A DNA stretch of 64,000 nucleotides. It comes from Gluconacetobacter azotocaptans (GTDB taxonomy: Bacteria; Pseudomonadota; Alphaproteobacteria; Acetobacterales; Acetobacteraceae). Below the pieces are notes generated by a model. The model was not told the origin of the DNA and searched no databases. It saw nothing but the letters and a program-made list of their open reading frames with translations. The stretch covers positions 124,001-188,000 of the forward strand of contig NZ_JABEQF010000002.1 in assembly GCF_014174355.1 (NCBI RefSeq). The letters run 5' to 3'. A program made the translations under genes and the position numbers. Below are positions 1 to 64,000 of this stretch, piece by piece. How positions within the stretch are numbered: the stretch's first letter is position 1; each line of letters begins with the position of its first letter.

Positions 1-100
1 CCGCAGGGCAACCCGTTCCATCGCGTCACGTTATTCCCCGATGATGGGGCACCAGGTGCGGGCTCCGGCCCGCCAGCCCGACCGAACCGGAGAACCATTC

Positions 101-2227
101 ATGACCGCGAAAACACCGGATCATGGCCGCACGCGCGCCAGCATCGGAACAGAAAACATCCAGCGTGGCGCGGGCGGCGAAACCCACCAGGGGGCCGGCG
201 GCGACGTTCCGGTCCTGACCACCCAGCAGGGCACGCCGGTCGCGGACGACCAGAATTCGCTGAAGGCGGGCGCGCGCGGGCCGACTCTTCTGGAAGATTT
301 CCATTTCCGGGAAAAGATTTTCCATTTCGACCATGAGCGTATTCCCGAGCGCGTGGTCCATGCGCGGGGGTATGGCGCGCATGGATTCTTCGAACTGACG
401 GATTCGCTTTCGGACGTGACGCGCGCCGATGTCCTGCAACGGCCTGGCGAGCGGGTGCCGGCCTTCGTGCGGTTTTCCACCGTCGCCGGCAGCAAGGGAT
501 CGTTCGACCTGGCGCGCGATGTGCGTGGGTTCGCGGTCAAATTGTACACGAAGGAGGGAAACTGGGATATCGTCGGCAACAATATCCCGGTCTTCTTCAT
601 CCAGGACGCCATCAAATTTCCCGATGTCATACATTCGGTGAAGCCGGAGCCCGACCGGGACTTTCCGCAGGCGCAATCCGCGCACGACAATTTCTGGGAT
701 TTCATCTCGCTGTCGCCGGAAAGCGTCAACATGGCGCTGTGGGTCATGTCGGATCGCGCGCTGCCCCGGTCGTTCCGCTTCATGGAGGGGTTTGGCGTCC
801 ATACGTTCCGCCTGGTCAACGCGGCCGGGCACTCGCGTTTCGTCAAGTTCCACTGGAAGCCGAAGATGGGCCTGCAATCGGTGGTCTGGAACGAGGCGGT
901 CAAGATCAATGGCGCGGATCCGGATTTTCATCGCCGTGACCTGTGGAACGCGATCAGGAGCGGGAATTTCCCGGAATGGGAGCTGGGCGTCCAGCTGTTC
1001 GACGACGATTTTGCCGACAGTTTCGATTTCGACGTGCTCGACGCCACCAAGCTGATCCCCGAGGAACTGGTCCCGGTGCGCCCTGTGGGGCGCCTGGTGC
1101 TGGACCGCATGGTCGATAATTTCTTTGCCGAGACCGAACAGGTTGCGTTCTGCACCCAGAATATCGTGCCGGGCGTGGACTTCACCAATGATCCGCTGTT
1201 GCAGGGGCGGAATTTTTCCTACCTCGATACCCAGATCAAGCGCCTGGGCAGCCCGAATTTCACGCATATCCCGATCAACGCGCCGAAATGCCCGTTCCAT
1301 AATTTCCAGCAGGACGGACACATGGCGATGCACAATCCGAAGGGCCGGGCGAATTACGAACCCAATTCCTGGGGCGGCGCGCAGGGCGGCCCGCGTGAGG
1401 ATGCCGCCAAGGGGTTCACGACCTTTCCGGCGCAGGAGGACGGTGCAAAGACGCGCATGCGGTCCGAACTGTTCGGCGATCACTACAGTCAGGCTCGGCA
1501 GTTCTACCTGAGCCAGACGACGACCGAGCAGGTCCATATCCAGCAGGCCTTCACCTTCGAATTGAGCAAGGTCGAGACCCTGGCCATCCGTCAGCGCATG
1601 GTGGGTCATCTTATTCATGTGGACCACGACCTGGCCACCGCGGTCGCGCAGGGGCTGGGCCTGGACAGCCTGCCGGATGCCCCGGCCCCGGCGCGACCGG
1701 TGCTGGACGGCCTGCCCCCATCGCCCGCGTTGAGCATCCTGAAGAACGGGCCGGCCGATTTCGCCGGCCGCAAGTTCGGTGTGCTGGTGACGGACGGCGT
1801 CGACGCGGCCCTGCTGGACGCGGTCACGACGGCGGCGAAAGACGAAGGGGCGGATGTGGAACTGGTCGCGCCACAGGTGGGCGGCGTGACGACCAGCGCC
1901 GGCGTGCAGATCCCCGCGGGACAGAAGATCAAGGGTGCCCCGTCGGTGCTGTATGATGCGGTGGTCCTTCTGCCCTCCGCCGAAGGGACAACGGTGCTGT
2001 GCGAGGAAGCGACGGCGCGCGATTTCGTCGCCGATGCCTTCGCCCATGCGAAATTCATCGGCTATGCCGCTACCGCCGTGCCGCTGATGAAGCGGTCGGG
2101 CATCCGGACGCAGGACATGGACGGCGGGATTCTGCCGCTGGCGAAGGCCGGCGATGTCGCGGCCTTCGTCGCGGCCTGCCGGGCGCTGCGGTTCTGGGAA
2201 CGCGAAAGCCGGGTTCACGCGGTCTGA
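101..2227 (+). CDS. katE: Large-subunit (clade II) catalase, HPII/KatE type
   Basis: Haem catalase that dismutates hydrogen peroxide to water and oxygen in the cytoplasm. The 708-residue product has the catalase core (about residues 60-540), with the distal His at residue 87 in RVVHARG, the core segment ending [15 protein letters not shown], and the proximal Tyr region [14 protein letters not shown]-terminal DJ-1/PfpI-like flavodoxin domain follows (about residues 550-708), which is diagnostic of large-subunit clade II catalases; total length fits that family. An in-frame ATG lies 60 bases upstream, but the ATG at 101 sits just behind a GGAGAA ribosome site and gives a typical hydrophilic N-terminus. 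It stands alone, with a small stress-type gene 37 bases downstream. No OxyR-like site was identified. Confidence 0.95.
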
Positions 2228-2264
2228 CCCGCGGTGCGCCCGCAATCGGAGAGGAGCATGTGTC

Positions 2265-2519
2265 ATGCCACGCGGAGACAAATCGTCCTATACCGACAAG
2301 CAGAAGCGGCAGGCGGCCCATATAGAGGCCGGCTATGAACAGCGCGGCGTAGGGGAGCAGGAGGCTGAGCGCCGGGCCTGGGCCACGGTGAACAAGGAAA
2401 CCGGCGGCGGCAAGAAAAGCGGGTCGGGGCGCGGGCATCCGGTGTCGCACGCGCCGTCGCGCAAGGGCGGCGCGCTGGGCGGCGCGGCCGCGGCCGCCCG
2501 ACGCAAGAAGGCAGGCTAG
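2265..2519 (+). CDS. KGG-type small basic stress protein (often named plasmid stabilization protein)
   Basis: Small, very basic hydrophilic protein of 84 residues. It begins with MPRGDKSSYTDKQKRQA, has the conserved stretch AERRAWATVNKETGGGKKSG, and ends in a Lys/Arg/Ala-rich tail. Similar short proteins are widespread in Proteobacteria and are routinely annotated as plasmid stabilization proteins, although the molecular role is not established. The ATG at 2265 has a good ribosome site (GGAGAGGAG) and lies 37 bases after katE, so the two are probably co-transcribed. That pairing with a catalase suggests a stress-survival role; this is inference from context only. Confidence 0.8.
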   Translation: MPRGDKSSYTDKQKRQAAHIEAGYEQRGVGEQEAERRAWATVNKETGGGKKSGSGRGHPVSHAPSRKGGALGGAAAAARRKKAG

Positions 2520-3132
2520 GACAGGAGCGGCCGCCAGGCTTGGGCGGCCACCCCGGCTGGGACGGCATGCAGCCCGAGCGCCATGCCTGTTCCCGCACGG
2601 TGCCGATGGCCGGCGCCGTCGCATCGCCCCGCACCGATCCGGCCGGATAGACGGGGCCGGCCGCCTGCCCGCTACGGCGAAAACCCCAAAATCGAGTACG
2701 GTCCACAGCAGGAGCGTGCCGAACGGCACGACGTCATGCGACACGCCGGTCGCCAGAGCGGCGAGCCACCCGGACGTGGCAGGGATGTGACGCCCTGCGC
2801 AAACGCCGGATCGTCGAACGCACCATCGCTTGATTCGGGCCCCTGCAGACACCCATGACGTGTCGGTGGGGGCAGAGAAAATGTCCGCGCTCGAAGTGGT
2901 GGCTTCGGGGGTTGAGTGCCGGACGGTGCTGAAACCCTGCCCGGCTAAGATGACCTCACGCCTGCCGGGCAAAGGCAAGAATCTCTCCGTTTCCGTTGCG
3001 CTGCCAATCCGGAAAGAGGTGGTCACCGCATGGCTGATCTTCGGCGGTGACATGCTTGCGGCGGGTCGCGCATCTGCCCCCCATAACATTTTGCTTGTTT
3101 CCAAACGTAACGATTTGTGTTTAGAAGCGCGA
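2520..3132. other. Gene-poor interval between the catalase pair and the siderophore receptor
   Basis: About 610 bases without an intact gene. A GC-rich inverted repeat (7-base arms, 2529-2535 and 2543-2549) just after the small KGG gene could end that transcript but has no T run. A membrane-protein-like gene fragment lies on the minus strand near 2664-2795. The last 50 bases before the receptor (3080-3125) are AT-richer and probably hold its promoter. I could not define a Fur box with confidence. Confidence 0.5.
2664..2795 (-). pseudogene. Possible remnant of a membrane protein (NnrU-like)
   Basis: One minus-strand frame encodes RHIPATSGWLAALATG, then HDVVPFGTLLLWTVLDFGVF, then RR. The pattern resembles the RHP ... 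ALWALAH ... GD ... LFG block of NnrU-family membrane proteins. There is no start codon, no proper N- or C-terminal half and no ribosome site, and the flanking sequence in this frame is low-complexity Arg/Pro. If real, it is a decayed fragment left by rearrangement. The similarity is from memory and is weak. Confidence 0.25.
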
Positions 3133-5373
3133 ATGACAACTATTCGCAATATCGCCCGCAAGGCTGGCCGTTCCGCCCACGGCTCCCTCCTTCTGGCTTC
3201 CGGTATCGCAGCACTCGGCCTGGGTAGTGCGCACGCGGCACCCGCCACGCCTGGATCACCCCCGCCGGTCACCCGCCAGCCGCACGCATCCGCGCCTCCA
3301 CGGAAACCCTCGCAGAAGATAAAGGGCGCTGAAAAGCACGACATGCACGCGCCCGAAGTCCTGTACGTGGTCGGCGAACGCAATTCCTATGCCGCCCCCG
3401 ACAGTGGAATGGGCGACAAAAGGCCCACCGCCTTTCTGCAGCAGACGCAGACCACCCATGTCATTACCCATCAGACCCTCGCCGATTTCGACCCGCAGAC
3501 GATGGAGGACATGGCGAAGTACGTCCCCGGCGTTGCCATCGGCAACGACTTCGGCGGCACGCAGGACGCGCTCATCAAACGCGGCTTCGGCGCCAACGAT
3601 GACGGCTCCATCCTGCGCGACGGCATCCGCATGCCCATCGGCCGCAACTACCAGGGCGCCACCGCGGAAAGAGTCGAGATCCTGAAAGGACCTGCTTCGC
3701 TGTTCTATGGCATGCAGGAACCCGGCGGCGTCATCAATGTCATCACGAAGGCCCCCAACCACCGCCGCTGGGACGGCGGGTTCGGCACGCAATGGAGTTC
3801 CCTGGGCGGTGGCAATGGCCATTTCGACGTGTCGGGCCCTGCCTCCCGGGACATCGCGTTTCGCCTGATCGGCGAATTCCGCAACGAGAATTATTGGCGG
3901 AATTTCGGCGCCAACCGCCAGACCCTCGTCGCCCCCACGCTGGATTGGAAACATGGCCGGTGGGACGCCTCCATTTCCTACGAATTCGCCAAATACGACA
4001 ATACTCTTGATCGCGGCGCGATCTTCGTCGGGAACAACCCCATCTCCGGCCCGCAGAAGCGCCTTGACGAGTCATGGACCGCCTCCTTCGGCGACCGCCA
4101 CCTCCTGGCGTCGCAGATCAATTTCCGCATGACGCCCCATGACCGTTTCCGCCTCTCCGGCGGCTACAACCACGATGACTACCACGACCGCCAGGCCGAC
4201 CCGTCCAGCTACGACCCCGTCACCGGCATCCTCACCCGCCGCTACCGCTCGAATGGCGGCACCATCCGCGCCAATGGCAACATAGCGCTCGATTACATCG
4301 CCACACATGATTTATGGGGTATGCGTCACGAGATCACGGCAGGGGTCGATTACGAAAACAGGCGACAGGATCAGGGACTCTTCTACCAGTCTTCCAATGT
4401 CGGCGGCTTCCTACCATCGGACCCGGTCTATGGTCTGCTCCAGCCGGTGGGCAAGGTCAACGCGGCCAGCAGCAACCTGCAGCAGAATATCGACAGCGTC
4501 TCAGGCTATGTGAAGGATAATATCCATCTCACCCGGCAGGTTACCCTCAGCGGCGGCGTGCGCTATCAGTGGTTTCACATCCGCTACGGCAGCGGCATCC
4601 CCTTCGACCTGACAACGAACGCAGGCTACACCAAGCCGCTGCCCTTCGCCGCGATCGTCTGGCAACCGCTCAAGACGGTCTCGTTCTATGGCGACTATTC
4701 GCAGTCGTTCGGGGCCAATCTGCTGTCGGCCGGCACCGTTCTGCAGGGCGGCTACAAACCCACCACGGGGCGTGAGTTCGAGGTCGGCGCCCGCTACGAC
4801 AACGGATGGCTCACCGGCGATCTCGCCCTGTACAATATTCACAAGAAGAACGTCCTGCAAAGTGCGGGACTTGACGAAAACGGCAACAATATCCAGCGCC
4901 TGACGGGTCTGGCAGGGTCGAAAGGGCTCGAATTCAGCCTGACCGGCAATCTCTCCCGGCACTGGAGCACGATCGTCGCATACGCCTGGACTGACGCCCG
5001 CACCCTGCGCGATACGCCCGAGGATCAGGGAAAGCAGCTCATCGGCGTGCCGAAGAACTCCGGCAGTATATATGTGACCTGGCATGGAACACTGCCGTGG
5101 AAGGACACAGGAATGCGGGCAGGTGGCGGCGTGCACCTGGTGGGAACACGTTCCGCCACCCTCACGAACAGCTTTCAGGTTCCCGGCTACGGAACCCTCG
5201 ACGCATTCGCATCATGGAGCTTCCCCCATCTTCTGGGCCGGCGCGTCAACCTTCAGGTGAATGCGGTCAACTTGCTCAACCAGGGCTATATTGTCGCCCC
5301 TACCGGCTCCGCCTACCGCAACAGCTGGGGGCAGGGCCGCACGATCAATGTCGCTACCAGCGTCGTGTTCTGA
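3133..5373 (+). CDS. TonB-dependent siderophore receptor
   Basis: Outer-membrane receptor for energy-dependent uptake, most likely of a ferric siderophore (FhuA/FepA-like family). The 746-residue protein starts with a signal peptide (MTTIRNIARKAG, hydrophobic core, cleavage near AHAAPA). A plug domain follows at about residues 80-200, with FLQQTQTTHVITHQTLADF, RGFGANDDGSILRDGIR and VEILKGPASLFYGMQEPGG. The rest is a 22-strand barrel ending in a terminal Phe, as expected for BAM insertion. The frame is open about 300 bases further upstream, but the ATG at 3133 is the one that gives a signal peptide. The gene stands alone. Substrate cannot be told from sequence. Confidence 0.9.
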   Translation: MTTIRNIARKAGRSAHGSLLLASGIAALGLGSAHAAPATPGSPPPVTRQPHASAPPRKPSQKIKGAEKHDMHAPEVLYVVGERNSYAAPDSGMGDKRPTAFLQQTQTTHVITHQTLADFDPQTMEDMAKYVPGVAIGNDFGGTQDALIKRGFGANDDGSILRDGIRMPIGRNYQGATAERVEILKGPASLFYGMQEPGGVINVITKAPNHRRWDGGFGTQWSSLGGGNGHFDVSGPASRDIAFRLIGEFRNENYWRNFGANRQTLVAPTLDWKHGRWDASISYEFAKYDNTLDRGAIFVGNNPISGPQKRLDESWTASFGDRHLLASQINFRMTPHDRFRLSGGYNHDDYHDRQADPSSYDPVTGILTRRYRSNGGTIRANGNIALDYIATHDLWGMRHEITAGVDYENRRQDQGLFYQSSNVGGFLPSDPVYGLLQPVGKVNAASSNLQQNIDSVSGYVKDNIHLTRQVTLSGGVRYQWFHIRYGSGIPFDLTTNAGYTKPLPFAAIVWQPLKTVSFYGDYSQSFGANLLSAGTVLQGGYKPTTGREFEVGARYDNGWLTGDLALYNIHKKNVLQSAGLDENGNNIQRLTGLAGSKGLEFSLTGNLSRHWSTIVAYAWTDARTLRDTPEDQGKQLIGVPKNSGSIYVTWHGTLPWKDTGMRAGGGVHLVGTRSATLTNSFQVPGYGTLDAFASWSFPHLLGRRVNLQVNAVNLLNQGYIVAPTGSAYRNSWGQGRTINVATSVVF

Positions 5374-5738
5374 GGCCCCTTCATAGGCATGGGGCCGCGA
5401 AAAATCTCGTGCCTTCACACTGCTTGTCGCGGCGCTGCATTATCGCGGCGAAGCGACGGATGACGAAGAACGAGGTGGCGGTTCTCTCATATCGGGTTGC
5501 GACGGGCCCATCGTGTCCGCTGCCTTATGGTGGGCGCGGGGGTTTGCGCTATTGAAAAAGCCCCTGCGGAGGATCTCACCATGCTTCTGGCTCGGCGTGA
5601 AAAACTGCTGTCAAACGTCGCATCTCGGCCGTTCTGACGAGGTCCGACTATCGCCGAAATCTTGGGGCGCAGGTTCTCGTCGATGTCTTGCCGTGCCCAT
5701 ATCCGACAGGGTCTGGTAAAAGACCCAGTTTTTTAGAT
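5374..5738. other. Non-coding interval after the receptor gene
   Basis: About 365 bases with no supported gene. Short open frames exist on both strands but none has a ribosome site, a recognisable product or a family-like composition. The only clear element is a rightward terminator at its right end. The distance from the receptor stop (5373) to that terminator suggests that something between them has been lost or decayed. Confidence 0.5.
5709..5734 (+). terminator. Rho-independent terminator reading rightward
   Basis: Stem GGGTCT (5709-5714) pairs with AGACCC (5721-5726) around a GGTAAA loop and is followed by AG and TTTTTT (5729-5734). It is placed to end rightward transcripts from the receptor side and lies five bases from the convergent kinase stop codon. 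On the minus strand it lacks a T run. Confidence 0.7.
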
Positions 5739-7106
5739 TTATTCATTTTCTTGTGGTTCATGATCGGACAATAGCACGACGGTGAAAACCGGAAAGCTGA
5801 TGCGCGCCATGAAACCGGAGACCTGTCCCGGAGCAGGCGAGAGCAAGGCCATCTGACAGCCCAATTGCGTTACGATATTATGCGCAATCGACAGTCCCAA
5901 CCCACTCCCTTCGGTGGAAGATGCTCCCCTGATAAAGGGCTCGGCAAGCCGGTCCAGCACGGCTGCCGGAATCGTCTCGCAGGCATTGACGATTTCCACC
6001 TGACCGTTCGCCATGATGCTGACCTTGATGTCCGTGTTGGTGACACCATGATTGATGGCGTTTTCAATGAGGTTTCTGAACAATATACCGCAGGTATCGA
6101 CGTCTCCCTGGATGTGGAGATGGTCCAGGCAGCCGCTGTCAACGATCAGGCGGCGGTCGGGCGGTATGATGTCCCGAAATTCGTCAACCAGAACAAGAAT
6201 GATCTCGATAAGATCGAATTGTATCCTTCGCAGGGATACGCCCGAGGTCGCACGCGAGAGCTGCAGCAACTTTTCCGTCGTCCGCGAGATCCGCCGCGTC
6301 TGTCCTACTACGGATTCCAGCCGGGCTGCATAGCCGGATTCCCGCAAATCTTCATGCAGAACCTGGGCCTGTGCCATCAGGGCGGCAATGGGGTTGCGCA
6401 GTTCGTGGGCTGCGTTGGTCGCGAACATGCGTTCGGTGGAGAGGGCCTTTCTCAGCCGGTCCAGCAGGGAATTGACCGCCTTGTGAATGGGCGCGGCTTC
6501 GTCGGGAAGATGCAGCGACGGAATCGGTTCGAGATTGGCCCCGCCCCGGCTGCCGATTTCCTTTTGAAGATCGACCAGGGGGCGCAAGGCGCGACGCACG
6601 GTCCAGCGTACCAGCAGCCATATGGCCGGCATGATGAGGATCATCGGCAAGACCGAAATCATGATCGCACGGCGTATGGCCTCCTGGCGATGAAAGGCGG
6701 GCTCGGCCACCAGGATGTAATGCGTCCGCTTGGCCGACAGGGTGACGAAGACCCGGAAATGCGGCCGATCGAAAAATCCCGGCGTAAGGGGCGCGACCAG
6801 CAAGGCCGGTGGCGCGTTTTGCGAGCGCAGGACGATATGGCCCGCCAGATCCGTGATCTGATATGCCAGCGCGTCGCGATCCAGCCCCGGTGGCAGGGCT
6901 ACGCCACCCTGTACCTGATCCTGACGGAACTGCATCGATACGACAAAGCCGAGCCGTTCGGAGACCTCCTGCAACGAGTCGTCGAGCCGTTCCGTCACTT
7001 CGTGGCGCGTGAAGGCCGCGACCGAGACGCTCAGCAGCACCAGGCAGCCGAACACGATCGCCACGACACCGGCGACGATATGCGAGGCCAGGCTCCAGCT
7101 TTTCAT
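5739..7106 (-). CDS. Sensor histidine kinase for the metal efflux operon
   Basis: Membrane-bound histidine kinase, presumably sensing a metal in the periplasm and phosphorylating the regulator encoded just upstream. The 455-residue protein has a first membrane segment at residues 8-33, a periplasmic domain to about 145, a second membrane segment at about 147-168, a HAMP-like linker, the phospho-acceptor His234 in HELRNPIAAL, an N-box at Asn349 (NLIENAINHG) and a G-box GSGLGL at 400-405. The frame is open upstream, but the ATG at 7106 overlaps the regulator stop by four bases (ATGA), which fixes the start. It resembles the QseC/PmrB/CzcS group. The signal is inferred only from the operon. Confidence 0.9.
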   Translation of the reverse strand: MKSWSLASHIVAGVVAIVFGCLVLLSVSVAAFTRHEVTERLDDSLQEVSERLGFVVSMQFRQDQVQGGVALPPGLDRDALAYQITDLAGHIVLRSQNAPPALLVAPLTPGFFDRPHFRVFVTLSAKRTHYILVAEPAFHRQEAIRRAIMISVLPMILIMPAIWLLVRWTVRRALRPLVDLQKEIGSRGGANLEPIPSLHLPDEAAPIHKAVNSLLDRLRKALSTERMFATNAAHELRNPIAALMAQAQVLHEDLRESGYAARLESVVGQTRRISRTTEKLLQLSRATSGVSLRRIQFDLIEIILVLVDEFRDIIPPDRRLIVDSGCLDHLHIQGDVDTCGILFRNLIENAINHGVTNTDIKVSIMANGQVEIVNACETIPAAVLDRLAEPFIRGASSTEGSGLGLSIAHNIVTQLGCQMALLSPAPGQVSGFMARISFPVFTVVLLSDHEPQENE

Positions 7107-7771
7107 GATTGGCCGCTCCCGGCGAGGCGGTATCCGCGTCCTCGTACCGTATGGATCAGGCCGGGGCCGGTTTTCTTGCGAACACGACTGATGAAGACCT
7201 CGATCGCATTGCTTTCGATTTCCTCGCCGAATCCATAAAGCGCCTCCTCCATCCTCTCCCGCGAACAGATGGCGCCCGGCCGGCGGGCCAGCAGCTCGAT
7301 CACCGCCCACTCCCGCGCCGTCAGTTCGATCTCGTTATCGTCGCGGCGCAGGGACTGGCGGGACAGATCGATCTCCACGGCGCCGATCCGCACGCAAGGC
7401 CCCGGAAGCGGCGCGTAACGTCGCGCGACCGCCTCGATCCGCGCGATCAGCTCCCCAAGGTCGAAGGGCTTGACGACGTAATCGTCGGCGCCTTCCGAAA
7501 GCCCGGCGATACGATCACTGATCTGGTCCTGCGCTGTCATGATCAGGATCGCCATCGTGGAACCGGACCGGCGGACGGCTTTCAGAAGCTGCCGCCCGCT
7601 TCCGTCGGGCAAACCCAGATCGAGCAGGAGAATGTCGTAGATCGCGACCTCCAGCGCCGCCTGCGCCTCCTCGAGCGTCGTGAACCAGTCGGCCGCGTGG
7701 CCGACCTGGCGGACGCGGTCGCGCACGGCGGAGCCGAGCAAGGGCTCATCCTCGACAATGAGCACTCTCAT
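7103..7771 (-). CDS. OmpR-family response regulator of the metal efflux operon
   Basis: Two-component DNA-binding regulator of 222 residues. The receiver domain (1-115) has acidic residues at 8-9, the phospho-acceptor Asp51 (LLLDLGLPDGSG), Thr79 and Lys101. The C-terminal winged-helix domain shows ELTAREWAVIELLARRPG and a final VRGRGYRL, typical of OmpR/CzcR-like regulators. It lies 13 bases after the pump gene and overlaps the kinase gene by four bases, so regulator and target genes are on one transcript. Autoregulation is therefore likely. No tandem-repeat operator was defined. Confidence 0.92.
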   Translation of the reverse strand: MRVLIVEDEPLLGSAVRDRVRQVGHAADWFTTLEEAQAALEVAIYDILLLDLGLPDGSGRQLLKAVRRSGSTMAILIMTAQDQISDRIAGLSEGADDYVVKPFDLGELIARIEAVARRYAPLPGPCVRIGAVEIDLSRQSLRRDDNEIELTAREWAVIELLARRPGAICSRERMEEALYGFGEEIESNAIEVFISRVRKKTGPGLIHTVRGRGYRLAGSGQS

Positions 7772-7784
7772 GATGCGTTCCCCG

Positions 7785-10700
7785 TCATGACATGGCTACG
7801 GGCACCGTGTCGTCCTCGCCGCGCGTTCTGGTGAAGCGGGCGTAGAGCGAGGGCAGCACAAGCAGCGTCAGCAGCGTCGAGGAAACCAGGCCGCCGATGA
7901 CGACCGTCGCCAGCGGACGCTCGACCTCGGCCCCCGCGCTGGTGGAGAACGCCATGGGAAAAAAACCCAGGCTGGCGACCAGCGCGGTCGCGATAACCGG
8001 CCGGAACCGGTCCTCTACCGCGCTGAACGCCGCCTGCGCCGCGGTCAGTCCGGTGCGCCGCCGCTCCTGGGTGTAGCTGATGAGAACGACGCCGTTCAGG
8101 ATCGCGACCCCGAACAGGGCGATGAAGCCGATGCCGGCCGAGATGCTGAATGGCAGGCCGCGCAACACCAGCGCGAAGATGCCGCCCGTTGCCGCGATCG
8201 GCAGGTTGACGAACACCAGCAACGCCAGCAGCGGCGAGCCGAGCGCCATGACCAGCAGGCCGAAGATCAGGGCCAGCGCGATCGGCACCACGATGTCCAG
8301 CCGCTGCATCGCCGATTGCAGATTGCGGAATTGCCCTTCCCAGGTCATGCGATAGCCGGGCGGCAGACGCACGTCGCGTGCCACCGCCGCCTGTGCCGCC
8401 GCGACATACGACCCGAGATCGCGGCCGCGTACATTCGCCTGCACGATCATACGGCGCTGGATGCGATCACGGCTGATGCGCGGCGGCCCGTCCTCGATCG
8501 TGACGCGCGCGACCTGCGACAGCAGCACCATGCCCGCGCTGTCTCCGCGGCGGACGCGAAGTCCGGCAATGCGGTCGCGGCTGCCCACCTGGTCGGGCTC
8601 GAAGCGTATCTGTGTGCCGATCAGGGCATTATTGACCACGACCGGGCGACCGATATGGCCCCCCACCGCCTCGACCGTGTCGAGTATGTCCTGCATGTTC
8701 ACGCCCAGTCGGCCCGCGGCTTCGCGGTCCACATCGACGTGCAGGAACGGGATCGTGCCGTCGCCCTGCGCGGCGACGTCGGCGGCGCCCGGAATGCTGT
8801 TCAGGACCGCCGTCACCTTGTCGCCCAGCCTGGAGAGCACATCCAGATCGTCACCGTAGATCGAGACGGCGATCTGCGTCCGCACCCCCGACAGCAGGTC
8901 GTCCATGCGCATCTGCACCGGCTGGCTCCACGAAAACAGGGCATCCGGCACCTGGGCGCGTAGGGCGGCGTTCATCGCGGCCACCAGTCCCTCCTGCGTG
9001 CGCGCGGTCTTCCACTGGTCGGGATCCTTCAGGAAAACGAACGTATCGGTCTCGTTGATTCCCATCGGATCGGTCGGAATGGCCGACGTGCCGGTGTTGC
9101 TGACGACCGTCAGCACGTCGGGAAAGCCTTTCAGAATGCGTTCCGCCCGGTTCACCGACCGCAGCGACGTCGCCAGCGACGCGCTGGGCAGGCGCGTCGA
9201 TGTGACGACCAGCGCGCCTTCCTGAAGCTGCGGGATGAATTCGCCGCCCAGGCGCGTCGCCAGGAAGGCGGAGACCAGAAAAATACCGATCGTGGCGCCG
9301 AAGACGGGCCAGGAATGGGCTTCGCACCATGATACCGCCGGGCGATGGAAGCGGCGCAGGAACGCGACCGGCCGTGTCTCGTCGTGCGGGACAGAGCGGC
9401 GCAGGGCGAGGGCCGCGATCACCGGCACGCACAGCAGGCTGTAGGCAAGCGAGGCAAGCAGCGCCATGATAACGGTCTGGGCCATCGGCCTGAACATCTT
9501 GCCCTCGATCCCCTCCAACGTCAGGATCGGCAGATAGACCATGACGATGACCAGAATCGCGAAGCTCACCGGCCGGATCACCTGACGGACGGACGTCACC
9601 ACCAGCGTGCGCAGATCCGTATCCGGGTCGGCAAGCCGGTGCGTCATCACGTTCTCGACCACCACGAGGGAACTGTCGACGATCATCCCGAAATCGATGG
9701 CCCCCAGACTGAGCAGATTGGCCGAGATGCCGAATGCGCGCATCCCCATCATCGCGCAGATCAGAGCGAACGGAATCACCGAGGCGATGACCAGAGACGC
9801 GCGCCAGTCGCCGATGACGATGACGAGAACCAGGATCACCAGTCCGGCCCCGATGACCAGGTTTTCCTTTACGGTGGCGATCGTCTTGTGCGTCAGCGTG
9901 GCGCGGCTGTAGTACGGATCAAGCGTCACGCCGGCCGGCAAGGCCCGCCTGATGGACGGCAACGCCGCCTCGATCGCGGCGATCGTCTTTTCCGAACTGG
10001 CGCCCATCTCCATCAGCACGACGCCGTTGACGATTTCCCCCCGCCCGTCGCGCGTCACCGCCCCCAGCCGTGTGCGTGGGCCCAGGGCGACCTGCCCCAG
10101 ATCGCGCAACCGGATCACCGTACCATTCGGCCCCGACTTGACCGCAATGGCGCCGAAATCGGCCAGGTCGCGCACCAGCCCGCGCCCGACCACGACCACC
10201 TGCTCGGCGTAATGCGCTATCCAGGCCCCGCCCGAGGCGGCGTTGTTGGCGTCCACCGCGCGGAACACGTCGCCGGCCGAAAGACCGTATGTGTTCAGGC
10301 GCCTCTCGTCGAGACGGACCTCGAATGTCTCCTCGGCGCCACCATTGACGTTGACGTCCACCACCCCCGGCACCAGCTTGATCTGCGGCACCACGATCCA
10401 GGTCATGATGCGGTTGAGTTCCATCGCGTCGAAGCCCCGGCCCGCGATCTCGAACTGCATGATCTCGCCCAGGCCGGTCGCCAGCGGTCCCATGTTCACC
10501 GACAGGCCCGCGACGGGGATGGCGGCCCGTGCCAGGGCCATGCGCTCGCCGACGCGCGTCCGGTCGAGGTTGATGTCCGTATCGTCCGCAAACTGCACAT
10601 AGACGACCGAGACCCCCGAGCGGGACACCGAGCGCAGATCGACCATTCCGGGGATACCCGCCATGCTGGCCTCGACCGGAAAGGTGATGAGCTTCTCGAC

Positions 10701-10877
10701 CTCCTCGGTCGCAAGCCCCGGGGCCACGACGGAAACCAGCACCTGCCTGGGCGAGATGTCGGGCACCGATTCCACGGGCAGGCCGGTCACGGTCGCGATG
10801 CCCAGCGTCACGACCGCGAACAGCACACCCAGAACCGCGTAACGGTTTTGCTGCAGCAGGGACAGAAACCGCTCCAT
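7785..10877 (-). CDS. Heavy-metal RND efflux pump, CzcA/CusA family inner-membrane subunit
   Basis: Proton-driven RND pump of the HME subfamily, 1030 residues. It has the N-terminal membrane segment and the VESVPDISPRQV start typical of CzcA/CusA, two large periplasmic loops, and the fourth membrane helix LGAIDFGMIVDSSLVVVEN. In that helix Asp395, Asp401 and Glu408 match the spacing of the proton/cation relay in CzcA, which favours divalent cations (Co/Zn/Cd/Ni) over Cu/Ag. The ATG at 10877 comes one base after the adaptor stop. It would work with the adaptor and outer-membrane factor encoded upstream to carry metal out of the cell. The exact metal is not deducible. Confidence 0.93.
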   Translation of the reverse strand: MERFLSLLQQNRYAVLGVLFAVVTLGIATVTGLPVESVPDISPRQVLVSVVAPGLATEEVEKLITFPVEASMAGIPGMVDLRSVSRSGVSVVYVQFADDTDINLDRTRVGERMALARAAIPVAGLSVNMGPLATGLGEIMQFEIAGRGFDAMELNRIMTWIVVPQIKLVPGVVDVNVNGGAEETFEVRLDERRLNTYGLSAGDVFRAVDANNAASGGAWIAHYAEQVVVVGRGLVRDLADFGAIAVKSGPNGTVIRLRDLGQVALGPRTRLGAVTRDGRGEIVNGVVLMEMGASSEKTIAAIEAALPSIRRALPAGVTLDPYYSRATLTHKTIATVKENLVIGAGLVILVLVIVIGDWRASLVIASVIPFALICAMMGMRAFGISANLLSLGAIDFGMIVDSSLVVVENVMTHRLADPDTDLRTLVVTSVRQVIRPVSFAILVIVMVYLPILTLEGIEGKMFRPMAQTVIMALLASLAYSLLCVPVIAALALRRSVPHDETRPVAFLRRFHRPAVSWCEAHSWPVFGATIGIFLVSAFLATRLGGEFIPQLQEGALVVTSTRLPSASLATSLRSVNRAERILKGFPDVLTVVSNTGTSAIPTDPMGINETDTFVFLKDPDQWKTARTQEGLVAAMNAALRAQVPDALFSWSQPVQMRMDDLLSGVRTQIAVSIYGDDLDVLSRLGDKVTAVLNSIPGAADVAAQGDGTIPFLHVDVDREAAGRLGVNMQDILDTVEAVGGHIGRPVVVNNALIGTQIRFEPDQVGSRDRIAGLRVRRGDSAGMVLLSQVARVTIEDGPPRISRDRIQRRMIVQANVRGRDLGSYVAAAQAAVARDVRLPPGYRMTWEGQFRNLQSAMQRLDIVVPIALALIFGLLVMALGSPLLALLVFVNLPIAATGGIFALVLRGLPFSISAGIGFIALFGVAILNGVVLISYTQERRRTGLTAAQAAFSAVEDRFRPVIATALVASLGFFPMAFSTSAGAEVERPLATVVIGGLVSSTLLTLLVLPSLYARFTRTRGEDDTVPVAMS

Positions 10878-10878
10878 G

Positions 10879-12054
10879 TCAGTCCCCGCCGCCCATCGCA
10901 GCCAGCAGCATCACGGATTTCAGCGCGAAACCGCCATGCGACACCACCCTGTCGCCCTCCCTGAGCCCGGAGACGATCAGGGTCTCGTCGTCGCTGCCCA
11001 GGCCGGTGCGGACAGTAACCGGTCGGAAGCTCTCCTTGCCGGTGCGGAGGAACACCATGTCCCGCCCGTCGACACGTTGCACCGCCTCGGTGGGTACCAT
11101 CAGGCCGGACGCGCTTTCGGTCGTGGCGAGATGGGCATCGAGCAGTACGCCGGGACGCAGGGCCCCGTCCGGGTTGCCGACGGTCGCAATCACCCGCACC
11201 AGCCCGGTTGCGGGGTTGGCGGCGCCATCTATCGTGTCGATGCGCGTCACCGGCATGGATGTCTGCGGGCTTCCGTCTTCTGCCGGCAGGACGGCGGTCA
11301 CGCTTGCGCCCGGCGCGAGCCGCCTTGCATCGTCCGGTGTCACCTCGGAGACCAGCCAGACCTGAGAGAGATCGGCGACCGTCACCAGATCCTGGCCCGA
11401 AACGATGTCGTCATCCACCGCCGCCGCGACCGTCAGCACAGTGCCTGCCAAGGGCGAGATAAGGCTGGATATCTCGCCCTGTCCGCCGCGTTCGGTGGTC
11501 GAGTTGAATTCTTCGGCGAAACGATGATTCAGGGTATCCACGTCGGCCTGACGCGACCTCACCAGGTCCGTGGCCTGCTGAAGAACGGAAAGACGCCGCC
11601 TTGTTTCCCCCGCCGACACGGTGCTGCCGGACAGGAGCAGCGCCCGCTCGTAGCTGGCGGCGGCTTCGCTGCGCGCCGCGATCGCCTGGGCCAGGGCCGC
11701 CCGCATCTGCACCGCCTGGAGGCGGGCAACGTGCAACGAATGATCCTGATAGTCGATCAGACGATCGCCGCACGCGACGTGACTGCCGGGCATCACCGCG
11801 ATGACGCGGACCTTGCCGGAGCCGGCCGGGCGCACATGCACCACGCGGCGCCCGTCCGCCTCGACATGGGCCAGCGCCGTCAGCGTCCGCGAGACCGTTC
11901 CCCGGCGGACCGGCACGACGGTCAGATCCTCGCTGGCCTGCACGTCGGCCGCAAGAGTCACAACCGGTTCCTCCGCCCCCAGGGCGGCATGCGCGCGGAC
12001 AAGCTGCAGGGCCAGGAGGACTGGCGGAAGCCAGGACATGCGCATGGAGGTCAT
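10879..12054 (-). CDS. Periplasmic adaptor (membrane fusion protein) of the metal efflux system
   Basis: CzcB/CusB-type membrane fusion protein of 391 residues that would bridge the inner-membrane pump and the outer-membrane channel. A signal/anchor segment (residues 4-20) is followed by a lipoyl-like half (VRPAGSGKVRVIAVMPGSHV), a helical hairpin rich in Ala/Arg/Gln (about 95-175), the second lipoyl half (ISSLISPLAGTVLTVAAAV) and beta-barrel and membrane-proximal domains. The start at 12054 makes an ATGA four-base overlap with the preceding gene; two nearby in-frame ATGs are possible alternatives. No His-rich metal-binding N-terminus of CzcB type is visible. Confidence 0.9.
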   Translation of the reverse strand: MTSMRMSWLPPVLLALQLVRAHAALGAEEPVVTLAADVQASEDLTVVPVRRGTVSRTLTALAHVEADGRRVVHVRPAGSGKVRVIAVMPGSHVACGDRLIDYQDHSLHVARLQAVQMRAALAQAIAARSEAAASYERALLLSGSTVSAGETRRRLSVLQQATDLVRSRQADVDTLNHRFAEEFNSTTERGGQGEISSLISPLAGTVLTVAAAVDDDIVSGQDLVTVADLSQVWLVSEVTPDDARRLAPGASVTAVLPAEDGSPQTSMPVTRIDTIDGAANPATGLVRVIATVGNPDGALRPGVLLDAHLATTESASGLMVPTEAVQRVDGRDMVFLRTGKESFRPVTVRTGLGSDDETLIVSGLREGDRVVSHGGFALKSVMLLAAMGGGD

Positions 12055-13316
12055 GGAACGAATCCTGTCGCGATCATGGCGCGCACGATCGCGGTGTGCC
12101 ACGCGACTTCGGCCTGGTTGAACGTCAGAAGGGCGGCATACGCACTCTGTCGGGCCCGCAGCGCCTCGACCAGCGGCGTCTCCTGTAGACGCCAGGAGCG
12201 CTCCATCTCGTTCGCGCGCCTGTTCAGGGCGCCGGCTGCAAGACGTGCGTTGCCCAGGGCCTGGGCTGCTGCGTCCACGCGCGCGCGCACCTGCGCCAGT
12301 TCGAGGCGGACCATGCGTCGCGCCTGGCGCTCCTCGCTGTCGGCGGCGGCAACCTTGTTGCGCGCGTCGGCCATGATCGGGACATTGCGCGCCTCGCTTG
12401 GCAACGGGATGGTGACATTCACGCCAACGCGGTTGTCCCAGGGGCTTCCATACTGTTTTTCGTGAATGGCCCCGATGCCCACCTCGGGGTTCGGCATGAA
12501 GGACGCGCGCGCCAGTTTCAGCCCTTCCTCGGCGGCCATGACCGCCCGATGCGCCGCCCTGACCCGGGGGTCGTTGTCCTCGACCAGCTGGGGCGTTCCG
12601 ATTCGGGTCCGCCCCAGAAAACGATCGTCGTAGAGCATGATATCCGGCAGGCCGGGGCGGCCAAGCAACTCGGCGAGGAGCGAGGTCGCCGTGATGCGCT
12701 GCTCGCGGGCATTTTCGACTTCCGTCCGCGCGTTGGCCAGGTCGGCGGCGGCCGCGTCGCGATCGGTCACGGCCGCTTCTCCCGCATGCACGGCACCGCG
12801 CACGCCGCTTTCGATCCGCTGCATCGCGCCAAGCAGGGACCGCGCGATCGCCTCGCGCCGCTCGGCCACCAGTTCCGCCGCCGTGGCGTCAAGGATCCGG
12901 ACCGCCACCGCCATATGCTCGACATTCAGGCGCTCCTGCACCGTCACGGCCTCGGCCTGGGCGACGCGAACGGTCGCGCTCCCTTGTCCGGGAAGCCAGA
13001 GAGGAACCGAAACGCCGCCCTGATACGTCGTATAGCCTTCGTTGCTGCCCAGAGCATGATCGTCGAAATATTGCCCGTTGACTGTAGGGCCACCGGGAAA
13101 CCACGATTTCGCCGCATCGGCCCGGGCATCGGCTGAACTTCGGTTAACCAGGAGGGCAGAGCGCCCAGGATCGATCGCCCATGCCGCGCTGACCGCCTCG
13201 TGAAATGTAAGGGATTCCGCCTGCGCCGGAACGCGCTGCCACAGAAGCAGCGCGAAAAGGCCCAAGGCCGCGACCAGACGAGGCGTCAGCCACGCCGGGA
13301 TCCGTTCCTGCCGCAT
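12051..13316 (-). CDS. Outer-membrane efflux channel (CzcC/TolC family)
   Basis: Outer-membrane factor of 421 residues. It has a signal peptide (core LVAALGLFALLLW, cleavage near PAQAES) and two repeats of the OEP domain, with long heptad-rich helices and the conserved second-repeat segment ASFMPNPEVGIG. It would form the exit duct for the RND pump encoded two genes downstream. It overlaps the adaptor gene by four bases and begins four bases after the lipoprotein gene, so all are translated from one message. Confidence 0.9.
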   Translation of the reverse strand: MRQERIPAWLTPRLVAALGLFALLLWQRVPAQAESLTFHEAVSAAWAIDPGRSALLVNRSSADARADAAKSWFPGGPTVNGQYFDDHALGSNEGYTTYQGGVSVPLWLPGQGSATVRVAQAEAVTVQERLNVEHMAVAVRILDATAAELVAERREAIARSLLGAMQRIESGVRGAVHAGEAAVTDRDAAAADLANARTEVENAREQRITATSLLAELLGRPGLPDIMLYDDRFLGRTRIGTPQLVEDNDPRVRAAHRAVMAAEEGLKLARASFMPNPEVGIGAIHEKQYGSPWDNRVGVNVTIPLPSEARNVPIMADARNKVAAADSEERQARRMVRLELAQVRARVDAAAQALGNARLAAGALNRRANEMERSWRLQETPLVEALRARQSAYAALLTFNQAEVAWHTAIVRAMIATGFVP

Positions 13317-13320
13317 GACG

Positions 13321-13788
13321 TCACTGGCCCGCTGGCGTGGGCGTCAGATCGGGCAACGAATCAAGCCAGAGTTTTTGGGACAGGGCGTGGATGTCGGCCG
13401 TCAGCGCGTCCGGTCCCAGACGACCTGTCAGGTCTGACAGCGTCTCGCGTTCCGACGCCACCAGCCTTCCATGCTGAGACAGCGTCATCGAGATGTAGCC
13501 ATTGGTCCTGGAACGCACGACATGGACACGAAGATACGGCAACGCCCGGTGGTGTTGCGGAACAACGAGGGCCTCTCCGCTCGCCGACCGACATGACAGC
13601 CCGGTGCGCACGACCCGCCTGTATTCGGAGGCCGGATAGTCGGAAGAAGAAACGAAGGCTGCGAGATTCACTTCGCCTATGTCGGTACAAATGACTTCCG
13701 GGGCTTCAGCCGAAACGTGACTGCAGCCGGACAAGCCGGAAAGCAGCAGAAAAAGCACGGGCAAGGAAAGGCCAAGGTCTCGAAACAT
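13321..13788 (-). CDS. Small lipoprotein leading the metal efflux operon
   Basis: Predicted lipoprotein of 155 residues. The N-terminus MFRDLGLSLPVLFLLL is followed by the lipobox LSGC, so the mature protein would be lipid-anchored at that Cys. The mature part is soluble and contains two further Cys residues, which could form a disulfide or bind metal. I recognise no family. The ATG at 13788 is chosen because it is the only in-frame start that gives a lipoprotein signal. It ends four bases before the outer-membrane channel gene and is the first gene of the operon, so a role in metal sensing or pump assembly is plausible but unproven. Confidence 0.75.
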   Translation of the reverse strand: MFRDLGLSLPVLFLLLSGLSGCSHVSAEAPEVICTDIGEVNLAAFVSSSDYPASEYRRVVRTGLSCRSASGEALVVPQHHRALPYLRVHVVRSRTNGYISMTLSQHGRLVASERETLSDLTGRLGPDALTADIHALSQKLWLDSLPDLTPTPAGQ

Positions 13789-13956
13789 CGCGGCGTCCAG
13801 GATTCGGTGCGTCCACCATACCTGGCCGACGTCACGTGTCGCCGGTTTTGCCACATAATCCTGACACCAGCCTGAACGGCAGGCAGCATGGCCCGGCCGG
13901 GCCGCGTTCAAGCTACTTGCCGAGGCGCCGTGCGCTCGATGATGAGGGCCACGCCC

Positions 13957-14259
13957 TCAGCCGGGGCGGCCGAACAGGCGGCGGAGTTCCGTCTTCGCGC
14001 GGTCCAGGGTCTGCAGCCGCGCCTGGGACAGATGCCGGCCCGCGCGGTTGGTGTAGAACACCAGCATCGACATCGCCGAACGGAAGGGGGTGGATTTGCG
14101 CCGCGTGCTGGCCTCGGCCGAGCGCTTCAGGGACTCCGCGATCTGGCGCGGGTCGTCGCTGGCAAAGACGCCGGGTTCCAGGTCCAGCGCGTCGCTGTGC
14201 CGCGTGACGTCGGCCGACCATCGCCGGCGCCGCGCGGGGGGCGTTTTTCGGGCGGTCAT
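13957..14259 (-). CDS. DUF3175 family protein
   Basis: Small basic cytoplasmic protein of 100 residues. It contains the DUF3175 pattern: RRWSADVTRHSDALDLEPGV, then DDPRQIAESLKRSAE, then SMLVFYTNRAGRHLS and a final LRRLFGR. Function is unknown; such genes often sit in alphaproteobacterial stress clusters. It starts 29 bases after the DJ-1 family gene on the same strand and probably shares its transcript. Confidence 0.85.
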   Translation of the reverse strand: MTARKTPPARRRRWSADVTRHSDALDLEPGVFASDDPRQIAESLKRSAEASTRRKSTPFRSAMSMLVFYTNRAGRHLSQARLQTLDRAKTELRRLFGRPG

Positions 14260-14288
14260 GGGGGAAAGGTCCTCGCGCCGGGGCCGGT

Positions 14289-15185
14289 TCAGGCCGGGTG
14301 CGCCGCCGCCACGCCGGAGAACAGCGTGACGATGGCCGGGCAGAAAAGCTTCAGGTCGCCCGGATTGCGCGAGGTGACCAGCGTGCCGTCAGTCACGACC
14401 GATTCGTCGACCCAGTGCGCGCCGGCGTTGGTCAGGTCGGCGCGCAGCGACCGCCACGAGGTCATGACATGGCCGTTCACGCCGCCGGCGTCGATCAGGG
14501 TCCACGGGCCATGGCAAATCGCGGCGATGGGCTTGCCGGCCTGCACGAATTCCCGCACGAACCGCACCGCGTCGTCATCCATCCGCAGATGGTCGGGGCT
14601 GGTCGTGCCGCCGGGCAGGACCAGGCCGTCGAATTCCGCCGCCTCCGCCTCTGCGACGGGCAGGTCAACGTCGTACCGTCTGGTCGGCGTGACATCGGAT
14701 TTCATAGCCTGGATCTGGCCGGAATGCAGTGCCACCAGCACCGTGCGCGCGCCCGCGTCGCGCAGGGCCTTGACGGGTTCGGTCAGTTCCACCTCCTCGA
14801 CGCCGTCGGTGGCGAGGATCGCGATCGTCCTGCCATCCAGCGCGCCCATGAGGGTGCCTTCGAGGCTGCCTTCGGCCTGACCGGCCATGTTCGCCTGGTG
14901 TCGTGTGGGGAAGGGCACAAGGCGGTCGTCGCCCTGATCGGTCAGGCGGCTGGGAAATTCGCCCAGATTATCCTGCAGAAAGGCGTCTTCCACCCCCTCC
15001 GGCTCGTCGGACGGGCGCATCTGTCCGGCCCCGGCGCTGTCCGTCATGCCGACCAGGGCACGGGCGGCCTCCAGATAGGCGGCATCGCCGCCGTCGGGGC
15101 ATCCGTCCTCCTGCCACAGCAGCCGGGCCTTCGCGCGGATGCGGGCGTCGCGGAGGGGTGAAAAATCGAGGGGATTGTCGGTCAT
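14289..15185 (-). CDS. DUF2934 and DJ-1/PfpI fusion protein
   Basis: Two-part protein of 298 residues. Residues 11-46 (RIRAKARLLWQEDGCPDG ... AYLEAARALVG) match the short DUF2934 motif. Residues 118-298 form a DJ-1/PfpI domain with the nucleophile-elbow Cys224 in AICHGPW and FDGLVLPGG. The DJ-1 part resembles stress-induced deglycase/chaperone-like proteins of the YhbO group; whether it is a glyoxalase, deglycase or protease-like protein cannot be told. The start at 15185 has GGAGA five bases ahead. An N-terminal DUF2934 fused to DJ-1 is unusual. Confidence 0.88.
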   Translation of the reverse strand: MTDNPLDFSPLRDARIRAKARLLWQEDGCPDGGDAAYLEAARALVGMTDSAGAGQMRPSDEPEGVEDAFLQDNLGEFPSRLTDQGDDRLVPFPTRHQANMAGQAEGSLEGTLMGALDGRTIAILATDGVEEVELTEPVKALRDAGARTVLVALHSGQIQAMKSDVTPTRRYDVDLPVAEAEAAEFDGLVLPGGTTSPDHLRMDDDAVRFVREFVQAGKPIAAICHGPWTLIDAGGVNGHVMTSWRSLRADLTNAGAHWVDESVVTDGTLVTSRNPGDLKLFCPAIVTLFSGVAAAHPA

Positions 15186-15390
15186 CGTTCGTTCTCCGTC
15201 TGCTGGCATGCCAGGGGGGAGTGCGGGTGATTTTACCAGGGAGGGGCGTGCGCGCTGGCCCCTGCGCGGCCGATGCCGGCCGGCGTGCGCGGTCTGGCGG
15301 CCGGCATGCGATCGCGGCCCTGTCTGGGGGCAGCGCGGGGGATGCGGGCCCGTTCCCTCACATGAAAGCGAGGACGCGCCAGCACCAAGC

Positions 15391-16473
15391 TCAGGGCATC
15401 AGGCGCGTCAGGGGAATGCACAGCGTGATGACCAGGCCGGCCGGCAGCCATTCGCGGTGCACCTGTCCCTGCAGCGCACCCTGGACGGTGGCCCGTTCCA
15501 GCCGGCTGCCGAATCCGTTCTCGGACGTGGGTGGCGCGACCCGGGGGCCACCGATTTCGGTCCAGGTCAGTTCCATCATGTCGCCTGTCCGGGCGATAGC
15601 AACGCTCAGCCGTCCGTCCGGGCAGGACAGCGCACCGTATTTCGCGGCATTGGTCGTGAATTCATGCAGCAGCAGGGCAAGCGAGGTCAGCATGGTGCCG
15701 GGCAGCACGATATCCGGCCCCGAGATGGCAAGGCGACTGCCTTCGGTGTTGTCCAGCGGGGCCACGATCGCCGCAAGCAGCGTATGCAGCGACGTTTCCG
15801 ACGGAGCGGGCATGGCCTGGGACAAGTCCGGCATGGTCAGCTCGTGGGCGCGTGCCAGGGCCATGACGCGCTGGGACAATACCGCGGCAAAATCGTCCAC
15901 GTCGTCAGCCGACCGGGCACTGAGCGCGATCAGGCCGTTGACCAGCGCGAACAGGTTTTTCACCCGGTGGTTCATTTCATGCAGCAGCAGGTCGCGCCGC
16001 GCCTCGGCGCGCTTGCGGTCGCTGATGTCGCGGGCGACCTTCGAGGCGCCGACGATGCGTCCGGCCCGGTCGCGAACCGGCGAGACCGTCAGCGAAATGT
16101 CGATCAGGGTGCCGTCCTTGCAGCGGCGTATGGTTTCGTAATGATCGACCACCTCGCCCGCCCGGATGCGGGCCAGGATGACCGCATCCTCGCGCAACCG
16201 GCTTTCGGGGATCAGCATGGTGATGGGGTGGCCGACCGTTTCGGAGGCGGTATACCCGAATATGCGCTCGGCCCCCGCGTTCCAGCTGAGGATGATCCCG
16301 TCCAGTGTCTTGCTGAAAATGGCGTCGTCGGAACTGGCGACGACCGCGGCCAGCCAGGCGCTGGTCGTATGAAATGGCGGCTCCGGGAGTGGGGTTTCGG
16401 CGGCGGGGGGCGCGTCACGGTCAGGCTGTCGCGTCTGGTCGGCGGAAGATGGCAACGGGCCGGATGTCGGCAT
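15391..16473 (-). CDS. PAS-domain HWE-family sensor histidine kinase
   Basis: Soluble histidine kinase of 360 residues. A PAS domain (about 38-155) has the ILSWNAGAERIFGY and GHPITMLIP motifs and a PAC tail. An HWE/HisKA_2 dimerisation domain carries the phospho-acceptor His in EMNHRVKNLFALV (His169), and a degenerate ATPase domain shows LLHEFTTNAAKYGALS. There is no membrane segment. HWE kinases commonly feed the general stress response (PhyR/NepR) or light/redox pathways in Alphaproteobacteria. No response regulator is adjacent, so its partner must be elsewhere. It lies among stress-type genes. Confidence 0.9.
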   Translation of the reverse strand: MPTSGPLPSSADQTRQPDRDAPPAAETPLPEPPFHTTSAWLAAVVASSDDAIFSKTLDGIILSWNAGAERIFGYTASETVGHPITMLIPESRLREDAVILARIRAGEVVDHYETIRRCKDGTLIDISLTVSPVRDRAGRIVGASKVARDISDRKRAEARRDLLLHEMNHRVKNLFALVNGLIALSARSADDVDDFAAVLSQRVMALARAHELTMPDLSQAMPAPSETSLHTLLAAIVAPLDNTEGSRLAISGPDIVLPGTMLTSLALLLHEFTTNAAKYGALSCPDGRLSVAIARTGDMMELTWTEIGGPRVAPPTSENGFGSRLERATVQGALQGQVHREWLPAGLVITLCIPLTRLMP

Positions 16474-16581
16474 CGAATCGGTGTTTCCCCTGGCTGGCCG
16501 ATGTCGTCGGCTGACCAGGGGATCATGGCATCGTCCGGTGCGCGGCAGAAGCGAAAAAGCAGGGCGCCCGCGGCAGGCGTA

Positions 16582-16998
16582 CTATGCCGGTAATCCATAA
16601 AGCCCCAGGGCCTGATCGAGTATCGGATTGCGGATGTCCGAAATCGCCCGCAGGACGCCGTCGCGCCGGCAATCGGACCGTTCGATGGCGCGTCGGATTT
16701 CCTCCGCGATCGCGGTGTCGTCGCCGCAGGCCACCAGGGCCGCCCTGTCCAGCCGGATGATGAACCGCCGCGCATGCGGGACGTCCTGGAGGTCTCGCGC
16801 ATAATAGACGACCCTGACGTGATGCGTCGCCTCGACGGTGACCTGTTCCGATTCATCGACGGCCTGAGCGGTGGATTGCGCGTGGCCGGGGGCGGGCATC
16901 GCCAGCATCGGGGCCACGCCCAGGACGGCCGCAAGGGCAAGCCTCGGGCAGATTCGTTCGTGGCGCATCGCACGCGCCGTACGGAACACTGTCGTCAT
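16582..16998 (-). CDS. UrcA-like secreted protein
   Basis: Secreted protein of 138 residues, with a signal peptide (core LALAAVLGVAPMLAMPA, cleavage near GHAQS). The mature part has VRVVYYARDLQDVPHARRF and two Cys residues (in LVACGDD and SDCRRD), like the UrcA family, whose function is unknown. The frame extends further upstream, but the ATG at 16998 has a perfect GGAGGA ribosome site and a promoter-like pair 50 bases upstream. Confidence 0.75.
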   Translation of the reverse strand: MTTVFRTARAMRHERICPRLALAAVLGVAPMLAMPAPGHAQSTAQAVDESEQVTVEATHHVRVVYYARDLQDVPHARRFIIRLDRAALVACGDDTAIAEEIRRAIERSDCRRDGVLRAISDIRNPILDQALGLYGLPA

Positions 16999-17047
16999 GG
17001 CGTATCCTCCATCATTGAATGCTGGGAGGTCATCATTCGCCCGGATC

Positions 17048-17076
17048 TTTGTAGTCCAGAAAACGAAAAAAATCAA
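17048..17076 (-). promoter_or_regulatory. Candidate sigma-70 promoter of the UrcA-like gene
   Basis: On the minus strand TTGATT (17076-17071) and TACAAA (17053-17048) are separated by exactly 17 bases. The downstream box is about 50 bases before the ATG at 16998. The region is a local AT-rich island in very GC-rich DNA. Confidence 0.45.
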
Positions 17077-17148
17077 GAAAGCGCCGGCCTCGGACCATGG
17101 CGCCGGCGCATGGATGCCCTGGTCAGCGTCCCGGAATCCGCCGTGCAC

Positions 17149-17859
17149 TCAGTCGCACAGTCCGAACCCGGTCGCCTGCAGATGAAGGTGGCCGGCATGC
17201 AGGCCGTTATAATCGGGGGACAGCACCACGCCGAAGATGGCACAGGCGCCGTCGCGGACGCGGTGCAGGAAGACGATGCGCGGGTCCGGTCCATGGGGGG
17301 CCGCGTGCCATGCGCTGACCGGGATTTCCCGCCCGTCATCCAGCACGAAGGCTGAAACATCGATCGCGTCAGCGGTGGCGTGGCTGCTGATTGCGCCGGG
17401 GCGGTCGCGGATATCGCGGCAGGCGAAACTGCCGGCCTGGCGGATGCCGCGCAGGCCCATGCCGAACACCGCGCGGGCCGCCGGTTCCGCCACATCGGTC
17501 TGGAACATCGACCATCGGACCGCCAGACGGCAGGACGCCAGGAAACCGGCGGGCACGGAGGGCGCCGGGCCACCATCGACCCGTGTGCCATCCGTCACCG
17601 GGCAGGCCGCCGTTCCCCCCACCGGGACGGAGCGAAGGCGCAGCGCCGACGTTGCCAGCGCCGCCCGGCACATTGTCTGGTCCGACGACAGCACCCGCAG
17701 CTTGACCGGCGTCATGAAGGTGCGCGGCCCCCCCAGATCCAGCGGCCGGGTCGGGTCGTAGGCGGGCGGCAGCCAGGCCCGATGGGTCGCGATCGCCACG
17801 CCGGCGGCGACAATCAGGGCCGACAGAACGATCCGGCCAACCATTCGGCGTGATGGCAT
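17149..17859 (-). CDS. Extensin-like C-terminal domain protein, putative M15-type peptidase
   Basis: Envelope protein of 236 residues with an N-terminal membrane anchor (residues 7-25) and a periplasmic extensin-like C-terminal domain. The domain carries His160 and Asp167 (SHATADAID) and the HLH motif at 224-226 (HAGHLHLQAT). These match the zinc ligands of the M15/VanY-like fold, so it may cut or bind peptidoglycan peptides; this is inference. Four Cys residues may form disulfides. The start at 17859 precedes the membrane segment; the frame is open further upstream but without a convincing ribosome site. It is divergent from the DUF2171 gene. Confidence 0.82.
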   Translation of the reverse strand: MPSRRMVGRIVLSALIVAAGVAIATHRAWLPPAYDPTRPLDLGGPRTFMTPVKLRVLSSDQTMCRAALATSALRLRSVPVGGTAACPVTDGTRVDGGPAPSVPAGFLASCRLAVRWSMFQTDVAEPAARAVFGMGLRGIRQAGSFACRDIRDRPGAISSHATADAIDVSAFVLDDGREIPVSAWHAAPHGPDPRIVFLHRVRDGACAIFGVVLSPDYNGLHAGHLHLQATGFGLCD

Positions 17860-18057
17860 GAAGGCACCCTCGGGCAACGATGCGTCGCGGAATCCTGGCC
17901 GTCCCGTGGAAAAACGCAACTTTCGTCGCGCCATATCCGTTCGAAACACAGACCCGGCGACCGGTGACCGTACAATGCCGGCCGAAAATCCCGGGCCGTG
18001 CCGGCGCTGTTTCATGCTTCGCCGACGACGGGAAATCGGACAGGAAAGGAACACGAC

Positions 18058-18306
18058 ATGATCAATGCGGACGAAGTGCGGCCCGGCATGGCCGTCGTCG
18101 GGTCCGACGGTGTTCAGGTGGGCGTCGTCCAGACAGTGGAAGGCAAGGCCCGCCTGCAATTGACGAGCGCCGACGGCGCCTATCATTTCCTGCCGCTCAG
18201 CGACGTGATGCGGATCGCCGGACAGTCGATCGTCCTGGGCCGACATGCCGCCGACGCGATCGGATCGTTCGACGAGGACATTCCGGCTGGCGAGGACACC
18301 ACCTGA
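18058..18306 (+). CDS. DUF2171 family protein
   Basis: Acidic cytoplasmic protein of 82 residues. It matches DUF2171, a PRC-barrel-like small domain: MINADEVRPGMAVVGSDG, then VGVVQTVEG, then YHFLPLSDV. Function is unknown; family members are common in stress-response gene sets. The ATG at 18058 has AGGAAAGGA seven bases ahead; an upstream in-frame start lacks this. A long perfect palindrome lies about 60 bases after the stop. Confidence 0.82.
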   Translation: MINADEVRPGMAVVGSDGVQVGVVQTVEGKARLQLTSADGAYHFLPLSDVMRIAGQSIVLGRHAADAIGSFDEDIPAGEDTT

Positions 18307-18366
18307 TCATAGCGGGACGTCCTCCTCCGACGGGGGAACGATCGGGGGGGGCGAAGCGTATCGATT

Positions 18367-18398
18367 CCACACCGCCCGCCGGCCGGCGGGCGGTGTGG
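18367..18398. repeat. 32-bp perfect GC-rich palindrome
   Basis: The 16 bases at 18367-18382 (CCACACCGCCCGCCGG) are exactly the reverse complement of 18383-18398, with no spacer. There is no T run on either strand. It could form a strong hairpin ending or protecting the DUF2171 transcript, or be a protein-binding site. Confidence 0.75.
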
Positions 18399-18538
18399 CG
18401 CGCCCGCGACAGGTCCAGCGGGGCCTGTCCGCCCATCCCGGGCGCCCATGCCTGACAGGTTCGTGACCGTTCCATAGCCCGCACGGCCGTGACGGCCGAT
18501 GCGGTGCCTGGCGTTGCGAACCGCGCAGAGGAGGATTC

Positions 18539-19528
18539 ATGAGCGAGAATAACGGCACATCCCGTCGTGGCATCATGCAGGGAGCAGTGGCCGGCATGGC
18601 GGCTGTCGCGGCGCCCGCATTCGGCCAGGACCGTGTGACGCAGGCCGCGCCGCCGGTCGACCCGCGCGGCCTGTACCCGCACGCCCCGTTCAAGGCCCAG
18701 CCGCAGCCCTGGCCGGGCCTGGCGTCGCGCATGGTACCGCGTCCCGACCATGGCGAGCGCAGCTATCGCGGCAGCGGACGTCTGGCCGGGCGCAAGGCGC
18801 TGATTACGGGTGGCGATTCCGGCCTGGGCCGTGCCGCCGCCATTGCCTATGCGCGCGAGGGCGCGGATGTCGCCATCAATTACCTGCCGCAGGAAGAAAG
18901 CGACGCGCACGAGGTCGCCGGCCTGATCCGCGCGGCCGGGCGCAAGGTCGTGAGCCTGCCAGGGGATATCCGCAGCGAGACGTTCTGCGCGTCTCTGGTC
19001 GACCGCGCGGCGACGGAACTCGGCGGGCTGGATATCTTCGTCAACTGCGCGGGGCGCCAGCATACGCACGATGATATTCTCGATGTCAGCACAGAGGATT
19101 TCGACTGGACCCTGAAGACCAACCTCTATGCGCTGTTCTGGCTGACCAAGGCGGCGATCGCGCATATGAAGCCAGGGTCGGCCATGATCTTCACCGCGTC
19201 GACCAATGCCTATAATCCTTCGGTCAATATCCTCGATTATTCCATAACCAAGGCAGGGATCGCGAATTACGCCAAGGGCCTGGCGAAGCAGCTGATCGCG
19301 AAGGGCATCCGGGTCAACGCCATCGCCCCCGGCCCCTTCTGGACGCCGTTGCAGGTCAGCGGTGGACAGACCATGGAGAACGTGGAGAAATTCGGCGAGG
19401 ATGTCCCCATGGGACGGCCGGGCCAGCCCGCCGAACTGGCACCGGTCTATGTGCAGCTGGCGTCGACCGAAGCAAGCTACATCACCGGGCAGGTGGTCGG
19501 CGTGACGGGCGGCGTGGGCGTGCCGTAG
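18539..19528 (+). CDS. SDR-family oxidoreductase with Tat-like leader
   Basis: Short-chain dehydrogenase/reductase of 329 residues, of the YghA/glucose-ribitol-dehydrogenase-like group. The N-terminus has a twin-arginine-like leader (TSRRGIMQGAVAGMAAVAAP, AFGQ) followed by a Pro-rich stretch typical of these long SDRs. The Rossmann glycine motif is TGGDSGLG (90-97), and the catalytic triad is Ser221, Tyr234 and Lys238 (YSITKAG). It would use NAD(P)H; the substrate is unknown. The leader may direct export or be vestigial. A strong GAGGAGGA ribosome site precedes the ATG. Confidence 0.9.
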   Translation: MSENNGTSRRGIMQGAVAGMAAVAAPAFGQDRVTQAAPPVDPRGLYPHAPFKAQPQPWPGLASRMVPRPDHGERSYRGSGRLAGRKALITGGDSGLGRAAAIAYAREGADVAINYLPQEESDAHEVAGLIRAAGRKVVSLPGDIRSETFCASLVDRAATELGGLDIFVNCAGRQHTHDDILDVSTEDFDWTLKTNLYALFWLTKAAIAHMKPGSAMIFTASTNAYNPSVNILDYSITKAGIANYAKGLAKQLIAKGIRVNAIAPGPFWTPLQVSGGQTMENVEKFGEDVPMGRPGQPAELAPVYVQLASTEASYITGQVVGVTGGVGVP

Positions 19529-19555
19529 CGCGCGGCCACTGGCTCCCGAGGCGGT

Positions 19556-20092
19556 TTATCGGGCGTATCCCGGCGTCCGTGCCGGTCGTGCGTGATGCGC
19601 GTCGGCAGGGGCAGAGGCGTTCCGATGGTTGTTTCCGGGGCCGGTGGTGGTGTGGTTGCTGTCGCGGATATAGGCGCTGAGTTCGTGGGTCACATGCTCG
19701 GCTTCTTCCAGACGGGCCTTGACGATGTCGCCGATGCTGACCAGGCCGATGACGGCGCCGTCGTCGATGACCGGCAAATGGCGGGTGCGGCGTTCGGTCA
19801 TCCGGCGGCCGATTTCCATGATGCTTTCGTCCAGGGTGGCGGTCGGCACGTCGCGCGCCATGATGTCGCGCGCGACCAGCCGGCCGAAATGCGTGCCGTG
19901 GGTGGACAGGGCCGTGACCAGGGTGCGCTCCGACACCAGTCCGGCCAGTCGTCCGGCCATGTTCATGACCGGAACCGCGCCGATGCGATGGCGTACCATC
20001 GCATCGGCGATCTGTCCCACCGGCATGTCCTCGCGGACGGTGAATACGTGATGACCCTTGTGGTCGAGCACCTGAAGAACGGTTGCGGTCAT
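19556..20092 (-). CDS. CBS-domain pair protein
   Basis: Cytoplasmic protein of 178 residues consisting of two CBS domains (about 8-62 and 73-130), with GAVPVMNMAGRLAGLVSERT and RHLPVIDDGAVIGLVSIGD, plus a His/Asn-rich tail. Stand-alone CBS pairs bind adenine nucleotides and act as energy or stress sensors; the partner here is unknown. The ATG at 20092 is preferred over one six codons upstream because the domain begins there. The gene converges on the SDR gene with 27 bases between stops. Confidence 0.88.
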   Translation of the reverse strand: MTATVLQVLDHKGHHVFTVREDMPVGQIADAMVRHRIGAVPVMNMAGRLAGLVSERTLVTALSTHGTHFGRLVARDIMARDVPTATLDESIMEIGRRMTERRTRHLPVIDDGAVIGLVSIGDIVKARLEEAEHVTHELSAYIRDSNHTTTGPGNNHRNASAPADAHHARPARTPGYAR

Positions 20093-20250
20093 GGCGGCAG
20101 CCTCCCGCATCGCGTGCGCGCCGACGATTGCGATGCCTCGTGAATATAATACCAGTCCGCGTCACGAATGACTCGTCGGGGCCACGCCTCGCCAAAGGCC
20201 GGACTGGGTACACCGGCCTGATCGGGGTCCAGGGCCTCAGGTCCTGGTGG

Positions 20251-20302
20251 GTTCGGGCAAAGCCCGAACTGCCCCAACTGCATCATTGCTTTCGGCAGTT
20301 GG
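20251..20302. repeat. Tandem hairpins between the CBS gene and nuoN
   Basis: Two perfect inverted repeats stand in tandem: GTTCGGGC/GCCCGAAC (20251-20258 and 20262-20269, 3-base loop) and CCAACTGC/GCAGTTGG (20274-20281 and 20295-20302, 13-base loop). A third, weaker one (CCAGG/CCTGG) lies just left. They follow the nuoN stop on the minus strand, so they may end or stabilise the 3' end of the nuo message. They also look like REP-type intergenic palindromes. Confidence 0.55.
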
Positions 20303-20330
20303 CATAAAGAAAAAATGGGACAGGACGGGG

Positions 20331-21878
20331 CTACCGCAAGAGGCGTGGCCTCGGCGGCGGGGCGCCGGCGTACAGAATGTCGTGAGAGCGCGCGGCGGTT
20401 TCCCCACCCGGCGCCGCGGGCAGGAACAGCCCCGTGGTGCGCTGGACCAGGGGCCCGGGGAACAGGCCGACCAGCAGGGTCGCCAGCGCCAGTGCCCCCA
20501 GCAGGACGGTCGTCCCCGGCAGGGTCGCCCCGGCCGGGGCGGCGGCTTCGGGGGCGGGCGTCATCATGACCCGGGCGACGTTCAGGTAGTAGCACAATCC
20601 GATGATGCTGCTGACGATCAGCGCGGTCAGAAGCACCATCCGGTGGGCCGACATGCCGGCCGCCACGATATAGGCCTTGGCGAAGAAGCCGACGGCCGGG
20701 GGAATGCCCGCCAGCGACGCCAGCATGACCGACAGGGCCAGCGCCACGGCGGGCCGGCGGTGAAACATGCCGCGCCACGATGCCAGGTCCGGATGATCCG
20801 GCACCGCGCCCAGGGCGGCGAACGCGCCCAGGGTGGCCGCCGCATAGGCCGCCAGGTAGAACGCGGCGCTGCCCGCGCCGAACGGCCCCGCCGACAGCAG
20901 CGCCACCAGCAGATAGCCGATATGGGCGATGGACGAGCCCGCGAGCAGGCGCTTCAGGTTGGTCTGGCCGAACGCCAGCAGATTGCCGCCGACCATGCTC
21001 AGCACCGCGACCACCGCCAGGTCCTGGGCGGGCAGGGCCGTGCCGGTCAGGTCGGTCATCGCGAAATAGCGGGCCAGGGCCACGAACAGCGCGATCTTCG
21101 AGACCACGGCGATGAAGGCCGCGACCGGTATCGGCGCGCCGTCCAGCACATCCGCCAGCCACAGGTGGAAGGGGGCGGCCGACAGCTTGAAGAACAGGCC
21201 CGTCAGCACCAGCAGCGTCGCCGCCGTGGCCAGCGCCGGTTCGGCCGGGTTGGCCGCCAGCGGGGCGGTGAAGCGCAGGTCGCCGGTTTCGGCATAGGCC
21301 AGGGCCAGGCCGAACAGCAGGATCGCCGAGGAGGTGCCGGCCAGCACCAGATATTTCATCGCGGCCTCGAGGGCGTCGGGCAGGCGGGGGCGATAGGCGA
21401 TCAGTCCCAGCAGCGACAGGCTGAGGATTTCCAGGCCCACGAAGAACGCGACGGCATTGGCGCTGCCGGCGACGACGATCGCGCCCAGCGTGCCCAGCAG
21501 CAACAGCAGATGGGCCTCGTCCGCGCGTTCGCCGGCCATGCGTCGCCAGGACATCGCCAGGATGCCGCCCGACGACAGCAGGATCAGCCCGGCGCCATAG
21601 GCGAACCAGGCATCGGCCGCAAACAGCCGCGCCATGTCGGCGGCCTGCGGCGGCGGGGGGGACCACAGGCCGGCGAAGGCGAGGCCGAGAGTGGCCGCCG
21701 CGATGAGCGCCGCGGCCACCGTCCCGGCCCCGGTTTCGCTGCCGGCCCCGCCCGGACCCGACCGGCGACAGGCGATGGCCAGCAGCAGGATCAGGATGCC
21801 CGCCGCCAGGACCAGCACCGGCATCGGCACCTCGGCCAGGGCGGGGGGCAGGGCGGCGGCCATCAGGGTGGCGATCAT
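20331..21878 (-). CDS. nuoN: NADH-quinone oxidoreductase subunit N
   Basis: Antiporter-like membrane subunit of complex I, 515 residues and about 14 membrane segments. The conserved block KLSAAPFHLWLADVLDGAPI and the discontinuous-helix Lys residues of the Mrp-like fold are present. It helps move protons in the membrane arm. The start at 21878 makes an ATGA overlap with nuoM; the longer open frame upstream is nuoM read out of frame. It is the last gene of the operon. Confidence 0.95.
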   Translation of the reverse strand: MIATLMAAALPPALAEVPMPVLVLAAGILILLLAIACRRSGPGGAGSETGAGTVAAALIAAATLGLAFAGLWSPPPPQAADMARLFAADAWFAYGAGLILLSSGGILAMSWRRMAGERADEAHLLLLLGTLGAIVVAGSANAVAFFVGLEILSLSLLGLIAYRPRLPDALEAAMKYLVLAGTSSAILLFGLALAYAETGDLRFTAPLAANPAEPALATAATLLVLTGLFFKLSAAPFHLWLADVLDGAPIPVAAFIAVVSKIALFVALARYFAMTDLTGTALPAQDLAVVAVLSMVGGNLLAFGQTNLKRLLAGSSIAHIGYLLVALLSAGPFGAGSAAFYLAAYAAATLGAFAALGAVPDHPDLASWRGMFHRRPAVALALSVMLASLAGIPPAVGFFAKAYIVAAGMSAHRMVLLTALIVSSIIGLCYYLNVARVMMTPAPEAAAPAGATLPGTTVLLGALALATLLVGLFPGPLVQRTTGLFLPAAPGGETAARSHDILYAGAPPPRPRLLR

Positions 21879-23359
21879 GGGCGCGGCCCCCAGGGTAGGG
21901 CGGAATGGGGCAGGGGCGCGGGCAGCGACAGGTCGAGCACCGGCTGCGGATACAGGCCCAGCACCAGCAGCAGCGCCATCGCGGCCCCCAGCACCGCCAT
22001 GTGCCGCACCCCGAAATCCGGCAGGGCGGGCCAGCCGTCGCCGGGTGGGGGGCCGAGGAAGGCGCGGCCGACCATCGTCAGCGCATAGAGCGCCGACAGC
22101 ACCAGTCCCGCCGCCCCCAGGATCGCGATCGGCGGGCTGATGCGCCAGGTGGCCAGCAGCACCAGGAATTCGCCGACGAAATTGCCCAGCCCCGGCAGGC
22201 CCAGCGATGCGATGGCGAAGACCAGACCGACCGAGGACAGATGCGGCAGCGCCGGCCACAACCCGCCCATGCGGCGCATGTCGCGGGTGTGCAGCCGGTC
22301 CTGCAACGCGCCGGCGATGACGAACAGGGCCCCGGTGCTCAGCCCGTGGGCCACCATCTGTACCACCGCCCCGGTCATGCCCAGCGGCGAGGCCGAGAAC
22401 ACGCCCAGCAGGACGAAGCCCAGGTGGCTGACGCTGCTGTAGGCGATCAGCCGCTTGATGTCGTCCTGCACCAGCGACAGCCACGCCCCATACAGGATGC
22501 CCAGTGCGCCCAGCGCCAGGGCCACCGGCGCGAAGCGTGCCGCCGCGTCGGGAAACAGCAGCACGACGAAGCGGATCAGCCCGTATCCCCCGGTTTTGAG
22601 CAGCACCCCCGCCAGCAGCACGCTGGCGGCCGTCGGGGCCTGGGTGTGGGTGTCGGGCAGCCAGACATGCAGCGGCACCACCGGCAGCTTCACTGCGAAG
22701 GCGACGAAGAAACCCAGCATCAGCCCCATCGCCAGCACGGGCGACAGATGGGTGGTGGCCAGGGCGAAATAATCGAAGGTCAGGATGCCGGTCTGGTGCT
22801 GGTGCACGAACACCAGGCCCAGGATCGACAGCAGCATCAGCAGCCCGCTGCCCTGCGTGAACAGGAAGAATTTGAAGGCGGCGCGGGTCCTGTCCTCGTG
22901 CCCCCAGACGGTGATCAGCACATACAGCGGCACCAGCATCAGTTCCCAGAAGAAGAAGAACAGGAACAGGTCGGTGGCGATGAACACGCCGTCGACGCCG
23001 GCGATGGTCGCCAGCAGCAGGGCATGGAACGTGCCGGGCGTGTCCGCAATATCGCGCGACGCCAGCAGGACGCAGGGAAAGGACAGCACGACCGTCAGCC
23101 ACAGCAGCACCAGGCTCAGCCCGTCCATGTCGCAGCGCAAGGTGATGCCCAGTGCGGGAATCCACGGGGCGGAGACATGCGCCAGCCACGGCCCGCCCCC
23201 CGCCGGCACGGCCCAGGTGATGTAGGCCAGCAGGGCGGCCAGCAGCACCAGGGTCGCGACCGCGACGGGCCAGGGCGCGCGCGGCGAGGCCCGGCCGGTC
23301 AGCCAGGCCACGGCGGCGCCCAGCAACGGCAGCAGCACCAGGCCATACAGCGTCATCAT
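21875..23359 (-). CDS. nuoM: NADH-quinone oxidoreductase subunit M
   Basis: Proton-pumping membrane subunit of complex I, 494 residues. It shows the family block FAVKLPVVPLHVWLPDTHTQ, the ILLAGVLLKTGGYG-like segment and the Glu in FFFFWELMLVPLYVL that corresponds to the essential Glu of NuoM. The start at 23359 overlaps the nuoL stop by four bases. An upstream in-frame extension is nuoL in another frame. Confidence 0.95.
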   Translation of the reverse strand: MMTLYGLVLLPLLGAAVAWLTGRASPRAPWPVAVATLVLLAALLAYITWAVPAGGGPWLAHVSAPWIPALGITLRCDMDGLSLVLLWLTVVLSFPCVLLASRDIADTPGTFHALLLATIAGVDGVFIATDLFLFFFFWELMLVPLYVLITVWGHEDRTRAAFKFFLFTQGSGLLMLLSILGLVFVHQHQTGILTFDYFALATTHLSPVLAMGLMLGFFVAFAVKLPVVPLHVWLPDTHTQAPTAASVLLAGVLLKTGGYGLIRFVVLLFPDAAARFAPVALALGALGILYGAWLSLVQDDIKRLIAYSSVSHLGFVLLGVFSASPLGMTGAVVQMVAHGLSTGALFVIAGALQDRLHTRDMRRMGGLWPALPHLSSVGLVFAIASLGLPGLGNFVGEFLVLLATWRISPPIAILGAAGLVLSALYALTMVGRAFLGPPPGDGWPALPDFGVRHMAVLGAAMALLLVLGLYPQPVLDLSLPAPLPHSALPWGPRP

Positions 23360-25212
23360 GGCCGCACCGCCAGGCACAGCGCGGCGACCGTCCCGGCGGC
23401 GATCCAGCCGGCATAGCGCCGGACCCGCCCGTCCTGCATGCGGCCCAGCAGCCGCGCCCCCCATCGCGTTGCTGCGGCCAGCAGGTCGGGCACGCGGTCG
23501 AACAGGTCGCGGCGGTTCAGCCACCCCAATGCCAGGAACGGCCGGACCAGCAGCAGCCCGTAGATGGCGTCGAACCCCCAGCCGGCACGCGCCCCGCGCG
23601 CCAGCCCATCATCAGCGGGGGCGATGGCCCCGGCACGTGGACGCCACAGCCCCCAAGCCACGGCGATGCCCGCCAGCGGCGCCAGCGCTCCGGCCAGCAG
23701 CAATCCGGCGCCCCCTTCAGCATCCTCGGCCGTCGGGGGGCCGAGCACGGGTGCCAGCAGGCGGAACAGCAGGTGCACGGGCGCGATGGCATTGGGCATC
23801 TCGATCAGCCCGCCGGTCAGCGCCAGCACCGACAGTCCGGCCAGCGGGATGGCCATCGACGCCTCGGTCCGGCCCGTGGGCGCGGTGCGGACCGGCCCCA
23901 GGAACACGATGAGGAGACAGCGCGAGATATAGAGCGCGGTCAGGAAGGCCCCCAGCAGCGCCCCCGCCCACAGCAGGGGGGCGGCGTGCCACGCCTGCTG
24001 CAATATCGCTTCCTTGCTGTAGAACCCGGCGGTGACCAGCGGCAGGCCGGCCAGCGCCGCCGCCCCGGCCGCGAACGCGGCGAACACGCCCGGCATCGCG
24101 CGACCCAGCCCACCCATGCGGAAGATGTCCTGCTGGTGATGCACGCGCAAAATGACCGCGCCCGCCGCCATGAACAGCAGCGCCTTGAAGATGGCGTGCG
24201 TCACCAGATGGAAGATCGCCGCCCCCCATGCGCCGGTGCCCAGGGCGAGGAACATGTAGCCCAACTGGCTGATCGTCGAAAAAGCCAGGATGCGCTTGAT
24301 GTCGGTCTGCGCCAGCGCGCTGCCGGCCGCCAGCAGCAGCGTCACCAGCCCCAGCACGGCGGTGGCGGCCATCACCGTCGGCGCGGCCAGGAACAGCGGG
24401 TGAAGCCGCGCGATCAGGTAGACCCCGGCGGTGACCATGGTCGCGGCGTGGATCAGCGCCGACACCGGCGTGGGGCCGGCCATGGCGTCCGGCAGCCAGA
24501 CCTGGAACGGCACCTGCGCCGATTTGGCCAGCGCGCCGCCCAGCAGCAGGGCGGCGGCGGCCTCGGCCACCGGGCCGCCGCCGAGGTGGCCAGGTTGCAG
24601 CAGTGTCGCGATATCCAGCCCGCCGATCCGGGTGGCCAGCAGCAGCAGGCCGCACAGCAGCGCCGCGTCGCCGATGCGCGTGACGATGAAGGCCTTGCGT
24701 GCGGCCGCACCGTTCGCGGCCTCGGCATACCAGAAGCCGATCAGCAGGTAGGAACACAGCCCTACCCCTTCCCAGCCGATATACAGGCACAGCAGGTCGG
24801 ACGACAGCACCAGTACCAGCATCGCGGCGACGAACAGCGTCATGCAGGCGAAGAAGCGCGCCACGTCCGGATCGCCGCGCATGTAGCCGCAGGCATAGAG
24901 ATGAATCAGGAATCCCACCCCGGTCACCACCAGCATCATCACCAGCGACAGCGGGTCGAGCGTGAAGGCGATGCGGGCGTCGAAGCCGCCGACGCGCATC
25001 CAGTGCCACAGCACGACGTCCAGCCGGTAGGTGGGCGGCGGCGCCGACAGGAAGAGCACGGCCAGCCACAGGGTCAGCGCCGCCGCCAGCCCCACGGCGC
25101 CTGCGGCCAGCACCCGGGCCGCTGGGGGCGGCATGCGCCCGGCCGACAGCAGCAGGATCGTGGCGGCCGCCAGCGGGCACAGGACGATCAGCGGCGGCAG
25201 CAGGGCAAGCAT
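23356..25212 (-). CDS. nuoL: NADH-quinone oxidoreductase subunit L
   Basis: Largest antiporter-like subunit of complex I, 618 residues. It has the conserved IGWEGVGLCSYLLIGFWY and KSAQVPFQVWLPDAMAGPTP blocks and a C-terminal extension that includes the lateral helix along the membrane arm. Length fits E. coli NuoL (about 610). It starts six bases after nuoK. Confidence 0.95.
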   Translation of the reverse strand: MLALLPPLIVLCPLAAATILLLSAGRMPPPAARVLAAGAVGLAAALTLWLAVLFLSAPPPTYRLDVVLWHWMRVGGFDARIAFTLDPLSLVMMLVVTGVGFLIHLYACGYMRGDPDVARFFACMTLFVAAMLVLVLSSDLLCLYIGWEGVGLCSYLLIGFWYAEAANGAAARKAFIVTRIGDAALLCGLLLLATRIGGLDIATLLQPGHLGGGPVAEAAAALLLGGALAKSAQVPFQVWLPDAMAGPTPVSALIHAATMVTAGVYLIARLHPLFLAAPTVMAATAVLGLVTLLLAAGSALAQTDIKRILAFSTISQLGYMFLALGTGAWGAAIFHLVTHAIFKALLFMAAGAVILRVHHQQDIFRMGGLGRAMPGVFAAFAAGAAALAGLPLVTAGFYSKEAILQQAWHAAPLLWAGALLGAFLTALYISRCLLIVFLGPVRTAPTGRTEASMAIPLAGLSVLALTGGLIEMPNAIAPVHLLFRLLAPVLGPPTAEDAEGGAGLLLAGALAPLAGIAVAWGLWRPRAGAIAPADDGLARGARAGWGFDAIYGLLLVRPFLALGWLNRRDLFDRVPDLLAAATRWGARLLGRMQDGRVRRYAGWIAAGTVAALCLAVRP

Positions 25213-25218
25213 GATCCC

Positions 25219-25527
25219 TTATCCCTTCAGGCGATTGCCGGTATCGGCGTCCAGCGTCGGGCGGCCGGCGGCATGCAGGCGCAGCAAGATCGCCAGCCCC
25301 ACGGCGGCCTCGGCGGCGGCCAGCGCCAGGATCATCATGAACATGACCTGACCATCGGCGGCGTGCCAGCGCATGCCGGCGGCGACGAAGGCCAGGGCGG
25401 CGGCGTTGAGCATGATTTCGATCGACATCAGCATGAACAGCAGGTTGCGCCGTACCAGCACGCCCAGCAGGCCCAGCGCGAACAGCATGCTGGCCAGCAG
25501 CAGGGCCTGGGCCGGGGTGGCGGTCAT
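25219..25527 (-). CDS. nuoK: NADH-quinone oxidoreductase subunit K
   Basis: Small membrane subunit of complex I, 102 residues with three membrane helices. The essential Glu residues of the membrane arm are in place ([16 protein letters not shown] and [16 protein letters not shown]). The ATG at 25527 overlaps the nuoJ stop by four bases. The gene lies inside a longer out-of-frame extension of nuoJ, so its start is set by this overlap. Confidence 0.95.
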
Positions 25528-26036
25528 GGCGCGTCCTCGTCGCGTATATGCCGGCCGATGCGAAAGGCGCTGACCAGGCCGGCCAGCAGCAGGAACGACG
25601 CCAGTTCCACCATCAGGACATAAGGCCCGTACAGCGCCAGTCCGACCTGCCGCGTGTCGATGACGGCGATCCGCCCGCCGCCGGGGGCGGCCATCACCAG
25701 GGCATCGGCCAGCGCCGCCAGCAGCAGCGCGGCCAGCAGCCCCGGCCCGATCCAGATGCGCGGCGCGATCCAGGTGTTTTCGCGCAGGCTGTCCGGCCGG
25801 CCGAGATTGAGCATCATGACCACGAACACGAACAGCACCATGATGGCGCCGGCATAGACGATGACCTCCAGAATCGCGGCGAACGGCGCGCCCAGCACGT
25901 CGAAGACGCAGGCCAGCGCCAGCAGCGCCACCACCAGGTACAGCAGCGCGTGGATCGCGACCGCGCGCGTCACCACCATGAACGTGGCCCAGACCGCCAC
26001 CAGGGCCGACAGCAGGAAGGGCAGGTTGGCGGTCAT
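25524..26036 (-). CDS. nuoJ: NADH-quinone oxidoreductase subunit J
   Basis: Membrane subunit of complex I, 170 residues with five helices. The third helix region [18 protein letters not shown] is the family signature and includes the pi-bulge segment next to the quinone channel. It overlaps nuoI and nuoK by four bases each. The C-terminus is somewhat shorter than in E. coli. Confidence 0.94.
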
Positions 26037-26545
26037 GGCAGCAGGCTGCGCACATCGACGGGCGGCTGCTCGCGTTCGGCCTCACCCTTGTCCTTGCCGG
26101 GGATTTCCACGCCCGAGACGCGATAGAAGCTGTAGTCGGGATATTTCCCGGTACCGCTGATCAGCAGGTCTTCCTTTTCATAGACCAGGTTCGGGCGGAC
26201 ATATTCGCTCATCTCGAAATCCGGGGTCAGCTGGATGGCGTAGGTCGGGCAGGCTTCCTCGCAGAATCCGCAGAAGATGCAGCGGGAAAAATTGATCCGG
26301 AAATATTCCGGATACCAGCGTCCGTCCTGTTCGGCCTTCTGCAGGCTGATGCAATCCACCGGGCAGGCCACCGCGCACAGGTTGCACGCCACACAGCGTT
26401 CCAGTCCGTCGGGATCGCGCGACAGGATGATCCGCCCGCGATAGCGGGGCGGCAGGGCGGGTCTGGTTTCCGGATAGCCCACGGTGACGCGCCGATGGCC
26501 CATATGCAGGAACGTCAGCCACAGGGTACGCAGAATTCCGAACAT
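26033..26545 (-). CDS. nuoI: NADH-quinone oxidoreductase subunit I (8Fe ferredoxin)
   Basis: Ferredoxin-like subunit of complex I, 170 residues, holding clusters N6a and N6b that pass electrons towards N2. Two CxxCxxCxxxCP motifs are complete: Cys51/54/57/61 and Cys89/92/95/99. The N-terminal amphipathic helix would anchor it to NuoH. It starts 13 bases after nuoH. Confidence 0.95.
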
Positions 26546-26558
26546 GGCACGTCCCCCC

Positions 26559-27515
26559 TCAGCCCGGCGCGCGCAGCAGCAGCACCGCGCCCGTCGCGAC
26601 GATGTTGAGCAGCGACAGCGGCAGCAGAATTTTCCACCCCAGCGCCATCAGCTGGTCGTAGCGCGGACGCGGCAGGGCGGCCCGCAACAGGATGAACAGG
26701 CAGACCAGCGCGCCGGTCTTGGCGGCGAACCACAGGGCCGGCGGCAGCACCGGCCCCTGCCAGCCGCCCAGGTACAACGTCGTCACCAGGGCCGAGACCA
26801 GGACGATGCCGGCATATTCGCTCAGGAAGAACATCCCGAACTTCATGCCTGAGTATTCGGTGTGGAAGCCCGCGCCCAGTTCGTTCTCGCCTTCCGGCAG
26901 ATCGAAGGGCAGTCGGTGGGTTTCCGCGATTCCGGCCATCAGGAACACCACGAAGCCCAGGCATTGCGGGATGACGAACCACAGGCCCGCTTGCGCCTGC
27001 ACGATGTCGCGCAAGCTGAAAGAGCCCGTCGTCATGACGACGCCCAATGTCGACAGGCCCATGAACACTTCGTAGCTGATCATCTGCGCTGCCGCCCGCA
27101 TGCCGCCCAGCAGCGCGTACTTGCTGTTCGACGCCCAGCCCGCCAGCACCACGGAATAGACCCCCAGCCCCATGGTGGCGAACACGAACAGCAGGCCGAC
27201 ATTCAGGTCGCCGGCGATGCTCCACAACGCGGTGACGGGAATGACCCCGAAGGCCAGCAGGACCGTCATCATGCCGATGGCCGGCGCCAGGACGAAGACC
27301 GGCCGGTCGGCGAATGGGGGAATCCAGTCCTGCTTGAACAGGATCTTGATCCCGTCGGCCACCGCCTGGAACAGGCCGCCCGGCCCGACGCGGTTGGGGC
27401 CGTAGCGGTCCTGCCACAGGCCCAGCAGCCGGCGCTCCACCCATGTCAGCATCGTCGCCAGCCCCAGCAGCACGACCAGCGTGGCGGCGATGACGACCAG
27501 GGGCGGGGGCGTCAT
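26559..27515 (-). CDS. nuoH: NADH-quinone oxidoreductase subunit H
   Basis: Heel subunit of complex I, forming much of the quinone channel; 318 residues and eight helices. Family blocks are [31 protein letters not shown] and the acidic loop [20 protein letters not shown] with the conserved Glu residues. The ATG overlaps the nuoG stop by four bases. Confidence 0.95.
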
Positions 27516-30217
27516 GGCGCATCTCCCCCGTCAGGCTGGACGATCGCCCAGGCGGGGGCGGTGAAGGCGCGCAGGGCCATGTGCGGCGGGCACAAGGCGA
27601 TGCCCGGCGGCAGGGCCGGGTCGCGGATGACGGGCAGGACCACCGACTGGCCATCCAGGCGCAATGCGATCGTGGGCGCGGTGCCACTGTCATCGGCGAT
27701 GCGCAGCGCGGCGGCTTCGACGCGGGCGGCGACGGGGGGCGACAGGCTGCTGAGTTCCTCGGTCCCGAACAGGCGGGGTTCGGGCAGCAGCAGGATTTCC
27801 CCCGCGCGGGGGGCGAAGGGGGCGGGGATGGCGGTGGCGTAGGCGGGGCGGGGGCGCGGGGTTCCGTCCCCGTCCAGCAGGCGCACGCCCGCGTCGCCGC
27901 CGCGCATCGGGCCGCCGATCTCCTGCTGGAAGCGGTTCAGGGACTGGACCGAATTCCAGCCCGGCGCCTGGTAATAGGGGACCAGGGCGCCAGGGGTGGC
28001 GGGGCCGTACGCGCCCTCCATCGTCGGCGCCAGCGGCGTGTCCGGCGCCGCCGGGGGCGGGCGGTCGCGGACGCTGATATTGGCCCGCACGGCGGTGCGG
28101 CCGCTGATGCGCGGCGGTTCGCTGCGGAGGCGCGCGCCGTCCAGGCGATAGGCGGCATCGGGCGCGGCCCGGCCGATCGGGGCCAGGGACGGGGTCGCGG
28201 CCGCGATGGCGGCGATGATATCGTCCAGATCCTGCCAGTCGGGGGCCTTCCCGGGGTCTGCCGCCTGGGCCAGGTCGCGCGCCCAGCGCCAGCCGGCCTG
28301 CAGGGGCAGGTCGGGGAACAGAACCTGCAGGAAGCGTTGTGCGCGCCCTTCGGTGCTGACCAGGGTGCCGCCGCACTCGGCGAAGGTGGCCGACGGCAGG
28401 ATCAGGTCGGCCCGGGCGGACAGCGGGGTCGCGGTATGGTCGATGACCACCAGATGCGGCACGGCGGCCAGCAGGGCGTCCAGCGCCGCCGGGTCCAGCC
28501 GGCGGCTGAGGTCGTTTTCCATCACCACCAGCGTGCCGATCCCGCCGTCCCGCGCCAGCGCGCGCACGGCGTCCAGCGACAGCCCGTCCATCAGCGCCAG
28601 CCCCATGCTGTCGCAGTCCGGCAGGACCAGCGACAGCGCGGCGTCGACGCCATGCGCCGCCAGGGCGGTGGCGATGGCGGCCGCCGCCTGCGGCAGCGCC
28701 GCCGTGCCGTACTGGGTGCCGGCCACGATCAGCGGGCGGGCGGCGGCGCGCAGGGTCGCCGCGATGTCGGCGGCCAGCCGGGCCGCGTCTTCCGGCAGGT
28801 CGGCGACCTCGGGGGCCGTGGGGTCGAGGCTGTGCGCGATGGCGAAGCCCAGGCGGGCGATGTCGTCCGGCGCGGCGCGAGAGGTGGCGCGCGCGATCGG
28901 GTCCAGATCGGTCGGGCCGGGGGTGGCGATGAACAGCGGCGAGCGCGCCTCCGACCCCAGGGTGCGGACGGCGGCGTCCATCCAGCGCGGGATGCGCGCG
29001 GCATCGGCGATATCGAAGGTGGCCTGCCGCACCGCTTGCCGCAGCGCCAGGCCGGCGCGGGGGGCGGTGACGGTGACGTTCTCGCCCAGGATCAGCACGG
29101 CGTCGGCCGATTCCATCTCATGCAGGGTGGGGTTGCGCGCGGGAGTGGTGCGCAGCAGGTCGGCGACCAGACGGGTAAGCCCGTGCTCCGGCTCGGCCAT
29201 GCCGGTCGAAAACCGCGCCGGCCCGGCCAGGGTACGCAGCGCGAAATTCGATTCCAGCGATGCGCGGGTCGATCCGATGCCCACCACCGGCCCGTCCTGC
29301 GCCATCATCTGGAAGCGGCGCAGGGCGTCCTGCACCGGCACCGGTGTCGGGCGGCCGTCGATCCGGGCCAGGGGGGCGCGCAGGCGGGACGGCGCCGCGA
29401 TGAAGCCATGGCCGAAGCGCCCCCGGTCGCACAGAAAATACCGGTTGACCGCGTCGTGGTAGCGGTTGAGCACCCGTCGCGTGGTGTCCTGCCGCGCATT
29501 GACGATGGTGTTGCAGCCCACGGCGCAATGCGTGCAGACCGAAGGCGCGCCCCGCAGGTCCCATTTGCGGCTGTAGACCGCCGAGAACGGCTTGTCGGTG
29601 AACACCCCGGTCGGGCAGATTTCCACCAGATTGCCGCTGAAGCCGTTTTCCAGCGCGCCGTCGGCATGGCGGCCGAAATAGACGTCGTTATGGGTGGCGA
29701 AGGCCGCCAGATCTTCACCGCCCGCATAGTCGCGATAGAACCGTACGCAGCGATAGCAGGCGATGCAGCGGTTCATCTCGTGATTGACGAAGGGGCCGAG
29801 ATCCTGGTTGCGATGGGTGCGCTTGGTGAAGCGATAGCGGCGGACGGCGTGGCCGGTCATCACCGTCATGTCCTGGAGGTGGCATTCGCCGCCTTCCGCG
29901 CAGACCGGGCAGTCGTGCGGGTGATTGGTCATCAGCCATTCCACGACGCTGGCGCGGAATTCGCGGGCTTCGGCATCGTCGATGGAGAGGATCGCGCCGT
30001 CGGTCACCGGCGTCATGCAGGCCATGACGATGCGGCCGGTGCGGTCGTCGGGGCCGCTGTATTGCCGCACGGCGCATTGCCGGCACGCGCCGACCGACCC
30101 CAGTTCGGGATGCCAGCAGAAATAGGGCAGGTCGGCCCCGGCCTCGAGGCACGCCTGAAGCAGGTTTTCGCCCGGCCGGGCGGGGAAGGGGCGGCCGTCG
30201 ATATGGATCGTCGCCAT
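27512..30217 (-). CDS. nuoG: NADH-quinone oxidoreductase subunit G, with N7 cluster
   Basis: Largest peripheral subunit of complex I, 901 residues (E. coli about 908). The N-terminal 2Fe-2S ligands are Cys34/45/48/67. N5 uses a His near 101 with Cys103/106/112, N4 uses Cys151/154/157/201, and the optional N7 cluster is present as Cys228/231/235/263. A molybdopterin-oxidoreductase-like domain follows without an active site. The ATG at 30217 starts [11 protein letters not shown], 14 bases after nuoF; the open frame upstream is nuoF out of frame. N7 together with the nuoCD fusion marks an E. coli-like complex I. Confidence 0.95.
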
Positions 30218-30231
30218 CGCCCGGCGTCCCC

Positions 30232-31521
30232 CTATGCGGCCTGGCGCAGCGGGCAGCCGCGCTGGTGGATGTGGGCCTCGAAGTCCGCGCGGAACAGGCG
30301 CAGCCCGCTGGCCAGCGGCGCCATCGCACCCGGCGCATGCGCGCAGAAGGTGCGGCCCATCGGCCCCAGCAGGCGGGCATGGTCGGCCAGGCGGTCCAGG
30401 TCCTCGGCCTCGCCGGTGCCGTCCTCGATCGCCGCCAGCAGCCGTTCGACCCACGGCAGCCCGTCGCGGCAGGGCGTGCACCAGCCACAGGATTCCTGGG
30501 CGAAGAAATGTTCCAGATTCTGCAGCATGCCGATCGGGCAGGTCCGATCGTCCAGCAGGATGGCCTGGCCGGTGCCCAGCCGGCTGCCGGCCTTTTCCAC
30601 CGCGCCGTACTCCATCGCCACGTCGAGTTGCCCGGCGTCGAGGAAGGCGGTGGATGCCCCGCCCGGCAGCAGCGCGCGCAGCGCGTAGCCGTCGCGCATG
30701 CCGCCGGCATGCTGTTCGATGATCTCGCGCAGGGGGGTGCCCATCGGCAGTTCCCAGGTCCCGGGCCGGCGGACGCGCCCGCTGACGCCATACAGCTTGG
30801 TCCCGCCATCGGGGCCGAGGCCCAGCGCGCGGAACCACTCCGCGCCGTTGGCGACGATATGCGGCACGTTGCACAGGGTTTCGACATTGTTGACGACGCT
30901 GGGCGCGCCCCACAGGCCGCCGACCTGCGGGAAGGGCGGCTTGCTGCGCGGCTGCGCGCGCTTGCCTTCCAGCGCGGTCAGCAGCGCCGTTTCCTCGCCG
31001 CAGATATAGCGCCCGCCGCTGGAATGGACATGGATGTCGAACCCGAAGCCGGACCCCAGGATGTCCGCGCCCAGCCATCCGGTGGCGCGCGCGTCGGCGA
31101 TGGCGCGGGTCAGGCGCTCCAGCGCCAGATGGTATTCGCCGCGCAGGAAGATCACCCCGTGGCCGGCCTGGATGGCGTAGCCCGCGACGATCATGCCCTC
31201 GATCAGTTGCAGCGGATTGCCTTCCATCAGCAGCCGGTCCTTGAAGGTGCCGGGCTCCATCTCGTCGGCGTTGGCGATCAGGTATTTGCGGCGGGTGGCG
31301 GCCGGCTCCTTGGGCACGAAGCTCCATTTCTGGCCGGTCCCGAACCCCGCCCCGCCGCGTCCGCGCAGGGTCGAACGCGTCACGACGTCGATGACCGCAT
31401 CCGGCGTCATGTCCCGCAGGGCCGCGCGCACTGCCCGCCAGCCGCCCGACCGGCCGTATGCGGCGCAGTCGGGCGGCCCGGCGGCGGGGTCGATCATGGC
31501 GGTCAGCGGCCGTTCGGTCAT
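30232..31521 (-). CDS. nuoF: NADH-quinone oxidoreductase subunit F (FMN, NADH site)
   Basis: NADH-oxidising flavoprotein of complex I, 429 residues. The FMN/NADH loop GRGGAGFGTGQKW is at residues 54-66, the second glycine-rich NADH segment at about 168-185 (SSGGRYICGEETAL), and the N3 4Fe-4S ligands are Cys345/348/351/393 (ESCGWCTPCR). It works with NuoE and NuoG in the cytoplasmic arm. It overlaps the nuoE stop by four bases. Confidence 0.96.
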   Translation of the reverse strand: MTERPLTAMIDPAAGPPDCAAYGRSGGWRAVRAALRDMTPDAVIDVVTRSTLRGRGGAGFGTGQKWSFVPKEPAATRRKYLIANADEMEPGTFKDRLLMEGNPLQLIEGMIVAGYAIQAGHGVIFLRGEYHLALERLTRAIADARATGWLGADILGSGFGFDIHVHSSGGRYICGEETALLTALEGKRAQPRSKPPFPQVGGLWGAPSVVNNVETLCNVPHIVANGAEWFRALGLGPDGGTKLYGVSGRVRRPGTWELPMGTPLREIIEQHAGGMRDGYALRALLPGGASTAFLDAGQLDVAMEYGAVEKAGSRLGTGQAILLDDRTCPIGMLQNLEHFFAQESCGWCTPCRDGLPWVERLLAAIEDGTGEAEDLDRLADHARLLGPMGRTFCAHAPGAMAPLASGLRLFRADFEAHIHQRGCPLRQAA

Positions 31522-32027
31522 GTGGGCGGTCCCCGTGATGTGTCCGCGACCAGGGTGTCCGCGATCCGGTCGATCCCCGCTTCATCAAGGTCGCCATGCA
31601 GCGTTCGGTCGACCAGCATGGCGGGGGCGTGGTCGCAATGGCCCAGGCAGACGATGGGCAGCAGCGTGACCGCCCCGTCCGCCGTCGTCTGGCCCGGCCG
31701 GATGCCCAGCCGGTCGCACAGGCGCGCGCACAGGGCGTCGCGCCCCATGATCCAGCACGACACGCTGTCGCACATCAGGATGACGTGGCGGCCGACCGGC
31801 CGGCGGAAGACGAGGTTGAAGAAGGTGGCGACCCCGTCGAGGTCGGCCGGCGACAGGCCCAGCAGTCCGGCGACGTCGGCCAGATGCGCGTCGCTGACCC
31901 AGCCCAGGCGCGCCTGCACCGCCATCAGGGCGGGGACGGCCGCCATGCGCGGATGGTCCTCGGCCGCCGCCATGGCCGCGATGTCGGCCCGCAGGTCCGG
32001 CGGCAGGGGGGCGTCAGCGGTCGACAT
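31518..32027 (-). CDS. nuoE: NADH-quinone oxidoreductase subunit E
   Basis: Thioredoxin-fold subunit of complex I, 169 residues, carrying the N1a 2Fe-2S cluster. Ligands are Cys86, Cys91 (CDSVSC), Cys127 and Cys131 (CLGHC). Its ATG lies 14 bases inside the end of nuoCD, indicating coupled translation. Confidence 0.95.
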
Positions 32028-33792
32028 CGGCCATCACGAAATCAATGCTGCCGATGATGGCGATCAGGTCCGCGATCATGGTGCCCCGGCTGATCAGTGG
32101 GATCATCTGCAGATGCGGGAAGGACGGCGTGCGGATGCGGGTGCGGTAGGACATCGTCCCGCCGTCGCTGACCAGATGGTAGCTGTTCAGTCCCTTGGTG
32201 GCCTCGACGCAGGCGCGGGCCTCGCCCGCCGGAATGACCGGCCCCCAGCTGACGTTCAGGAAATGATGGATCAGCGTTTCGATGTCATGCATCGTCCGCG
32301 CGCGGGGCGGCGGCGTGGTCAGCGGATGGTCGGCCTTGATGGGGCCGGCCGGCATGTTGTCCACGCACTGGCGGATGATGCGCAGGCTCTGGCGGATTTC
32401 GGCGATATGCACGACGACGCGGTCGTGGCAATCGCCGTTCGCGGCGGTCGGGATATCGAATTCCAGCTGGTCGTAGCAGGCATAGGGCGCCTGGCGGCGA
32501 TAATCCCATTCCAGCCCGCAGGCGCGCAGGCCGGGGCCGGTCACGCCCCATTCCACGGCCTCGCGCACCGTATAGGCGCCCACGCCCCTGGTGCGCGCGC
32601 GAAAGATGCCGTTGCGCATCACCATCTTGTCGTATTCGTCCAGGCGGCGGGGCAGGTAGTCCAGAAAGGCGCGGACCAGCCCGTCCCAGCCCCGGGGCAG
32701 ATCCATCGCCACGCCGCCGATGCGAAACCACGCGGGATGCATGCGAAAGCCGCAGATGGCCTCGATGATCTCGAACACCCGTTCGCGGTCGCTGAACATG
32801 TAGAACACGGGCGACAATTGCCCGACATCCTGCGTCATGGTGCCGTAGAACACCAGATGGCTGGCAATGCGGAACAGTTCGGCCAGCATCACGCGGATCA
32901 TCTGCGCGCGGTCGGGCACGCTTATGCCGGCCAGTTTTTCCACCGCCATGACATAGGGAAAATTGTTCATCACCCCGCCCAGGTAATCGACGCGGTCGGT
33001 ATAGGGGATGAAGCTGTGCCAGGACTGGCGTTCGCCCATTTTCTCGGCGCCGCGATGGTGGAAGCCGATATCGGGCACGGCGTCCACGATCCGTTCGCCG
33101 TCCAGTTGCAGGACGATTCGGAATACGCCATGCACGCTGGGGTGGTTGGGGCCGAGATTGAGGAACATGAAGTCGCTGTGCGCGGAATGCCGTTTCATGC
33201 CCCATTGGGCGGGGTCGAAGCGCAGGGCCTCCTGCTCGGCGAATTCCTGGTCTTCGGTCAGGCTGTAGGGCGGCATCTCGGTGGCGCGGGCATAATGGTC
33301 CTTGCGCAGCGGATGGCCGGTCCAGGTCGGCGGCGTCAGGATGCGCCGCAGGAACGGGTGCCCGTCGAACACGATGCCGAACAGGTCCCAGACTTCGCGC
33401 TCGTACCAGTTCGCGTTCGGCCACAGGTCACTGATCGTGGGGGCATGCGGGCTGTCGGCCCCCAGCGGCACCTTCAGGCGCAGCTCGTCGCCCGGCCCGG
33501 CAAACGACAACAGGTGATAGACCAGCGTGAACGCGCTGGGTGGCTGGTCCGCCCGATGCGTGCGCTGCCGTTCGTCGATCGCGGTCAGGTCGAACAGCAT
33601 GCGCAGGTCAGCCTCCGGCTGCCGCAGCCGCGCCATTGCCCCGTGCAGGTTTTCCCGGGCGATCCAGACGGTCGGCACCTCGTCGCGCGTGCGCTCGACG
33701 GCCAGCACGATGGGGGGAACGGCGTTGGATATCTGCGCCAGCATCGTGGCGTCGCGCGCGTCGGCGGGGCGGGGCGGGGCGGCGACGCTCAT
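32014..33792 (-). CDS. nuoCD: Fused NADH-quinone oxidoreductase subunit C/D
   Basis: Natural fusion of the 30-kDa (NuoC, about residues 20-185) and 49-kDa (NuoD, about 205-592) subunits of complex I; 592 residues, close to the E. coli fusion. NuoC shows [19 protein letters not shown]. NuoD shows the quinone-site [21 protein letters not shown] and [12 protein letters not shown]. Separate nuoC and nuoD are the rule in most Alphaproteobacteria, so the fusion points to the gammaproteobacterial-type operon. It starts 12 bases after nuoB. Confidence 0.95.
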
Positions 33793-33804
33793 CGGCCCGG
33801 GCGC

Positions 33805-34458
33805 TCAGATCGTGTCGGGCGTGCGCAGGTCGCGCGCCGCCCGTCGTGCGTCGCGCTTCATGTCGCGCAGGCTGGGCGGGGTCACGCGCTCGATCCCCTG
33901 CGGGCCGATCATCCAGCTTAATGGCCGGCGCTGGGTGGCGATGGAGTGTTGCAGCAGCATCAGCCCTTCCAGCAGCGCGTCGGGCCGGGGGGGGCAGCCG
34001 GGGACGTAGACATCGACCGGCAGGAAGCTGTCGACGCCCTGCACCACGCTGTAGATATCGTACATTCCGCCGGAATTGGCGCACGAGCCCATCGAGATGA
34101 CCCAGCGCGGTTCCAGCATCTGGTCGTACAGATATTTGATGATCGGGGCCATCTTCACGAAGACGGTGCCGGAGATCACGATCAGGTCGGCTTCGCGCGG
34201 GGTGGCGCGCAGTACCTCGGACCCGAAGCGGGCGATGTCGTATTTGCTGGTAAAGGCCGTCGCCATTTCGACATAGCAGCAGGACAGGCCGAAATTGAAT
34301 GGCCAGATCGAATTCTTCTGTCCCCAGGATACGAAATCCTGAAGTCGCCCCATGACCAGGTTGCGGCGTATGGTTTCGGTCACGCTCCGGGGCGCGCCGC
34401 CCGTCTCCGGGCCGCCCGCTGCCGGTGGCCCTCCTGCTGGTGTCATGGTCCAGCGCAT
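33805..34458 (-). CDS. nuoB: NADH-quinone oxidoreductase subunit B (N2 cluster)
   Basis: PSST subunit of complex I, 217 residues, holding the terminal N2 4Fe-4S cluster that reduces quinone. The ligands Cys60, Cys61, Cys126 and Cys155 are all present ([33 protein letters not shown]). The ATG at 34458 follows nuoA by three bases; a second in-frame ATG four codons on is also possible. Confidence 0.95.
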
Positions 34459-34461
34459 GCC

Positions 34462-34872
34462 CTATCCCCTGTCCGGCCGTACGCGGGGCGTCGGACCCCA
34501 ATCCAGCCCGCCGCCGCGCCACAGATAGGCCAGCGCCGCCGCCAGGAAGAAAATGAAGACGACGATCGCGCCGTATCCGCGCCATCCGGCCTCGGTCGCG
34601 ACCGGAGCCCAGGAAAACAGGAAAACCGATTCCACGTCGAAGATGACGAAGAACATCGCGATCAGGTAGTATTGTATTGGCAGGCGCAACTGCGCCGAAC
34701 CCACGGGAAGGATGCCGGATTCGAACGGCAGGTTCATGGACCGCCCCCGCGCCGGGCCGACGCGCCGCGTGCCCGTCATGGCCGACAGGGCCAGGATGAG
34801 GACGAGAAGGCCTGCGATCGCTGCCGCGTAGGCCGTCAGGGGATGCAGAGACAGGAAGTCCGACAAGGCCAT
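34462..34872 (-). CDS. nuoA: NADH-quinone oxidoreductase subunit A
   Basis: Small membrane subunit of complex I, 136 residues with three helices. The loop reads MNLPFESGILPVGSAQLRLP and the second helix YYLIAMFFVIFDVESVFLF carries the conserved acidic residues. The loop Cys seen in mitochondrial ND3 is Ser here, as I recall for E. coli NuoA. The start at 34872 has GGGGGTG just ahead; an upstream open frame would add an uncharacteristic leader. It is the first gene of the operon. Confidence 0.95.
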   Translation of the reverse strand: MALSDFLSLHPLTAYAAAIAGLLVLILALSAMTGTRRVGPARGRSMNLPFESGILPVGSAQLRLPIQYYLIAMFFVIFDVESVFLFSWAPVATEAGWRGYGAIVVFIFFLAAALAYLWRGGGLDWGPTPRVRPDRG

Positions 34873-34940
34873 CACCCCCGTGTCATCGTGACCGAGATTG
34901 CGGGACAGGCTGTGAGTGTCGCGTGGGACGACAACGTGGC

Positions 34941-34967
34941 CCCCCGGCAAAAGTTCGGGGCCGGGGG
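34941..34967. terminator. GC-rich hairpin upstream of nuoA
   Basis: CCCCCGGC (34941-34948) pairs with GCCGGGGG (34960-34967) around a 11-base loop, and a TTTTT run follows at 34974-34978 on the plus strand. It stands between the host-attachment gene and nuoA, both leftward. It may insulate the two units, though the T run is on the strand without a gene. Confidence 0.4.
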
Positions 34968-35001
34968 ACAGGGTTTTTAAGGAATGGACGAGCCGGCGCG
35001 A

Positions 35002-35442
35002 TCACCACATCCAGCGGCCGACGTGCTCCTTCAGCTCATGGTCGGGCACCTTGACCAGATCCTTGTCCAGCACGCCGATGACCCGGCAGCCGACCGCGGG
35101 GGCCAGGTTCTGGGTAATGATGGCGCTGGTCCGTGCGGGCGCCACGACCACCAGCGCGTCGTCCATCGTCTGGCGCGCATTGATCTGCGCCGCCACCAGT
35201 CGGGCGAATTTCTGCTTTTCCAGGGTGTGCAGGTCGTGGCGGGGGGCCAGGGCGTGGTGGGCGATGGCATCGCTGTGGAAACTGGCGCCCGGGGCGTCGT
35301 CGCCCAGATCGGATGATTGCTTGTGCGCCGCCGCCGAGTCGAACGATGCGATGCTGTGCAGGGCGCGATTGTGGTCCGCCTGCACGAAACGCGCGTGTTC
35401 GCCATCGGCGATGACGAAAAGAATATTCTGTTTCCTGAGCAT
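35002..35442 (-). CDS. Host attachment protein family (AtsE-like)
   Basis: Soluble protein of 146 residues matching the host_attach family: NILFVIADGEHARFVQ, then HDLHTLEKQKFARLVAAQIN, then DDALVVVAPARTSA. The name comes from a plant-attachment study; the fold is eRF1-like and function in most bacteria is unknown. The ATG at 35442 starts the conserved domain; the frame is open 12 codons upstream. It lies 57 bases downstream of the CBS-BON gene on the same strand. Confidence 0.85.
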   Translation of the reverse strand: MLRKQNILFVIADGEHARFVQADHNRALHSIASFDSAAAHKQSSDLGDDAPGASFHSDAIAHHALAPRHDLHTLEKQKFARLVAAQINARQTMDDALVVVAPARTSAIITQNLAPAVGCRVIGVLDKDLVKVPDHELKEHVGRWMW

Positions 35443-35499
35443 GATGTCGTGTCCGCCGCAATCCGAGGAAATGAACAACGCCAGGCGTGCCCGCCCGTT

Positions 35500-36201
35500 T
35501 TACATCGGCATCGTGGTACCCGTCATCGGTTCGACGAAGACCAGGTGATCGATAACGGATTCGACGCCTTTCACGTTTTCCGCCGCCACGCGGGCCGCCG
35601 TCCGCAATCGGGAATCGAAGATCGCGCCGCTGAGTTCCACCACCCCGTTATGGACCTGGACGTTGATGAAACTAGGGCCGGCCCAGCGTGGCTCGTTGCG
35701 GTATTCTTCAAGGATGGCGGCCCGGATGCTGTCGTCGTCGGCCGTGCTTTCCTGCGGCGTCAGGGCCTGGAGCAATGCGCGCAGGATATCGGCACGCGAC
35801 AGGATGCCCACCAGCCGTGCGCCGTCGAGCACCGGCAGCCGCTTGACGTGATGATGGATCATCTTGTCCACGGCGTCCTCGATGGGGGATGTGGCGGCGA
35901 TGGCGATCGGCTCGGCTGTCATCACGTCGCCGACCTTGCGCCCATGGGTGCGGACATAATCCGCCGCCGCCCGTCCGGGGGATCGCAGCAACGTCCCCAG
36001 CCACGACCGCATGCCCTCGGTGCCCAGTTCGCTGCGGCGCAGCAGGTCGCCTTCGGTCAGGATGCCGACCAGTTGCCCCTGCGACGTCACGACCGGCACG
36101 CCGCTCATCTTGTTGGACAACATCAGACGTGCGGCTTTTTCGATGGTTTCGAACGGATCAATCGCAATGGCCGGCGACGTCATGATGTCCTTGACCTGCA
36201 T
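35500..36201 (-). CDS. CBS-pair protein with C-terminal BON domain
   Basis: Cytoplasmic protein of 233 residues. Two CBS domains (about 1-60 and 90-150) have DIMTSPAIAIDPFETIE, VPVVTSQGQLVGILTEGDLL and RLPVLDGARLVGILSRADIL, followed by a BON domain (about 170-225; FINVQVHNGVVELSGAIFD). CBS-BON proteins are thought to sense nucleotides and contact membranes. The ATG at 36201 is preceded by GGGAAAGGG and begins the first CBS domain; upstream in-frame codons are open but lack a ribosome site. Confidence 0.88.
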   Translation of the reverse strand: MQVKDIMTSPAIAIDPFETIEKAARLMLSNKMSGVPVVTSQGQLVGILTEGDLLRRSELGTEGMRSWLGTLLRSPGRAAADYVRTHGRKVGDVMTAEPIAIAATSPIEDAVDKMIHHHVKRLPVLDGARLVGILSRADILRALLQALTPQESTADDDSIRAAILEEYRNEPRWAGPSFINVQVHNGVVELSGAIFDSRLRTAARVAAENVKGVESVIDHLVFVEPMTGTTMPM

Positions 36202-36362
36202 GACACGCGCCCTTTCCCGTGGTGTGGAACGGACATGCGTCCCGGCGGGCAGGGGCGCAATCCTGCTCGTGGATTCGTGATCCTGCGGCAGGGGCATAAG
36301 GGCGGTTTCGCGGGTGGAGGCGATTCCGCTATAGATCGGCGACATCTTTTTTCGAGGGTGTC

Positions 36363-37088
36363 GTGATCATACAGGCCTGTATCAACGGCGCCCGCCCGGC
36401 GGGCTTTCACCCCGCCCTGCCTCTCACCGCCGTGGATATGGCGCGCGACGGCGCGGCCTGTCTTTCGGCCGGCGCTGCCGAACTCCATATCCATCCACGT
36501 GTCACGCCCGACAGGGAAGGGCTTGCCGCCGTCGATGAAACTGTCCTTGCGGTTCGCAAAGCCTGTCCCGGCACGCTTCTGGGTGTGTCCACCGGGGTAT
36601 GGATCGAGGGCGACGAACACCAGACGCGTGCCCGCATCGCGGCGTGGACGCATCCCCCCGACTATGCGTCCGTCAATCTCTCGGAATCCGATGCGCCGGC
36701 CATCATGGACCTGCTTCGGCAGCGGCATATAGGGATCGAGGCCGGCCTGGCGACGGCCGCGGATGCCGAGCGGTTCGTCAAGCTCCGTAACCACGACGGC
36801 GTGCTGCGCGTTCTCGTGGAAGTCGAGGAGCAGGAACTCCCTTCCGCCCGGCTCATTGTAGAGGAGATTGCGGCTGTCCTGGAGAAGTACGGCATACGGC
36901 GGCCAATCCTTCTGCATGGCGTCGACGCAACCGTGTGGCCCCTTCTGGACCTTGCGCGTCGTCGTCGCTGGTCGACACGCATCGGCTTCGAAGACGGCAA
37001 GTTTCTGAAGGACGGAAGCCTCGCGCGGGACAATCCGCACCTTGTTTCCGAAGCCGCCCGGCACCTTCGCCCCGCGTGCGCGAACTGA
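36363..37088 (+). CDS. BKACE (DUF849) beta-keto acid cleavage enzyme
   Basis: TIM-barrel enzyme of the 3-keto-5-aminohexanoate cleavage family, which condenses a beta-keto acid with acetyl-CoA and splits it. The 241-residue protein begins IIQACINGARPAGFHPALP, has the zinc pair His42 and His44 (ELHIHPR) and a C-terminal GFEDGK segment with the third ligand Glu. It is shorter than most members (about 270-310). It starts at GTG. The substrate is not predictable. It is divergent from the CBS-BON gene. Confidence 0.85.
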   Translation: MIIQACINGARPAGFHPALPLTAVDMARDGAACLSAGAAELHIHPRVTPDREGLAAVDETVLAVRKACPGTLLGVSTGVWIEGDEHQTRARIAAWTHPPDYASVNLSESDAPAIMDLLRQRHIGIEAGLATAADAERFVKLRNHDGVLRVLVEVEEQELPSARLIVEEIAAVLEKYGIRRPILLHGVDATVWPLLDLARRRRWSTRIGFEDGKFLKDGSLARDNPHLVSEAARHLRPACAN

Positions 37089-37153
37089 CGCTGACCCAGG
37101 GAGCGGGGCGGACAGGTTGCAAAGGACAGGATCGATCAAGAAAGGGGGCGGCT

Positions 37154-37435
37154 ATGACCGACCTGATCGACGATACGGTGCGCCACCGCTTCGAGCTTCA
37201 TGCCGAGGGCGGGGTAGCGTTCGTGGCCTACACTGTGGAGGGCGGGCGGCTGGTGCTGGGCCACACCTCGGTTCCACCCGCGCTGGAGGGGCGCGGCATC
37301 GGATCGGCGCTGGTGCGCGCTGTCCTTGATGAAGCGCGGGGACGGGGGATGCGGGTGGTGTCGCGCTGTTCGTTCATTACGGCCTATATCCGCCGCCATC
37401 CCGATTATGCCGATCTGCTGGTACGAGGCGCCTGA
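37154..37435 (+). CDS. YjdJ-type GNAT N-acetyltransferase
   Basis: Short acetyltransferase-like protein of 93 residues. It has AFVAYTVEGGRLVLGHTSVP, the acetyl-CoA motif GRGIGSALVRAVLDEARGRG and the C-terminal CSFITAYIRRHPDYADL that is typical of the YjdJ group. The substrate is unknown. The ATG at 37154 follows AAAGGGGG. Its last 31 bases overlap the convergent MFS transporter gene. Confidence 0.88.
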   Translation: MTDLIDDTVRHRFELHAEGGVAFVAYTVEGGRLVLGHTSVPPALEGRGIGSALVRAVLDEARGRGMRVVSRCSFITAYIRRHPDYADLLVRGA

Positions 37436-38940
37436 GGATCTGTCCCGGAATCGGGGGGCGGTGTTCGCCCTGTCGCCAGCGGACGTTCGGGCAGGAACAG
37501 GATGGCGACCAGCGACAGGGCGATGACCGCGGCGCCCACCAGGAAGGTCGTGGCGATGGCGTGGCGGTAGAGCGCGATCATCGCGGCAGGATCCTGCCCG
37601 GAACCCACGCTGGGCGGTACGCTCCAGGCCAGGATGACGCCGGCCCCGGCGACGCCGGCCAGTCCGCCCAGCGACCGGAAGAAGGCCAATGTCGCGGTGC
37701 CGACGCCGCGATGGGCGACGGGCAGGGCATTCTGCACGGCGATGGTCATGTTCGGCGTGATCAGCCCGAGGCCGAGGCCCAGAGCCATCATCGCCGGTTC
37801 GATCACGCCCAGCCCGCGCGCGGTGGCGCTGGCCCAGCCAAGGATGGCGAAGGCCGCCAGCGCCAGGGTCAGGCCGCCGATCTGCGCCGGCTTGTAGCGG
37901 CCCGAGCGCAGCAGCACCCGCCCGTTGATCACCGACGAGACCACGACCCCGATCATCAGCGGTCCGGTCAGGAAGCCGGAATGCGACGGGCTGACCCCCA
38001 TGACCCGCTGGAAGAACAGCGGAAAGAACAGGCCCGCCCCCATCAGCCCCATGAACGCCAACGCCAGAACCAGGCTGGCCACGACGAACAGCCGGTCGTG
38101 GAACAGGCCCGGCGGCAGGACCGGCTCCGGCACGCGCCGGATATGCCGGACGAACAGGAACAGCAGCAGCAGAGCCGCCGCCGCCAGGCCTGCGGTCGGC
38201 AGGGACGCCCATGGCCATTCCACCCCTCCCAGGGTCAGGACCAGCAGGAAGGCGGTGGTGGCCGCGCTCATCAGCAGCGCGCCGGGATAATCGATCCGGC
38301 GCGCGCGGACCGGATGGTGAAACCGTCGCAACGCCCGCGTGATGACCAGCAGGGCGGCCGTGCCAATCGGCAGGTTGAGGTAGAAGATCCAGTGCCACGA
38401 CAGCAGGTCGGTGACGACCCCGCCCGCGATCGGTCCCAGGATGCTGCACAGGGCGAACACGGACGCCACCATGCCCTGCCGCCGGCCGCGCCGGGCGACG
38501 GGCACCAGGTCGCCGATGATGATCTGGGTGAGGGGCATCAACCCCCCCGCCCCCAGGCCCTGGATCGCGCGGAACAGGATCATCTGAGGCAGGCTGTGCG
38601 CTGCGCCGCATAGGACCGAACCCAGCAGGAAGGCCAGCACGGATCCGGTCAGGACCGGCTTGCGCCCGTACTGGTCGGCCAGCTTGCCATAGAGCGGCAT
38701 GACGCTGGTCGACGCCAGCACATAGGCCGACACGATCCAGGACATGTGGGTGACGCCGCCCAGATCGCCGACGATGCGGGGCAGGGCGGTGGCCACGATG
38801 CTCTGGTCCAGCGCGCCCAGCGCCAGGACGATCATCAGGCCGCGCACCACCGCGCGGATTTCCGCCCGTGTCGGGGCGTCCGGATCGGTCGGGGTGTCGT
38901 CGGGCGCGGCGTCGCCGGGCTGGGGGGACGTGGCCGTCAT
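37405..38940 (-). CDS. DHA2-family multidrug MFS transporter (EmrB/QacA type)
   Basis: Drug:proton antiporter of 511 residues with 14 predicted membrane segments. Motifs include LDQSIVATALPRIVGDLGG, the A-motif GKLADQYGRKPVL, the C-motif SILGPIAGGVVTD and the family's WHWIFYLNLPIG. It would expel hydrophobic compounds across the inner membrane. It overlaps the upstream MarR gene by four bases, so the two form one operon under MarR control. No adaptor (EmrA) is adjacent. Confidence 0.93.
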   Translation of the reverse strand: MTATSPQPGDAAPDDTPTDPDAPTRAEIRAVVRGLMIVLALGALDQSIVATALPRIVGDLGGVTHMSWIVSAYVLASTSVMPLYGKLADQYGRKPVLTGSVLAFLLGSVLCGAAHSLPQMILFRAIQGLGAGGLMPLTQIIIGDLVPVARRGRRQGMVASVFALCSILGPIAGGVVTDLLSWHWIFYLNLPIGTAALLVITRALRRFHHPVRARRIDYPGALLMSAATTAFLLVLTLGGVEWPWASLPTAGLAAAALLLLFLFVRHIRRVPEPVLPPGLFHDRLFVVASLVLALAFMGLMGAGLFFPLFFQRVMGVSPSHSGFLTGPLMIGVVVSSVINGRVLLRSGRYKPAQIGGLTLALAAFAILGWASATARGLGVIEPAMMALGLGLGLITPNMTIAVQNALPVAHRGVGTATLAFFRSLGGLAGVAGAGVILAWSVPPSVGSGQDPAAMIALYRHAIATTFLVGAAVIALSLVAILFLPERPLATGRTPPPDSGTDPQAPRTSRSA

Positions 38941-39392
38941 TGGCCGATCTCGGCCAGCGGCCCGATGGCCGCGCGGACCGCCTGGCGCGCGTCCGGCGAC
39001 AGGCGCGCCAATGCGCCGGCCAGCCAGTCGGTGCGGCGCCGGCGCAGGGCGGTGATGACTGCCTGCCCCTGCGGGGTGACGGCAAGGCCGGTCCGCCGCC
39101 GGTCGTGGGGCGAGGGCGCGCGGTCCAGCAATCCCGCGGTGACCAGGGATTTGACATGTGCGCTGATCGTAGGGCCGCGCAAATTCTCGCGGCGCGCCAG
39201 TTCGGCGACACCGATCCCCGGTTCGTCCATGATGACGGTCAGCAGCAGGGTCTGCAGGGGGGAAATGCCGGCTTCGCCGTCCTCGCGCCGCAGCCGGCGA
39301 TAGAGGCGGTGCAGGGTCGGGCGCAGGGTTTCGGCCAGGTCGGCGGCATCGTCCTGGGGGGCGGTGCCGGGGGAGAGGGTTGGGAACGGCAT
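38937..39392 (-). CDS. MarR-family transcriptional regulator
   Basis: Winged-helix repressor of 151 residues with the MarR core ISPLQTLLLTVIMDEPGIGV, AELARRENLRGPTISAHVK and the wing LDRAPSPHDRRRTGLAVT. It likely represses its own operon with the EmrB-type exporter and is released by a phenolic or drug ligand. An inverted repeat lies 22 bases before its start codon. Confidence 0.92.
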   Translation of the reverse strand: MPFPTLSPGTAPQDDAADLAETLRPTLHRLYRRLRREDGEAGISPLQTLLLTVIMDEPGIGVAELARRENLRGPTISAHVKSLVTAGLLDRAPSPHDRRRTGLAVTPQGQAVITALRRRRTDWLAGALARLSPDARQAVRAAIGPLAEIGQ

Positions 39393-39414
39393 GGTCGAAG
39401 GACCCGTGGCTGAT

Positions 39415-39429
39415 TAGGTAGAAAACCTA
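39415..39429. promoter_or_regulatory. Candidate MarR operator
   Basis: TAGGT (39415-39419) and ACCTA (39425-39429) form a perfect inverted repeat around AGAAA. It sits 22 bases upstream of the marR start in an AT-rich stretch, where it would overlap the promoter or the start of the message. Confidence 0.5.
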
Positions 39430-39627
39430 TCTATGTACATTGTTGGCGGCTGTGCAATATTGATGCGTGCAATTCCGGGCGCAGGTCTGTAGCATGATGC
39501 GCGGCTGGACTTTTTGGCCTCGGCAGGATCGCACACAAGCCGCTCGGCGAAGTTCTGGTCTCTCCATTTTGAAAAGTCTCGATGCCACGCATGTTCGCGT
39601 GGAAGCCCGAATATCAGGAGACCTGCG

Positions 39628-39834
39628 ATGGCGACAGGTACCGTAAAGTGGTTCAACTCGGAGAAGGGGTACGGCTTCATCCAGCCGGCCGACGGCTCCA
39701 GCGATGTGTTCGTGCATATCAGCGCGGTCGAGCAGGCCGGGCTGCGCAGCCTGAACGAGGGACAGAGCGTCAGCTACGAGCTGGAGAAGGGCCGTAACGG
39801 CAAGACCTCCGCCGTGGGTCTGAAGGCGGAGTAA
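39628..39834 (+). CDS. Cold-shock protein, CspA family
   Basis: Single-stranded nucleic-acid chaperone of 68 residues. RNP1 is at about 13-18 (KGYGFI) and RNP2 at 27-30 (VFVH), inside the standard fold beginning [16 protein letters not shown]. It probably keeps mRNA single-stranded during growth or cold. The ATG at 39628 has CAGGAG nine bases ahead; an in-frame extension upstream is not conserved. A clear terminator follows. Confidence 0.95.
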
Positions 39835-39909
39835 GTCCCGGGCCCGGCCGGACGGGGCAACCGGTCCGGCCGGGCCAGGCGATCGTCCCGGTGACGGCGA
39901 CGAATCCGG

Positions 39910-39946
39910 AAATGGCGGCGTTCCCCCTGGGGGCGCCGCCATTTTT
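39910..39946. terminator. Bidirectional rho-independent terminator
   Basis: AAATGGCGGCG (39910-39920) pairs perfectly with CGCCGCCATTT (39934-39944) and is followed by TT on the plus strand, with an A-rich flank that gives a T run on the minus strand. It separates the cold-shock gene from the convergent ehuD. A second, GC-only inverted repeat lies at about 39839-39876. Confidence 0.85.
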
Positions 39947-39992
39947 GATTCCATGTGCCGTCGTCGGGGCGTCGGGCCGGCCGCTCCCCCTT

Positions 39993-40649
39993 TCAAACGG
40001 GGTTCGAGAGCAGGCGATAGACGGTTCCTGTCACCCAGCGGGCCAGCAGGCCGATGGACAGGAACAGGATTCCCACCAAGGTCACGGGCTCCAGATAACG
40101 ATAATGGAGATCCCCGAACGTGTTGGCCTCTCCCATCATGTCCATGATGGTGATCGAGGACAGGATCGGCGTTTCCTTCAGCAACGCGATCAGATAATTG
40201 CCCATGACCGGAAATGACGGTTTGAGCGCCTGGGGCAGGACGATATGAACCCAGGTCTGGGTCCGCGTCAGGTTGCAGGCCCGCGCGGCTTCCCATTGCA
40301 AGGGGGGGACGCCGGCGATCCCGGCGCGATAGACTTGCGACAGGTACGCCGCGTAATGCACGCCCAGGCCGAAGATTCCGCAGCCGAGTGCGGGCAGGGT
40401 CACGTCGAGATAGGGCAGCACGTAATAGAGAAAGAACAACTGCACCAGCAGCGGTGTGCCGCGGATGAAATGTTCCGACCCGCGCACCAGCGTCCGGACC
40501 GTTCGCGACGGGATCATTTCGGCCAGAACGATCAGCAGGCCCAGGACTGCCGCCAATGCAAAGGACAGGACCGTCGCGACGATGGTTATCCACAGTCCGC
40601 GTGCCAGGACCGGCAGGGCAAGCAGGGCGTAATGGCTGTCCCAGCTCAT
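39993..40649 (-). CDS. ehuD: Ectoine/hydroxyectoine ABC transporter permease
   Basis: Inner-membrane permease of a polar-amino-acid-type importer, 218 residues with five or six helices. The EAA loop is EAARACNLTRTQTWVHIVLPQALKP, here split in the record as EAARACNLTRTQTW and IVLPQALKP. The early FIRGTPLLVQLFFLYY segment is typical of the family. The start at 40649 overlaps the preceding permease by four bases; the longer open frame upstream is that permease out of frame. The ectoine role is inferred from the neighbouring catabolic genes. Confidence 0.85.
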   Translation of the reverse strand: MSWDSHYALLALPVLARGLWITIVATVLSFALAAVLGLLIVLAEMIPSRTVRTLVRGSEHFIRGTPLLVQLFFLYYVLPYLDVTLPALGCGIFGLGVHYAAYLSQVYRAGIAGVPPLQWEAARACNLTRTQTWVHIVLPQALKPSFPVMGNYLIALLKETPILSSITIMDMMGEANTFGDLHYRYLEPVTLVGILFLSIGLLARWVTGTVYRLLSNPV

Positions 40650-41308
40650 GACGGCCTGTTCCCCGAGGGGAGGGCATAGGCCCGTTCGGCACGGCGTACG
40701 CCGTGCAGGATCAGAAGATACAGCATGAAATAGAGCAGCAGGGTTACGATGAACGGCATGATCGTCTGGCCGGTGCGGATACGGAATTGCTGGGCCTGGA
40801 ACGTGATGTCGGAGAGAGAGATCAGCGAGACGATAGCCGTCGCCTTCAGCAGTTCCACGGCATTGTTGCCGAAGACGGGAATCATGCGTGGCACGGCCTG
40901 CGGCAGGATGATGTAGCGTAGCGATTGCCAGCGCGTCAGATTCAGGGCGGTGCTGGCCTCGGCCTGGTCCCGTCCCACTGCCCCGACGGCACTGCGGACG
41001 ATTTCCGCACCGTAGGCGCCGACATTCAGGCCCAGCGCCACGATGCCTGACACCATCGGCGACAGCAGGATGCCGAAGGCCGGCAGCGCATAATAGAGCC
41101 AGAAGATCTGCACGAAGACCGAGGTTCCGCGGAACAGTTCGATATAGCCGATGCTGATGGCGCGCACCGCCCGCCGTTCCGACACGCGGCCAAGACCGAA
41201 CAGGAAGGCGCAGGCCAGAGCCAGGGCGCATCCGCCCATCGTCAGCCAGGCTGTAATCGCCAGCCCCCGCCCCATCGAGACCGCCAGGTCGATCAGGGTC
41301 GCGGTCAT
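40646..41308 (-). CDS. ehuC: Ectoine/hydroxyectoine ABC transporter permease
   Basis: Second inner-membrane permease of the importer, 220 residues. It has ELFRGTSVFVQIFWLYYALP and the EAA-loop part EASTALNLTRWQSLRYIILP, which contacts the ATPase. The ATG at 41308 overlaps the binding-protein stop by four bases (ATGA). It would pair with the next permease as a heterodimer. The gene name is from context, not from a search. Confidence 0.85.
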   Translation of the reverse strand: MTATLIDLAVSMGRGLAITAWLTMGGCALALACAFLFGLGRVSERRAVRAISIGYIELFRGTSVFVQIFWLYYALPAFGILLSPMVSGIVALGLNVGAYGAEIVRSAVGAVGRDQAEASTALNLTRWQSLRYIILPQAVPRMIPVFGNNAVELLKATAIVSLISLSDITFQAQQFRIRTGQTIMPFIVTLLLYFMLYLLILHGVRRAERAYALPSGNRPS

Positions 41309-42237
41309 GGTCTTGGCCCTGCCGTCGGTTGCGGTGCGGCGCACAAATCCGCCCGCGTGCGATGCAGGCTCAGCGCGGGGTCGAACCCATATCGCGTCAG
41401 GAGACGGGCATAGTCACCGTTGGCCTGCAGGGCGGCAAGCGCACGGTCGTAGGCATCGCGCAGGTCGGTTGCGTCACGCGAAAAGGCGGCCCCCGCGCAC
41501 ATGACCGGCGTACCGTCCGCCGGGATCAGGTCGAACCTCCTGGTACCCCACAGATCCAGCAGATGGCGGCCGGACATCGCCGGCAGCGAATAGATCTGGA
41601 TGCGGCCGGTCTCCAGCATGATCATGCCGCTGGGGCCATCGGGGACGGGCACGATCCGCGCGGGCGGGACCCCCGCCGTCAGGGCCAGCCGTTCCTCGCT
41701 GCCACCGGCGGGCACGCCGATCAGCAGGTTCGGGTCGGCGGCGACATCGCGGTAGGATCGTGGGCCGGGGCGTCCCTTGTGCTGCATGATCAGAGCCTCG
41801 CGGTCGCACAGGTCGGGCTGGGAATAGGCGACGGCCATGCACCGGCCGGGCGTCATGAACATGCCGGAATCGATCAGGTCGCTGCGTCCGGCCATCAAGC
41901 CCGGAATCATGGCCCCGTAGCTGGATACCACCCCCCGCACGTCGTCAATCCCCATGCGCCGGAAGACGGCGCGCACCAGGTCGGGACCTGCCCCGCCAAT
42001 GCTGCCATCGGCCCGGATGACGGCCCAGGGGGGTTCGTTCGACATCGCCAGGCGTGCGAAACCTCGCTGGCGCAGGGTCGTCAGGCCCCGTCCCGATTGC
42101 GATCCAGACGGCGATCCTGCCATTGATCCCACGTCGTCGGCGCGGGCCGCCGGGGCGCCGACGATCAGCGTCGCCAGGGCCAGCCCTGCCAGCAGTGCCC
42201 GATGCGGGCGTTCCCGGTTCAGGCGCGGCATGGTCAT
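41305..42237 (-). CDS. ehuB: Ectoine-type periplasmic solute-binding protein
   Basis: Periplasmic substrate-binding protein of 310 residues, SBP_bac_3 fold. It has a signal peptide (ALLAGLALATLIVG, cleavage near ARADD), the ligand-pocket region SNEPPWAVIRADGSIGG, and the block IPGLMAGRSDLIDSGMFM, then RCMAVAYSQP. The last block resembles EhuB-type ectoine binders as I remember them. It would deliver ectoine or hydroxyectoine to the two permeases. It overlaps ehuA and ehuC by four bases each. Confidence 0.82.
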   Translation of the reverse strand: MTMPRLNRERPHRALLAGLALATLIVGAPAARADDVGSMAGSPSGSQSGRGLTTLRQRGFARLAMSNEPPWAVIRADGSIGGAGPDLVRAVFRRMGIDDVRGVVSSYGAMIPGLMAGRSDLIDSGMFMTPGRCMAVAYSQPDLCDREALIMQHKGRPGPRSYRDVAADPNLLIGVPAGGSEERLALTAGVPPARIVPVPDGPSGMIMLETGRIQIYSLPAMSGRHLLDLWGTRRFDLIPADGTPVMCAGAAFSRDATDLRDAYDRALAALQANGDYARLLTRYGFDPALSLHRTRADLCAAPQPTAGPRP

Positions 42238-43004
42238 TCCCCCTGGCTCGACAGGCGCAGGAAGGCCTGGGTCCGCGGGTCGCGGGGGGTGTCGAAGACG
42301 GCGTCGGGCGGCCCGTCCTCGACGATGCGGCCATGGTCGAAAAACAGCACGCGATCGGCGAAATTGCGGGCGAACGACATTTCATGGGTCACCAGCAGCA
42401 TGGTCATGTCCGTTGTGCGGGCGACCGCGTGCAGGACCTGCAGGACCTCGTTGACGCGCAGCGGGTCGAGGGCCGAGGTCGGTTCGTCGAACAGCATGAC
42501 GCGCGGCTGCAGCGCCAGCGCCCGCGCGATGGCCACCCGCTGTTTCTGACCGCCCGACAGGCGGTCGGGATAGTGCGCGGCCTTGTCGGCCAGGCCCATC
42601 AGGTCCAGAAGCTCCATCGCCTTGCGCCGGGCCTCGGGTTCCGATGCGACGCGATTGAGGATCTGCGGCAGCACGATGTTCCGCTCCACCGTCAGATGTG
42701 GAAACAGGCCGAAATGCTGGAAGACCATGCCGACCTGCGCGCGGATGGGCCGCAGGCGGCGTTCGGCGACGTATGCGGGGCCGGTCGCAGTCTCGTCGAA
42801 CAACCGCGCGCCGCCGATTTCGACCTGACCGGAATCGATGGATTCCAACGTCATCAGGATACGCAGGATCGTTGTCTTGCCCGATCCCGACGGCCCGATC
42901 AGGGCCACCTTCTGCCCGGCGGGAATATCGAGGGACAGATTGTCCAGAATACGGGACGATCCATACGATTTCGACAGGCCGGCGATCCGGATCAGGGGCT
43001 GCAT
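42234..43004 (-). CDS. ehuA: Ectoine-type ABC transporter ATPase
   Basis: ATP-binding subunit of 256 residues. Walker A is GPSGSGKT (37-44), the Q-loop lies at VFQHFGLFPHL, the signature is LSGGQ (149-153), Walker B is VMLFDE (169-174) and the switch His is His207. It belongs to the polar amino acid importer group. It starts 16 bases after eutE and overlaps ehuB by four bases. Confidence 0.9.
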   Translation of the reverse strand: MQPLIRIAGLSKSYGSSRILDNLSLDIPAGQKVALIGPSGSGKTTILRILMTLESIDSGQVEIGGARLFDETATGPAYVAERRLRPIRAQVGMVFQHFGLFPHLTVERNIVLPQILNRVASEPEARRKAMELLDLMGLADKAAHYPDRLSGGQKQRVAIARALALQPRVMLFDEPTSALDPLRVNEVLQVLHAVARTTDMTMLLVTHEMSFARNFADRVLFFDHGRIVEDGPPDAVFDTPRDPRTQAFLRLSSQGE

Positions 43005-43020
43005 CGAGGGGGCCCCGAAA

Positions 43021-44022
43021 TCACGCCGGAACGCCGATGACGGCCACGCAGTCTCCGGGCTTGACCAGCCCGGGGAAATGCCGCGCGATCAGGATGCCGT
43101 CGCGACGCGCGCGCAGTTCGACGGGCGCGGCCCCGGTGCGGTCCATGGTATGGATCCGCGCCAGCACCTGGCCGGCGGCCACAGCGGCTTGCAGGTCGAC
43201 GCAGGGTTCCAGCAGGCCGGCCTGTTCGGCGAACAGGAAGCTGTCGTCGCCGGGCATGTCCAGCCATTGCGTCGGCGCAGCCTCGACCGGGCCGGGAACG
43301 ATGCCGGCATGGCGCAGGACGTTCAGGACGCCGCGCCGGGCGATCGACACCGTTCGGGCGCTGGACGTGCCGCCGCCGCCCAGTTCGGTGGTAACGAAGA
43401 TCTTGCCCATCTCCTCGGCCGCGCTGTCGTACATGCCGCGGGCGTCGATCTCCACCATCCGCAGGGCGTACGGGGCGCCGAAGGCCGCGACGGCGGCGAA
43501 GCTCCGCTCTTCCTGCGCCTTGTCCGGCAGGACGTGCGCCGCCGCGAACGGAATGAAATCCAGCGTCCGGCCGCCGGAATGGAAATCCAGGACGATGTCG
43601 GCCATCGGCAGCAGCGTGCGCTGGAAATAATCGGCGATCTTCTCGGTCACCGTTCCGTCCGGGCGGCCGGGGAAGGTCCGGTTCATGTTGCCCCGGTCGA
43701 TCGGCGAGGTTCGGGTCGCGGCCTGAAAAGCCGGATAGTTCATGGCAGGGACGATGATGACGCGCCCGCGCACATGTTCGGCCGCCAGGGTCCGCGCCAG
43801 GTCGAACAGGACGATCGGGCCCTCATATTCGTCGCCATGATTGCCGCCCGTCAGCAGGGCCGTCGGGCCATCGCCGTTACGGACGACCGTCAGAGGAATC
43901 ATGATCGACCCCCAGGCGGAATCGTCACGGCTGTAAGGCAGGCGCAGGAAACCATGATGGACGCCGTCGCGGTCGAAGGGAACGGTGGATGCGATCGGGG
44001 AGGGCAGGCGCGTATCGGTCAT
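43021..44022 (-). CDS. eutE: N-alpha-acetyl-diaminobutyrate deacetylase (EutE/DoeB)
   Basis: Zinc deacylase of the succinylglutamate-desuccinylase/aspartoacylase family, 333 residues, as long as DoeB/EutE. Zinc ligands are His62 and Glu65 (GGNHGDEYEG) and His148 (LDFHSGG); the substrate-site block is IDRGNMNRTFPGRPDG. In ectoine breakdown it removes acetate from N-alpha-acetyl-L-2,4-diaminobutyrate. The start at 44022 is seven bases after eutD; the open frame upstream belongs to eutD. The specific reaction is inferred from the cluster. Confidence 0.88.
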   Translation of the reverse strand: MTDTRLPSPIASTVPFDRDGVHHGFLRLPYSRDDSAWGSIMIPLTVVRNGDGPTALLTGGNHGDEYEGPIVLFDLARTLAAEHVRGRVIIVPAMNYPAFQAATRTSPIDRGNMNRTFPGRPDGTVTEKIADYFQRTLLPMADIVLDFHSGGRTLDFIPFAAAHVLPDKAQEERSFAAVAAFGAPYALRMVEIDARGMYDSAAEEMGKIFVTTELGGGGTSSARTVSIARRGVLNVLRHAGIVPGPVEAAPTQWLDMPGDDSFLFAEQAGLLEPCVDLQAAVAAGQVLARIHTMDRTGAAPVELRARRDGILIARHFPGLVKPGDCVAVIGVPA

Positions 44023-44029
44023 CGTCGGA

Positions 44030-45211
44030 TCAGTTCTTGATGAAAAGCTTGCGGGGGACGTCGGCCAGGCATTCATGGCCGGTATCGGTGATCAGGATAC
44101 TTTCGGTCGTCTCGAACCCCATCGTGTCCAGCCACAGGCCGGTCATGAAATGGAAGGTCATGCCCGGGCGCAGCTCGGTCCGGTCGCCGGGGCGCAGGCT
44201 CATGGTCCGCTCGCCCCAGTCGGGGGGATAGGACAGGCCGATCGGATAGCCCGTCCGGTTGTCCTTGGTGATGCCGTATCGTTTGAGGACGCGGAAGAAG
44301 GCGTTCGCGATATTTTCGCAGGTGTTGCCCGGCCGTGCGGCGGCAAGTCCTTCTTCCATGCCCTCCAGCGTCGCTTTCTCGGCGTCGAGAAAGGCCTGCG
44401 TCGGCTTGCCCAGAAAGACCGTGCGTGACAACGGGCAGTGATAACGGCGATAGCATCCCGCGATTTCGAAGAATGTTCCCTCGCCGTCGCGCATCGGACG
44501 GTCGTCCCAGGTCAGGTGCGGCGCCGATGCGTCTTCCCCCGACGGCAGCAGCGGAACGATGGCCGGATAATCGCCACCATGGCCGCCGGCGCCGCGCAGG
44601 CCGGAATCATAGATTTCGGCCACCAGGTCGCATTTGCGCATCCCGGGTTCGATCTTTTCGAAGATGCGCTGATGCATGGCCTCCACGATCCGGGCCGCAC
44701 GGCGCATATACTCGATTTCCTGCGGGCTCTTGATCGCGCGCTGCCAGTTGACCAGCGCGGTGGCGTCGACGAAGCCGGCATTGGGCAGGCCGGCCTGCAG
44801 GGCCGCGTAGGCGGCGGCGGAAAACCAGTAATTGTCCATCTCGACGCCGATGGTCAGCTTGCCCCAGCCACGCTGCGCCAGGATTGTGGACAGGTAGCCC
44901 ATCGGGTGTCGTTCGGTGGACTGGACGTAGATGTCGGGATAGCCGAGGATCGCGTCCTCACCGATCCATGCCGTACGGCGCGCGCCGTTCGCATCCTGCC
45001 CCCGGCCGAACCACAAGGGTGGCCCGTCGGGGGGAACGATGACGCATTGATGGACATAGAACGACCAGCCGTCATAGCCCGTCAGCCATGCCATGTTGGA
45101 CGGATCGCTGACGATCAGAAGATCGATGCCGCGCGCGGCCATTGCGGTGCGCGTCTTGTGCAGCCGCGCCGCATATTCGCCGAGGGTGAAATTCAGTCTG
45201 CTCTCATCCAT
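44030..45211 (-). CDS. eutD: Ectoine hydrolase (EutD/DoeA), M24 fold
   Basis: Pita-bread-fold (M24) hydrolase of 393 residues that would open the ectoine ring to acetyl-diaminobutyrate. Family marks are NFTLGEYAARLHKTRTAM, LIVSDPSNMAWLTGYDGWSF and FFEIAGCYRRYHCPLSRT, a block typical of ectoine hydrolases and unlike true Xaa-Pro peptidases, whose metal ligands are mostly missing. The ATG at 45211 begins MDESRLNFT; an upstream frame extension has no ribosome site. It is the marker gene of ectoine catabolism. Confidence 0.9.
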   Translation of the reverse strand: MDESRLNFTLGEYAARLHKTRTAMAARGIDLLIVSDPSNMAWLTGYDGWSFYVHQCVIVPPDGPPLWFGRGQDANGARRTAWIGEDAILGYPDIYVQSTERHPMGYLSTILAQRGWGKLTIGVEMDNYWFSAAAYAALQAGLPNAGFVDATALVNWQRAIKSPQEIEYMRRAARIVEAMHQRIFEKIEPGMRKCDLVAEIYDSGLRGAGGHGGDYPAIVPLLPSGEDASAPHLTWDDRPMRDGEGTFFEIAGCYRRYHCPLSRTVFLGKPTQAFLDAEKATLEGMEEGLAAARPGNTCENIANAFFRVLKRYGITKDNRTGYPIGLSYPPDWGERTMSLRPGDRTELRPGMTFHFMTGLWLDTMGFETTESILITDTGHECLADVPRKLFIKN

Positions 45212-45254
45212 GGCCTGTCTTCCCGTAGTGTCCTGCCAGCGTATCAATCGTGTC

Positions 45255-45274
45255 GCCTCCGCGAGGCATGTCAA
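45255..45274 (-). promoter_or_regulatory. Possible promoter/operator ahead of eutD
   Basis: On the minus strand a consensus TTGACA (45274-45269) is followed by a perfect GCCTC/GAGGC inverted repeat (45255-45267) in the spacer. The matching -10 box is poor, so an activator or another start may be used. The spacing suits control of eutD separately from the upstream receptor gene. Confidence 0.35.
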
Positions 45275-45294
45275 CCAGGCGGAGACGCGTGGGA

Positions 45295-47643
45295 TCAGAA
45301 TCGTGCGCGGATCGTCCCGAAGAACTGCCGTGGCGCGCCGATCATGAAGGACTGGTAATCCCCCATGAACGGGTTTCCGTTCTCACCCATCGTGCTGATG
45401 TAAGAAGCGTTGAAAAGATTATAGACATTGAATTCAAGCGACAGATTCTGGAAAATTCCGTGCTTGCCGAACTGGTATTTGGCGCCCAGGTTCGCGACCC
45501 AGTACCCGGGGACCGAGGTGTCGTTCATATAGCTGAAATAACGACGGCCGATATAGTTGACGTCGAAATGGGCGGATGCCGGGCCGTAGGTGTAATCGGC
45601 GCTCGCCTTGTACATGAAGCTCGGGTAGTTCACCACGTTCTTGCCGGCGAGGTCGTAGGTTACGCCGCCCGTGGTGATATTCGATCCGTATGTAGAGTGG
45701 TTGTAGCTGACGCTGTTGTAGATCGAAAGATTGCGGATCGGGCGGATCGTCAGGCCGGCATCGACGCCGTTCATCGTGACGGATCCCACATCCACCATGG
45801 TCGAAACCGGATTGATGATCGACGCCGAGGCCAGGGATTGCAGACGATTCGAGAAGTCGACACGGTAAAGATTGAGCGATGCACTGATCAGTTGCGAATT
45901 GTAACGATATCCCAGTTCATACGCCCAGTCGGATTCGGGCTTGATGGTCTTCTGCAGTTGCTGGAACGTCGCCTGGTTGGTCACACCCCAGGCCTGTCCC
46001 ATCTGATAGCCGCCCTGGGCGTAGGAACGCCGGTTTTCCGAGATGTCGAAATACAGTTCATGTCCGGGCAGGAATTCCCAGTTTGCGCTGATATGCGGCA
46101 GGAAGGCCGCCGCGGTCGTCAGCGATCCGGACGGCAGGACGGCCTGGCCGGTATAGGCCGCGTCGTTGTAGGTGGCGCCCCCACGGGTCGTCACCAGCAT
46201 CGACCGGAAGCCGGCATGCAGCGACAGGTTGGGCAGGATATGATAGGTGTCCTGGAGGTGGTACTGGAAGGTGTTCGTGTTGTACGTGGTGCCCCACAAT
46301 TCGCCGATCGGGTTCCTGAAGCTGCTGAGCGACAGCGGGTTCAGTGGCGCACCCTGACCCAGAAGCGGCTCCTCATACGCGAAATAATTCATGGAATACT
46401 GGTTGTTTTCATACCAGATTCCGGATTCGATCGTGTTGTGTGCGATGTCGTAGGTCAGGCCGGTCGTGAAACCGTAACGGGCCAGCGATCCTTCATGTTC
46501 CTGATATCGCAGCGGCGCGCCGTTCGGCGAGGACGCAAACGGACTGGCATATCCGCCCCATCCCAGGTTGGAATGGCCGTAGATCGTCGAATCCCAGGTC
46601 AGGCGATTGGTCAGGGCGATATGGGCGTTGAGGCCGCCCAGGTAATCGCGCGTGATGGCGCTTGAATCGTAGAACATCGCATCCAGCGGATCGTTCGTCA
46701 GTTGCTGGCCGTTCTGGTAGGTTCCCTGGGCCGCCAGATAGGCGCCCCGATAGTCCGGAAAGAAATTGTCCAGGCGCGGTCCCAGCGTATGAAGATAGTT
46801 CAGCGACAGGTCCTGGTAGCTGAGATACTGCTGGTCATCCCAATCGAAGAAGGCGGAAATGCGGCTGTTGTCGCCCAGGGGCTGCACCAGCTTGGCGTTG
46901 ACCTTCTGGTCGAACAGCGGCCCATGTCCCTTCCATTTGTCGCTGTCGCTGCGTGCGTAGGACACATAGAATTTTGTGCCCGACGGCGTCAGCTTGCCGC
47001 TGTTCGCCCGGATGAAGGTACGAAACGCGTCGTTGCTGCCGAATGTCTGGCTGACGTCGAACTGGCGCCGGTCGGTCGGATCCATCGAAAAGAACTGGAT
47101 GGCGCCGCCCAGATTGTTCGTGCTGGGCGTATCGACCGAGCCCGCGCCCTGCGAGACGCTCATGCGACCGATATTGTCGGGAATGATGGCCGCGTTGATG
47201 CCCAGGCCATTGTAATTTCGGTATGTCAGTTCGCCCAGAGGAATACCGTCCAGCGTGAAGCCGAGTTGGTTCTGATAGAAGCCCCGGACATAGAGCTGGG
47301 TCCCCCAGCTGTCCTGTCCCATCGGGTCTGCGGCGGTCAGCAGGACGCCGGGCTGCTGGGCGATGACCTTCAGCGGGTTGGTTCCGGGAACGAATTTTGC
47401 GATCTCCGCCGCGGTGACGACCTGCTCCGGCCCGTGGGAGACGTGGCGCCCGACGATACCGACCTCCTCGTCCGAGGCTTTCGCCAGGGCGGAGCGACGC
47501 GACGCGGGGGAAGCGGCGTGGACCAACCGGTGAGGCGTGCCGGCCGCGTGGACGACAGGGCCGGCCGCCCGTCCTTCCAGGCTCCATGCCGAGACGAACA
47601 GGGTGGTGCAGATCATGTGGTAGGCCAGGCCCCCTCGTTTCAT
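45295..47643 (-). CDS. TonB-dependent receptor of the ectoine island
   Basis: Outer-membrane TonB-dependent receptor of 782 residues. A signal segment (MICTTLFVSAWSLEGRA) is followed by a plug with QVVTAAEIAKFVPGTNPLKV, LYVRGFYQNQLGFTLDGIP and NLGGAIQFFSMDP, then a barrel ending in a terminal Phe. It resembles non-siderophore receptors (for example for vitamins, sugars or osmolytes) in lacking a signalling extension; the substrate is unknown. It lies 83 bases upstream of eutD on the same strand, so it probably serves the ectoine operon, which would be unusual. The ATG at 47643 is the one giving a signal peptide. Confidence 0.88.
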   Translation of the reverse strand: MKRGGLAYHMICTTLFVSAWSLEGRAAGPVVHAAGTPHRLVHAASPASRRSALAKASDEEVGIVGRHVSHGPEQVVTAAEIAKFVPGTNPLKVIAQQPGVLLTAADPMGQDSWGTQLYVRGFYQNQLGFTLDGIPLGELTYRNYNGLGINAAIIPDNIGRMSVSQGAGSVDTPSTNNLGGAIQFFSMDPTDRRQFDVSQTFGSNDAFRTFIRANSGKLTPSGTKFYVSYARSDSDKWKGHGPLFDQKVNAKLVQPLGDNSRISAFFDWDDQQYLSYQDLSLNYLHTLGPRLDNFFPDYRGAYLAAQGTYQNGQQLTNDPLDAMFYDSSAITRDYLGGLNAHIALTNRLTWDSTIYGHSNLGWGGYASPFASSPNGAPLRYQEHEGSLARYGFTTGLTYDIAHNTIESGIWYENNQYSMNYFAYEEPLLGQGAPLNPLSLSSFRNPIGELWGTTYNTNTFQYHLQDTYHILPNLSLHAGFRSMLVTTRGGATYNDAAYTGQAVLPSGSLTTAAAFLPHISANWEFLPGHELYFDISENRRSYAQGGYQMGQAWGVTNQATFQQLQKTIKPESDWAYELGYRYNSQLISASLNLYRVDFSNRLQSLASASIINPVSTMVDVGSVTMNGVDAGLTIRPIRNLSIYNSVSYNHSTYGSNITTGGVTYDLAGKNVVNYPSFMYKASADYTYGPASAHFDVNYIGRRYFSYMNDTSVPGYWVANLGAKYQFGKHGIFQNLSLEFNVYNLFNASYISTMGENGNPFMGDYQSFMIGAPRQFFGTIRARF

Positions 47644-47998
47644 GGGCGATATCCTTCTATCAGAAGCGTCAATAATGGGTGGGGCGTGCCGGGGGCGCGC
47701 GCGGCTCGCCGCGCGGCGCGCATCACACGGAATGGGCGAAGTTGCGCAGGCCGTTACTTTGTCTGTCTGGTCGACGACATGAGGATCTAACCGTGAATGA
47801 TGGCTCTGTATCGGCCGTTTGCGACTTCGACGGCTGTCCACTCCCGGAGTGTTGCGAGCACGTCATCATAACGAAATCAGAATAACGGCGAGGAAGCGCA
47901 GGAAATAACTATTATATGTCAATTTAATAATTAAATTATGCGCGTATGGCGGAGATTGCGCATGAAATATGTGACATTGGGGGGTGATGCAACCGTTC
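47644..47998. other. Regulatory interval between receptor and AsnC genes
   Basis: About 355 bases with no gene. The right half is strikingly AT-rich for this genome and contains, on the minus strand, TTGACATATAAT and a perfect AT palindrome. It most likely holds the promoter and operator for the receptor-eut-ehu operon and possibly the terminator of the AsnC gene. Confidence 0.6.
47921..47937. promoter_or_regulatory. AT-rich palindrome, candidate AsnC/Lrp operator
   Basis: AATTTAAT (47921-47928) and ATTAAATT (47930-47937) are perfect inverted repeats around a single A. Lrp/AsnC proteins bind AT-rich palindromes of about this size. It overlaps a TTGACATATAAT stretch on the minus strand about 280 bases before the receptor start. 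Confidence 0.5.
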
Positions 47999-48484
47999 CT
48001 ACACGGGCTGCTCCTGGTCGGGCAGGACGATCGGCATGGCGAAGCCGGCCTTGACGCGGTCCATCACGACAAGGGTCTTGAACCCCTTGATGTCAGGATT
48101 TTCGTAGAAGAAACGGCGGGTGAACTGTTCGTAATCCTCCATGTCGCAGGCGGTGACATAGAGGACGAAATCGGTTTCGCCTGTTACGTAAAATCCACTG
48201 ACGACTTCCGGCGTATTGCGGATTGCCTTCTTGAATCGGTCGACGATGTCCGAGCGCTCGCGCTCCAGCGTGACCAGTACCATCATCTGGATCGGGCGCC
48301 CCACCGCGCGGGCCGAGACGATCGAGACATCCGATTCGATGATACCGGTGCTGCGCAGCCGCTTCAGGCGCCGCTGGCATGCGGTGGCCGACAGTCCGAC
48401 CATGTCGCCGATGACCTCGGACGTCAGGCGATTGTTCTTCTGCACGATTTCCAGGATGCGTGCATCGATATGATCATATTGCAT
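47999..48484 (-). CDS. AsnC/Lrp-family regulator of ectoine catabolism (DoeX-like)
   Basis: Lrp/AsnC regulator of 161 residues: an N-terminal helix-turn-helix (about 5-60; MVGLSATACQRRLKRLRSTG) and a RAM ligand-binding domain (about 68-145) with SGFYVTGETDFVLYVTACD. In Halomonas and rhizobial ectoine clusters an AsnC-type gene (doeX/asnC) sits with the doe/eut genes. Here it lies between the two divergent wings and is divergent from doeC by 171 bases. It likely responds to a pathway intermediate such as diaminobutyrate or its acetyl form; that is inference. Confidence 0.88.
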   Translation of the reverse strand: MQYDHIDARILEIVQKNNRLTSEVIGDMVGLSATACQRRLKRLRSTGIIESDVSIVSARAVGRPIQMMVLVTLERERSDIVDRFKKAIRNTPEVVSGFYVTGETDFVLYVTACDMEDYEQFTRRFFYENPDIKGFKTLVVMDRVKAGFAMPIVLPDQEQPV

Positions 48485-48655
48485 GATTCTGTCCTTATGG
48501 CGCAGGAATTATGTGAGGTTGAAGATAAAATAGAGGAAAATCACCGACGTATTGATTCATAAAGACGAAAAACGGATAGGCTTCGCCACTATGATCATTC
48601 TGTTGGCGATCCGGCAAGGGCCGGGACGTCGTTTCGACAGGGCACGGAGGTCTGG

Positions 48656-50134
48656 GTGATCGGTCTTGCGCGAGAGCGTCTGCGACATGTCGGAAGGCAT
48701 GATTTCATCGCGGGGGCGTCCTATATCGACGGAATCTGGAAAGACGGCATGCGCCGGGCCGAACTCTGCGATCCGGCGACCGGGGAAGTGATTGCGTCCG
48801 TCGGCCAATGCGACGTTTCCGACATGGCGCGCGCGATAGATGCGGCGGACGCCGCGTTCGGGGTGTGGCGCACGGTGCTTCCGGCGGTGCGGGGCGACCT
48901 GCTGCGCGGATGGGCTGCCCTGATACGTGAAAATATCGAAGATCTGGCAACGATCGTGACGTGCGAGCAGGGTAAGCCGCTCGCGGAATCCCGCGGCGAG
49001 ATTATGTACGCCGCGGGGTTTGTCGACTGGTTCGCCGCCGAGGGCGAGCGAGCGTACGGCGAGACGATTCCCTCTCACAAGGTGGCCAGCCAGTTGAGCG
49101 TGCGCCTGCAGCCCGTCGGCATCGTAGCCGTGGTGACGCCGTGGAATTTTCCCAGCGCCATGATCACGCGCAAGGCGGCGGCTGCCCTGGCGGCGGGATG
49201 CCCGGTGATCGTGAAGCCGGCGTGCGAAACGCCATTGTCGGCTCTGGCGCTGGCGCGACTGGCGCAGCAGGCCGGATTGCCGGCCGGGCTGTTTCAGGTG
49301 GTCTGCGGCGCGCCCGCGCCGCTGGTCGGGCAGCTTGTGGACGATACGCGTGTGCGCGCGCTGTCCTTCACGGGTTCCACCGCGATCGGCCGTCTGCTGC
49401 TGGAAGGGGCGGCGCGGACGGTCAAGCGGGTGTCGATGGAACTGGGCGGGCATGCGCCATTCATCGTTTTTGACGATTCGGACGTGGATTTCGCGGTCCG
49501 GGGGGGTATGGCGGCCAAATTCGCGACGTCGGGCCAGGATTGTCTGGCTGCGAACAGGATCTATGTCCAGCGCGGTGTTTACGACGCGTTCGTCACGGGC
49601 ATGGGCCGCGCAGTCGCCGCCCTGCGTGTTGGTCATGGCCTGACCGAAGGAACGGACATCGGGCCGATGACAACCCGGTCGGTGGTTGAAAAATGCCTGG
49701 GCCAGATCGACGACGCGACAAGGCGGGGCGCGCGCCTGATCGTCGGCGATCAGGCCGCGCGTCCCACCCCGCGCTTCGTCATGCCGACGCTGCTGGCGGA
49801 CGTGACGGACGACATGCTGATTGCGCGTGAAGAAACGTTCGGACCGGTGGCGGCGATCCTGCCCTTCGACACGGAGGACGAGGTCATTGCCCGCGCAAAT
49901 CGGAGCGAAAGCGGGCTTGCGGCTTATGTCTATACGGACGGACTGCGGCGCGCGACACGCGTGTCCGATCGTCTGGAATACGGAATGGTTGGCGTCAACA
50001 CGGCATCCTTCACAGGATCGCCTATTCCGTTCGGTGGCTGGAAACAGTCGGGCCTGGGGCGCGAGGGATCCCGTCATGGCCTGACCGAATTCCTGGAACC
50101 CAAATATGTCTGCCTCGGCGATCTGGCAGCGTAA
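48656..50134 (+). CDS. doeC: Aldehyde dehydrogenase (DoeC-like, aspartate semialdehyde oxidation)
   Basis: NAD(P)-dependent aldehyde dehydrogenase of 492 residues, of the succinate-semialdehyde dehydrogenase group. Active-site Asn164 (TPWNFP), Lys187, cofactor loop FTGSTAIG (238-245), general base Glu262 (MELGGHAPF) and nucleophile Cys296 (SGQDCLAAN) are all in place. In ectoine breakdown it would oxidise L-aspartate semialdehyde to aspartate. The start is GTG at 48656 with CACGGAGG five bases ahead. It opens the right wing. Confidence 0.88.
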   Translation: MIGLARERLRHVGRHDFIAGASYIDGIWKDGMRRAELCDPATGEVIASVGQCDVSDMARAIDAADAAFGVWRTVLPAVRGDLLRGWAALIRENIEDLATIVTCEQGKPLAESRGEIMYAAGFVDWFAAEGERAYGETIPSHKVASQLSVRLQPVGIVAVVTPWNFPSAMITRKAAAALAAGCPVIVKPACETPLSALALARLAQQAGLPAGLFQVVCGAPAPLVGQLVDDTRVRALSFTGSTAIGRLLLEGAARTVKRVSMELGGHAPFIVFDDSDVDFAVRGGMAAKFATSGQDCLAANRIYVQRGVYDAFVTGMGRAVAALRVGHGLTEGTDIGPMTTRSVVEKCLGQIDDATRRGARLIVGDQAARPTPRFVMPTLLADVTDDMLIAREETFGPVAAILPFDTEDEVIARANRSESGLAAYVYTDGLRRATRVSDRLEYGMVGVNTASFTGSPIPFGGWKQSGLGREGSRHGLTEFLEPKYVCLGDLAA

Positions 50135-50146
50135 GCGAGAGAGAAC

Positions 50147-51535
50147 ATGACAGATATTGCGAACATCTCGACCCTTGACCGTGCAAGCGTGCTGCACCCG
50201 TTTACCCAGCTCAAGGATTTCGCATCCGGCAAGGCAGGCGATCCGACCATCGTCACCGGCGGCAAAGGCGTGCGGATCCAGGACGCGACCGGGCGGGAAC
50301 TGATCGACGGGTTTGCCGGCCTGTACTGCGTCAATATCGGCTATGGCCGCACCGAGGTCGCCGACGCTATTTCGCGGCAGGCGCACCAGCTGGCCTATTA
50401 TCATACCTATGCCGCCCACACGACCGATGAACTGGCGATTCTGGCCGACCGGCTGGTCCGCATGGCTCCTGGCAAGGCCAGCAAGGTCTTTTTCGGGATG
50501 TCTGGCTCCGATGCCAACGAGACCCAGGCGAAACTGGTCTGGTACTATAACAACCTGCGCGGGCTGCCGAAGAAGAAGAAGATCATTTCCCGCCAGCGCG
50601 GCTATCATGGCTGCTCGGTCTTCTCGGGCTCGCTGACGGGCATGAGTTTCTATCACGACCACATGGACCTGCCGTACGGCGGCGTCCTGCATACCGGATC
50701 GCCGCATTATTACTGGAATGCCGAGACGGGCGAGGATGAAGAAGCCTTTTCCCGTCGTCGCGCGGCCGAACTGAACGCCCTGATCGAGCGCGAGGGGCCG
50801 GAGACGGTGGGCGCCTTCATTGCCGAACCGGTTCTGGGTACCGGTGGCATCACTCCGCCACCCGCCGGCTACTGGCGCGAGATCCAGGCCGTCCTGCGTC
50901 GCCATGACGTTCTGCTGATCGCCGACGAGGTGATTTGCGGTTTCGGGCGGACGGGCGCGCCGTTCGGGTCCCATCTTTACGGGATGGAACCCGACCTGGT
51001 GACGGTGGCCAAGGGGTTGACGTCGGGCTACGTTCCGCTGTCAGGCGCGATCGTCAGCGAAAAGGTATTCAAGGTGATGGAGGACGGTGCCGACCGCGTG
51101 GGATCGTTCTCACATGGCTATACCTATTCCGGCCATCCCATCGCAGCCGCGGCGGCGAACGCTGTTCTGGATATCTGCGAAAAGGAAAACCTGACCGAAC
51201 ACGCCCGAACGACCGGCGCCTATCTGCAACGGCAGATGGCGGCTGCGTTTTCGCAGCTCGATATCGTGGGCGAGGTTCGGGGCGTGGGCATGATGAGTGC
51301 CCTGGAATTCGTGGCCGACCGGAGCACGAAGGCCCGCTTCGACCCGTCGCTGAAGGTGGCGGCGCGGATTTCGCAGGCCGCGCGCGATCGCGGGCTGATC
51401 GCCCGGGCCATGCCGCATGGCGACATCCTGGGCTTTGCGCCGCCGCTGGTGATGACCGAAGCCGAGGTCGACGACATGATCGCGATCGCGTCCGCCGCCG
51501 TCCGGCAGGTGATGGACGAGCTGGCGCGCGGCTGA
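50147..51535 (+). CDS. doeD: Class III aminotransferase (DoeD-like, diaminobutyrate transaminase)
   Basis: PLP-dependent class III aminotransferase of 462 residues. The cofactor-binding Asp260 is in LLIADEVICGFGRTG and the Schiff-base Lys289 in VTVAKGLTSGYVPLS; FFGMSGSDANETQAKLV is typical of omega-amino acid transaminases. In the ectoine pathway it would convert diaminobutyrate to aspartate semialdehyde, the substrate of the preceding dehydrogenase. It starts 12 bases after doeC. By sequence alone, other amine substrates are possible. Confidence 0.88.
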   Translation: MTDIANISTLDRASVLHPFTQLKDFASGKAGDPTIVTGGKGVRIQDATGRELIDGFAGLYCVNIGYGRTEVADAISRQAHQLAYYHTYAAHTTDELAILADRLVRMAPGKASKVFFGMSGSDANETQAKLVWYYNNLRGLPKKKKIISRQRGYHGCSVFSGSLTGMSFYHDHMDLPYGGVLHTGSPHYYWNAETGEDEEAFSRRRAAELNALIEREGPETVGAFIAEPVLGTGGITPPPAGYWREIQAVLRRHDVLLIADEVICGFGRTGAPFGSHLYGMEPDLVTVAKGLTSGYVPLSGAIVSEKVFKVMEDGADRVGSFSHGYTYSGHPIAAAAANAVLDICEKENLTEHARTTGAYLQRQMAAAFSQLDIVGEVRGVGMMSALEFVADRSTKARFDPSLKVAARISQAARDRGLIARAMPHGDILGFAPPLVMTEAEVDDMIAIASAAVRQVMDELARG

Positions 51536-51570
51536 CAATGGGCCCGGTGATGGGGAAAGGAGTGAAGGCG

Positions 51571-52578
51571 ATGCATCATCCCGCGCTTATCGACGTAATC
51601 GCGGCGTGTGCGCGCCTGCGTGGCCACGTGGTCCGGACCCCATTGCCGCCGTCGCCCACGTTGCACAAATCGTGCGGGCACGAGGTTCTGCTGAAGCTCG
51701 AAAGCCGCCAGACGACGGGCAGCTTCAAGCTGCGCGGCGCCACGAACGCGGTTCTGATGCTGGACCCTGGCGCCGCCACGCGCGGGGTTATCGCCGCCTC
51801 GACCGGCAATCATGCCCGGGCACTGGCGTATGCCGCGCGTGCACAGGGCCTGCGCTGCGTCGTCTGCATGTCGGAACTGGTGCCGGCGAACAAGGTGGAT
51901 GCGGTGCGGGCGCTGGGGGCTGACGTGCGGATCGTCGGGCAGTCGCAGGACGATGCACAGCACGAGGTCGACCGTCTGGTGGTCCAGGACGGACTGTCAC
52001 CCGTGCCGCCCTTCGACGATGCGCGGGTGATCGCCGGGCAGGGCACGATCGCGGTCGAAATCCTCGAGGCCCGGCCCGATACGGCGACACTGGTCGTGCC
52101 GCTGTCGGGCGGTGGTCTTGCCGGTGGGATCGCGATGGCGGCGAAGGCGTTGCAGCCGTCGATTCGCGTGGTCGGGGTCAGCATGACGCGCGGTGCGGCA
52201 ATGCATGCCAGCCTGGCGGCCGGCGGGCCCGTCGAGGTACGCGAACTGCCGACCCTGGCGGATTCTCTGGGCGGGGGGATCGGCCTGGCCAACCGCCATA
52301 CATTCGAGCTGGTCCGCGCAGGCCTGGACGAGGTCGTACTGCTGTCCGAAGCAGAAATCGCCGATGGCATCCGGCACGCGTACCTGCACGAGCAGGAAAT
52401 CGTCGAGGGGGCGGGTGCCGTCGGCATTGCCGCCGTCCTGGCTGGCCGGGTCCGGTCGGCCGGCCCGATTGCGATCGTGGTCTCGGGCCGGAATATCGAC
52501 ATGACCCGGCATCTGCGGATCGTCACCGATGAAACGTCCAGGGACGAATATCCCGGGGCGGATGGAATCCTGTCATGA
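51571..52578 (+). CDS. eutB: Threonine dehydratase-like enzyme (EutB)
   Basis: PLP-dependent fold-type II lyase of 335 residues. The Schiff-base Lys53 is in GSFKLRGATNA and the phosphate loop is SGGGLAGG (179-186). Members placed next to eutC in ectoine clusters are called EutB and are proposed to act on hydroxyectoine-derived intermediates. I chose the ATG at 51571 because AAAGGAG precedes it; an ATG at 51538 is also in frame. It overlaps eutC by four bases. Confidence 0.85.
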   Translation: MHHPALIDVIAACARLRGHVVRTPLPPSPTLHKSCGHEVLLKLESRQTTGSFKLRGATNAVLMLDPGAATRGVIAASTGNHARALAYAARAQGLRCVVCMSELVPANKVDAVRALGADVRIVGQSQDDAQHEVDRLVVQDGLSPVPPFDDARVIAGQGTIAVEILEARPDTATLVVPLSGGGLAGGIAMAAKALQPSIRVVGVSMTRGAAMHASLAAGGPVEVRELPTLADSLGGGIGLANRHTFELVRAGLDEVVLLSEAEIADGIRHAYLHEQEIVEGAGAVGIAAVLAGRVRSAGPIAIVVSGRNIDMTRHLRIVTDETSRDEYPGADGILS

Positions 52579-53537
52579 AAATCCTGAAGGAAGCCGATCT
52601 GCGTCATCTGATGGCGCTGGATCTGGACGTTGTGAACACGATCGAGGGGGCGTTCCTTGCGCTGGCCACGCTGCCGGTCGCCATGCCCGACATCCTGCGC
52701 CTGGATATAGCTGACCGGGGTGAGGTGGATGTGAAGACCGCCTATGTCCCCGGCATCGAGAGTTTCGCGATCAAGATCAGCCCCGGTTTCTTCGGTAATC
52801 CGGCGCTGGGCCTGCCCAGTCTCAATGGCTTGATGGTGCTGTTGAGCGCCCGCACGGGTCTGACCGAGGCCCTGTTGCTGGATAACGGATACCTGACCGA
52901 CCTGCGTACCGCCGCGGCCGGCGGTGTGGCGGCACGGTGGTTGTCCCGGCCGGACTCCCGTATTGCCGCCATTTATGGCGCAGGCGTGCAGGCCCGCCTG
53001 CAGCTTCAGGCCCTGACCCTGGTCCGCCCGATCGAGTGCGCGCGGATCTGGGCGCGGCGTCCCGAACAGGCGCAGGAGACTGCCGCATGGTGCGCGACGC
53101 GGTTTGGCATTCCGGTCGTCGCCGTCGACGATCCGGCTGTGGCGGCGGAGGGGGCGGATATTCTGGTCACCACGACGCCGGCCACCCAGCCGGTGCTGCG
53201 GCGCGACTGGCTGCAGCCCGGCCAGCATGTGACGGCGATGGGGTCGGACGCCGAGCACAAGAACGAACTTGATCCGCGCATCGTCGCGGATGCCGCCCCC
53301 TATGTCGCGGATACTCTCGCGCAGACCCGGCGTCTGGGGGAATTGCGCCGCGCGCTGGCGGACGGCCTGGTGCCTGCCGATCGGCCCCTGCATGAACTGG
53401 GCGCCATCATTGCGGGACACCAGCCGGGGCGTGTGGAGGCTGGGGCGATCACGGTCGCTGACCTGACCGGCACGGGCATCCAGGACACCGCCATCGCCAC
53501 CCTGGCCTATCGCCGCGCCGTCACCGCAGGCCCCTGA
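52575..53537 (+). CDS. eutC: Ornithine cyclodeaminase-like enzyme (EutC)
   Basis: NAD-binding protein of 320 residues from the ornithine cyclodeaminase/mu-crystallin family. It has VDVKTAYVPGIESFAIKISP, the Rossmann motif AAIYGAGVQARLQL (about 130-145) and the HVTAMGSDAEHKNELDP block. In ectoine clusters this partner of EutB is thought to help turn hydroxyectoine into ectoine. The ATG overlaps the eutB stop (ATGA). It ends the right wing and converges on the ferric reductase gene. Confidence 0.87.
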   Translation: MKILKEADLRHLMALDLDVVNTIEGAFLALATLPVAMPDILRLDIADRGEVDVKTAYVPGIESFAIKISPGFFGNPALGLPSLNGLMVLLSARTGLTEALLLDNGYLTDLRTAAAGGVAARWLSRPDSRIAAIYGAGVQARLQLQALTLVRPIECARIWARRPEQAQETAAWCATRFGIPVVAVDDPAVAAEGADILVTTTPATQPVLRRDWLQPGQHVTAMGSDAEHKNELDPRIVADAAPYVADTLAQTRRLGELRRALADGLVPADRPLHELGAIIAGHQPGRVEAGAITVADLTGTGIQDTAIATLAYRRAVTAGP

Positions 53538-53576
53538 GGGACGATGGAACCGGGCGAATATCAGGCGCCGCCCGGA

Positions 53577-54395
53577 TCAGGTATTTTCCGCCTGGGGGTC
53601 CTCGATCCGGGCGCCGCCGTTTGAGGCGCCCCGCCGCCAATATCCCGCCGCACGAATCTGGCGGCGGTCCAGGGCCTCGTCGGCCATCAGGTAGGCCCGC
53701 AGGCGGCGGGCGGTCTCGATCTCGGCCCCGATCCAGACATGGACGTCGCGCGTGGGTAGGGATACCCCGCGCAGCGCGTCGTCCATTACTCGTGACAGGC
53801 CGGCGGGGGTGCCGTTGCGATGCAGCCAGACGATGGTGGCGTCGGCCGCGCTGGGCAGGCGGCGCTCCTCCTGGCTGTCGGCCACCTCGATCAGGGCGGT
53901 GACGCGGGTGCCGGGCGGCAGTTCTTCCAGCCGCCGCGCGATGGCGGGCAGGGCGGTTTCGTCGCCGATCAGCAGATAAGATGCGTAATCGTCGGGAATC
54001 AGGACCGACCCGCGCGGGCCGCCGACGCCCAGCCATTGCCCCGGCCGGGCCTGCGCCGCCCAGGATGTCGCCGGGCCGTCGCCGTGCAGGACGAATTCGA
54101 TGCTCAGTTCGCCCGTCGTGGGGTCGAAACGCCGGGGCGTATAATCGCGGCTGATGGGCGGCGGCCCGTCGTCCGCGCCGCCCGCACCGGGCAGGATGGG
54201 CTGGTCCGACCCGGCCGGGGGGAAGAACAGTTTCACATGATCGTCCGCCGCCGCGCTGGTGAAGCCAGCCAGGGCCGTGCCGGTGAAGATGATGCGGCGC
54301 ATGCGCGGCGACAATTGCTCGACGCGCGCGACCTGGACGGGGCGCAGATGCAGGGGGTGGCGCACGCGCACCGGCGTGCGAAAGAGAAGGTTCAT
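53577..54395 (-). CDS. yqjH: Siderophore-interacting ferric reductase (YqjH/ViuB type)
   Basis: FAD-dependent reductase of 272 residues that releases iron from ferric siderophores in the cytoplasm. The FAD-binding part (about 20-135) carries RDYTPRRFD. The NAD(P)H part has LLIGDETALPAIARRLEEL, EVADSQEERRLP and the C-terminal GYWRRGASN typical of SIP proteins. It follows a PadR gene by 35 bases, as YqjH and YqjI are paired in E. coli (there divergently). It could serve the siderophore receptor at 3.1 kb. Confidence 0.9.
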   Translation of the reverse strand: MNLLFRTPVRVRHPLHLRPVQVARVEQLSPRMRRIIFTGTALAGFTSAAADDHVKLFFPPAGSDQPILPGAGGADDGPPPISRDYTPRRFDPTTGELSIEFVLHGDGPATSWAAQARPGQWLGVGGPRGSVLIPDDYASYLLIGDETALPAIARRLEELPPGTRVTALIEVADSQEERRLPSAADATIVWLHRNGTPAGLSRVMDDALRGVSLPTRDVHVWIGAEIETARRLRAYLMADEALDRRQIRAAGYWRRGASNGGARIEDPQAENT

Positions 54396-54430
54396 GGCGG
54401 GCGGCCTTTGCCAGGGCGGGACGGGAGGGA

Positions 54431-55060
54431 TCAGCCGGCGCCGCCGGCGATCTCGGTGGCGGCGCGGGCCAGGATCTGCGCGATGCGGCGGGCCTCGTCA
54501 GGCGAGCAGCCGCGCTTGCGCATCAGGGCACGTTTCAGGGTGTGGCGGGCCTGATGCAGTTCGTCGGCGGCCTGGGGGTCGTCCGCGTCGACGCCCGCGA
54601 ACGCCTCGCGCACCTCGGCCATGCGGCCGCCGATCCGTGCCAGCGTATCGAGGATGGCATCGGCCTGCGCGCGGTAGGCCTCCAGGTGGGCACGCCCAGC
54701 CTCGGTCAGGGTGTAGAGCTTGCGGTTGCCGTCCTGCGTCACGGCGGCGTAGCCGATCTCGTCCAGGTAGGTCAGGGCCGGATAGATCATGCCGGGGCTG
54801 GGCGTATAGAAGCCGCCGGACCGTTCCTCCAGCAGGCGGATCATCTCGTAGCCATGGGCGGGACGTTCCGCCAGCAGGGCCAGAAGAACCAGTTGGAGGT
54901 CTTCCGAGCCGAGCTTGCGTCCGGTGGGGAAATCGCCGCCGCCGAATCCTCGGCCGAAGCTGTCGCCGAAGCCGCGGCCGAAACCGTGGCGTCCGCCGCG
55001 GCGGCCGATGGCGTGCAGGATGGAATGAAAGCGATGGGGGGGGATATGATCTCTAAACAT
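54431..55060 (-). CDS. yqjI: PadR-family regulator, YqjI-like
   Basis: Winged-helix repressor of 209 residues. An N-terminal His/Gly/Arg-rich tail (about 1-45; HIPPHRFHSILHAIG, GGRHGFGRGFG) resembles the metal-binding extension of the nickel/iron sensor YqjI. The PadR core follows (LVLLALLAERPAHGYEMI, FYTPSPGMIYPALTYLDEIG) with a C-terminal dimerisation helix. It probably represses itself and the ferric reductase downstream. Overlapping palindromes lie directly upstream of its start. Confidence 0.87.
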   Translation of the reverse strand: MFRDHIPPHRFHSILHAIGRRGGRHGFGRGFGDSFGRGFGGGDFPTGRKLGSEDLQLVLLALLAERPAHGYEMIRLLEERSGGFYTPSPGMIYPALTYLDEIGYAAVTQDGNRKLYTLTEAGRAHLEAYRAQADAILDTLARIGGRMAEVREAFAGVDADDPQAADELHQARHTLKRALMRKRGCSPDEARRIAQILARAATEIAGGAG

Positions 55061-55066
55061 GTCTTA

Positions 55067-55088
55067 CGATATACATATCGAAAGATAT
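55067..55088. promoter_or_regulatory. Overlapping palindromes, candidate YqjI/PadR operator
   Basis: CGATAT (55067-55072) and ATATCG (55075-55080) are inverted around AC. The second arm is reused as ATATC-GAAA-GATAT (55075-55088). The block is AT-rich and ends six bases before the regulator's start codon, as expected for autorepression. Confidence 0.6.
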
Positions 55089-55236
55089 AATTCAAGATAA
55101 ATCTAACGACTGAAATCCGAGCTGTCCCCTTGGCGTCCGGCGCGGCGGCTGGGATGATCGGTGGCCGATTTTGGCCGGCGGCGCCGATTGAGGTAATGCT
55201 GACGCCGACATGGCGTGCGATCCTGGGGGCAAGGGA

Positions 55237-55302
55237 GCGCCGTGACCGTCTCACGGGACGGTCCGCCACGGCGCCCGGCGTTTTTTCGGGGCTTCGGCCC
55301 CG
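55237..55302 (+). promoter_or_regulatory. Terminator-like hairpin and UUCG hairpin in the cellulose leader
   Basis: GCGCCGTG (55237-55244) pairs with CACGGCGC (55267-55274), continued inside by ACCGTC/GACGGT (55245-55250 and 55257-55262). TTTTTT follows at 55281-55286. Directly after comes CGGGGC-TTCG-GCCCCG (55287-55302), a UUCG-capped hairpin. No gene on the plus strand ends upstream, so this may be an attenuator in the leader of the endoglucanase message. Confidence 0.55.
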
Positions 55303-55326
55303 GACATGAGGGATAACAGAGGTCCG

Positions 55327-56403
55327 ATGACAGCGTTTCTGGCCCGGCGTCACGTTCTGGCAGCGGTAGCGGGGGGAGCGATGGCGACCCTGCCGCCCGG
55401 GGGCCGCGCCGCGCGCGCCGCCGGCATCGATGACTGGAATTTCTACCGGCGGCACTTCGTTTCGGCCGACGGGCGGGTGATCGATAACGGCAACGGCAAT
55501 GTCTCCCATACCGAGGGGCAGGGATATGGCATGCTGTTCGCGCAGGCGTTCGACGATCGTGAAACGTTCGACAGCCTGTTTCACTGGACGGAAAGGACGT
55601 TGCGTCGCCGGGACGATGCGCTGCACGCCTGGCATTACCTGCCCGATGCGCCGAACCATGTGCCGGAAAGCGAGAACGCGACGGACGGCGACCTGCTGAT
55701 CGCGCTGGCCCTGACCCTGGCCGGCGACCGCTGGGGACGGCAGGACCTGACCGATGCCGCCTGTGCGATCTATGCCGCGTTGCGGCAGAAAGTCGTGGTT
55801 CAGGTGGGGGCCTACAGCGTGCTGCTGCCGGGCCTGTACGGGTTTACCTTCCCCACCCATGTCGTGTTGAACCCGTCTTATTACATTATGCCGTCCTTGC
55901 TGGCGGGGGCGCTGCTGGACGATGCCGGCGTGTGGATGCGGGTGGTGCGCGACGGGCGGCGCCTGCTGCATCAGGGGCGATTCGGGCGGTGGAACCTGCC
56001 GCCGGATTGGCTGTCGCTGCCCAGGGTCGGCGGCGTGCCGGGAATCGCGCAGCCATGGCCGCCCCGTTTTTCCTACGATGCCATCCGCGTGCCGCTGTAC
56101 CTGCAATGGGCGGGGATGCTGGACGCGCCGATGCGGGCATCGCTGCGGCGATATTGGGGGGCATGGGGCAGCACGGCCGGCCTGCCGGCCTGGGTCGATC
56201 TGAAGACCGGCGAACACGCGCCCTATGGCGCCCCGCCCGGCTTCCACGCGCTGGGCGTCACCTGCGGCCTGGCGGACCCGTCGGACTTTCCGGCGATGGA
56301 GGCGAACACCAACTATTATTCCGCCTCGCTGACATTGCTGTCGCGGCTGGTGCAGGACGGGCTGGCCGCCGGCGTCATGCGCGCGGCGGCGTCAGGGGGA
56401 TGA
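55327..56403 (+). CDS. cmcAx: GH8 endo-beta-1,4-glucanase of the cellulose locus (CMCax/BcsZ)
   Basis: Secreted or periplasmic cellulase of glycoside hydrolase family 8, 358 residues, needed for normal cellulose fibril export in acetic acid bacteria. An RR-type signal (FLARRHVLAAVAGGAMA, cleavage near AARAA) precedes the catalytic domain. The acid Glu63 is in SHTEGQGYGM and an Asp of the active site in NATDGDLLIA (120-122). An ATG 21 bases upstream is excluded because the UUCG hairpin ends three bases before it and would leave no ribosome site; AGAGG lies ahead of 55327. It leads the bcs genes, as in Komagataeibacter. Confidence 0.9.
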   Translation: MTAFLARRHVLAAVAGGAMATLPPGGRAARAAGIDDWNFYRRHFVSADGRVIDNGNGNVSHTEGQGYGMLFAQAFDDRETFDSLFHWTERTLRRRDDALHAWHYLPDAPNHVPESENATDGDLLIALALTLAGDRWGRQDLTDAACAIYAALRQKVVVQVGAYSVLLPGLYGFTFPTHVVLNPSYYIMPSLLAGALLDDAGVWMRVVRDGRRLLHQGRFGRWNLPPDWLSLPRVGGVPGIAQPWPPRFSYDAIRVPLYLQWAGMLDAPMRASLRRYWGAWGSTAGLPAWVDLKTGEHAPYGAPPGFHALGVTCGLADPSDFPAMEANTNYYSASLTLLSRLVQDGLAAGVMRAAASGG

Positions 56404-56704
56404 TCGACGTGCGAAACGGCCACCGATTACCGATCTCCGGCTCTTGCAGTCGGCTGGTTAGACGTTGAAAAAAAATTTGCTATCCGTTTACCTTGGTCCC
56501 GGATCATCTTAACTTGGCCCTGGATCTTCATGGATTGCTAAGCAGCTTTAATGCGGCGAGGATGAAGATATCCGGGTGATATCGGGACGGGTGGCGCCGG
56601 CCGGTCAATCCGTGAAGAAGGGCTGGTGTCCAGCCTGATGCGGCTATAGCGGTTGTCGGGTCGTGATGCCGGTTCTCGATAGATGGTGTTTCAGGGGTGC
56701 CTCT
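56404..56704. other. Interval between endoglucanase and bcsH
   Basis: About 300 bases without a gene. It contains an A8 run (56467-56474 region) and an AT-richer stretch, so a second promoter for the synthase genes is plausible. I could not define convincing boxes. No terminator-like structure was seen. Confidence 0.4.
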
Positions 56705-57247
56705 ATGGCAAACGATACCGACGCCGATTTCCCGTTGTTGAATGCCGCGTTGCCGTCGTCGGCGCCGAGCGGCATGAACGATGCCGGTGGCACAGACGTC
56801 TCGGGCTTGCGGGTTGCGGTGGGCGAGCCGCTGTTTCCCTATCGCGCCTTCGACAATCTCGACCGGATTTACCCCAAATCCCTTGCGTCGTCGGCCGTGC
56901 CCGCTGACCCTTCGCCTGTGCTGGCGGGGTTGGGCGGCATCGAGCCGCCGCCCGCGCCGGGCGATGGCGGCGGGTTGTCGGGCCTGGCCGCCGCGGCGGC
57001 CCCGGGGTCTTCCTTCCCGGCGTCGGCTCCTTCCGATGCGGCGCATGGTCCTGGTGGCCTTGCCGGCCTGCCCTCCGGCGTCGTGCCCCCGGCCCCGGCG
57101 GCCCCGCCCCCGACGGCGGAGCGTGCGTCCGTCCGATCGTCCGATCTCGCGCGCGGCACCACCCTGGTGGAGATGTTCGCGGTCCTGCGCCGGGCGACCC
57201 CGCCTGCCGGGCCGTCGGATACCAGCCTTCGGGATATTTTCCGCTGA
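56705..57247 (+). CDS. bcsH: Short CcpAx/BcsH-like cellulose crystallisation protein
   Basis: Pro/Ala/Gly-rich protein of 180 residues with no signal peptide or membrane segment. An N-terminal segment (LFPYRAFDNLDRIYP) and the C-terminal GTTLVEMFAVLRRATPP and SLRDIFR resemble the ends of Komagataeibacter CcpAx, whose C-terminus binds BcsD; the middle is low-complexity. CcpAx is about 350 residues, so this form is roughly half length. It lies between cmcAx and the synthase genes, the ccpAx position. The match is from memory; a BcsO/BcsP-type protein is the alternative. The ATG at 56705 has AGGGG ahead. Confidence 0.6.
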   Translation: MANDTDADFPLLNAALPSSAPSGMNDAGGTDVSGLRVAVGEPLFPYRAFDNLDRIYPKSLASSAVPADPSPVLAGLGGIEPPPAPGDGGGLSGLAAAAAPGSSFPASAPSDAAHGPGGLAGLPSGVVPPAPAAPPPTAERASVRSSDLARGTTLVEMFAVLRRATPPAGPSDTSLRDIFR

Positions 57248-57320
57248 TCGCGCCGGTACTGTCCTACCATCGCGGCATGGGGCCTGGGACAATGACGGAC
57301 GCGGCGGCGAAGGGTCCTCG

Positions 57321-58076
57321 ATGCCGTTGATCTGTTGCGTCTCTCCCAAGGGTGGCGTGGGCAAGAGTACGATGGCGGCGAATCTGGCAGCGGGGCTGGC
57401 GCTGGACCCGATGCTGCGCGTCGTCGCCGTCGATCTGGACCCCCAGAACATGCTGCGTCTGCACCTCGGCGTGTCGCTGCATCACGGGCGGGGCTTCACC
57501 CATGTGCTGGATCAGCCCCATTTATGGCATCAGGTGGGGCAGCGCACGGTCGACGGGGTGACGGTGCTGCCGTACGGCACGATGGACATGGGGGCATCGG
57601 TGAACATATCGGCCCGGCTGGAACAGGCCCCCGCCCTGCTGGCCGAGCCGCTGCGGATTCTGGCCGCCGATCCCGCGGCGATGGTGGTTGTCGACACCGA
57701 ACCCGGCCCATCGACCGCCTTGCGGGCGATCCTGCCGCATGTGGATGTGCTGCTGACGGTGCTGGCGGCCGATGCGGCCTCGGCTGCCCTGTTCCCGGAT
57801 ATCGAATCCGGACGGGCGTACGGCCATGGGCTGTCGGCGGCGCAGTATTTCGTCATCAACCAGTTCGATCCCATGACGCGCCTGGGGCCGCGCATCGCCC
57901 GCGGCCTGGCCGCCCAGATGGGGCCGCGCCTGCTGGGGATGGTGCATCGCGACGAATACGTGCCCGAGGCGCTGGCGGCGCAGCAGAGTGTCGCCGCCTA
58001 TGCCCCGCGCGCGCAGGCCAGTCACGACATCGCCGACATCTGCCGGAAACTGCTGATGGCGCTGGGGCGGCGATGA
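57321..58076 (+). CDS. bcsQ: BcsQ ParA/MinD-like ATPase
   Basis: P-loop ATPase of 251 residues of the MinD/ParA group, BcsQ (YhjQ) subfamily, which helps place or activate the cellulose synthase at the cell pole or membrane. The deviant Walker A is KGGVGKS (10-16), Walker B-like VVAVDLDPQN, and VVVDTEPGPSTALRAIL follows. The start at 57321 has AAGGG ahead. It overlaps the synthase start by four bases (ATGA), so the two proteins are translated together. Confidence 0.9.
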   Translation: MPLICCVSPKGGVGKSTMAANLAAGLALDPMLRVVAVDLDPQNMLRLHLGVSLHHGRGFTHVLDQPHLWHQVGQRTVDGVTVLPYGTMDMGASVNISARLEQAPALLAEPLRILAADPAAMVVVDTEPGPSTALRAILPHVDVLLTVLAADAASAALFPDIESGRAYGHGLSAAQYFVINQFDPMTRLGPRIARGLAAQMGPRLLGMVHRDEYVPEALAAQQSVAAYAPRAQASHDIADICRKLLMALGRR

Positions 58077-61000
58077 TGGCGAAGGCGACGACGCGCCGGC
58101 CCTCCGGCCTTCCCGGCAGCCGCCTGGCGGCCTGGCTGAGCCGCCCCTTCGCTCGCCTGTCCGAGGGGCGGCACGGGCCGAAATTCCTGGCGGCCTGCGG
58201 GCTGCTGGGGTCGGCGACGGCGCTGATGGCGTCGCTGGCGCTGCTGTCCGACGACCAGCAACTGGTGGTGGCGGTGGCGGGCATCGTGCTGTTCTTCGTC
58301 GTCGACCGCCGGGAGGGCGGCGAGGCGACCCTGTTCCTCAAGATCCTGTCGCTGGTCGTGTCGTTCCGCTATGTCGCCTGGCGCCTGACCGAGACGGTGG
58401 AATGGCGATCCGCGCCGCAGGCGTTTCTGAGCACCGGCCTGCTGCTGGCCGAGGGCTACGCCCTGATGATGCTGGTGCTGAGTTATTTCCAGACGCTGCA
58501 TCCGCTGGAGCGCAAGCCGGTGCCTCTGCCCGACGACGTGTCGGCCTGGCCCAGCGTGGATGTCTATGTCCCGACCTATAACGAGGATCTGGATATCGTG
58601 CGCGGAACGGTGCTGGCGTGCATGAGCATGGACTGGCCCGCCGACCGGCTGAACGTCTATATCCTCGACGACGGCCATCGCGACGAATTCCTGGAATTCG
58701 CGCAGGCGTGCGGCGCGGGCTATATTTCGCGTCCCAACAATGCCCACGCCAAGGCGGGCAACCTGAACCATGCCCTGGCGATCACCCGGGGCGAGTACAT
58801 CGCCATCTTCGATTGCGATCATATTCCGACCCGCGCCTTCCTGCAGACCACGATGGGCTGGTTCCTGGTCGATCCCGGCGTGGGGCTGGTGCAGACGCCG
58901 CATCATTTCTATTCCTCCGACCCGTTCCAGCGGAACCTGTCGGAAGGGCGCAACGTCCCGCCCGAAAGCAACGTATTCTACGGTCTGGTCCAGGACGGCA
59001 GCGACTTCTGGAACGCTTCCTTCTTCTGCGGTTCGTGCGCGGTGCTGCGGCGTCGGGCGCTGGACCAGGTGGGCGGGATCGCCACCGAGACCGTGACCGA
59101 AGACAGCCACACCGCGCTGAAGATGCAGCGCCTGGGGTGGTCCACCGCCTATCTGCGGATGCCGCTGGCGGCCGGGTTGGCAACCGAGCGGCTGATCCTG
59201 CATATCGGCCAGCGCATCCGCTGGGCGCGCGGCATGATCCAGATCCTGCGCGTGGACAACCCGCTGCTGGGACGCGGCCTGACAGTGCCGCAGCGGCTGT
59301 GCTACTTCTCGGCCATGGCCGGGTTCCTGTTCGCCATCCCGCGGCTGGTGTTCCTGAGCGCGCCGGTGTCGTACCTGCTGTTCAACCAGACCCTGATCGC
59401 GGCCTCGCCCCTTGCGCTGCTGGCCTATGCCGTGCCCCATTTCTTTCACTGCATCGCCACCTCGTCGCGCGTGCAGAGGAACTGGCGCTATTCGTTCTGG
59501 AGCGAGATCTACGAGACCGTGCTGGCGCTGTTTCTGGTGCGGATCACGATCGTGACCCTGCTGATGCCCCGGCTGGGGAAATTCAACGTGACGGACAAGG
59601 GCGGCATCCTCGATCGTTCGTATACCGACTGGCGGGCAATCTATCCCAACATCGTTTTCCTGGGCGTGCTGGCCAGCGGGGCCGGCTGGGGGCTGTGGCG
59701 CCTGCTGGCGCAGCACAACGACCGGCTGACCATCAATGCGCTGTGGACGAATCTGGCCTGGATCAGCGTCAGCATGCTGATCGTGCTGGTGGCCATCACC
59801 GTGGGGCACGAAACACGGCAGGTCCGGCGCGACGCGCGGATCAACGCCACGCTGCCGGTGACCCTGCGTACCGCTGACGGCCGCCTGTGCCGGGGCACGA
59901 CCATCGACGTGTCGCGCGGCGGATGCCGCGTGCAACTGGACCTGGCGGAGGGCGAGACCTTCGTTGCCGGCGGCACGGTGCATATGTTGCTGGAACCGTA
60001 CGACCCGCCGGTCAGTGCCCGCGCGCTGGCCCTGCGTGACGGCGTGGTGAACCTGCAATGGACTCCGGCCACTATCCAGGATGAGGCTCGTTTGATTCGT
60101 TTCGTATTCGGTCGCGCCGATGCATGGGTCTCGTGGGGGGACTATCCGCCCGATCGTCCGCTGCGCAGCCTGTGGATGATCGTCGCCAGCCTGCGCAGCC
60201 TGGCGATTCGCGGCGACCGTCCGGCCAGCGCCAGCCGCGACGCCCATGCGACCAGGGCCGCGCGCCGCGCACGGCAGAGCGTCAGCGGCGATCGCCGCCG
60301 CCCCGTCACGGTGGAACCCCGCAAGACCGGCGCCCCCCTGATGCTGGCCGGAATGGTGGCGCTGTCGTCCGCGCTGCTGTTCCCGGGCGTGGTGCGGGCG
60401 GAGACAAGCCAGGCCGCCGCCCCGATGCTCGCGCCGGCCGATCCAGCGGCGCCGCTGCCCGCGCCGGTCCCATCGGGACTGCCCCCCTCCACCGGTGCGC
60501 CGGTCGGGGGAGATGACGCCGTGCTGTTGCCCGATCGTGCCGGCCCGCCGCAGGGCGGCGACGCCGTGCCGTCCGCGCCGCCGGGTGGCCTGTCCGCGGA
60601 CGCACCGGCCAGCGATTTGCCTGGCACCTCCACCCGCACGCGCACGCTGCGTGAGTTCGGTACCGCGCAATCCCTGCGGATGACGCCCTTCGCGGCCATC
60701 CAGGGCGTGAATTTCGGCATTCCCGGCAGCCAGGTCGTCACCGCCGCGCGCCTGACCCTGACCGGCGCGATATCACCGGCCCTGCTGCCGTCGGCCAGCA
60801 GCGTGACCGTCCGGGTGAACGACCAGTATATCGGCACAATTTCCGCCGATCGCGACCATCCGACCTTCGGGCCGATGACGTTCCAGATCAATCCGGTGTT
60901 CTTCCTCGGGCGGAACACCATCAATTTCACCTTCGCCGGACAGGAGGACGCGGTCGGAACGGGGGGGCAGGGATGCAGCAACCCGTACAGCGGCATGTTG

Positions 61001-62812
61001 TGGGCCGAGGTGTCGGGCCAGTCGACGCTGACGCTGACCACCGCCCCCCTGCCGCCCCGGCGGATCCTGTCGCAATTGCCGGCCCCCTTCCTCGACCCCA
61101 CGGTCGCCGAACCCGCGGTGGTGCCATTCGTGCTGCCTGCGGGGGCGGAGGCCGCGACGTTGAAGCCGGCGGCGGTCGTGGCGTCGTGGTTCGGCCGGCT
61201 GGCGGATTTCCACCGGGTCGGCTTCCCGGTGTCCGAGACCGCGCCGGCTGCGGGCAATGCGGTAGCCGTGGGCGTACTGTCGCGCCTGCCGGCCGCAATC
61301 ACGAAGGGGGTGGCGGTCAACGGGCCGACATTGGCGGAAATCGCCAATCCGAACGATCCATTCGGCACCATCCTGCTGGTGACCGGCCGCACCCCGGACG
61401 AGGTGGCCGCCGCCGCCCGCACCCTGGTGTTCATGCCCGAATCCCTGGCCAGCGCGTCCAGCCAGACGGTCGTGCCCGTCAGCGTGCCGGCGCGTCGGCC
61501 CTATGATGCCCCGGCCTTCATTCCGACCGACCGGGTGGTCCGCTTCGGGGAGCTGGTCAGCATCGGCACGCTTCAGGGCTATGGCTACGTGCCCGGCACG
61601 CTGGCGGTGCCGTTCCGCATTTCACCGGACCTGTATACCTGGCGTGGCCGACCCTTCATTGCCGATTTCCGTATCCATACCCCGCTGGCCAGCAATTTCG
61701 ACCGGCAGCAATCGCGGGTGGATGTCAGCCTGAACGGGCTGTACCTGCATAGTTATGCCTGGCGTCCGTCACAGAAACTGCCGGGTTGGATCGCGCAATA
61801 TCTGCCGCTCGATTCGGCGTTGGAGGCCGACCGGCTGTCGCTGCCCTCATGGGGCGTCTACGGCCAGAACGAATTGCAGTTCTATTTCGATGGCCGCCCG
61901 ATGGTCCGGCGGGATTGCAGCGTGGCGGCACAGGACATGGCCGTCAGCATCGATCCGGAATCGACCCTCGATTTCCGTCGCGCCCATCATTTCACCACCC
62001 TGCCCAACCTCGCCTATTTCGCGAACAGCGGCTTTCCGTTCACGCGCATGGCGGATCTGTCGGACACGGTCGTCGTCCTGCCGGACCAGCCCGGGCCGGC
62101 GGTGGCGACGGCGTTCCTGGACCTGATGGGGGTGCTGGGCTCCTATACCTGGTTTCCGGCGGAACGGGTGACGATCGAGGGCGCCAGCAGGATCGGCGCC
62201 GTCGCCGACCGCGATCTGCTGGTCATGGGCATGGTGCAGAACAGCGGCCCGATCGCCACGCTGCTGGACCAGACCCCTTACCGGATCGAGAACGGACGCC
62301 TGCGCGTGGCCGAGCGCAGTATCCTGAACGGCATCCGCTATGCCTTTGCCGACGGGGCCGCGGACGCATTGCGGACGGTAACGGTGAATGGCTCGCTGGG
62401 GCTGGAATCGGGCGGCGCGCTGATCGGCGCGCGCTCGCCGTTCGCGGTGCATCGGTCGATGGTGATGATGCTGGCGGGTACACCGCAGGGGCTGGACGAA
62501 CTGGTCCATGCCCTGCAGGTTCCCACGCGGCAGCGCGGCATTCAGGGTGATCTGACGGTCATCAACGGCGACAAGATCGTGGCCTCGCGCAACGGGCCGA
62601 CCTACACGGTCGGAACGCTGCCCTGGTGGCTGTGGTTCGACTGGTTCCTGCGTGGCCATCCGGTTCGCGTGACGGCATTTGCAGCACTGGGCGCCCTGGT
62701 CGCCGGCCTGGCGCTGCACAAGGAGATGTCGCGGCGGGCGGCGCGGCGCAAGGCCTATGTCGACCCGCGTGACGCGCCTGGCCCCGGCAACGGGGATGGA
62801 CGCGCGCGGTGA
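58073..62812 (+). CDS. bcsAB: Fused cellulose synthase BcsA-BcsB
   Basis: Single 1579-residue polypeptide joining catalytic BcsA and periplasmic BcsB, as in AcsAB of Komagataeibacter (about 1550). The GT2 motifs are DDG (199-201), DCD (247-249), TED (342-344) and QRIRW (380-384), with the gating-loop FNVTDKG (504-510). The PilZ domain has RRDAR (585-589) and DVSRGG (612-617), so c-di-GMP activation is expected. A linker and a hydrophobic segment (LMLAGMVALSSALLF, VVRAE, about 755-777) lead into BcsB, which ends in a membrane anchor. It polymerises UDP-glucose and passes the chain outward. Confidence 0.96.
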   Translation: MMAKATTRRPSGLPGSRLAAWLSRPFARLSEGRHGPKFLAACGLLGSATALMASLALLSDDQQLVVAVAGIVLFFVVDRREGGEATLFLKILSLVVSFRYVAWRLTETVEWRSAPQAFLSTGLLLAEGYALMMLVLSYFQTLHPLERKPVPLPDDVSAWPSVDVYVPTYNEDLDIVRGTVLACMSMDWPADRLNVYILDDGHRDEFLEFAQACGAGYISRPNNAHAKAGNLNHALAITRGEYIAIFDCDHIPTRAFLQTTMGWFLVDPGVGLVQTPHHFYSSDPFQRNLSEGRNVPPESNVFYGLVQDGSDFWNASFFCGSCAVLRRRALDQVGGIATETVTEDSHTALKMQRLGWSTAYLRMPLAAGLATERLILHIGQRIRWARGMIQILRVDNPLLGRGLTVPQRLCYFSAMAGFLFAIPRLVFLSAPVSYLLFNQTLIAASPLALLAYAVPHFFHCIATSSRVQRNWRYSFWSEIYETVLALFLVRITIVTLLMPRLGKFNVTDKGGILDRSYTDWRAIYPNIVFLGVLASGAGWGLWRLLAQHNDRLTINALWTNLAWISVSMLIVLVAITVGHETRQVRRDARINATLPVTLRTADGRLCRGTTIDVSRGGCRVQLDLAEGETFVAGGTVHMLLEPYDPPVSARALALRDGVVNLQWTPATIQDEARLIRFVFGRADAWVSWGDYPPDRPLRSLWMIVASLRSLAIRGDRPASASRDAHATRAARRARQSVSGDRRRPVTVEPRKTGAPLMLAGMVALSSALLFPGVVRAETSQAAAPMLAPADPAAPLPAPVPSGLPPSTGAPVGGDDAVLLPDRAGPPQGGDAVPSAPPGGLSADAPASDLPGTSTRTRTLREFGTAQSLRMTPFAAIQGVNFGIPGSQVVTAARLTLTGAISPALLPSASSVTVRVNDQYIGTISADRDHPTFGPMTFQINPVFFLGRNTINFTFAGQEDAVGTGGQGCSNPYSGMLWAEVSGQSTLTLTTAPLPPRRILSQLPAPFLDPTVAEPAVVPFVLPAGAEAATLKPAAVVASWFGRLADFHRVGFPVSETAPAAGNAVAVGVLSRLPAAITKGVAVNGPTLAEIANPNDPFGTILLVTGRTPDEVAAAARTLVFMPESLASASSQTVVPVSVPARRPYDAPAFIPTDRVVRFGELVSIGTLQGYGYVPGTLAVPFRISPDLYTWRGRPFIADFRIHTPLASNFDRQQSRVDVSLNGLYLHSYAWRPSQKLPGWIAQYLPLDSALEADRLSLPSWGVYGQNELQFYFDGRPMVRRDCSVAAQDMAVSIDPESTLDFRRAHHFTTLPNLAYFANSGFPFTRMADLSDTVVVLPDQPGPAVATAFLDLMGVLGSYTWFPAERVTIEGASRIGAVADRDLLVMGMVQNSGPIATLLDQTPYRIENGRLRVAERSILNGIRYAFADGAADALRTVTVNGSLGLESGGALIGARSPFAVHRSMVMMLAGTPQGLDELVHALQVPTRQRGIQGDLTVINGDKIVASRNGPTYTVGTLPWWLWFDWFLRGHPVRVTAFAALGALVAGLALHKEMSRRAARRKAYVDPRDAPGPGNGDGRAR

Positions 62813-64000
62813 CGAGGGCGCTGGCCGGAACCGGAATCGGATTGCTGCTGCTGGGTGCGTCACCGCTGGCGCTGTCGCCCGGCGCCCGTGCCCAGGTTGC
62901 GGGCCCGGTCGCCGATCAGGCGGGCGCCGCGCCGAACCCGAATACCGGGCTGGTCGCGATCCTGGTCGAACGGGCGCGCTATTGGTACGATCACGGCCAG
63001 ATGGACCACGCACAGCAGGCGCTGGCGCAGGCGCGGCAGATCGCGCCGGGCGATACGCGGGTCCTGGCGCTGTCGGGCGAATGGGCGTTGCATGCTGGCG
63101 ACCTGGAGGGTGCGCGCAAGGTGGCGCGGTCTCTGACCGCCATCGCGCCCACGGCGCCCGAGACCCTGCGGCTGAACCAGGTGCTGCAGGTGCAGTCCGT
63201 GCCGGATGCCAGCATCGCGCAGGTTCGCCAACTGGCGCGGGAGGGCCATACGGGCGCCGCCGCCGCCGGATACCGCAAGTTGTTTCCCGATGGGCCGCCG
63301 TCGCAATACGCGGTGGAATATTACGAAACCCTGGCCGGTGCGATAGGCTATCGCGAGGAGGGACGCGCGGGGCTGAAGAAACTGGTCCAGGCCGATCGCA
63401 ACAACATGGCCGCGCAGATCGCCTATGCCCAGGTACTGACCTGGCGTGCGCAGACCCGGGCGGACGGCCTTGCGCGCCTGCAGCAGATGGCGGCGCTGCC
63501 GGACCTGCGTCCCCAGGACCGTGACGCGATCCGCCAGGCCTGGCGCGCCGCGCTGAACTGGTTGCAAGAAGCACCGGAAAGCGTACCGTATTTCGACGCC
63601 TGGCTGGCCTTGAACCCGGGCGATACCGATGTCCAGACCCTGCGGACCAAGGCGCAGGGGGCGCTGTCCGAACAGGCGGTTCTGGAGCGCACGCAGGGCT
63701 ATCAGGCACTGGATGCCGGCGATATCGAAGGGGCCGGGGCGCATTTTGCCGCCGCGCTGACCCATGCGCCCAATGACGGCATTTCGCTGGGCGGGCTGGG
63801 GCTGGTCCGCGTGCGGCAGGGCCGGACGCAGGAGGCGCGCGACCTTCTGGAAAGGGCCGTGCAGGCCGACCCCGAGAACGCGTCCCAGTGGCGCACGGCC
63901 CTGAACGGGGCGAAGGTTGCGCAGGCGTATTCCCAGGTCCGAACCTTGCAGGAGCGGGGGCATCTGGACGAGGCGCTGCGTCTGGCCGACGAGATGCTGG
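62809..64000 (+). CDS. bcsC: Cellulose synthase subunit C (5' part, runs off the window)
   Basis: Periplasmic TPR scaffold and outer-membrane export channel for cellulose; 397 residues are visible and the barrel end is outside the window. It starts at GTG, overlapping the bcsAB stop (GTGA). A signal peptide (IGLLLLGASPLALS, cleavage near ARAQV) is followed by TPR repeats with typical ARQIAPGDTRVLALSGEWAL and LTHAPNDGISLGGLGLVRVR. It would link the inner-membrane synthase to the outer membrane. Confidence 0.93.
   Translation, partial: MTRALAGTGIGLLLLGASPLALSPGARAQVAGPVADQAGAAPNPNTGLVAILVERARYWYDHGQMDHAQQALAQARQIAPGDTRVLALSGEWALHAGDLEGARKVARSLTAIAPTAPETLRLNQVLQVQSVPDASIAQVRQLAREGHTGAAAAGYRKLFPDGPPSQYAVEYYETLAGAIGYREEGRAGLKKLVQADRNNMAAQIAYAQVLTWRAQTRADGLARLQQMAALPDLRPQDRDAIRQAWRAALNWLQEAPESVPYFDAWLALNPGDTDVQTLRTKAQGALSEQAVLERTQGYQALDAGDIEGAGAHFAAALTHAPNDGISLGGLGLVRVRQGRTQEARDLLERAVQADPENASQWRTALNGAKVAQAYSQVRTLQERGHLDEALRLADEML

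Follow-up and report, generated by a model that had tools for sequence, protein, structure and literature searches.

A probable ectoine and hydroxyectoine consumption island carrying a TonB-dependent receptor gene in Gluconacetobacter azotocaptans

Introduction

In Halomonas elongata the ectoine-degradation genes are arranged in the order doeABX-doeCD. DoeX of this organism is an AsnC homolog, and eutA homologs are absent among the Halomonadaceae. In S. meliloti the genes are arranged as ehuABCD-eutABCDE. AsnC/Lrp regulators are standard members of ectoine clusters, being present in 494 of 539 published examples, while enuR is absent from 83 of 539 and, in another published set, from 85 of 363; many published clusters likewise have no eutA. 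With respect to uptake, the assumption made in a review is that ectoines cross into the periplasm by passive diffusion, probably via porins, which a solute of 142 Da should be able to pass.

The island described here lies in a 64,000-nucleotide stretch of the G. azotocaptans genome (the window; contig NZ_JABEQF010000002.1, positions 124,001 to 188,000), and all coordinates below are those of the window. The island resembles the H. elongata system in its hydrolase, deacetylase, AsnC-type DoeX, DoeC and DoeD; however, it adds a linked Ehu ABC transporter, EutBC and an outer-membrane receptor. It shares the Ehu transporter with S. meliloti, and EutB to EutE, AsnC and Ssd/Atf with alphaproteobacterial ectoine clusters, but differs from these clusters in that EutA and EnuR are missing, a receptor gene heads the eutDE-ehu wing and two wings are arranged around lrp. 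Its EutD is 74-83% identical to EutD of nearly all Rhizobiales loci fetched, and 61% identical in one. Also comparable are two Acetobacteraceae clusters (G092 and G204, genus g92), in which doeD is 78-80% identical to that of the island (78% for G092), no eutA was found and the Lrp is of the same type (66% in G092). Unlike the island, however, both have EnuR, no receptor in the fetched stretch, and eutBC in line with eutDE.

Results

The island spans positions 39953..53586 (no strand assigned), as delimited by blastn of the window against loci of a sister species (G158) and by the junction letters, its ends being the alignment ends. In that species both flanks lie only 35 bases apart, and the receptor gene within the 13.6-kb block is absent from the site. 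At 64.1%, the G+C content of the island is below that of its flanks (67.8 and 68.4%). The block is probably acquired DNA, although with the empty site seen in this one species, a deletion there could be the alternative. Two further genomes of the genus (G152 and G160) are uninformative on this point because their left flank gives no alignment, the right flank aligning in both; short receptor-like pieces occur in G160. Of at least 60 direct-repeat families and 237 inverted pairs, the 20 and 25 shown include none that joins the island ends. Close copies on plasmids were considered and rejected: on named plasmids the best EutD identity was approximately 83%, with all 20 of the matches listed from Rhizobium, a further plasmid listing gave approximately 80% (5 of 5 listed matches from Rhizobium), and the receptor matches, on 19 plasmids, all stayed below 60% identity. 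The gene set and order proposed in an earlier sequence-only reading of this DNA stand, as every ectoine gene is at its place and all 12 genes of the island are open frames.

The far end of the left wing, on the minus strand, encodes two predicted ectoine ABC permeases, EhuD (39993..40649; TIGR03003, 243 bits, cut-off 205) and EhuC (40646..41344; TIGR03004, 256 bits, cut-off 197), and the predicted periplasmic ectoine-binding protein EhuB (41305..42237; TIGR02995, 236 bits, cut-off 191), whose top PDB match is 2q88/2q89 at 266 bits. The ABC ATPase EhuA (42234..43004, minus strand) is assigned by its operon position and by a TIGR03005 score of 337 bits, slightly below the cut-off of 345; an ectoine transporter is thus linked to the cluster. 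Next on the same strand is eutE/doeB (43021..44022; start inferred, longest frame from 44076), encoding a predicted N-alpha-acetyl-diaminobutyrate deacetylase that scores 605 bits against TIGR02994 (cut-off 403) and 511 bits to PDB 6twm/6twl, with the broadly named 3na6 nearly as close. The adjoining eutD/doeA (44030..45211, minus strand; start inferred, longest frame from 45274) encodes a predicted ectoine hydrolase. That EutD might belong with ordinary Xaa-Pro peptidases, a possibility raised in the earlier reading, was ruled out on scores, as the protein reaches 782 bits to TIGR02993 (cut-off 613) and only 65 to the top peptidase model, and 557 bits to the solved DoeA (6twk/6twj) with at most 86 to every other PDB chain. 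In a quick tree of EutD sequences only (SH-aLRT support, long branches flagged), the five acetous sequences form a single clade (SH-aLRT 99) within a loosely resolved, mostly Rhizobiales group.

The right wing, on the plus strand, begins with doeC/ssd (48656..50134), encoding an aldehyde dehydrogenase of family PF00171 that scores 579 bits against an SSADH-type model, below the cut-off of 646, followed by doeD/atf (50147..51535), encoding a class-III aminotransferase (NF005684, 778 bits, cut-off 687). Neither matches any ectoine-specific model, and both are placed by family and position. Downstream are eutB (51571..52578; TIGR02991, 484 bits, cut-off 413), encoding a predicted hydroxyectoine dehydratase, and eutC (52575..53537; TIGR02992, 488 bits, cut-off 472), encoding an ornithine-cyclodeaminase-like protein. 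EutB, EutC, EutD, EutE, EhuB, EhuC and EhuD are all above curated NCBIfam cut-offs, and on these scores and the PDB matches the assignment to ectoine holds. The alternative also offered earlier, a related acetyl-diamino compound, finds little support. In its broader form, it proposes that such a compound, or a tetrahydropyrimidine-containing siderophore, is imported by the receptor and that free ectoine is not the substrate. Some siderophores do contain a tetrahydropyrimidine ring, a siderophore-type receptor is present, and doeC and doeD are absent near four related clusters. However, EhuB, EutD and EutE pass curated ectoine models and match solved ectoine proteins far above most chains (3na6 being close in the case of EutE), and because these ectoine proteins are their best PDB matches, the alternative is weak and we regard it as very improbable. 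Production of ectoine by this genome was rejected because EctC (ectoine synthase), the one enzyme of synthesis searched for, gave no match in the genome even at an E-value of 10, in a search that had no positive control, since none of 14 control genomes passed the model cut-off.

Between the wings lies a DoeX-like lrp/asnC gene (47999..48484, minus strand; AsnC_trans_reg, PF01037, with HTH), which is 72% identical to a gene of that type lying next to eutD in Microvirga sp. KLBC 81. Neither EutA nor EnuR was found in the island, as had been claimed for it. Across the genome no EnuR was found, the two best MocR proteins scoring 375 and 407 against an EhuR/EnuR model with a cut-off of 480, the EnuRs scored on this model being of other than the rhizobial type. 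In a quick tree the same two regulators branch apart from the EnuRs of clusters, which form a group of 30 (support 98); these had been hand-picked from 76 loci with a match, with a short thirty-first (L176) dropped. An EnuR elsewhere in the genome was rejected on these sub-cut-off scores and the tree position, and because EnuR is absent the AsnC/Lrp protein is the sole local regulator. For EutA, no protein in the genome exceeds the model cut-off, but one full-length, sub-threshold homolog (234 against 318) is encoded approximately 75 kb from the island, in another cluster. It is possible to view the block as decaying or only partly functional, such that hydroxyectoine could not be used and regulation would be improper, and the missing EutA and EnuR would suit such a state. 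However, every frame is open, the same absences recur in all five receptor-bearing clusters, and many published clusters have no eutA or enuR, so that decay seems quite unlikely. The "new regulation" suggested earlier is likewise not needed, because AsnC/Lrp is standard and clusters without enuR or eutA are already published; the missing partners do not make the pathway new, and the pathway itself is known.

The receptor-bearing clusters other than that of the island belong to a second Acetobacteraceae genus (g31), in which tonB-eutD-eutE-ehuABCD is found again in 4 of the 49 genomes of that genus, taken from a collection with one genome per species. All four have the same Lrp type (81-82% identity) and EutBC, and neither EutA nor EnuR. 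In two of them (G353 and G421) EutD and the receptor are nearly identical, and the four therefore amount to about three cases. No doeC or doeD lies near the four clusters, and doeD has no close match elsewhere in these genomes (best 38%); without the action of another enzyme, the route there would therefore end at diaminobutyrate.

The receptor gene, first of the left wing (45295..47643, minus strand; start inferred, longest frame from 47841), encodes a TonB-dependent outer-membrane protein with Pfam Plug and beta-barrel domains. Its presence in the cluster had been noted from the letters, and it stands out as the most unusual feature. No receptor of the same family was found in any of 80 public ectoine loci, taken up to 10 kb on each side as the best 80 by EutE similarity among the matches listed, a choice by which they lean to rhizobia. 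The protein is 76-78% identical to the equally placed gene product in the four g31 genomes, the comparison in that genus covering the genomes with EutD. In the 13 remaining genomes of its own genus, all lacking an EutD over the cut-off, the highest-scoring receptor is 58% identical. In a quick tree of the five cluster receptors together with only those seven receptors of the genus that were fetched as loci, the former constitute their own clade with a support of 100. The siderophore or FecA-like receptors of acetic acid bacteria share family and Plug-plus-barrel architecture with the island receptor; however, the five cluster receptors are set apart by their clade, separate from the seven genus receptors in the tree, and by their placement before eutD. 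A 21-base element, GTTATTCTGRTTTCGWTATGA (47866..47886, minus strand), lies upstream of tonB and is a candidate promoter or operator: it is kept upstream of all five cluster tonB genes and is elsewhere absent in 188 loci, with no second copy near doeC. A sigma-70 scan gave 2 where shuffled sequence averaged 3.6, and a terminator scan 8 where it averaged 7.6. That the receptor is unconnected with the cluster was rejected on identity, placement in the five clusters and clade support.

Discussion

Taking the gene content as a guide, the island very probably serves the consumption of ectoine and 5-hydroxyectoine. By analogy with published work on homologs, ectoines would enter the periplasm, probably aided by the TonB-dependent receptor of the island, where EhuB would capture them for import by EhuACD. 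EutD would then open the ring to yield N-alpha-acetyl-diaminobutyrate, EutE would deacetylate this to diaminobutyrate, and DoeD together with DoeC would convert diaminobutyrate to aspartate, while EutBC may handle the hydroxy derivative without EutA. The AsnC/Lrp protein between the wings probably acts near both promoters and may thereby control both wings.

What is unusual is that a TonB-dependent receptor heads the ectoine genes here and in a second genus. TonB-dependent receptors of such a type usually carry iron complexes. From linkage and co-inheritance, ectoine as the cargo of this one is about an even bet. The fuller proposal, that it is a TonB-dependent ectoine transporter in an EnuR-free, AsnC/Lrp-regulated cluster, with active uptake replacing porins and the 21-base element serving as promoter or operator, is advanced tentatively, at somewhat less than even confidence. 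Alternatively, the island may be the same ectoine island with a passenger, an iron-siderophore receptor that landed before eutD and was co-inherited, ectoines entering via porins. The receptor family is very large, with 8 to 22 related matches per genome in the genus, and a second receptor piece (47% identity) lies near one g31 cluster, where the fetched stretch ends, so that a receptor next to any given gene is not rare. The distant matches of the island receptor are siderophore or FecA-type models (110 against the siderophore receptor model TIGR01783, below its cut-off of 223.5), and porin passage of ectoines is the published assumption. However, the position before eutDE-ehuABCD is kept at 76-78% identity in two genera, the upstream element is confined to these clusters among 188 loci, and the other genus genomes have no receptor as close, which leaves a passenger as a plausible explanation with a chance a little under one half. 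A passenger receptor would depart from the main reading of the island at the receptor step alone.

With a receptor travelling with ectoine genes in two genera, the assumption of porin diffusion made in the review becomes testable by one deletion. In addition, a natural EnuR-free cluster would allow the role of AsnC/DoeX, whose effector that review calls unclear, to be studied in the absence of the repressor; having EutBC but no EutA, the cluster also offers a setting in which hydroxyectoine use may be tested.

Gene Content and Predicted Substrate of the Island

The reading frames bear out the coordinates that the sequence-only reading had assigned to the ectoine island, with a left wing of tonB-eutD-eutE-ehuA-ehuB-ehuC-ehuD (47643 down to 39993, - strand), an lrp/asnC gene (47999-48484, - strand) and a right wing of doeC-doeD-eutB-eutC (48656-53537, + strand). 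When scored against curated NCBIfam models with their own cut-offs, EutD (782 bits vs. 613), EutE (605 vs. 403), EutB (484 vs. 413), EutC (488 vs. 472), EhuB (236 vs. 191), EhuC (256 vs. 197) and EhuD (243 vs. 205) all exceed the threshold, and EhuA falls slightly below it (337 vs. 345). DoeC scores 579 bits, below the SSADH cut-off of 646, and DoeD scores 778 bits against a cut-off of 687 for an aminotransferase subfamily model without a named function, such that both names are putative and taken from family and position only.

The closest PDB chains to EutD are those of the ectoine hydrolase DoeA (6twk/6twj, 557 bits; next other chain, 86), and the glutamate at Glu255 of DoeA is kept in the alignment to these chains. 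EutE is closest to the N-acetyl-diaminobutyrate deacetylase chains 6twm/6twl (511 bits), with 3na6, titled by broad family only, near at 500 bits. EhuB is closest to 2q88/2q89 (266 bits; next chain, 50); of five ligand residues of the EhuB structure (Glu21, Phe24, Tyr60, Phe80, and Arg85), four are kept in alignment to these chains, and Phe24 is replaced by Trp. A review describes 2q88/2q89 as EhuB with ectoines, though the chain titles omit EhuB (PMC5924519). A quick tree was built from 92 EutD sequences, drawn from the 80 public loci best by EutE similarity, the window and 11 other Acetobacteraceae, with no peptidases included; in it, the window EutD forms one clade with four EutDs from another Acetobacteraceae genus, g31 (SH-aLRT 99), nested in a loosely resolved 64-row group of mostly Rhizobiales and a few Paracoccaceae. 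As judged from these sequence comparisons, a substrate other than an ectoine is unlikely for the island.

EutD over the cut-off was also seen in three more Acetobacteraceae (loci L172, L173, and L174 of genomes G002, G014, and G051), where no window-like eutE, eutB, or eutC was seen in the fetched stretches, the L172 and L174 contigs being short; these EutDs may be orphan or repurposed hydrolases. EutD-like M24 proteins in sister species G155 and G154 (loci L046 and L047) reach 215 and 213 bits against the cut-off of 613, and possibly belong to a different amidohydrolase branch.

Island Boundaries

Both flanks of the island align with another sister species, G158, at 83-94% identity, and there window positions 39952 and 53587 lie 35 bases apart; no EutD over the cut-off is found in that genome. 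The 13.6 kb between the junctions contain the 12 island genes and have a G+C content of 64.1%, compared with 67.8 and 68.4% for the flanks. The left junction lies just beyond an inverted repeat with a T run that, by eye, looks like a cold-shock gene terminator, and the right junction falls in the final bases of the next gene; among the repeat matches listed, none joins both island ends. The empty site, on which that genome alone is informative, may alternatively reflect a deletion in G158. However, EutD is lacking in 13 of the 14 genus genomes, being over the cut-off only in the window's own, and it passes the cut-off in 9 of 397 family genomes. Bordering the island to the right, the stretch 53577-55060 carries a putative siderophore-interacting protein gene (53577-54395; read by eye, no NCBIfam match) and a gene whose product scores as a PadR-type regulator at 42 bits, below the cut-off. 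This stretch is present at the equivalent G158 site, and is thus part of the old flank.

Recurrence of the Receptor and an Upstream Element

Receptors of this kind are numerous in acetic acid bacteria. Relatives of the TonB-dependent outer-membrane receptor encoded by tonB (45295-47643, - strand) give 8 to 22 matches per genome across the genus, pieces among them; the top receptor in the 13 other genus genomes is 58% identical to that of the island, and a 253-residue piece elsewhere in its own genome 63%. In genus g31, EutD exceeds the cut-off in 4 of 49 genomes, and in all four clusters (two of which, in G353 and G421, are nearly identical) a receptor of 76-78% identity lies directly before eutD-eutE-ehuA-B-C-D, accompanied by a matching lrp type (81-82%) and eutBC. 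A tree of the five cluster receptors and seven receptors of the genus groups the five as one clade with support of 100. No receptor of this family was found in the best 80 public loci by EutE similarity or in the seven other Acetobacteraceae loci with EutD, some of which end at contig edges.

All five tonB genes, whose starts are in part approximate, are preceded at a distance of ~120 to 245 bases by a 21-base element, GTTATTCTGRTTTCGWTATGA; the copies show 0 to 2 mismatches relative to a consensus derived from these five sequences themselves. With up to 4 mismatches allowed, the window has a single copy and a search of 188 loci (2.28 Mb) gave no further site, and in 200 Markov-shuffled window upstream regions, equal or better matches numbered 0, 0, and 1 for three relatives.

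Searches for EnuR and EutA

Neither EutA nor EnuR was seen in any of the five receptor-bearing clusters. Searched with an EnuR from a different Acetobacteraceae cluster, the full genome (57 contigs, 4.13 Mb, completeness 100) yielded 19 matches, of which the top two are MocR proteins of 36 and 30% identity that score 375 and 407 bits, below the EhuR/EnuR cut-off of 480; three cluster EnuRs, none of the rhizobial type, reach 562 to 606 bits with the same NCBI model. A quick tree of 37 rows places the 30 cluster EnuRs in one group (support 98) that excludes this genome's seven best matches. As both MocR proteins are under the cut-off and outside the cluster EnuR group, no EnuR was found in the genome by similarity search, model cut-off, or quick tree. 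With frames read by eye and without a family scan, one MocR gene adjoins an MFS transporter gene, and the other cytochrome bd oxidase and nitrilase genes.

One full-length EutA homolog is encoded ~75 kb off on the island's contig, outside the window (L009:9481-10260 = C2:88481-89260), and scores 234 bits against the EutA cut-off of 318, with two cluster EutAs at 406 and 336 bits. It is probably a paralog, though it may help in trans. Its separate cluster holds an adjoining D-amino-acid dehydrogenase gene and a class-III aminotransferase gene (both assigned by NCBIfam) and, by eye only, genes for a RidA-type protein, a GntR regulator, and an oxygenase reductase.

Such gaps are not unusual in ectoine clusters. 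Of 539 clusters in one published survey, 494 contain asnC and 456 contain enuR, with eutA absent from many (PMC5924519), and in another survey enuR is present in 278 of 363 (PMC8739950); a further paper reports no eutA homolog among Halomonadaceae or in the Paraburkholderia, Caballeronia, and Trinickia clusters of ehuBCDA type (PMC13188858). Among the best 80 public loci, some short or cut, EutA is found in 63, EnuR in 73, and neither in 5. The window's Lrp type lies beside eutD in Microvirga sp. KLBC 81 (L049:505-2588; 72% identity), and the top Lrp relative in the other 79 loci reaches at most 87 bits, such that at least two Lrp types accompany ectoine clusters.

Possible Mosaic Composition and Proposed Model

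The window doeD is 78% identical to that of G092, from a further genus, g92, while neither doeC nor doeD was seen near the four g31 clusters. The G092 cluster shares its Lrp type with the window (66%) but carries EnuR, which the island does not; two sources thus appear to have contributed to the island. A search of the four g31 genomes found no close doeD (the best match is 38% identical, and one genome gives none at E 1e-60), and their clusters may stop at diaminobutyrate or rely on another transaminase. In G204, also of g92, the doeD of the ectoine cluster is in two pieces (L176:14967-16368) with no doeC found beside it, and the downstream pathway, or else the assembly, may be broken.

The review names porins as the probable outer-membrane route of ectoines (PMC5924519), and neither "TonB" nor "Acetobacter" appears in the available main texts of PMC5924519 and PMC13188858. 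In the open-access literature, judged by titles, no record was found of an ectoine cluster that carries a TonB-dependent receptor, nor any paper on ectoine catabolism in acetic acid bacteria, Acetobacter, or Komagataeibacter. The model proposes that ectoines would be imported by the receptor, an inferred step, and EhuBACD, that EutD and EutE would yield diaminobutyrate, and that DoeD and DoeC would convert this to aspartate; hydroxy derivatives would be the substrates of EutBC, by a mechanism left open in the literature. The enzyme steps follow those described for homologs in the literature. The ectoine pathway itself is already known; the receptor-headed, EnuR-free, and EutA-free form of the cluster is new.
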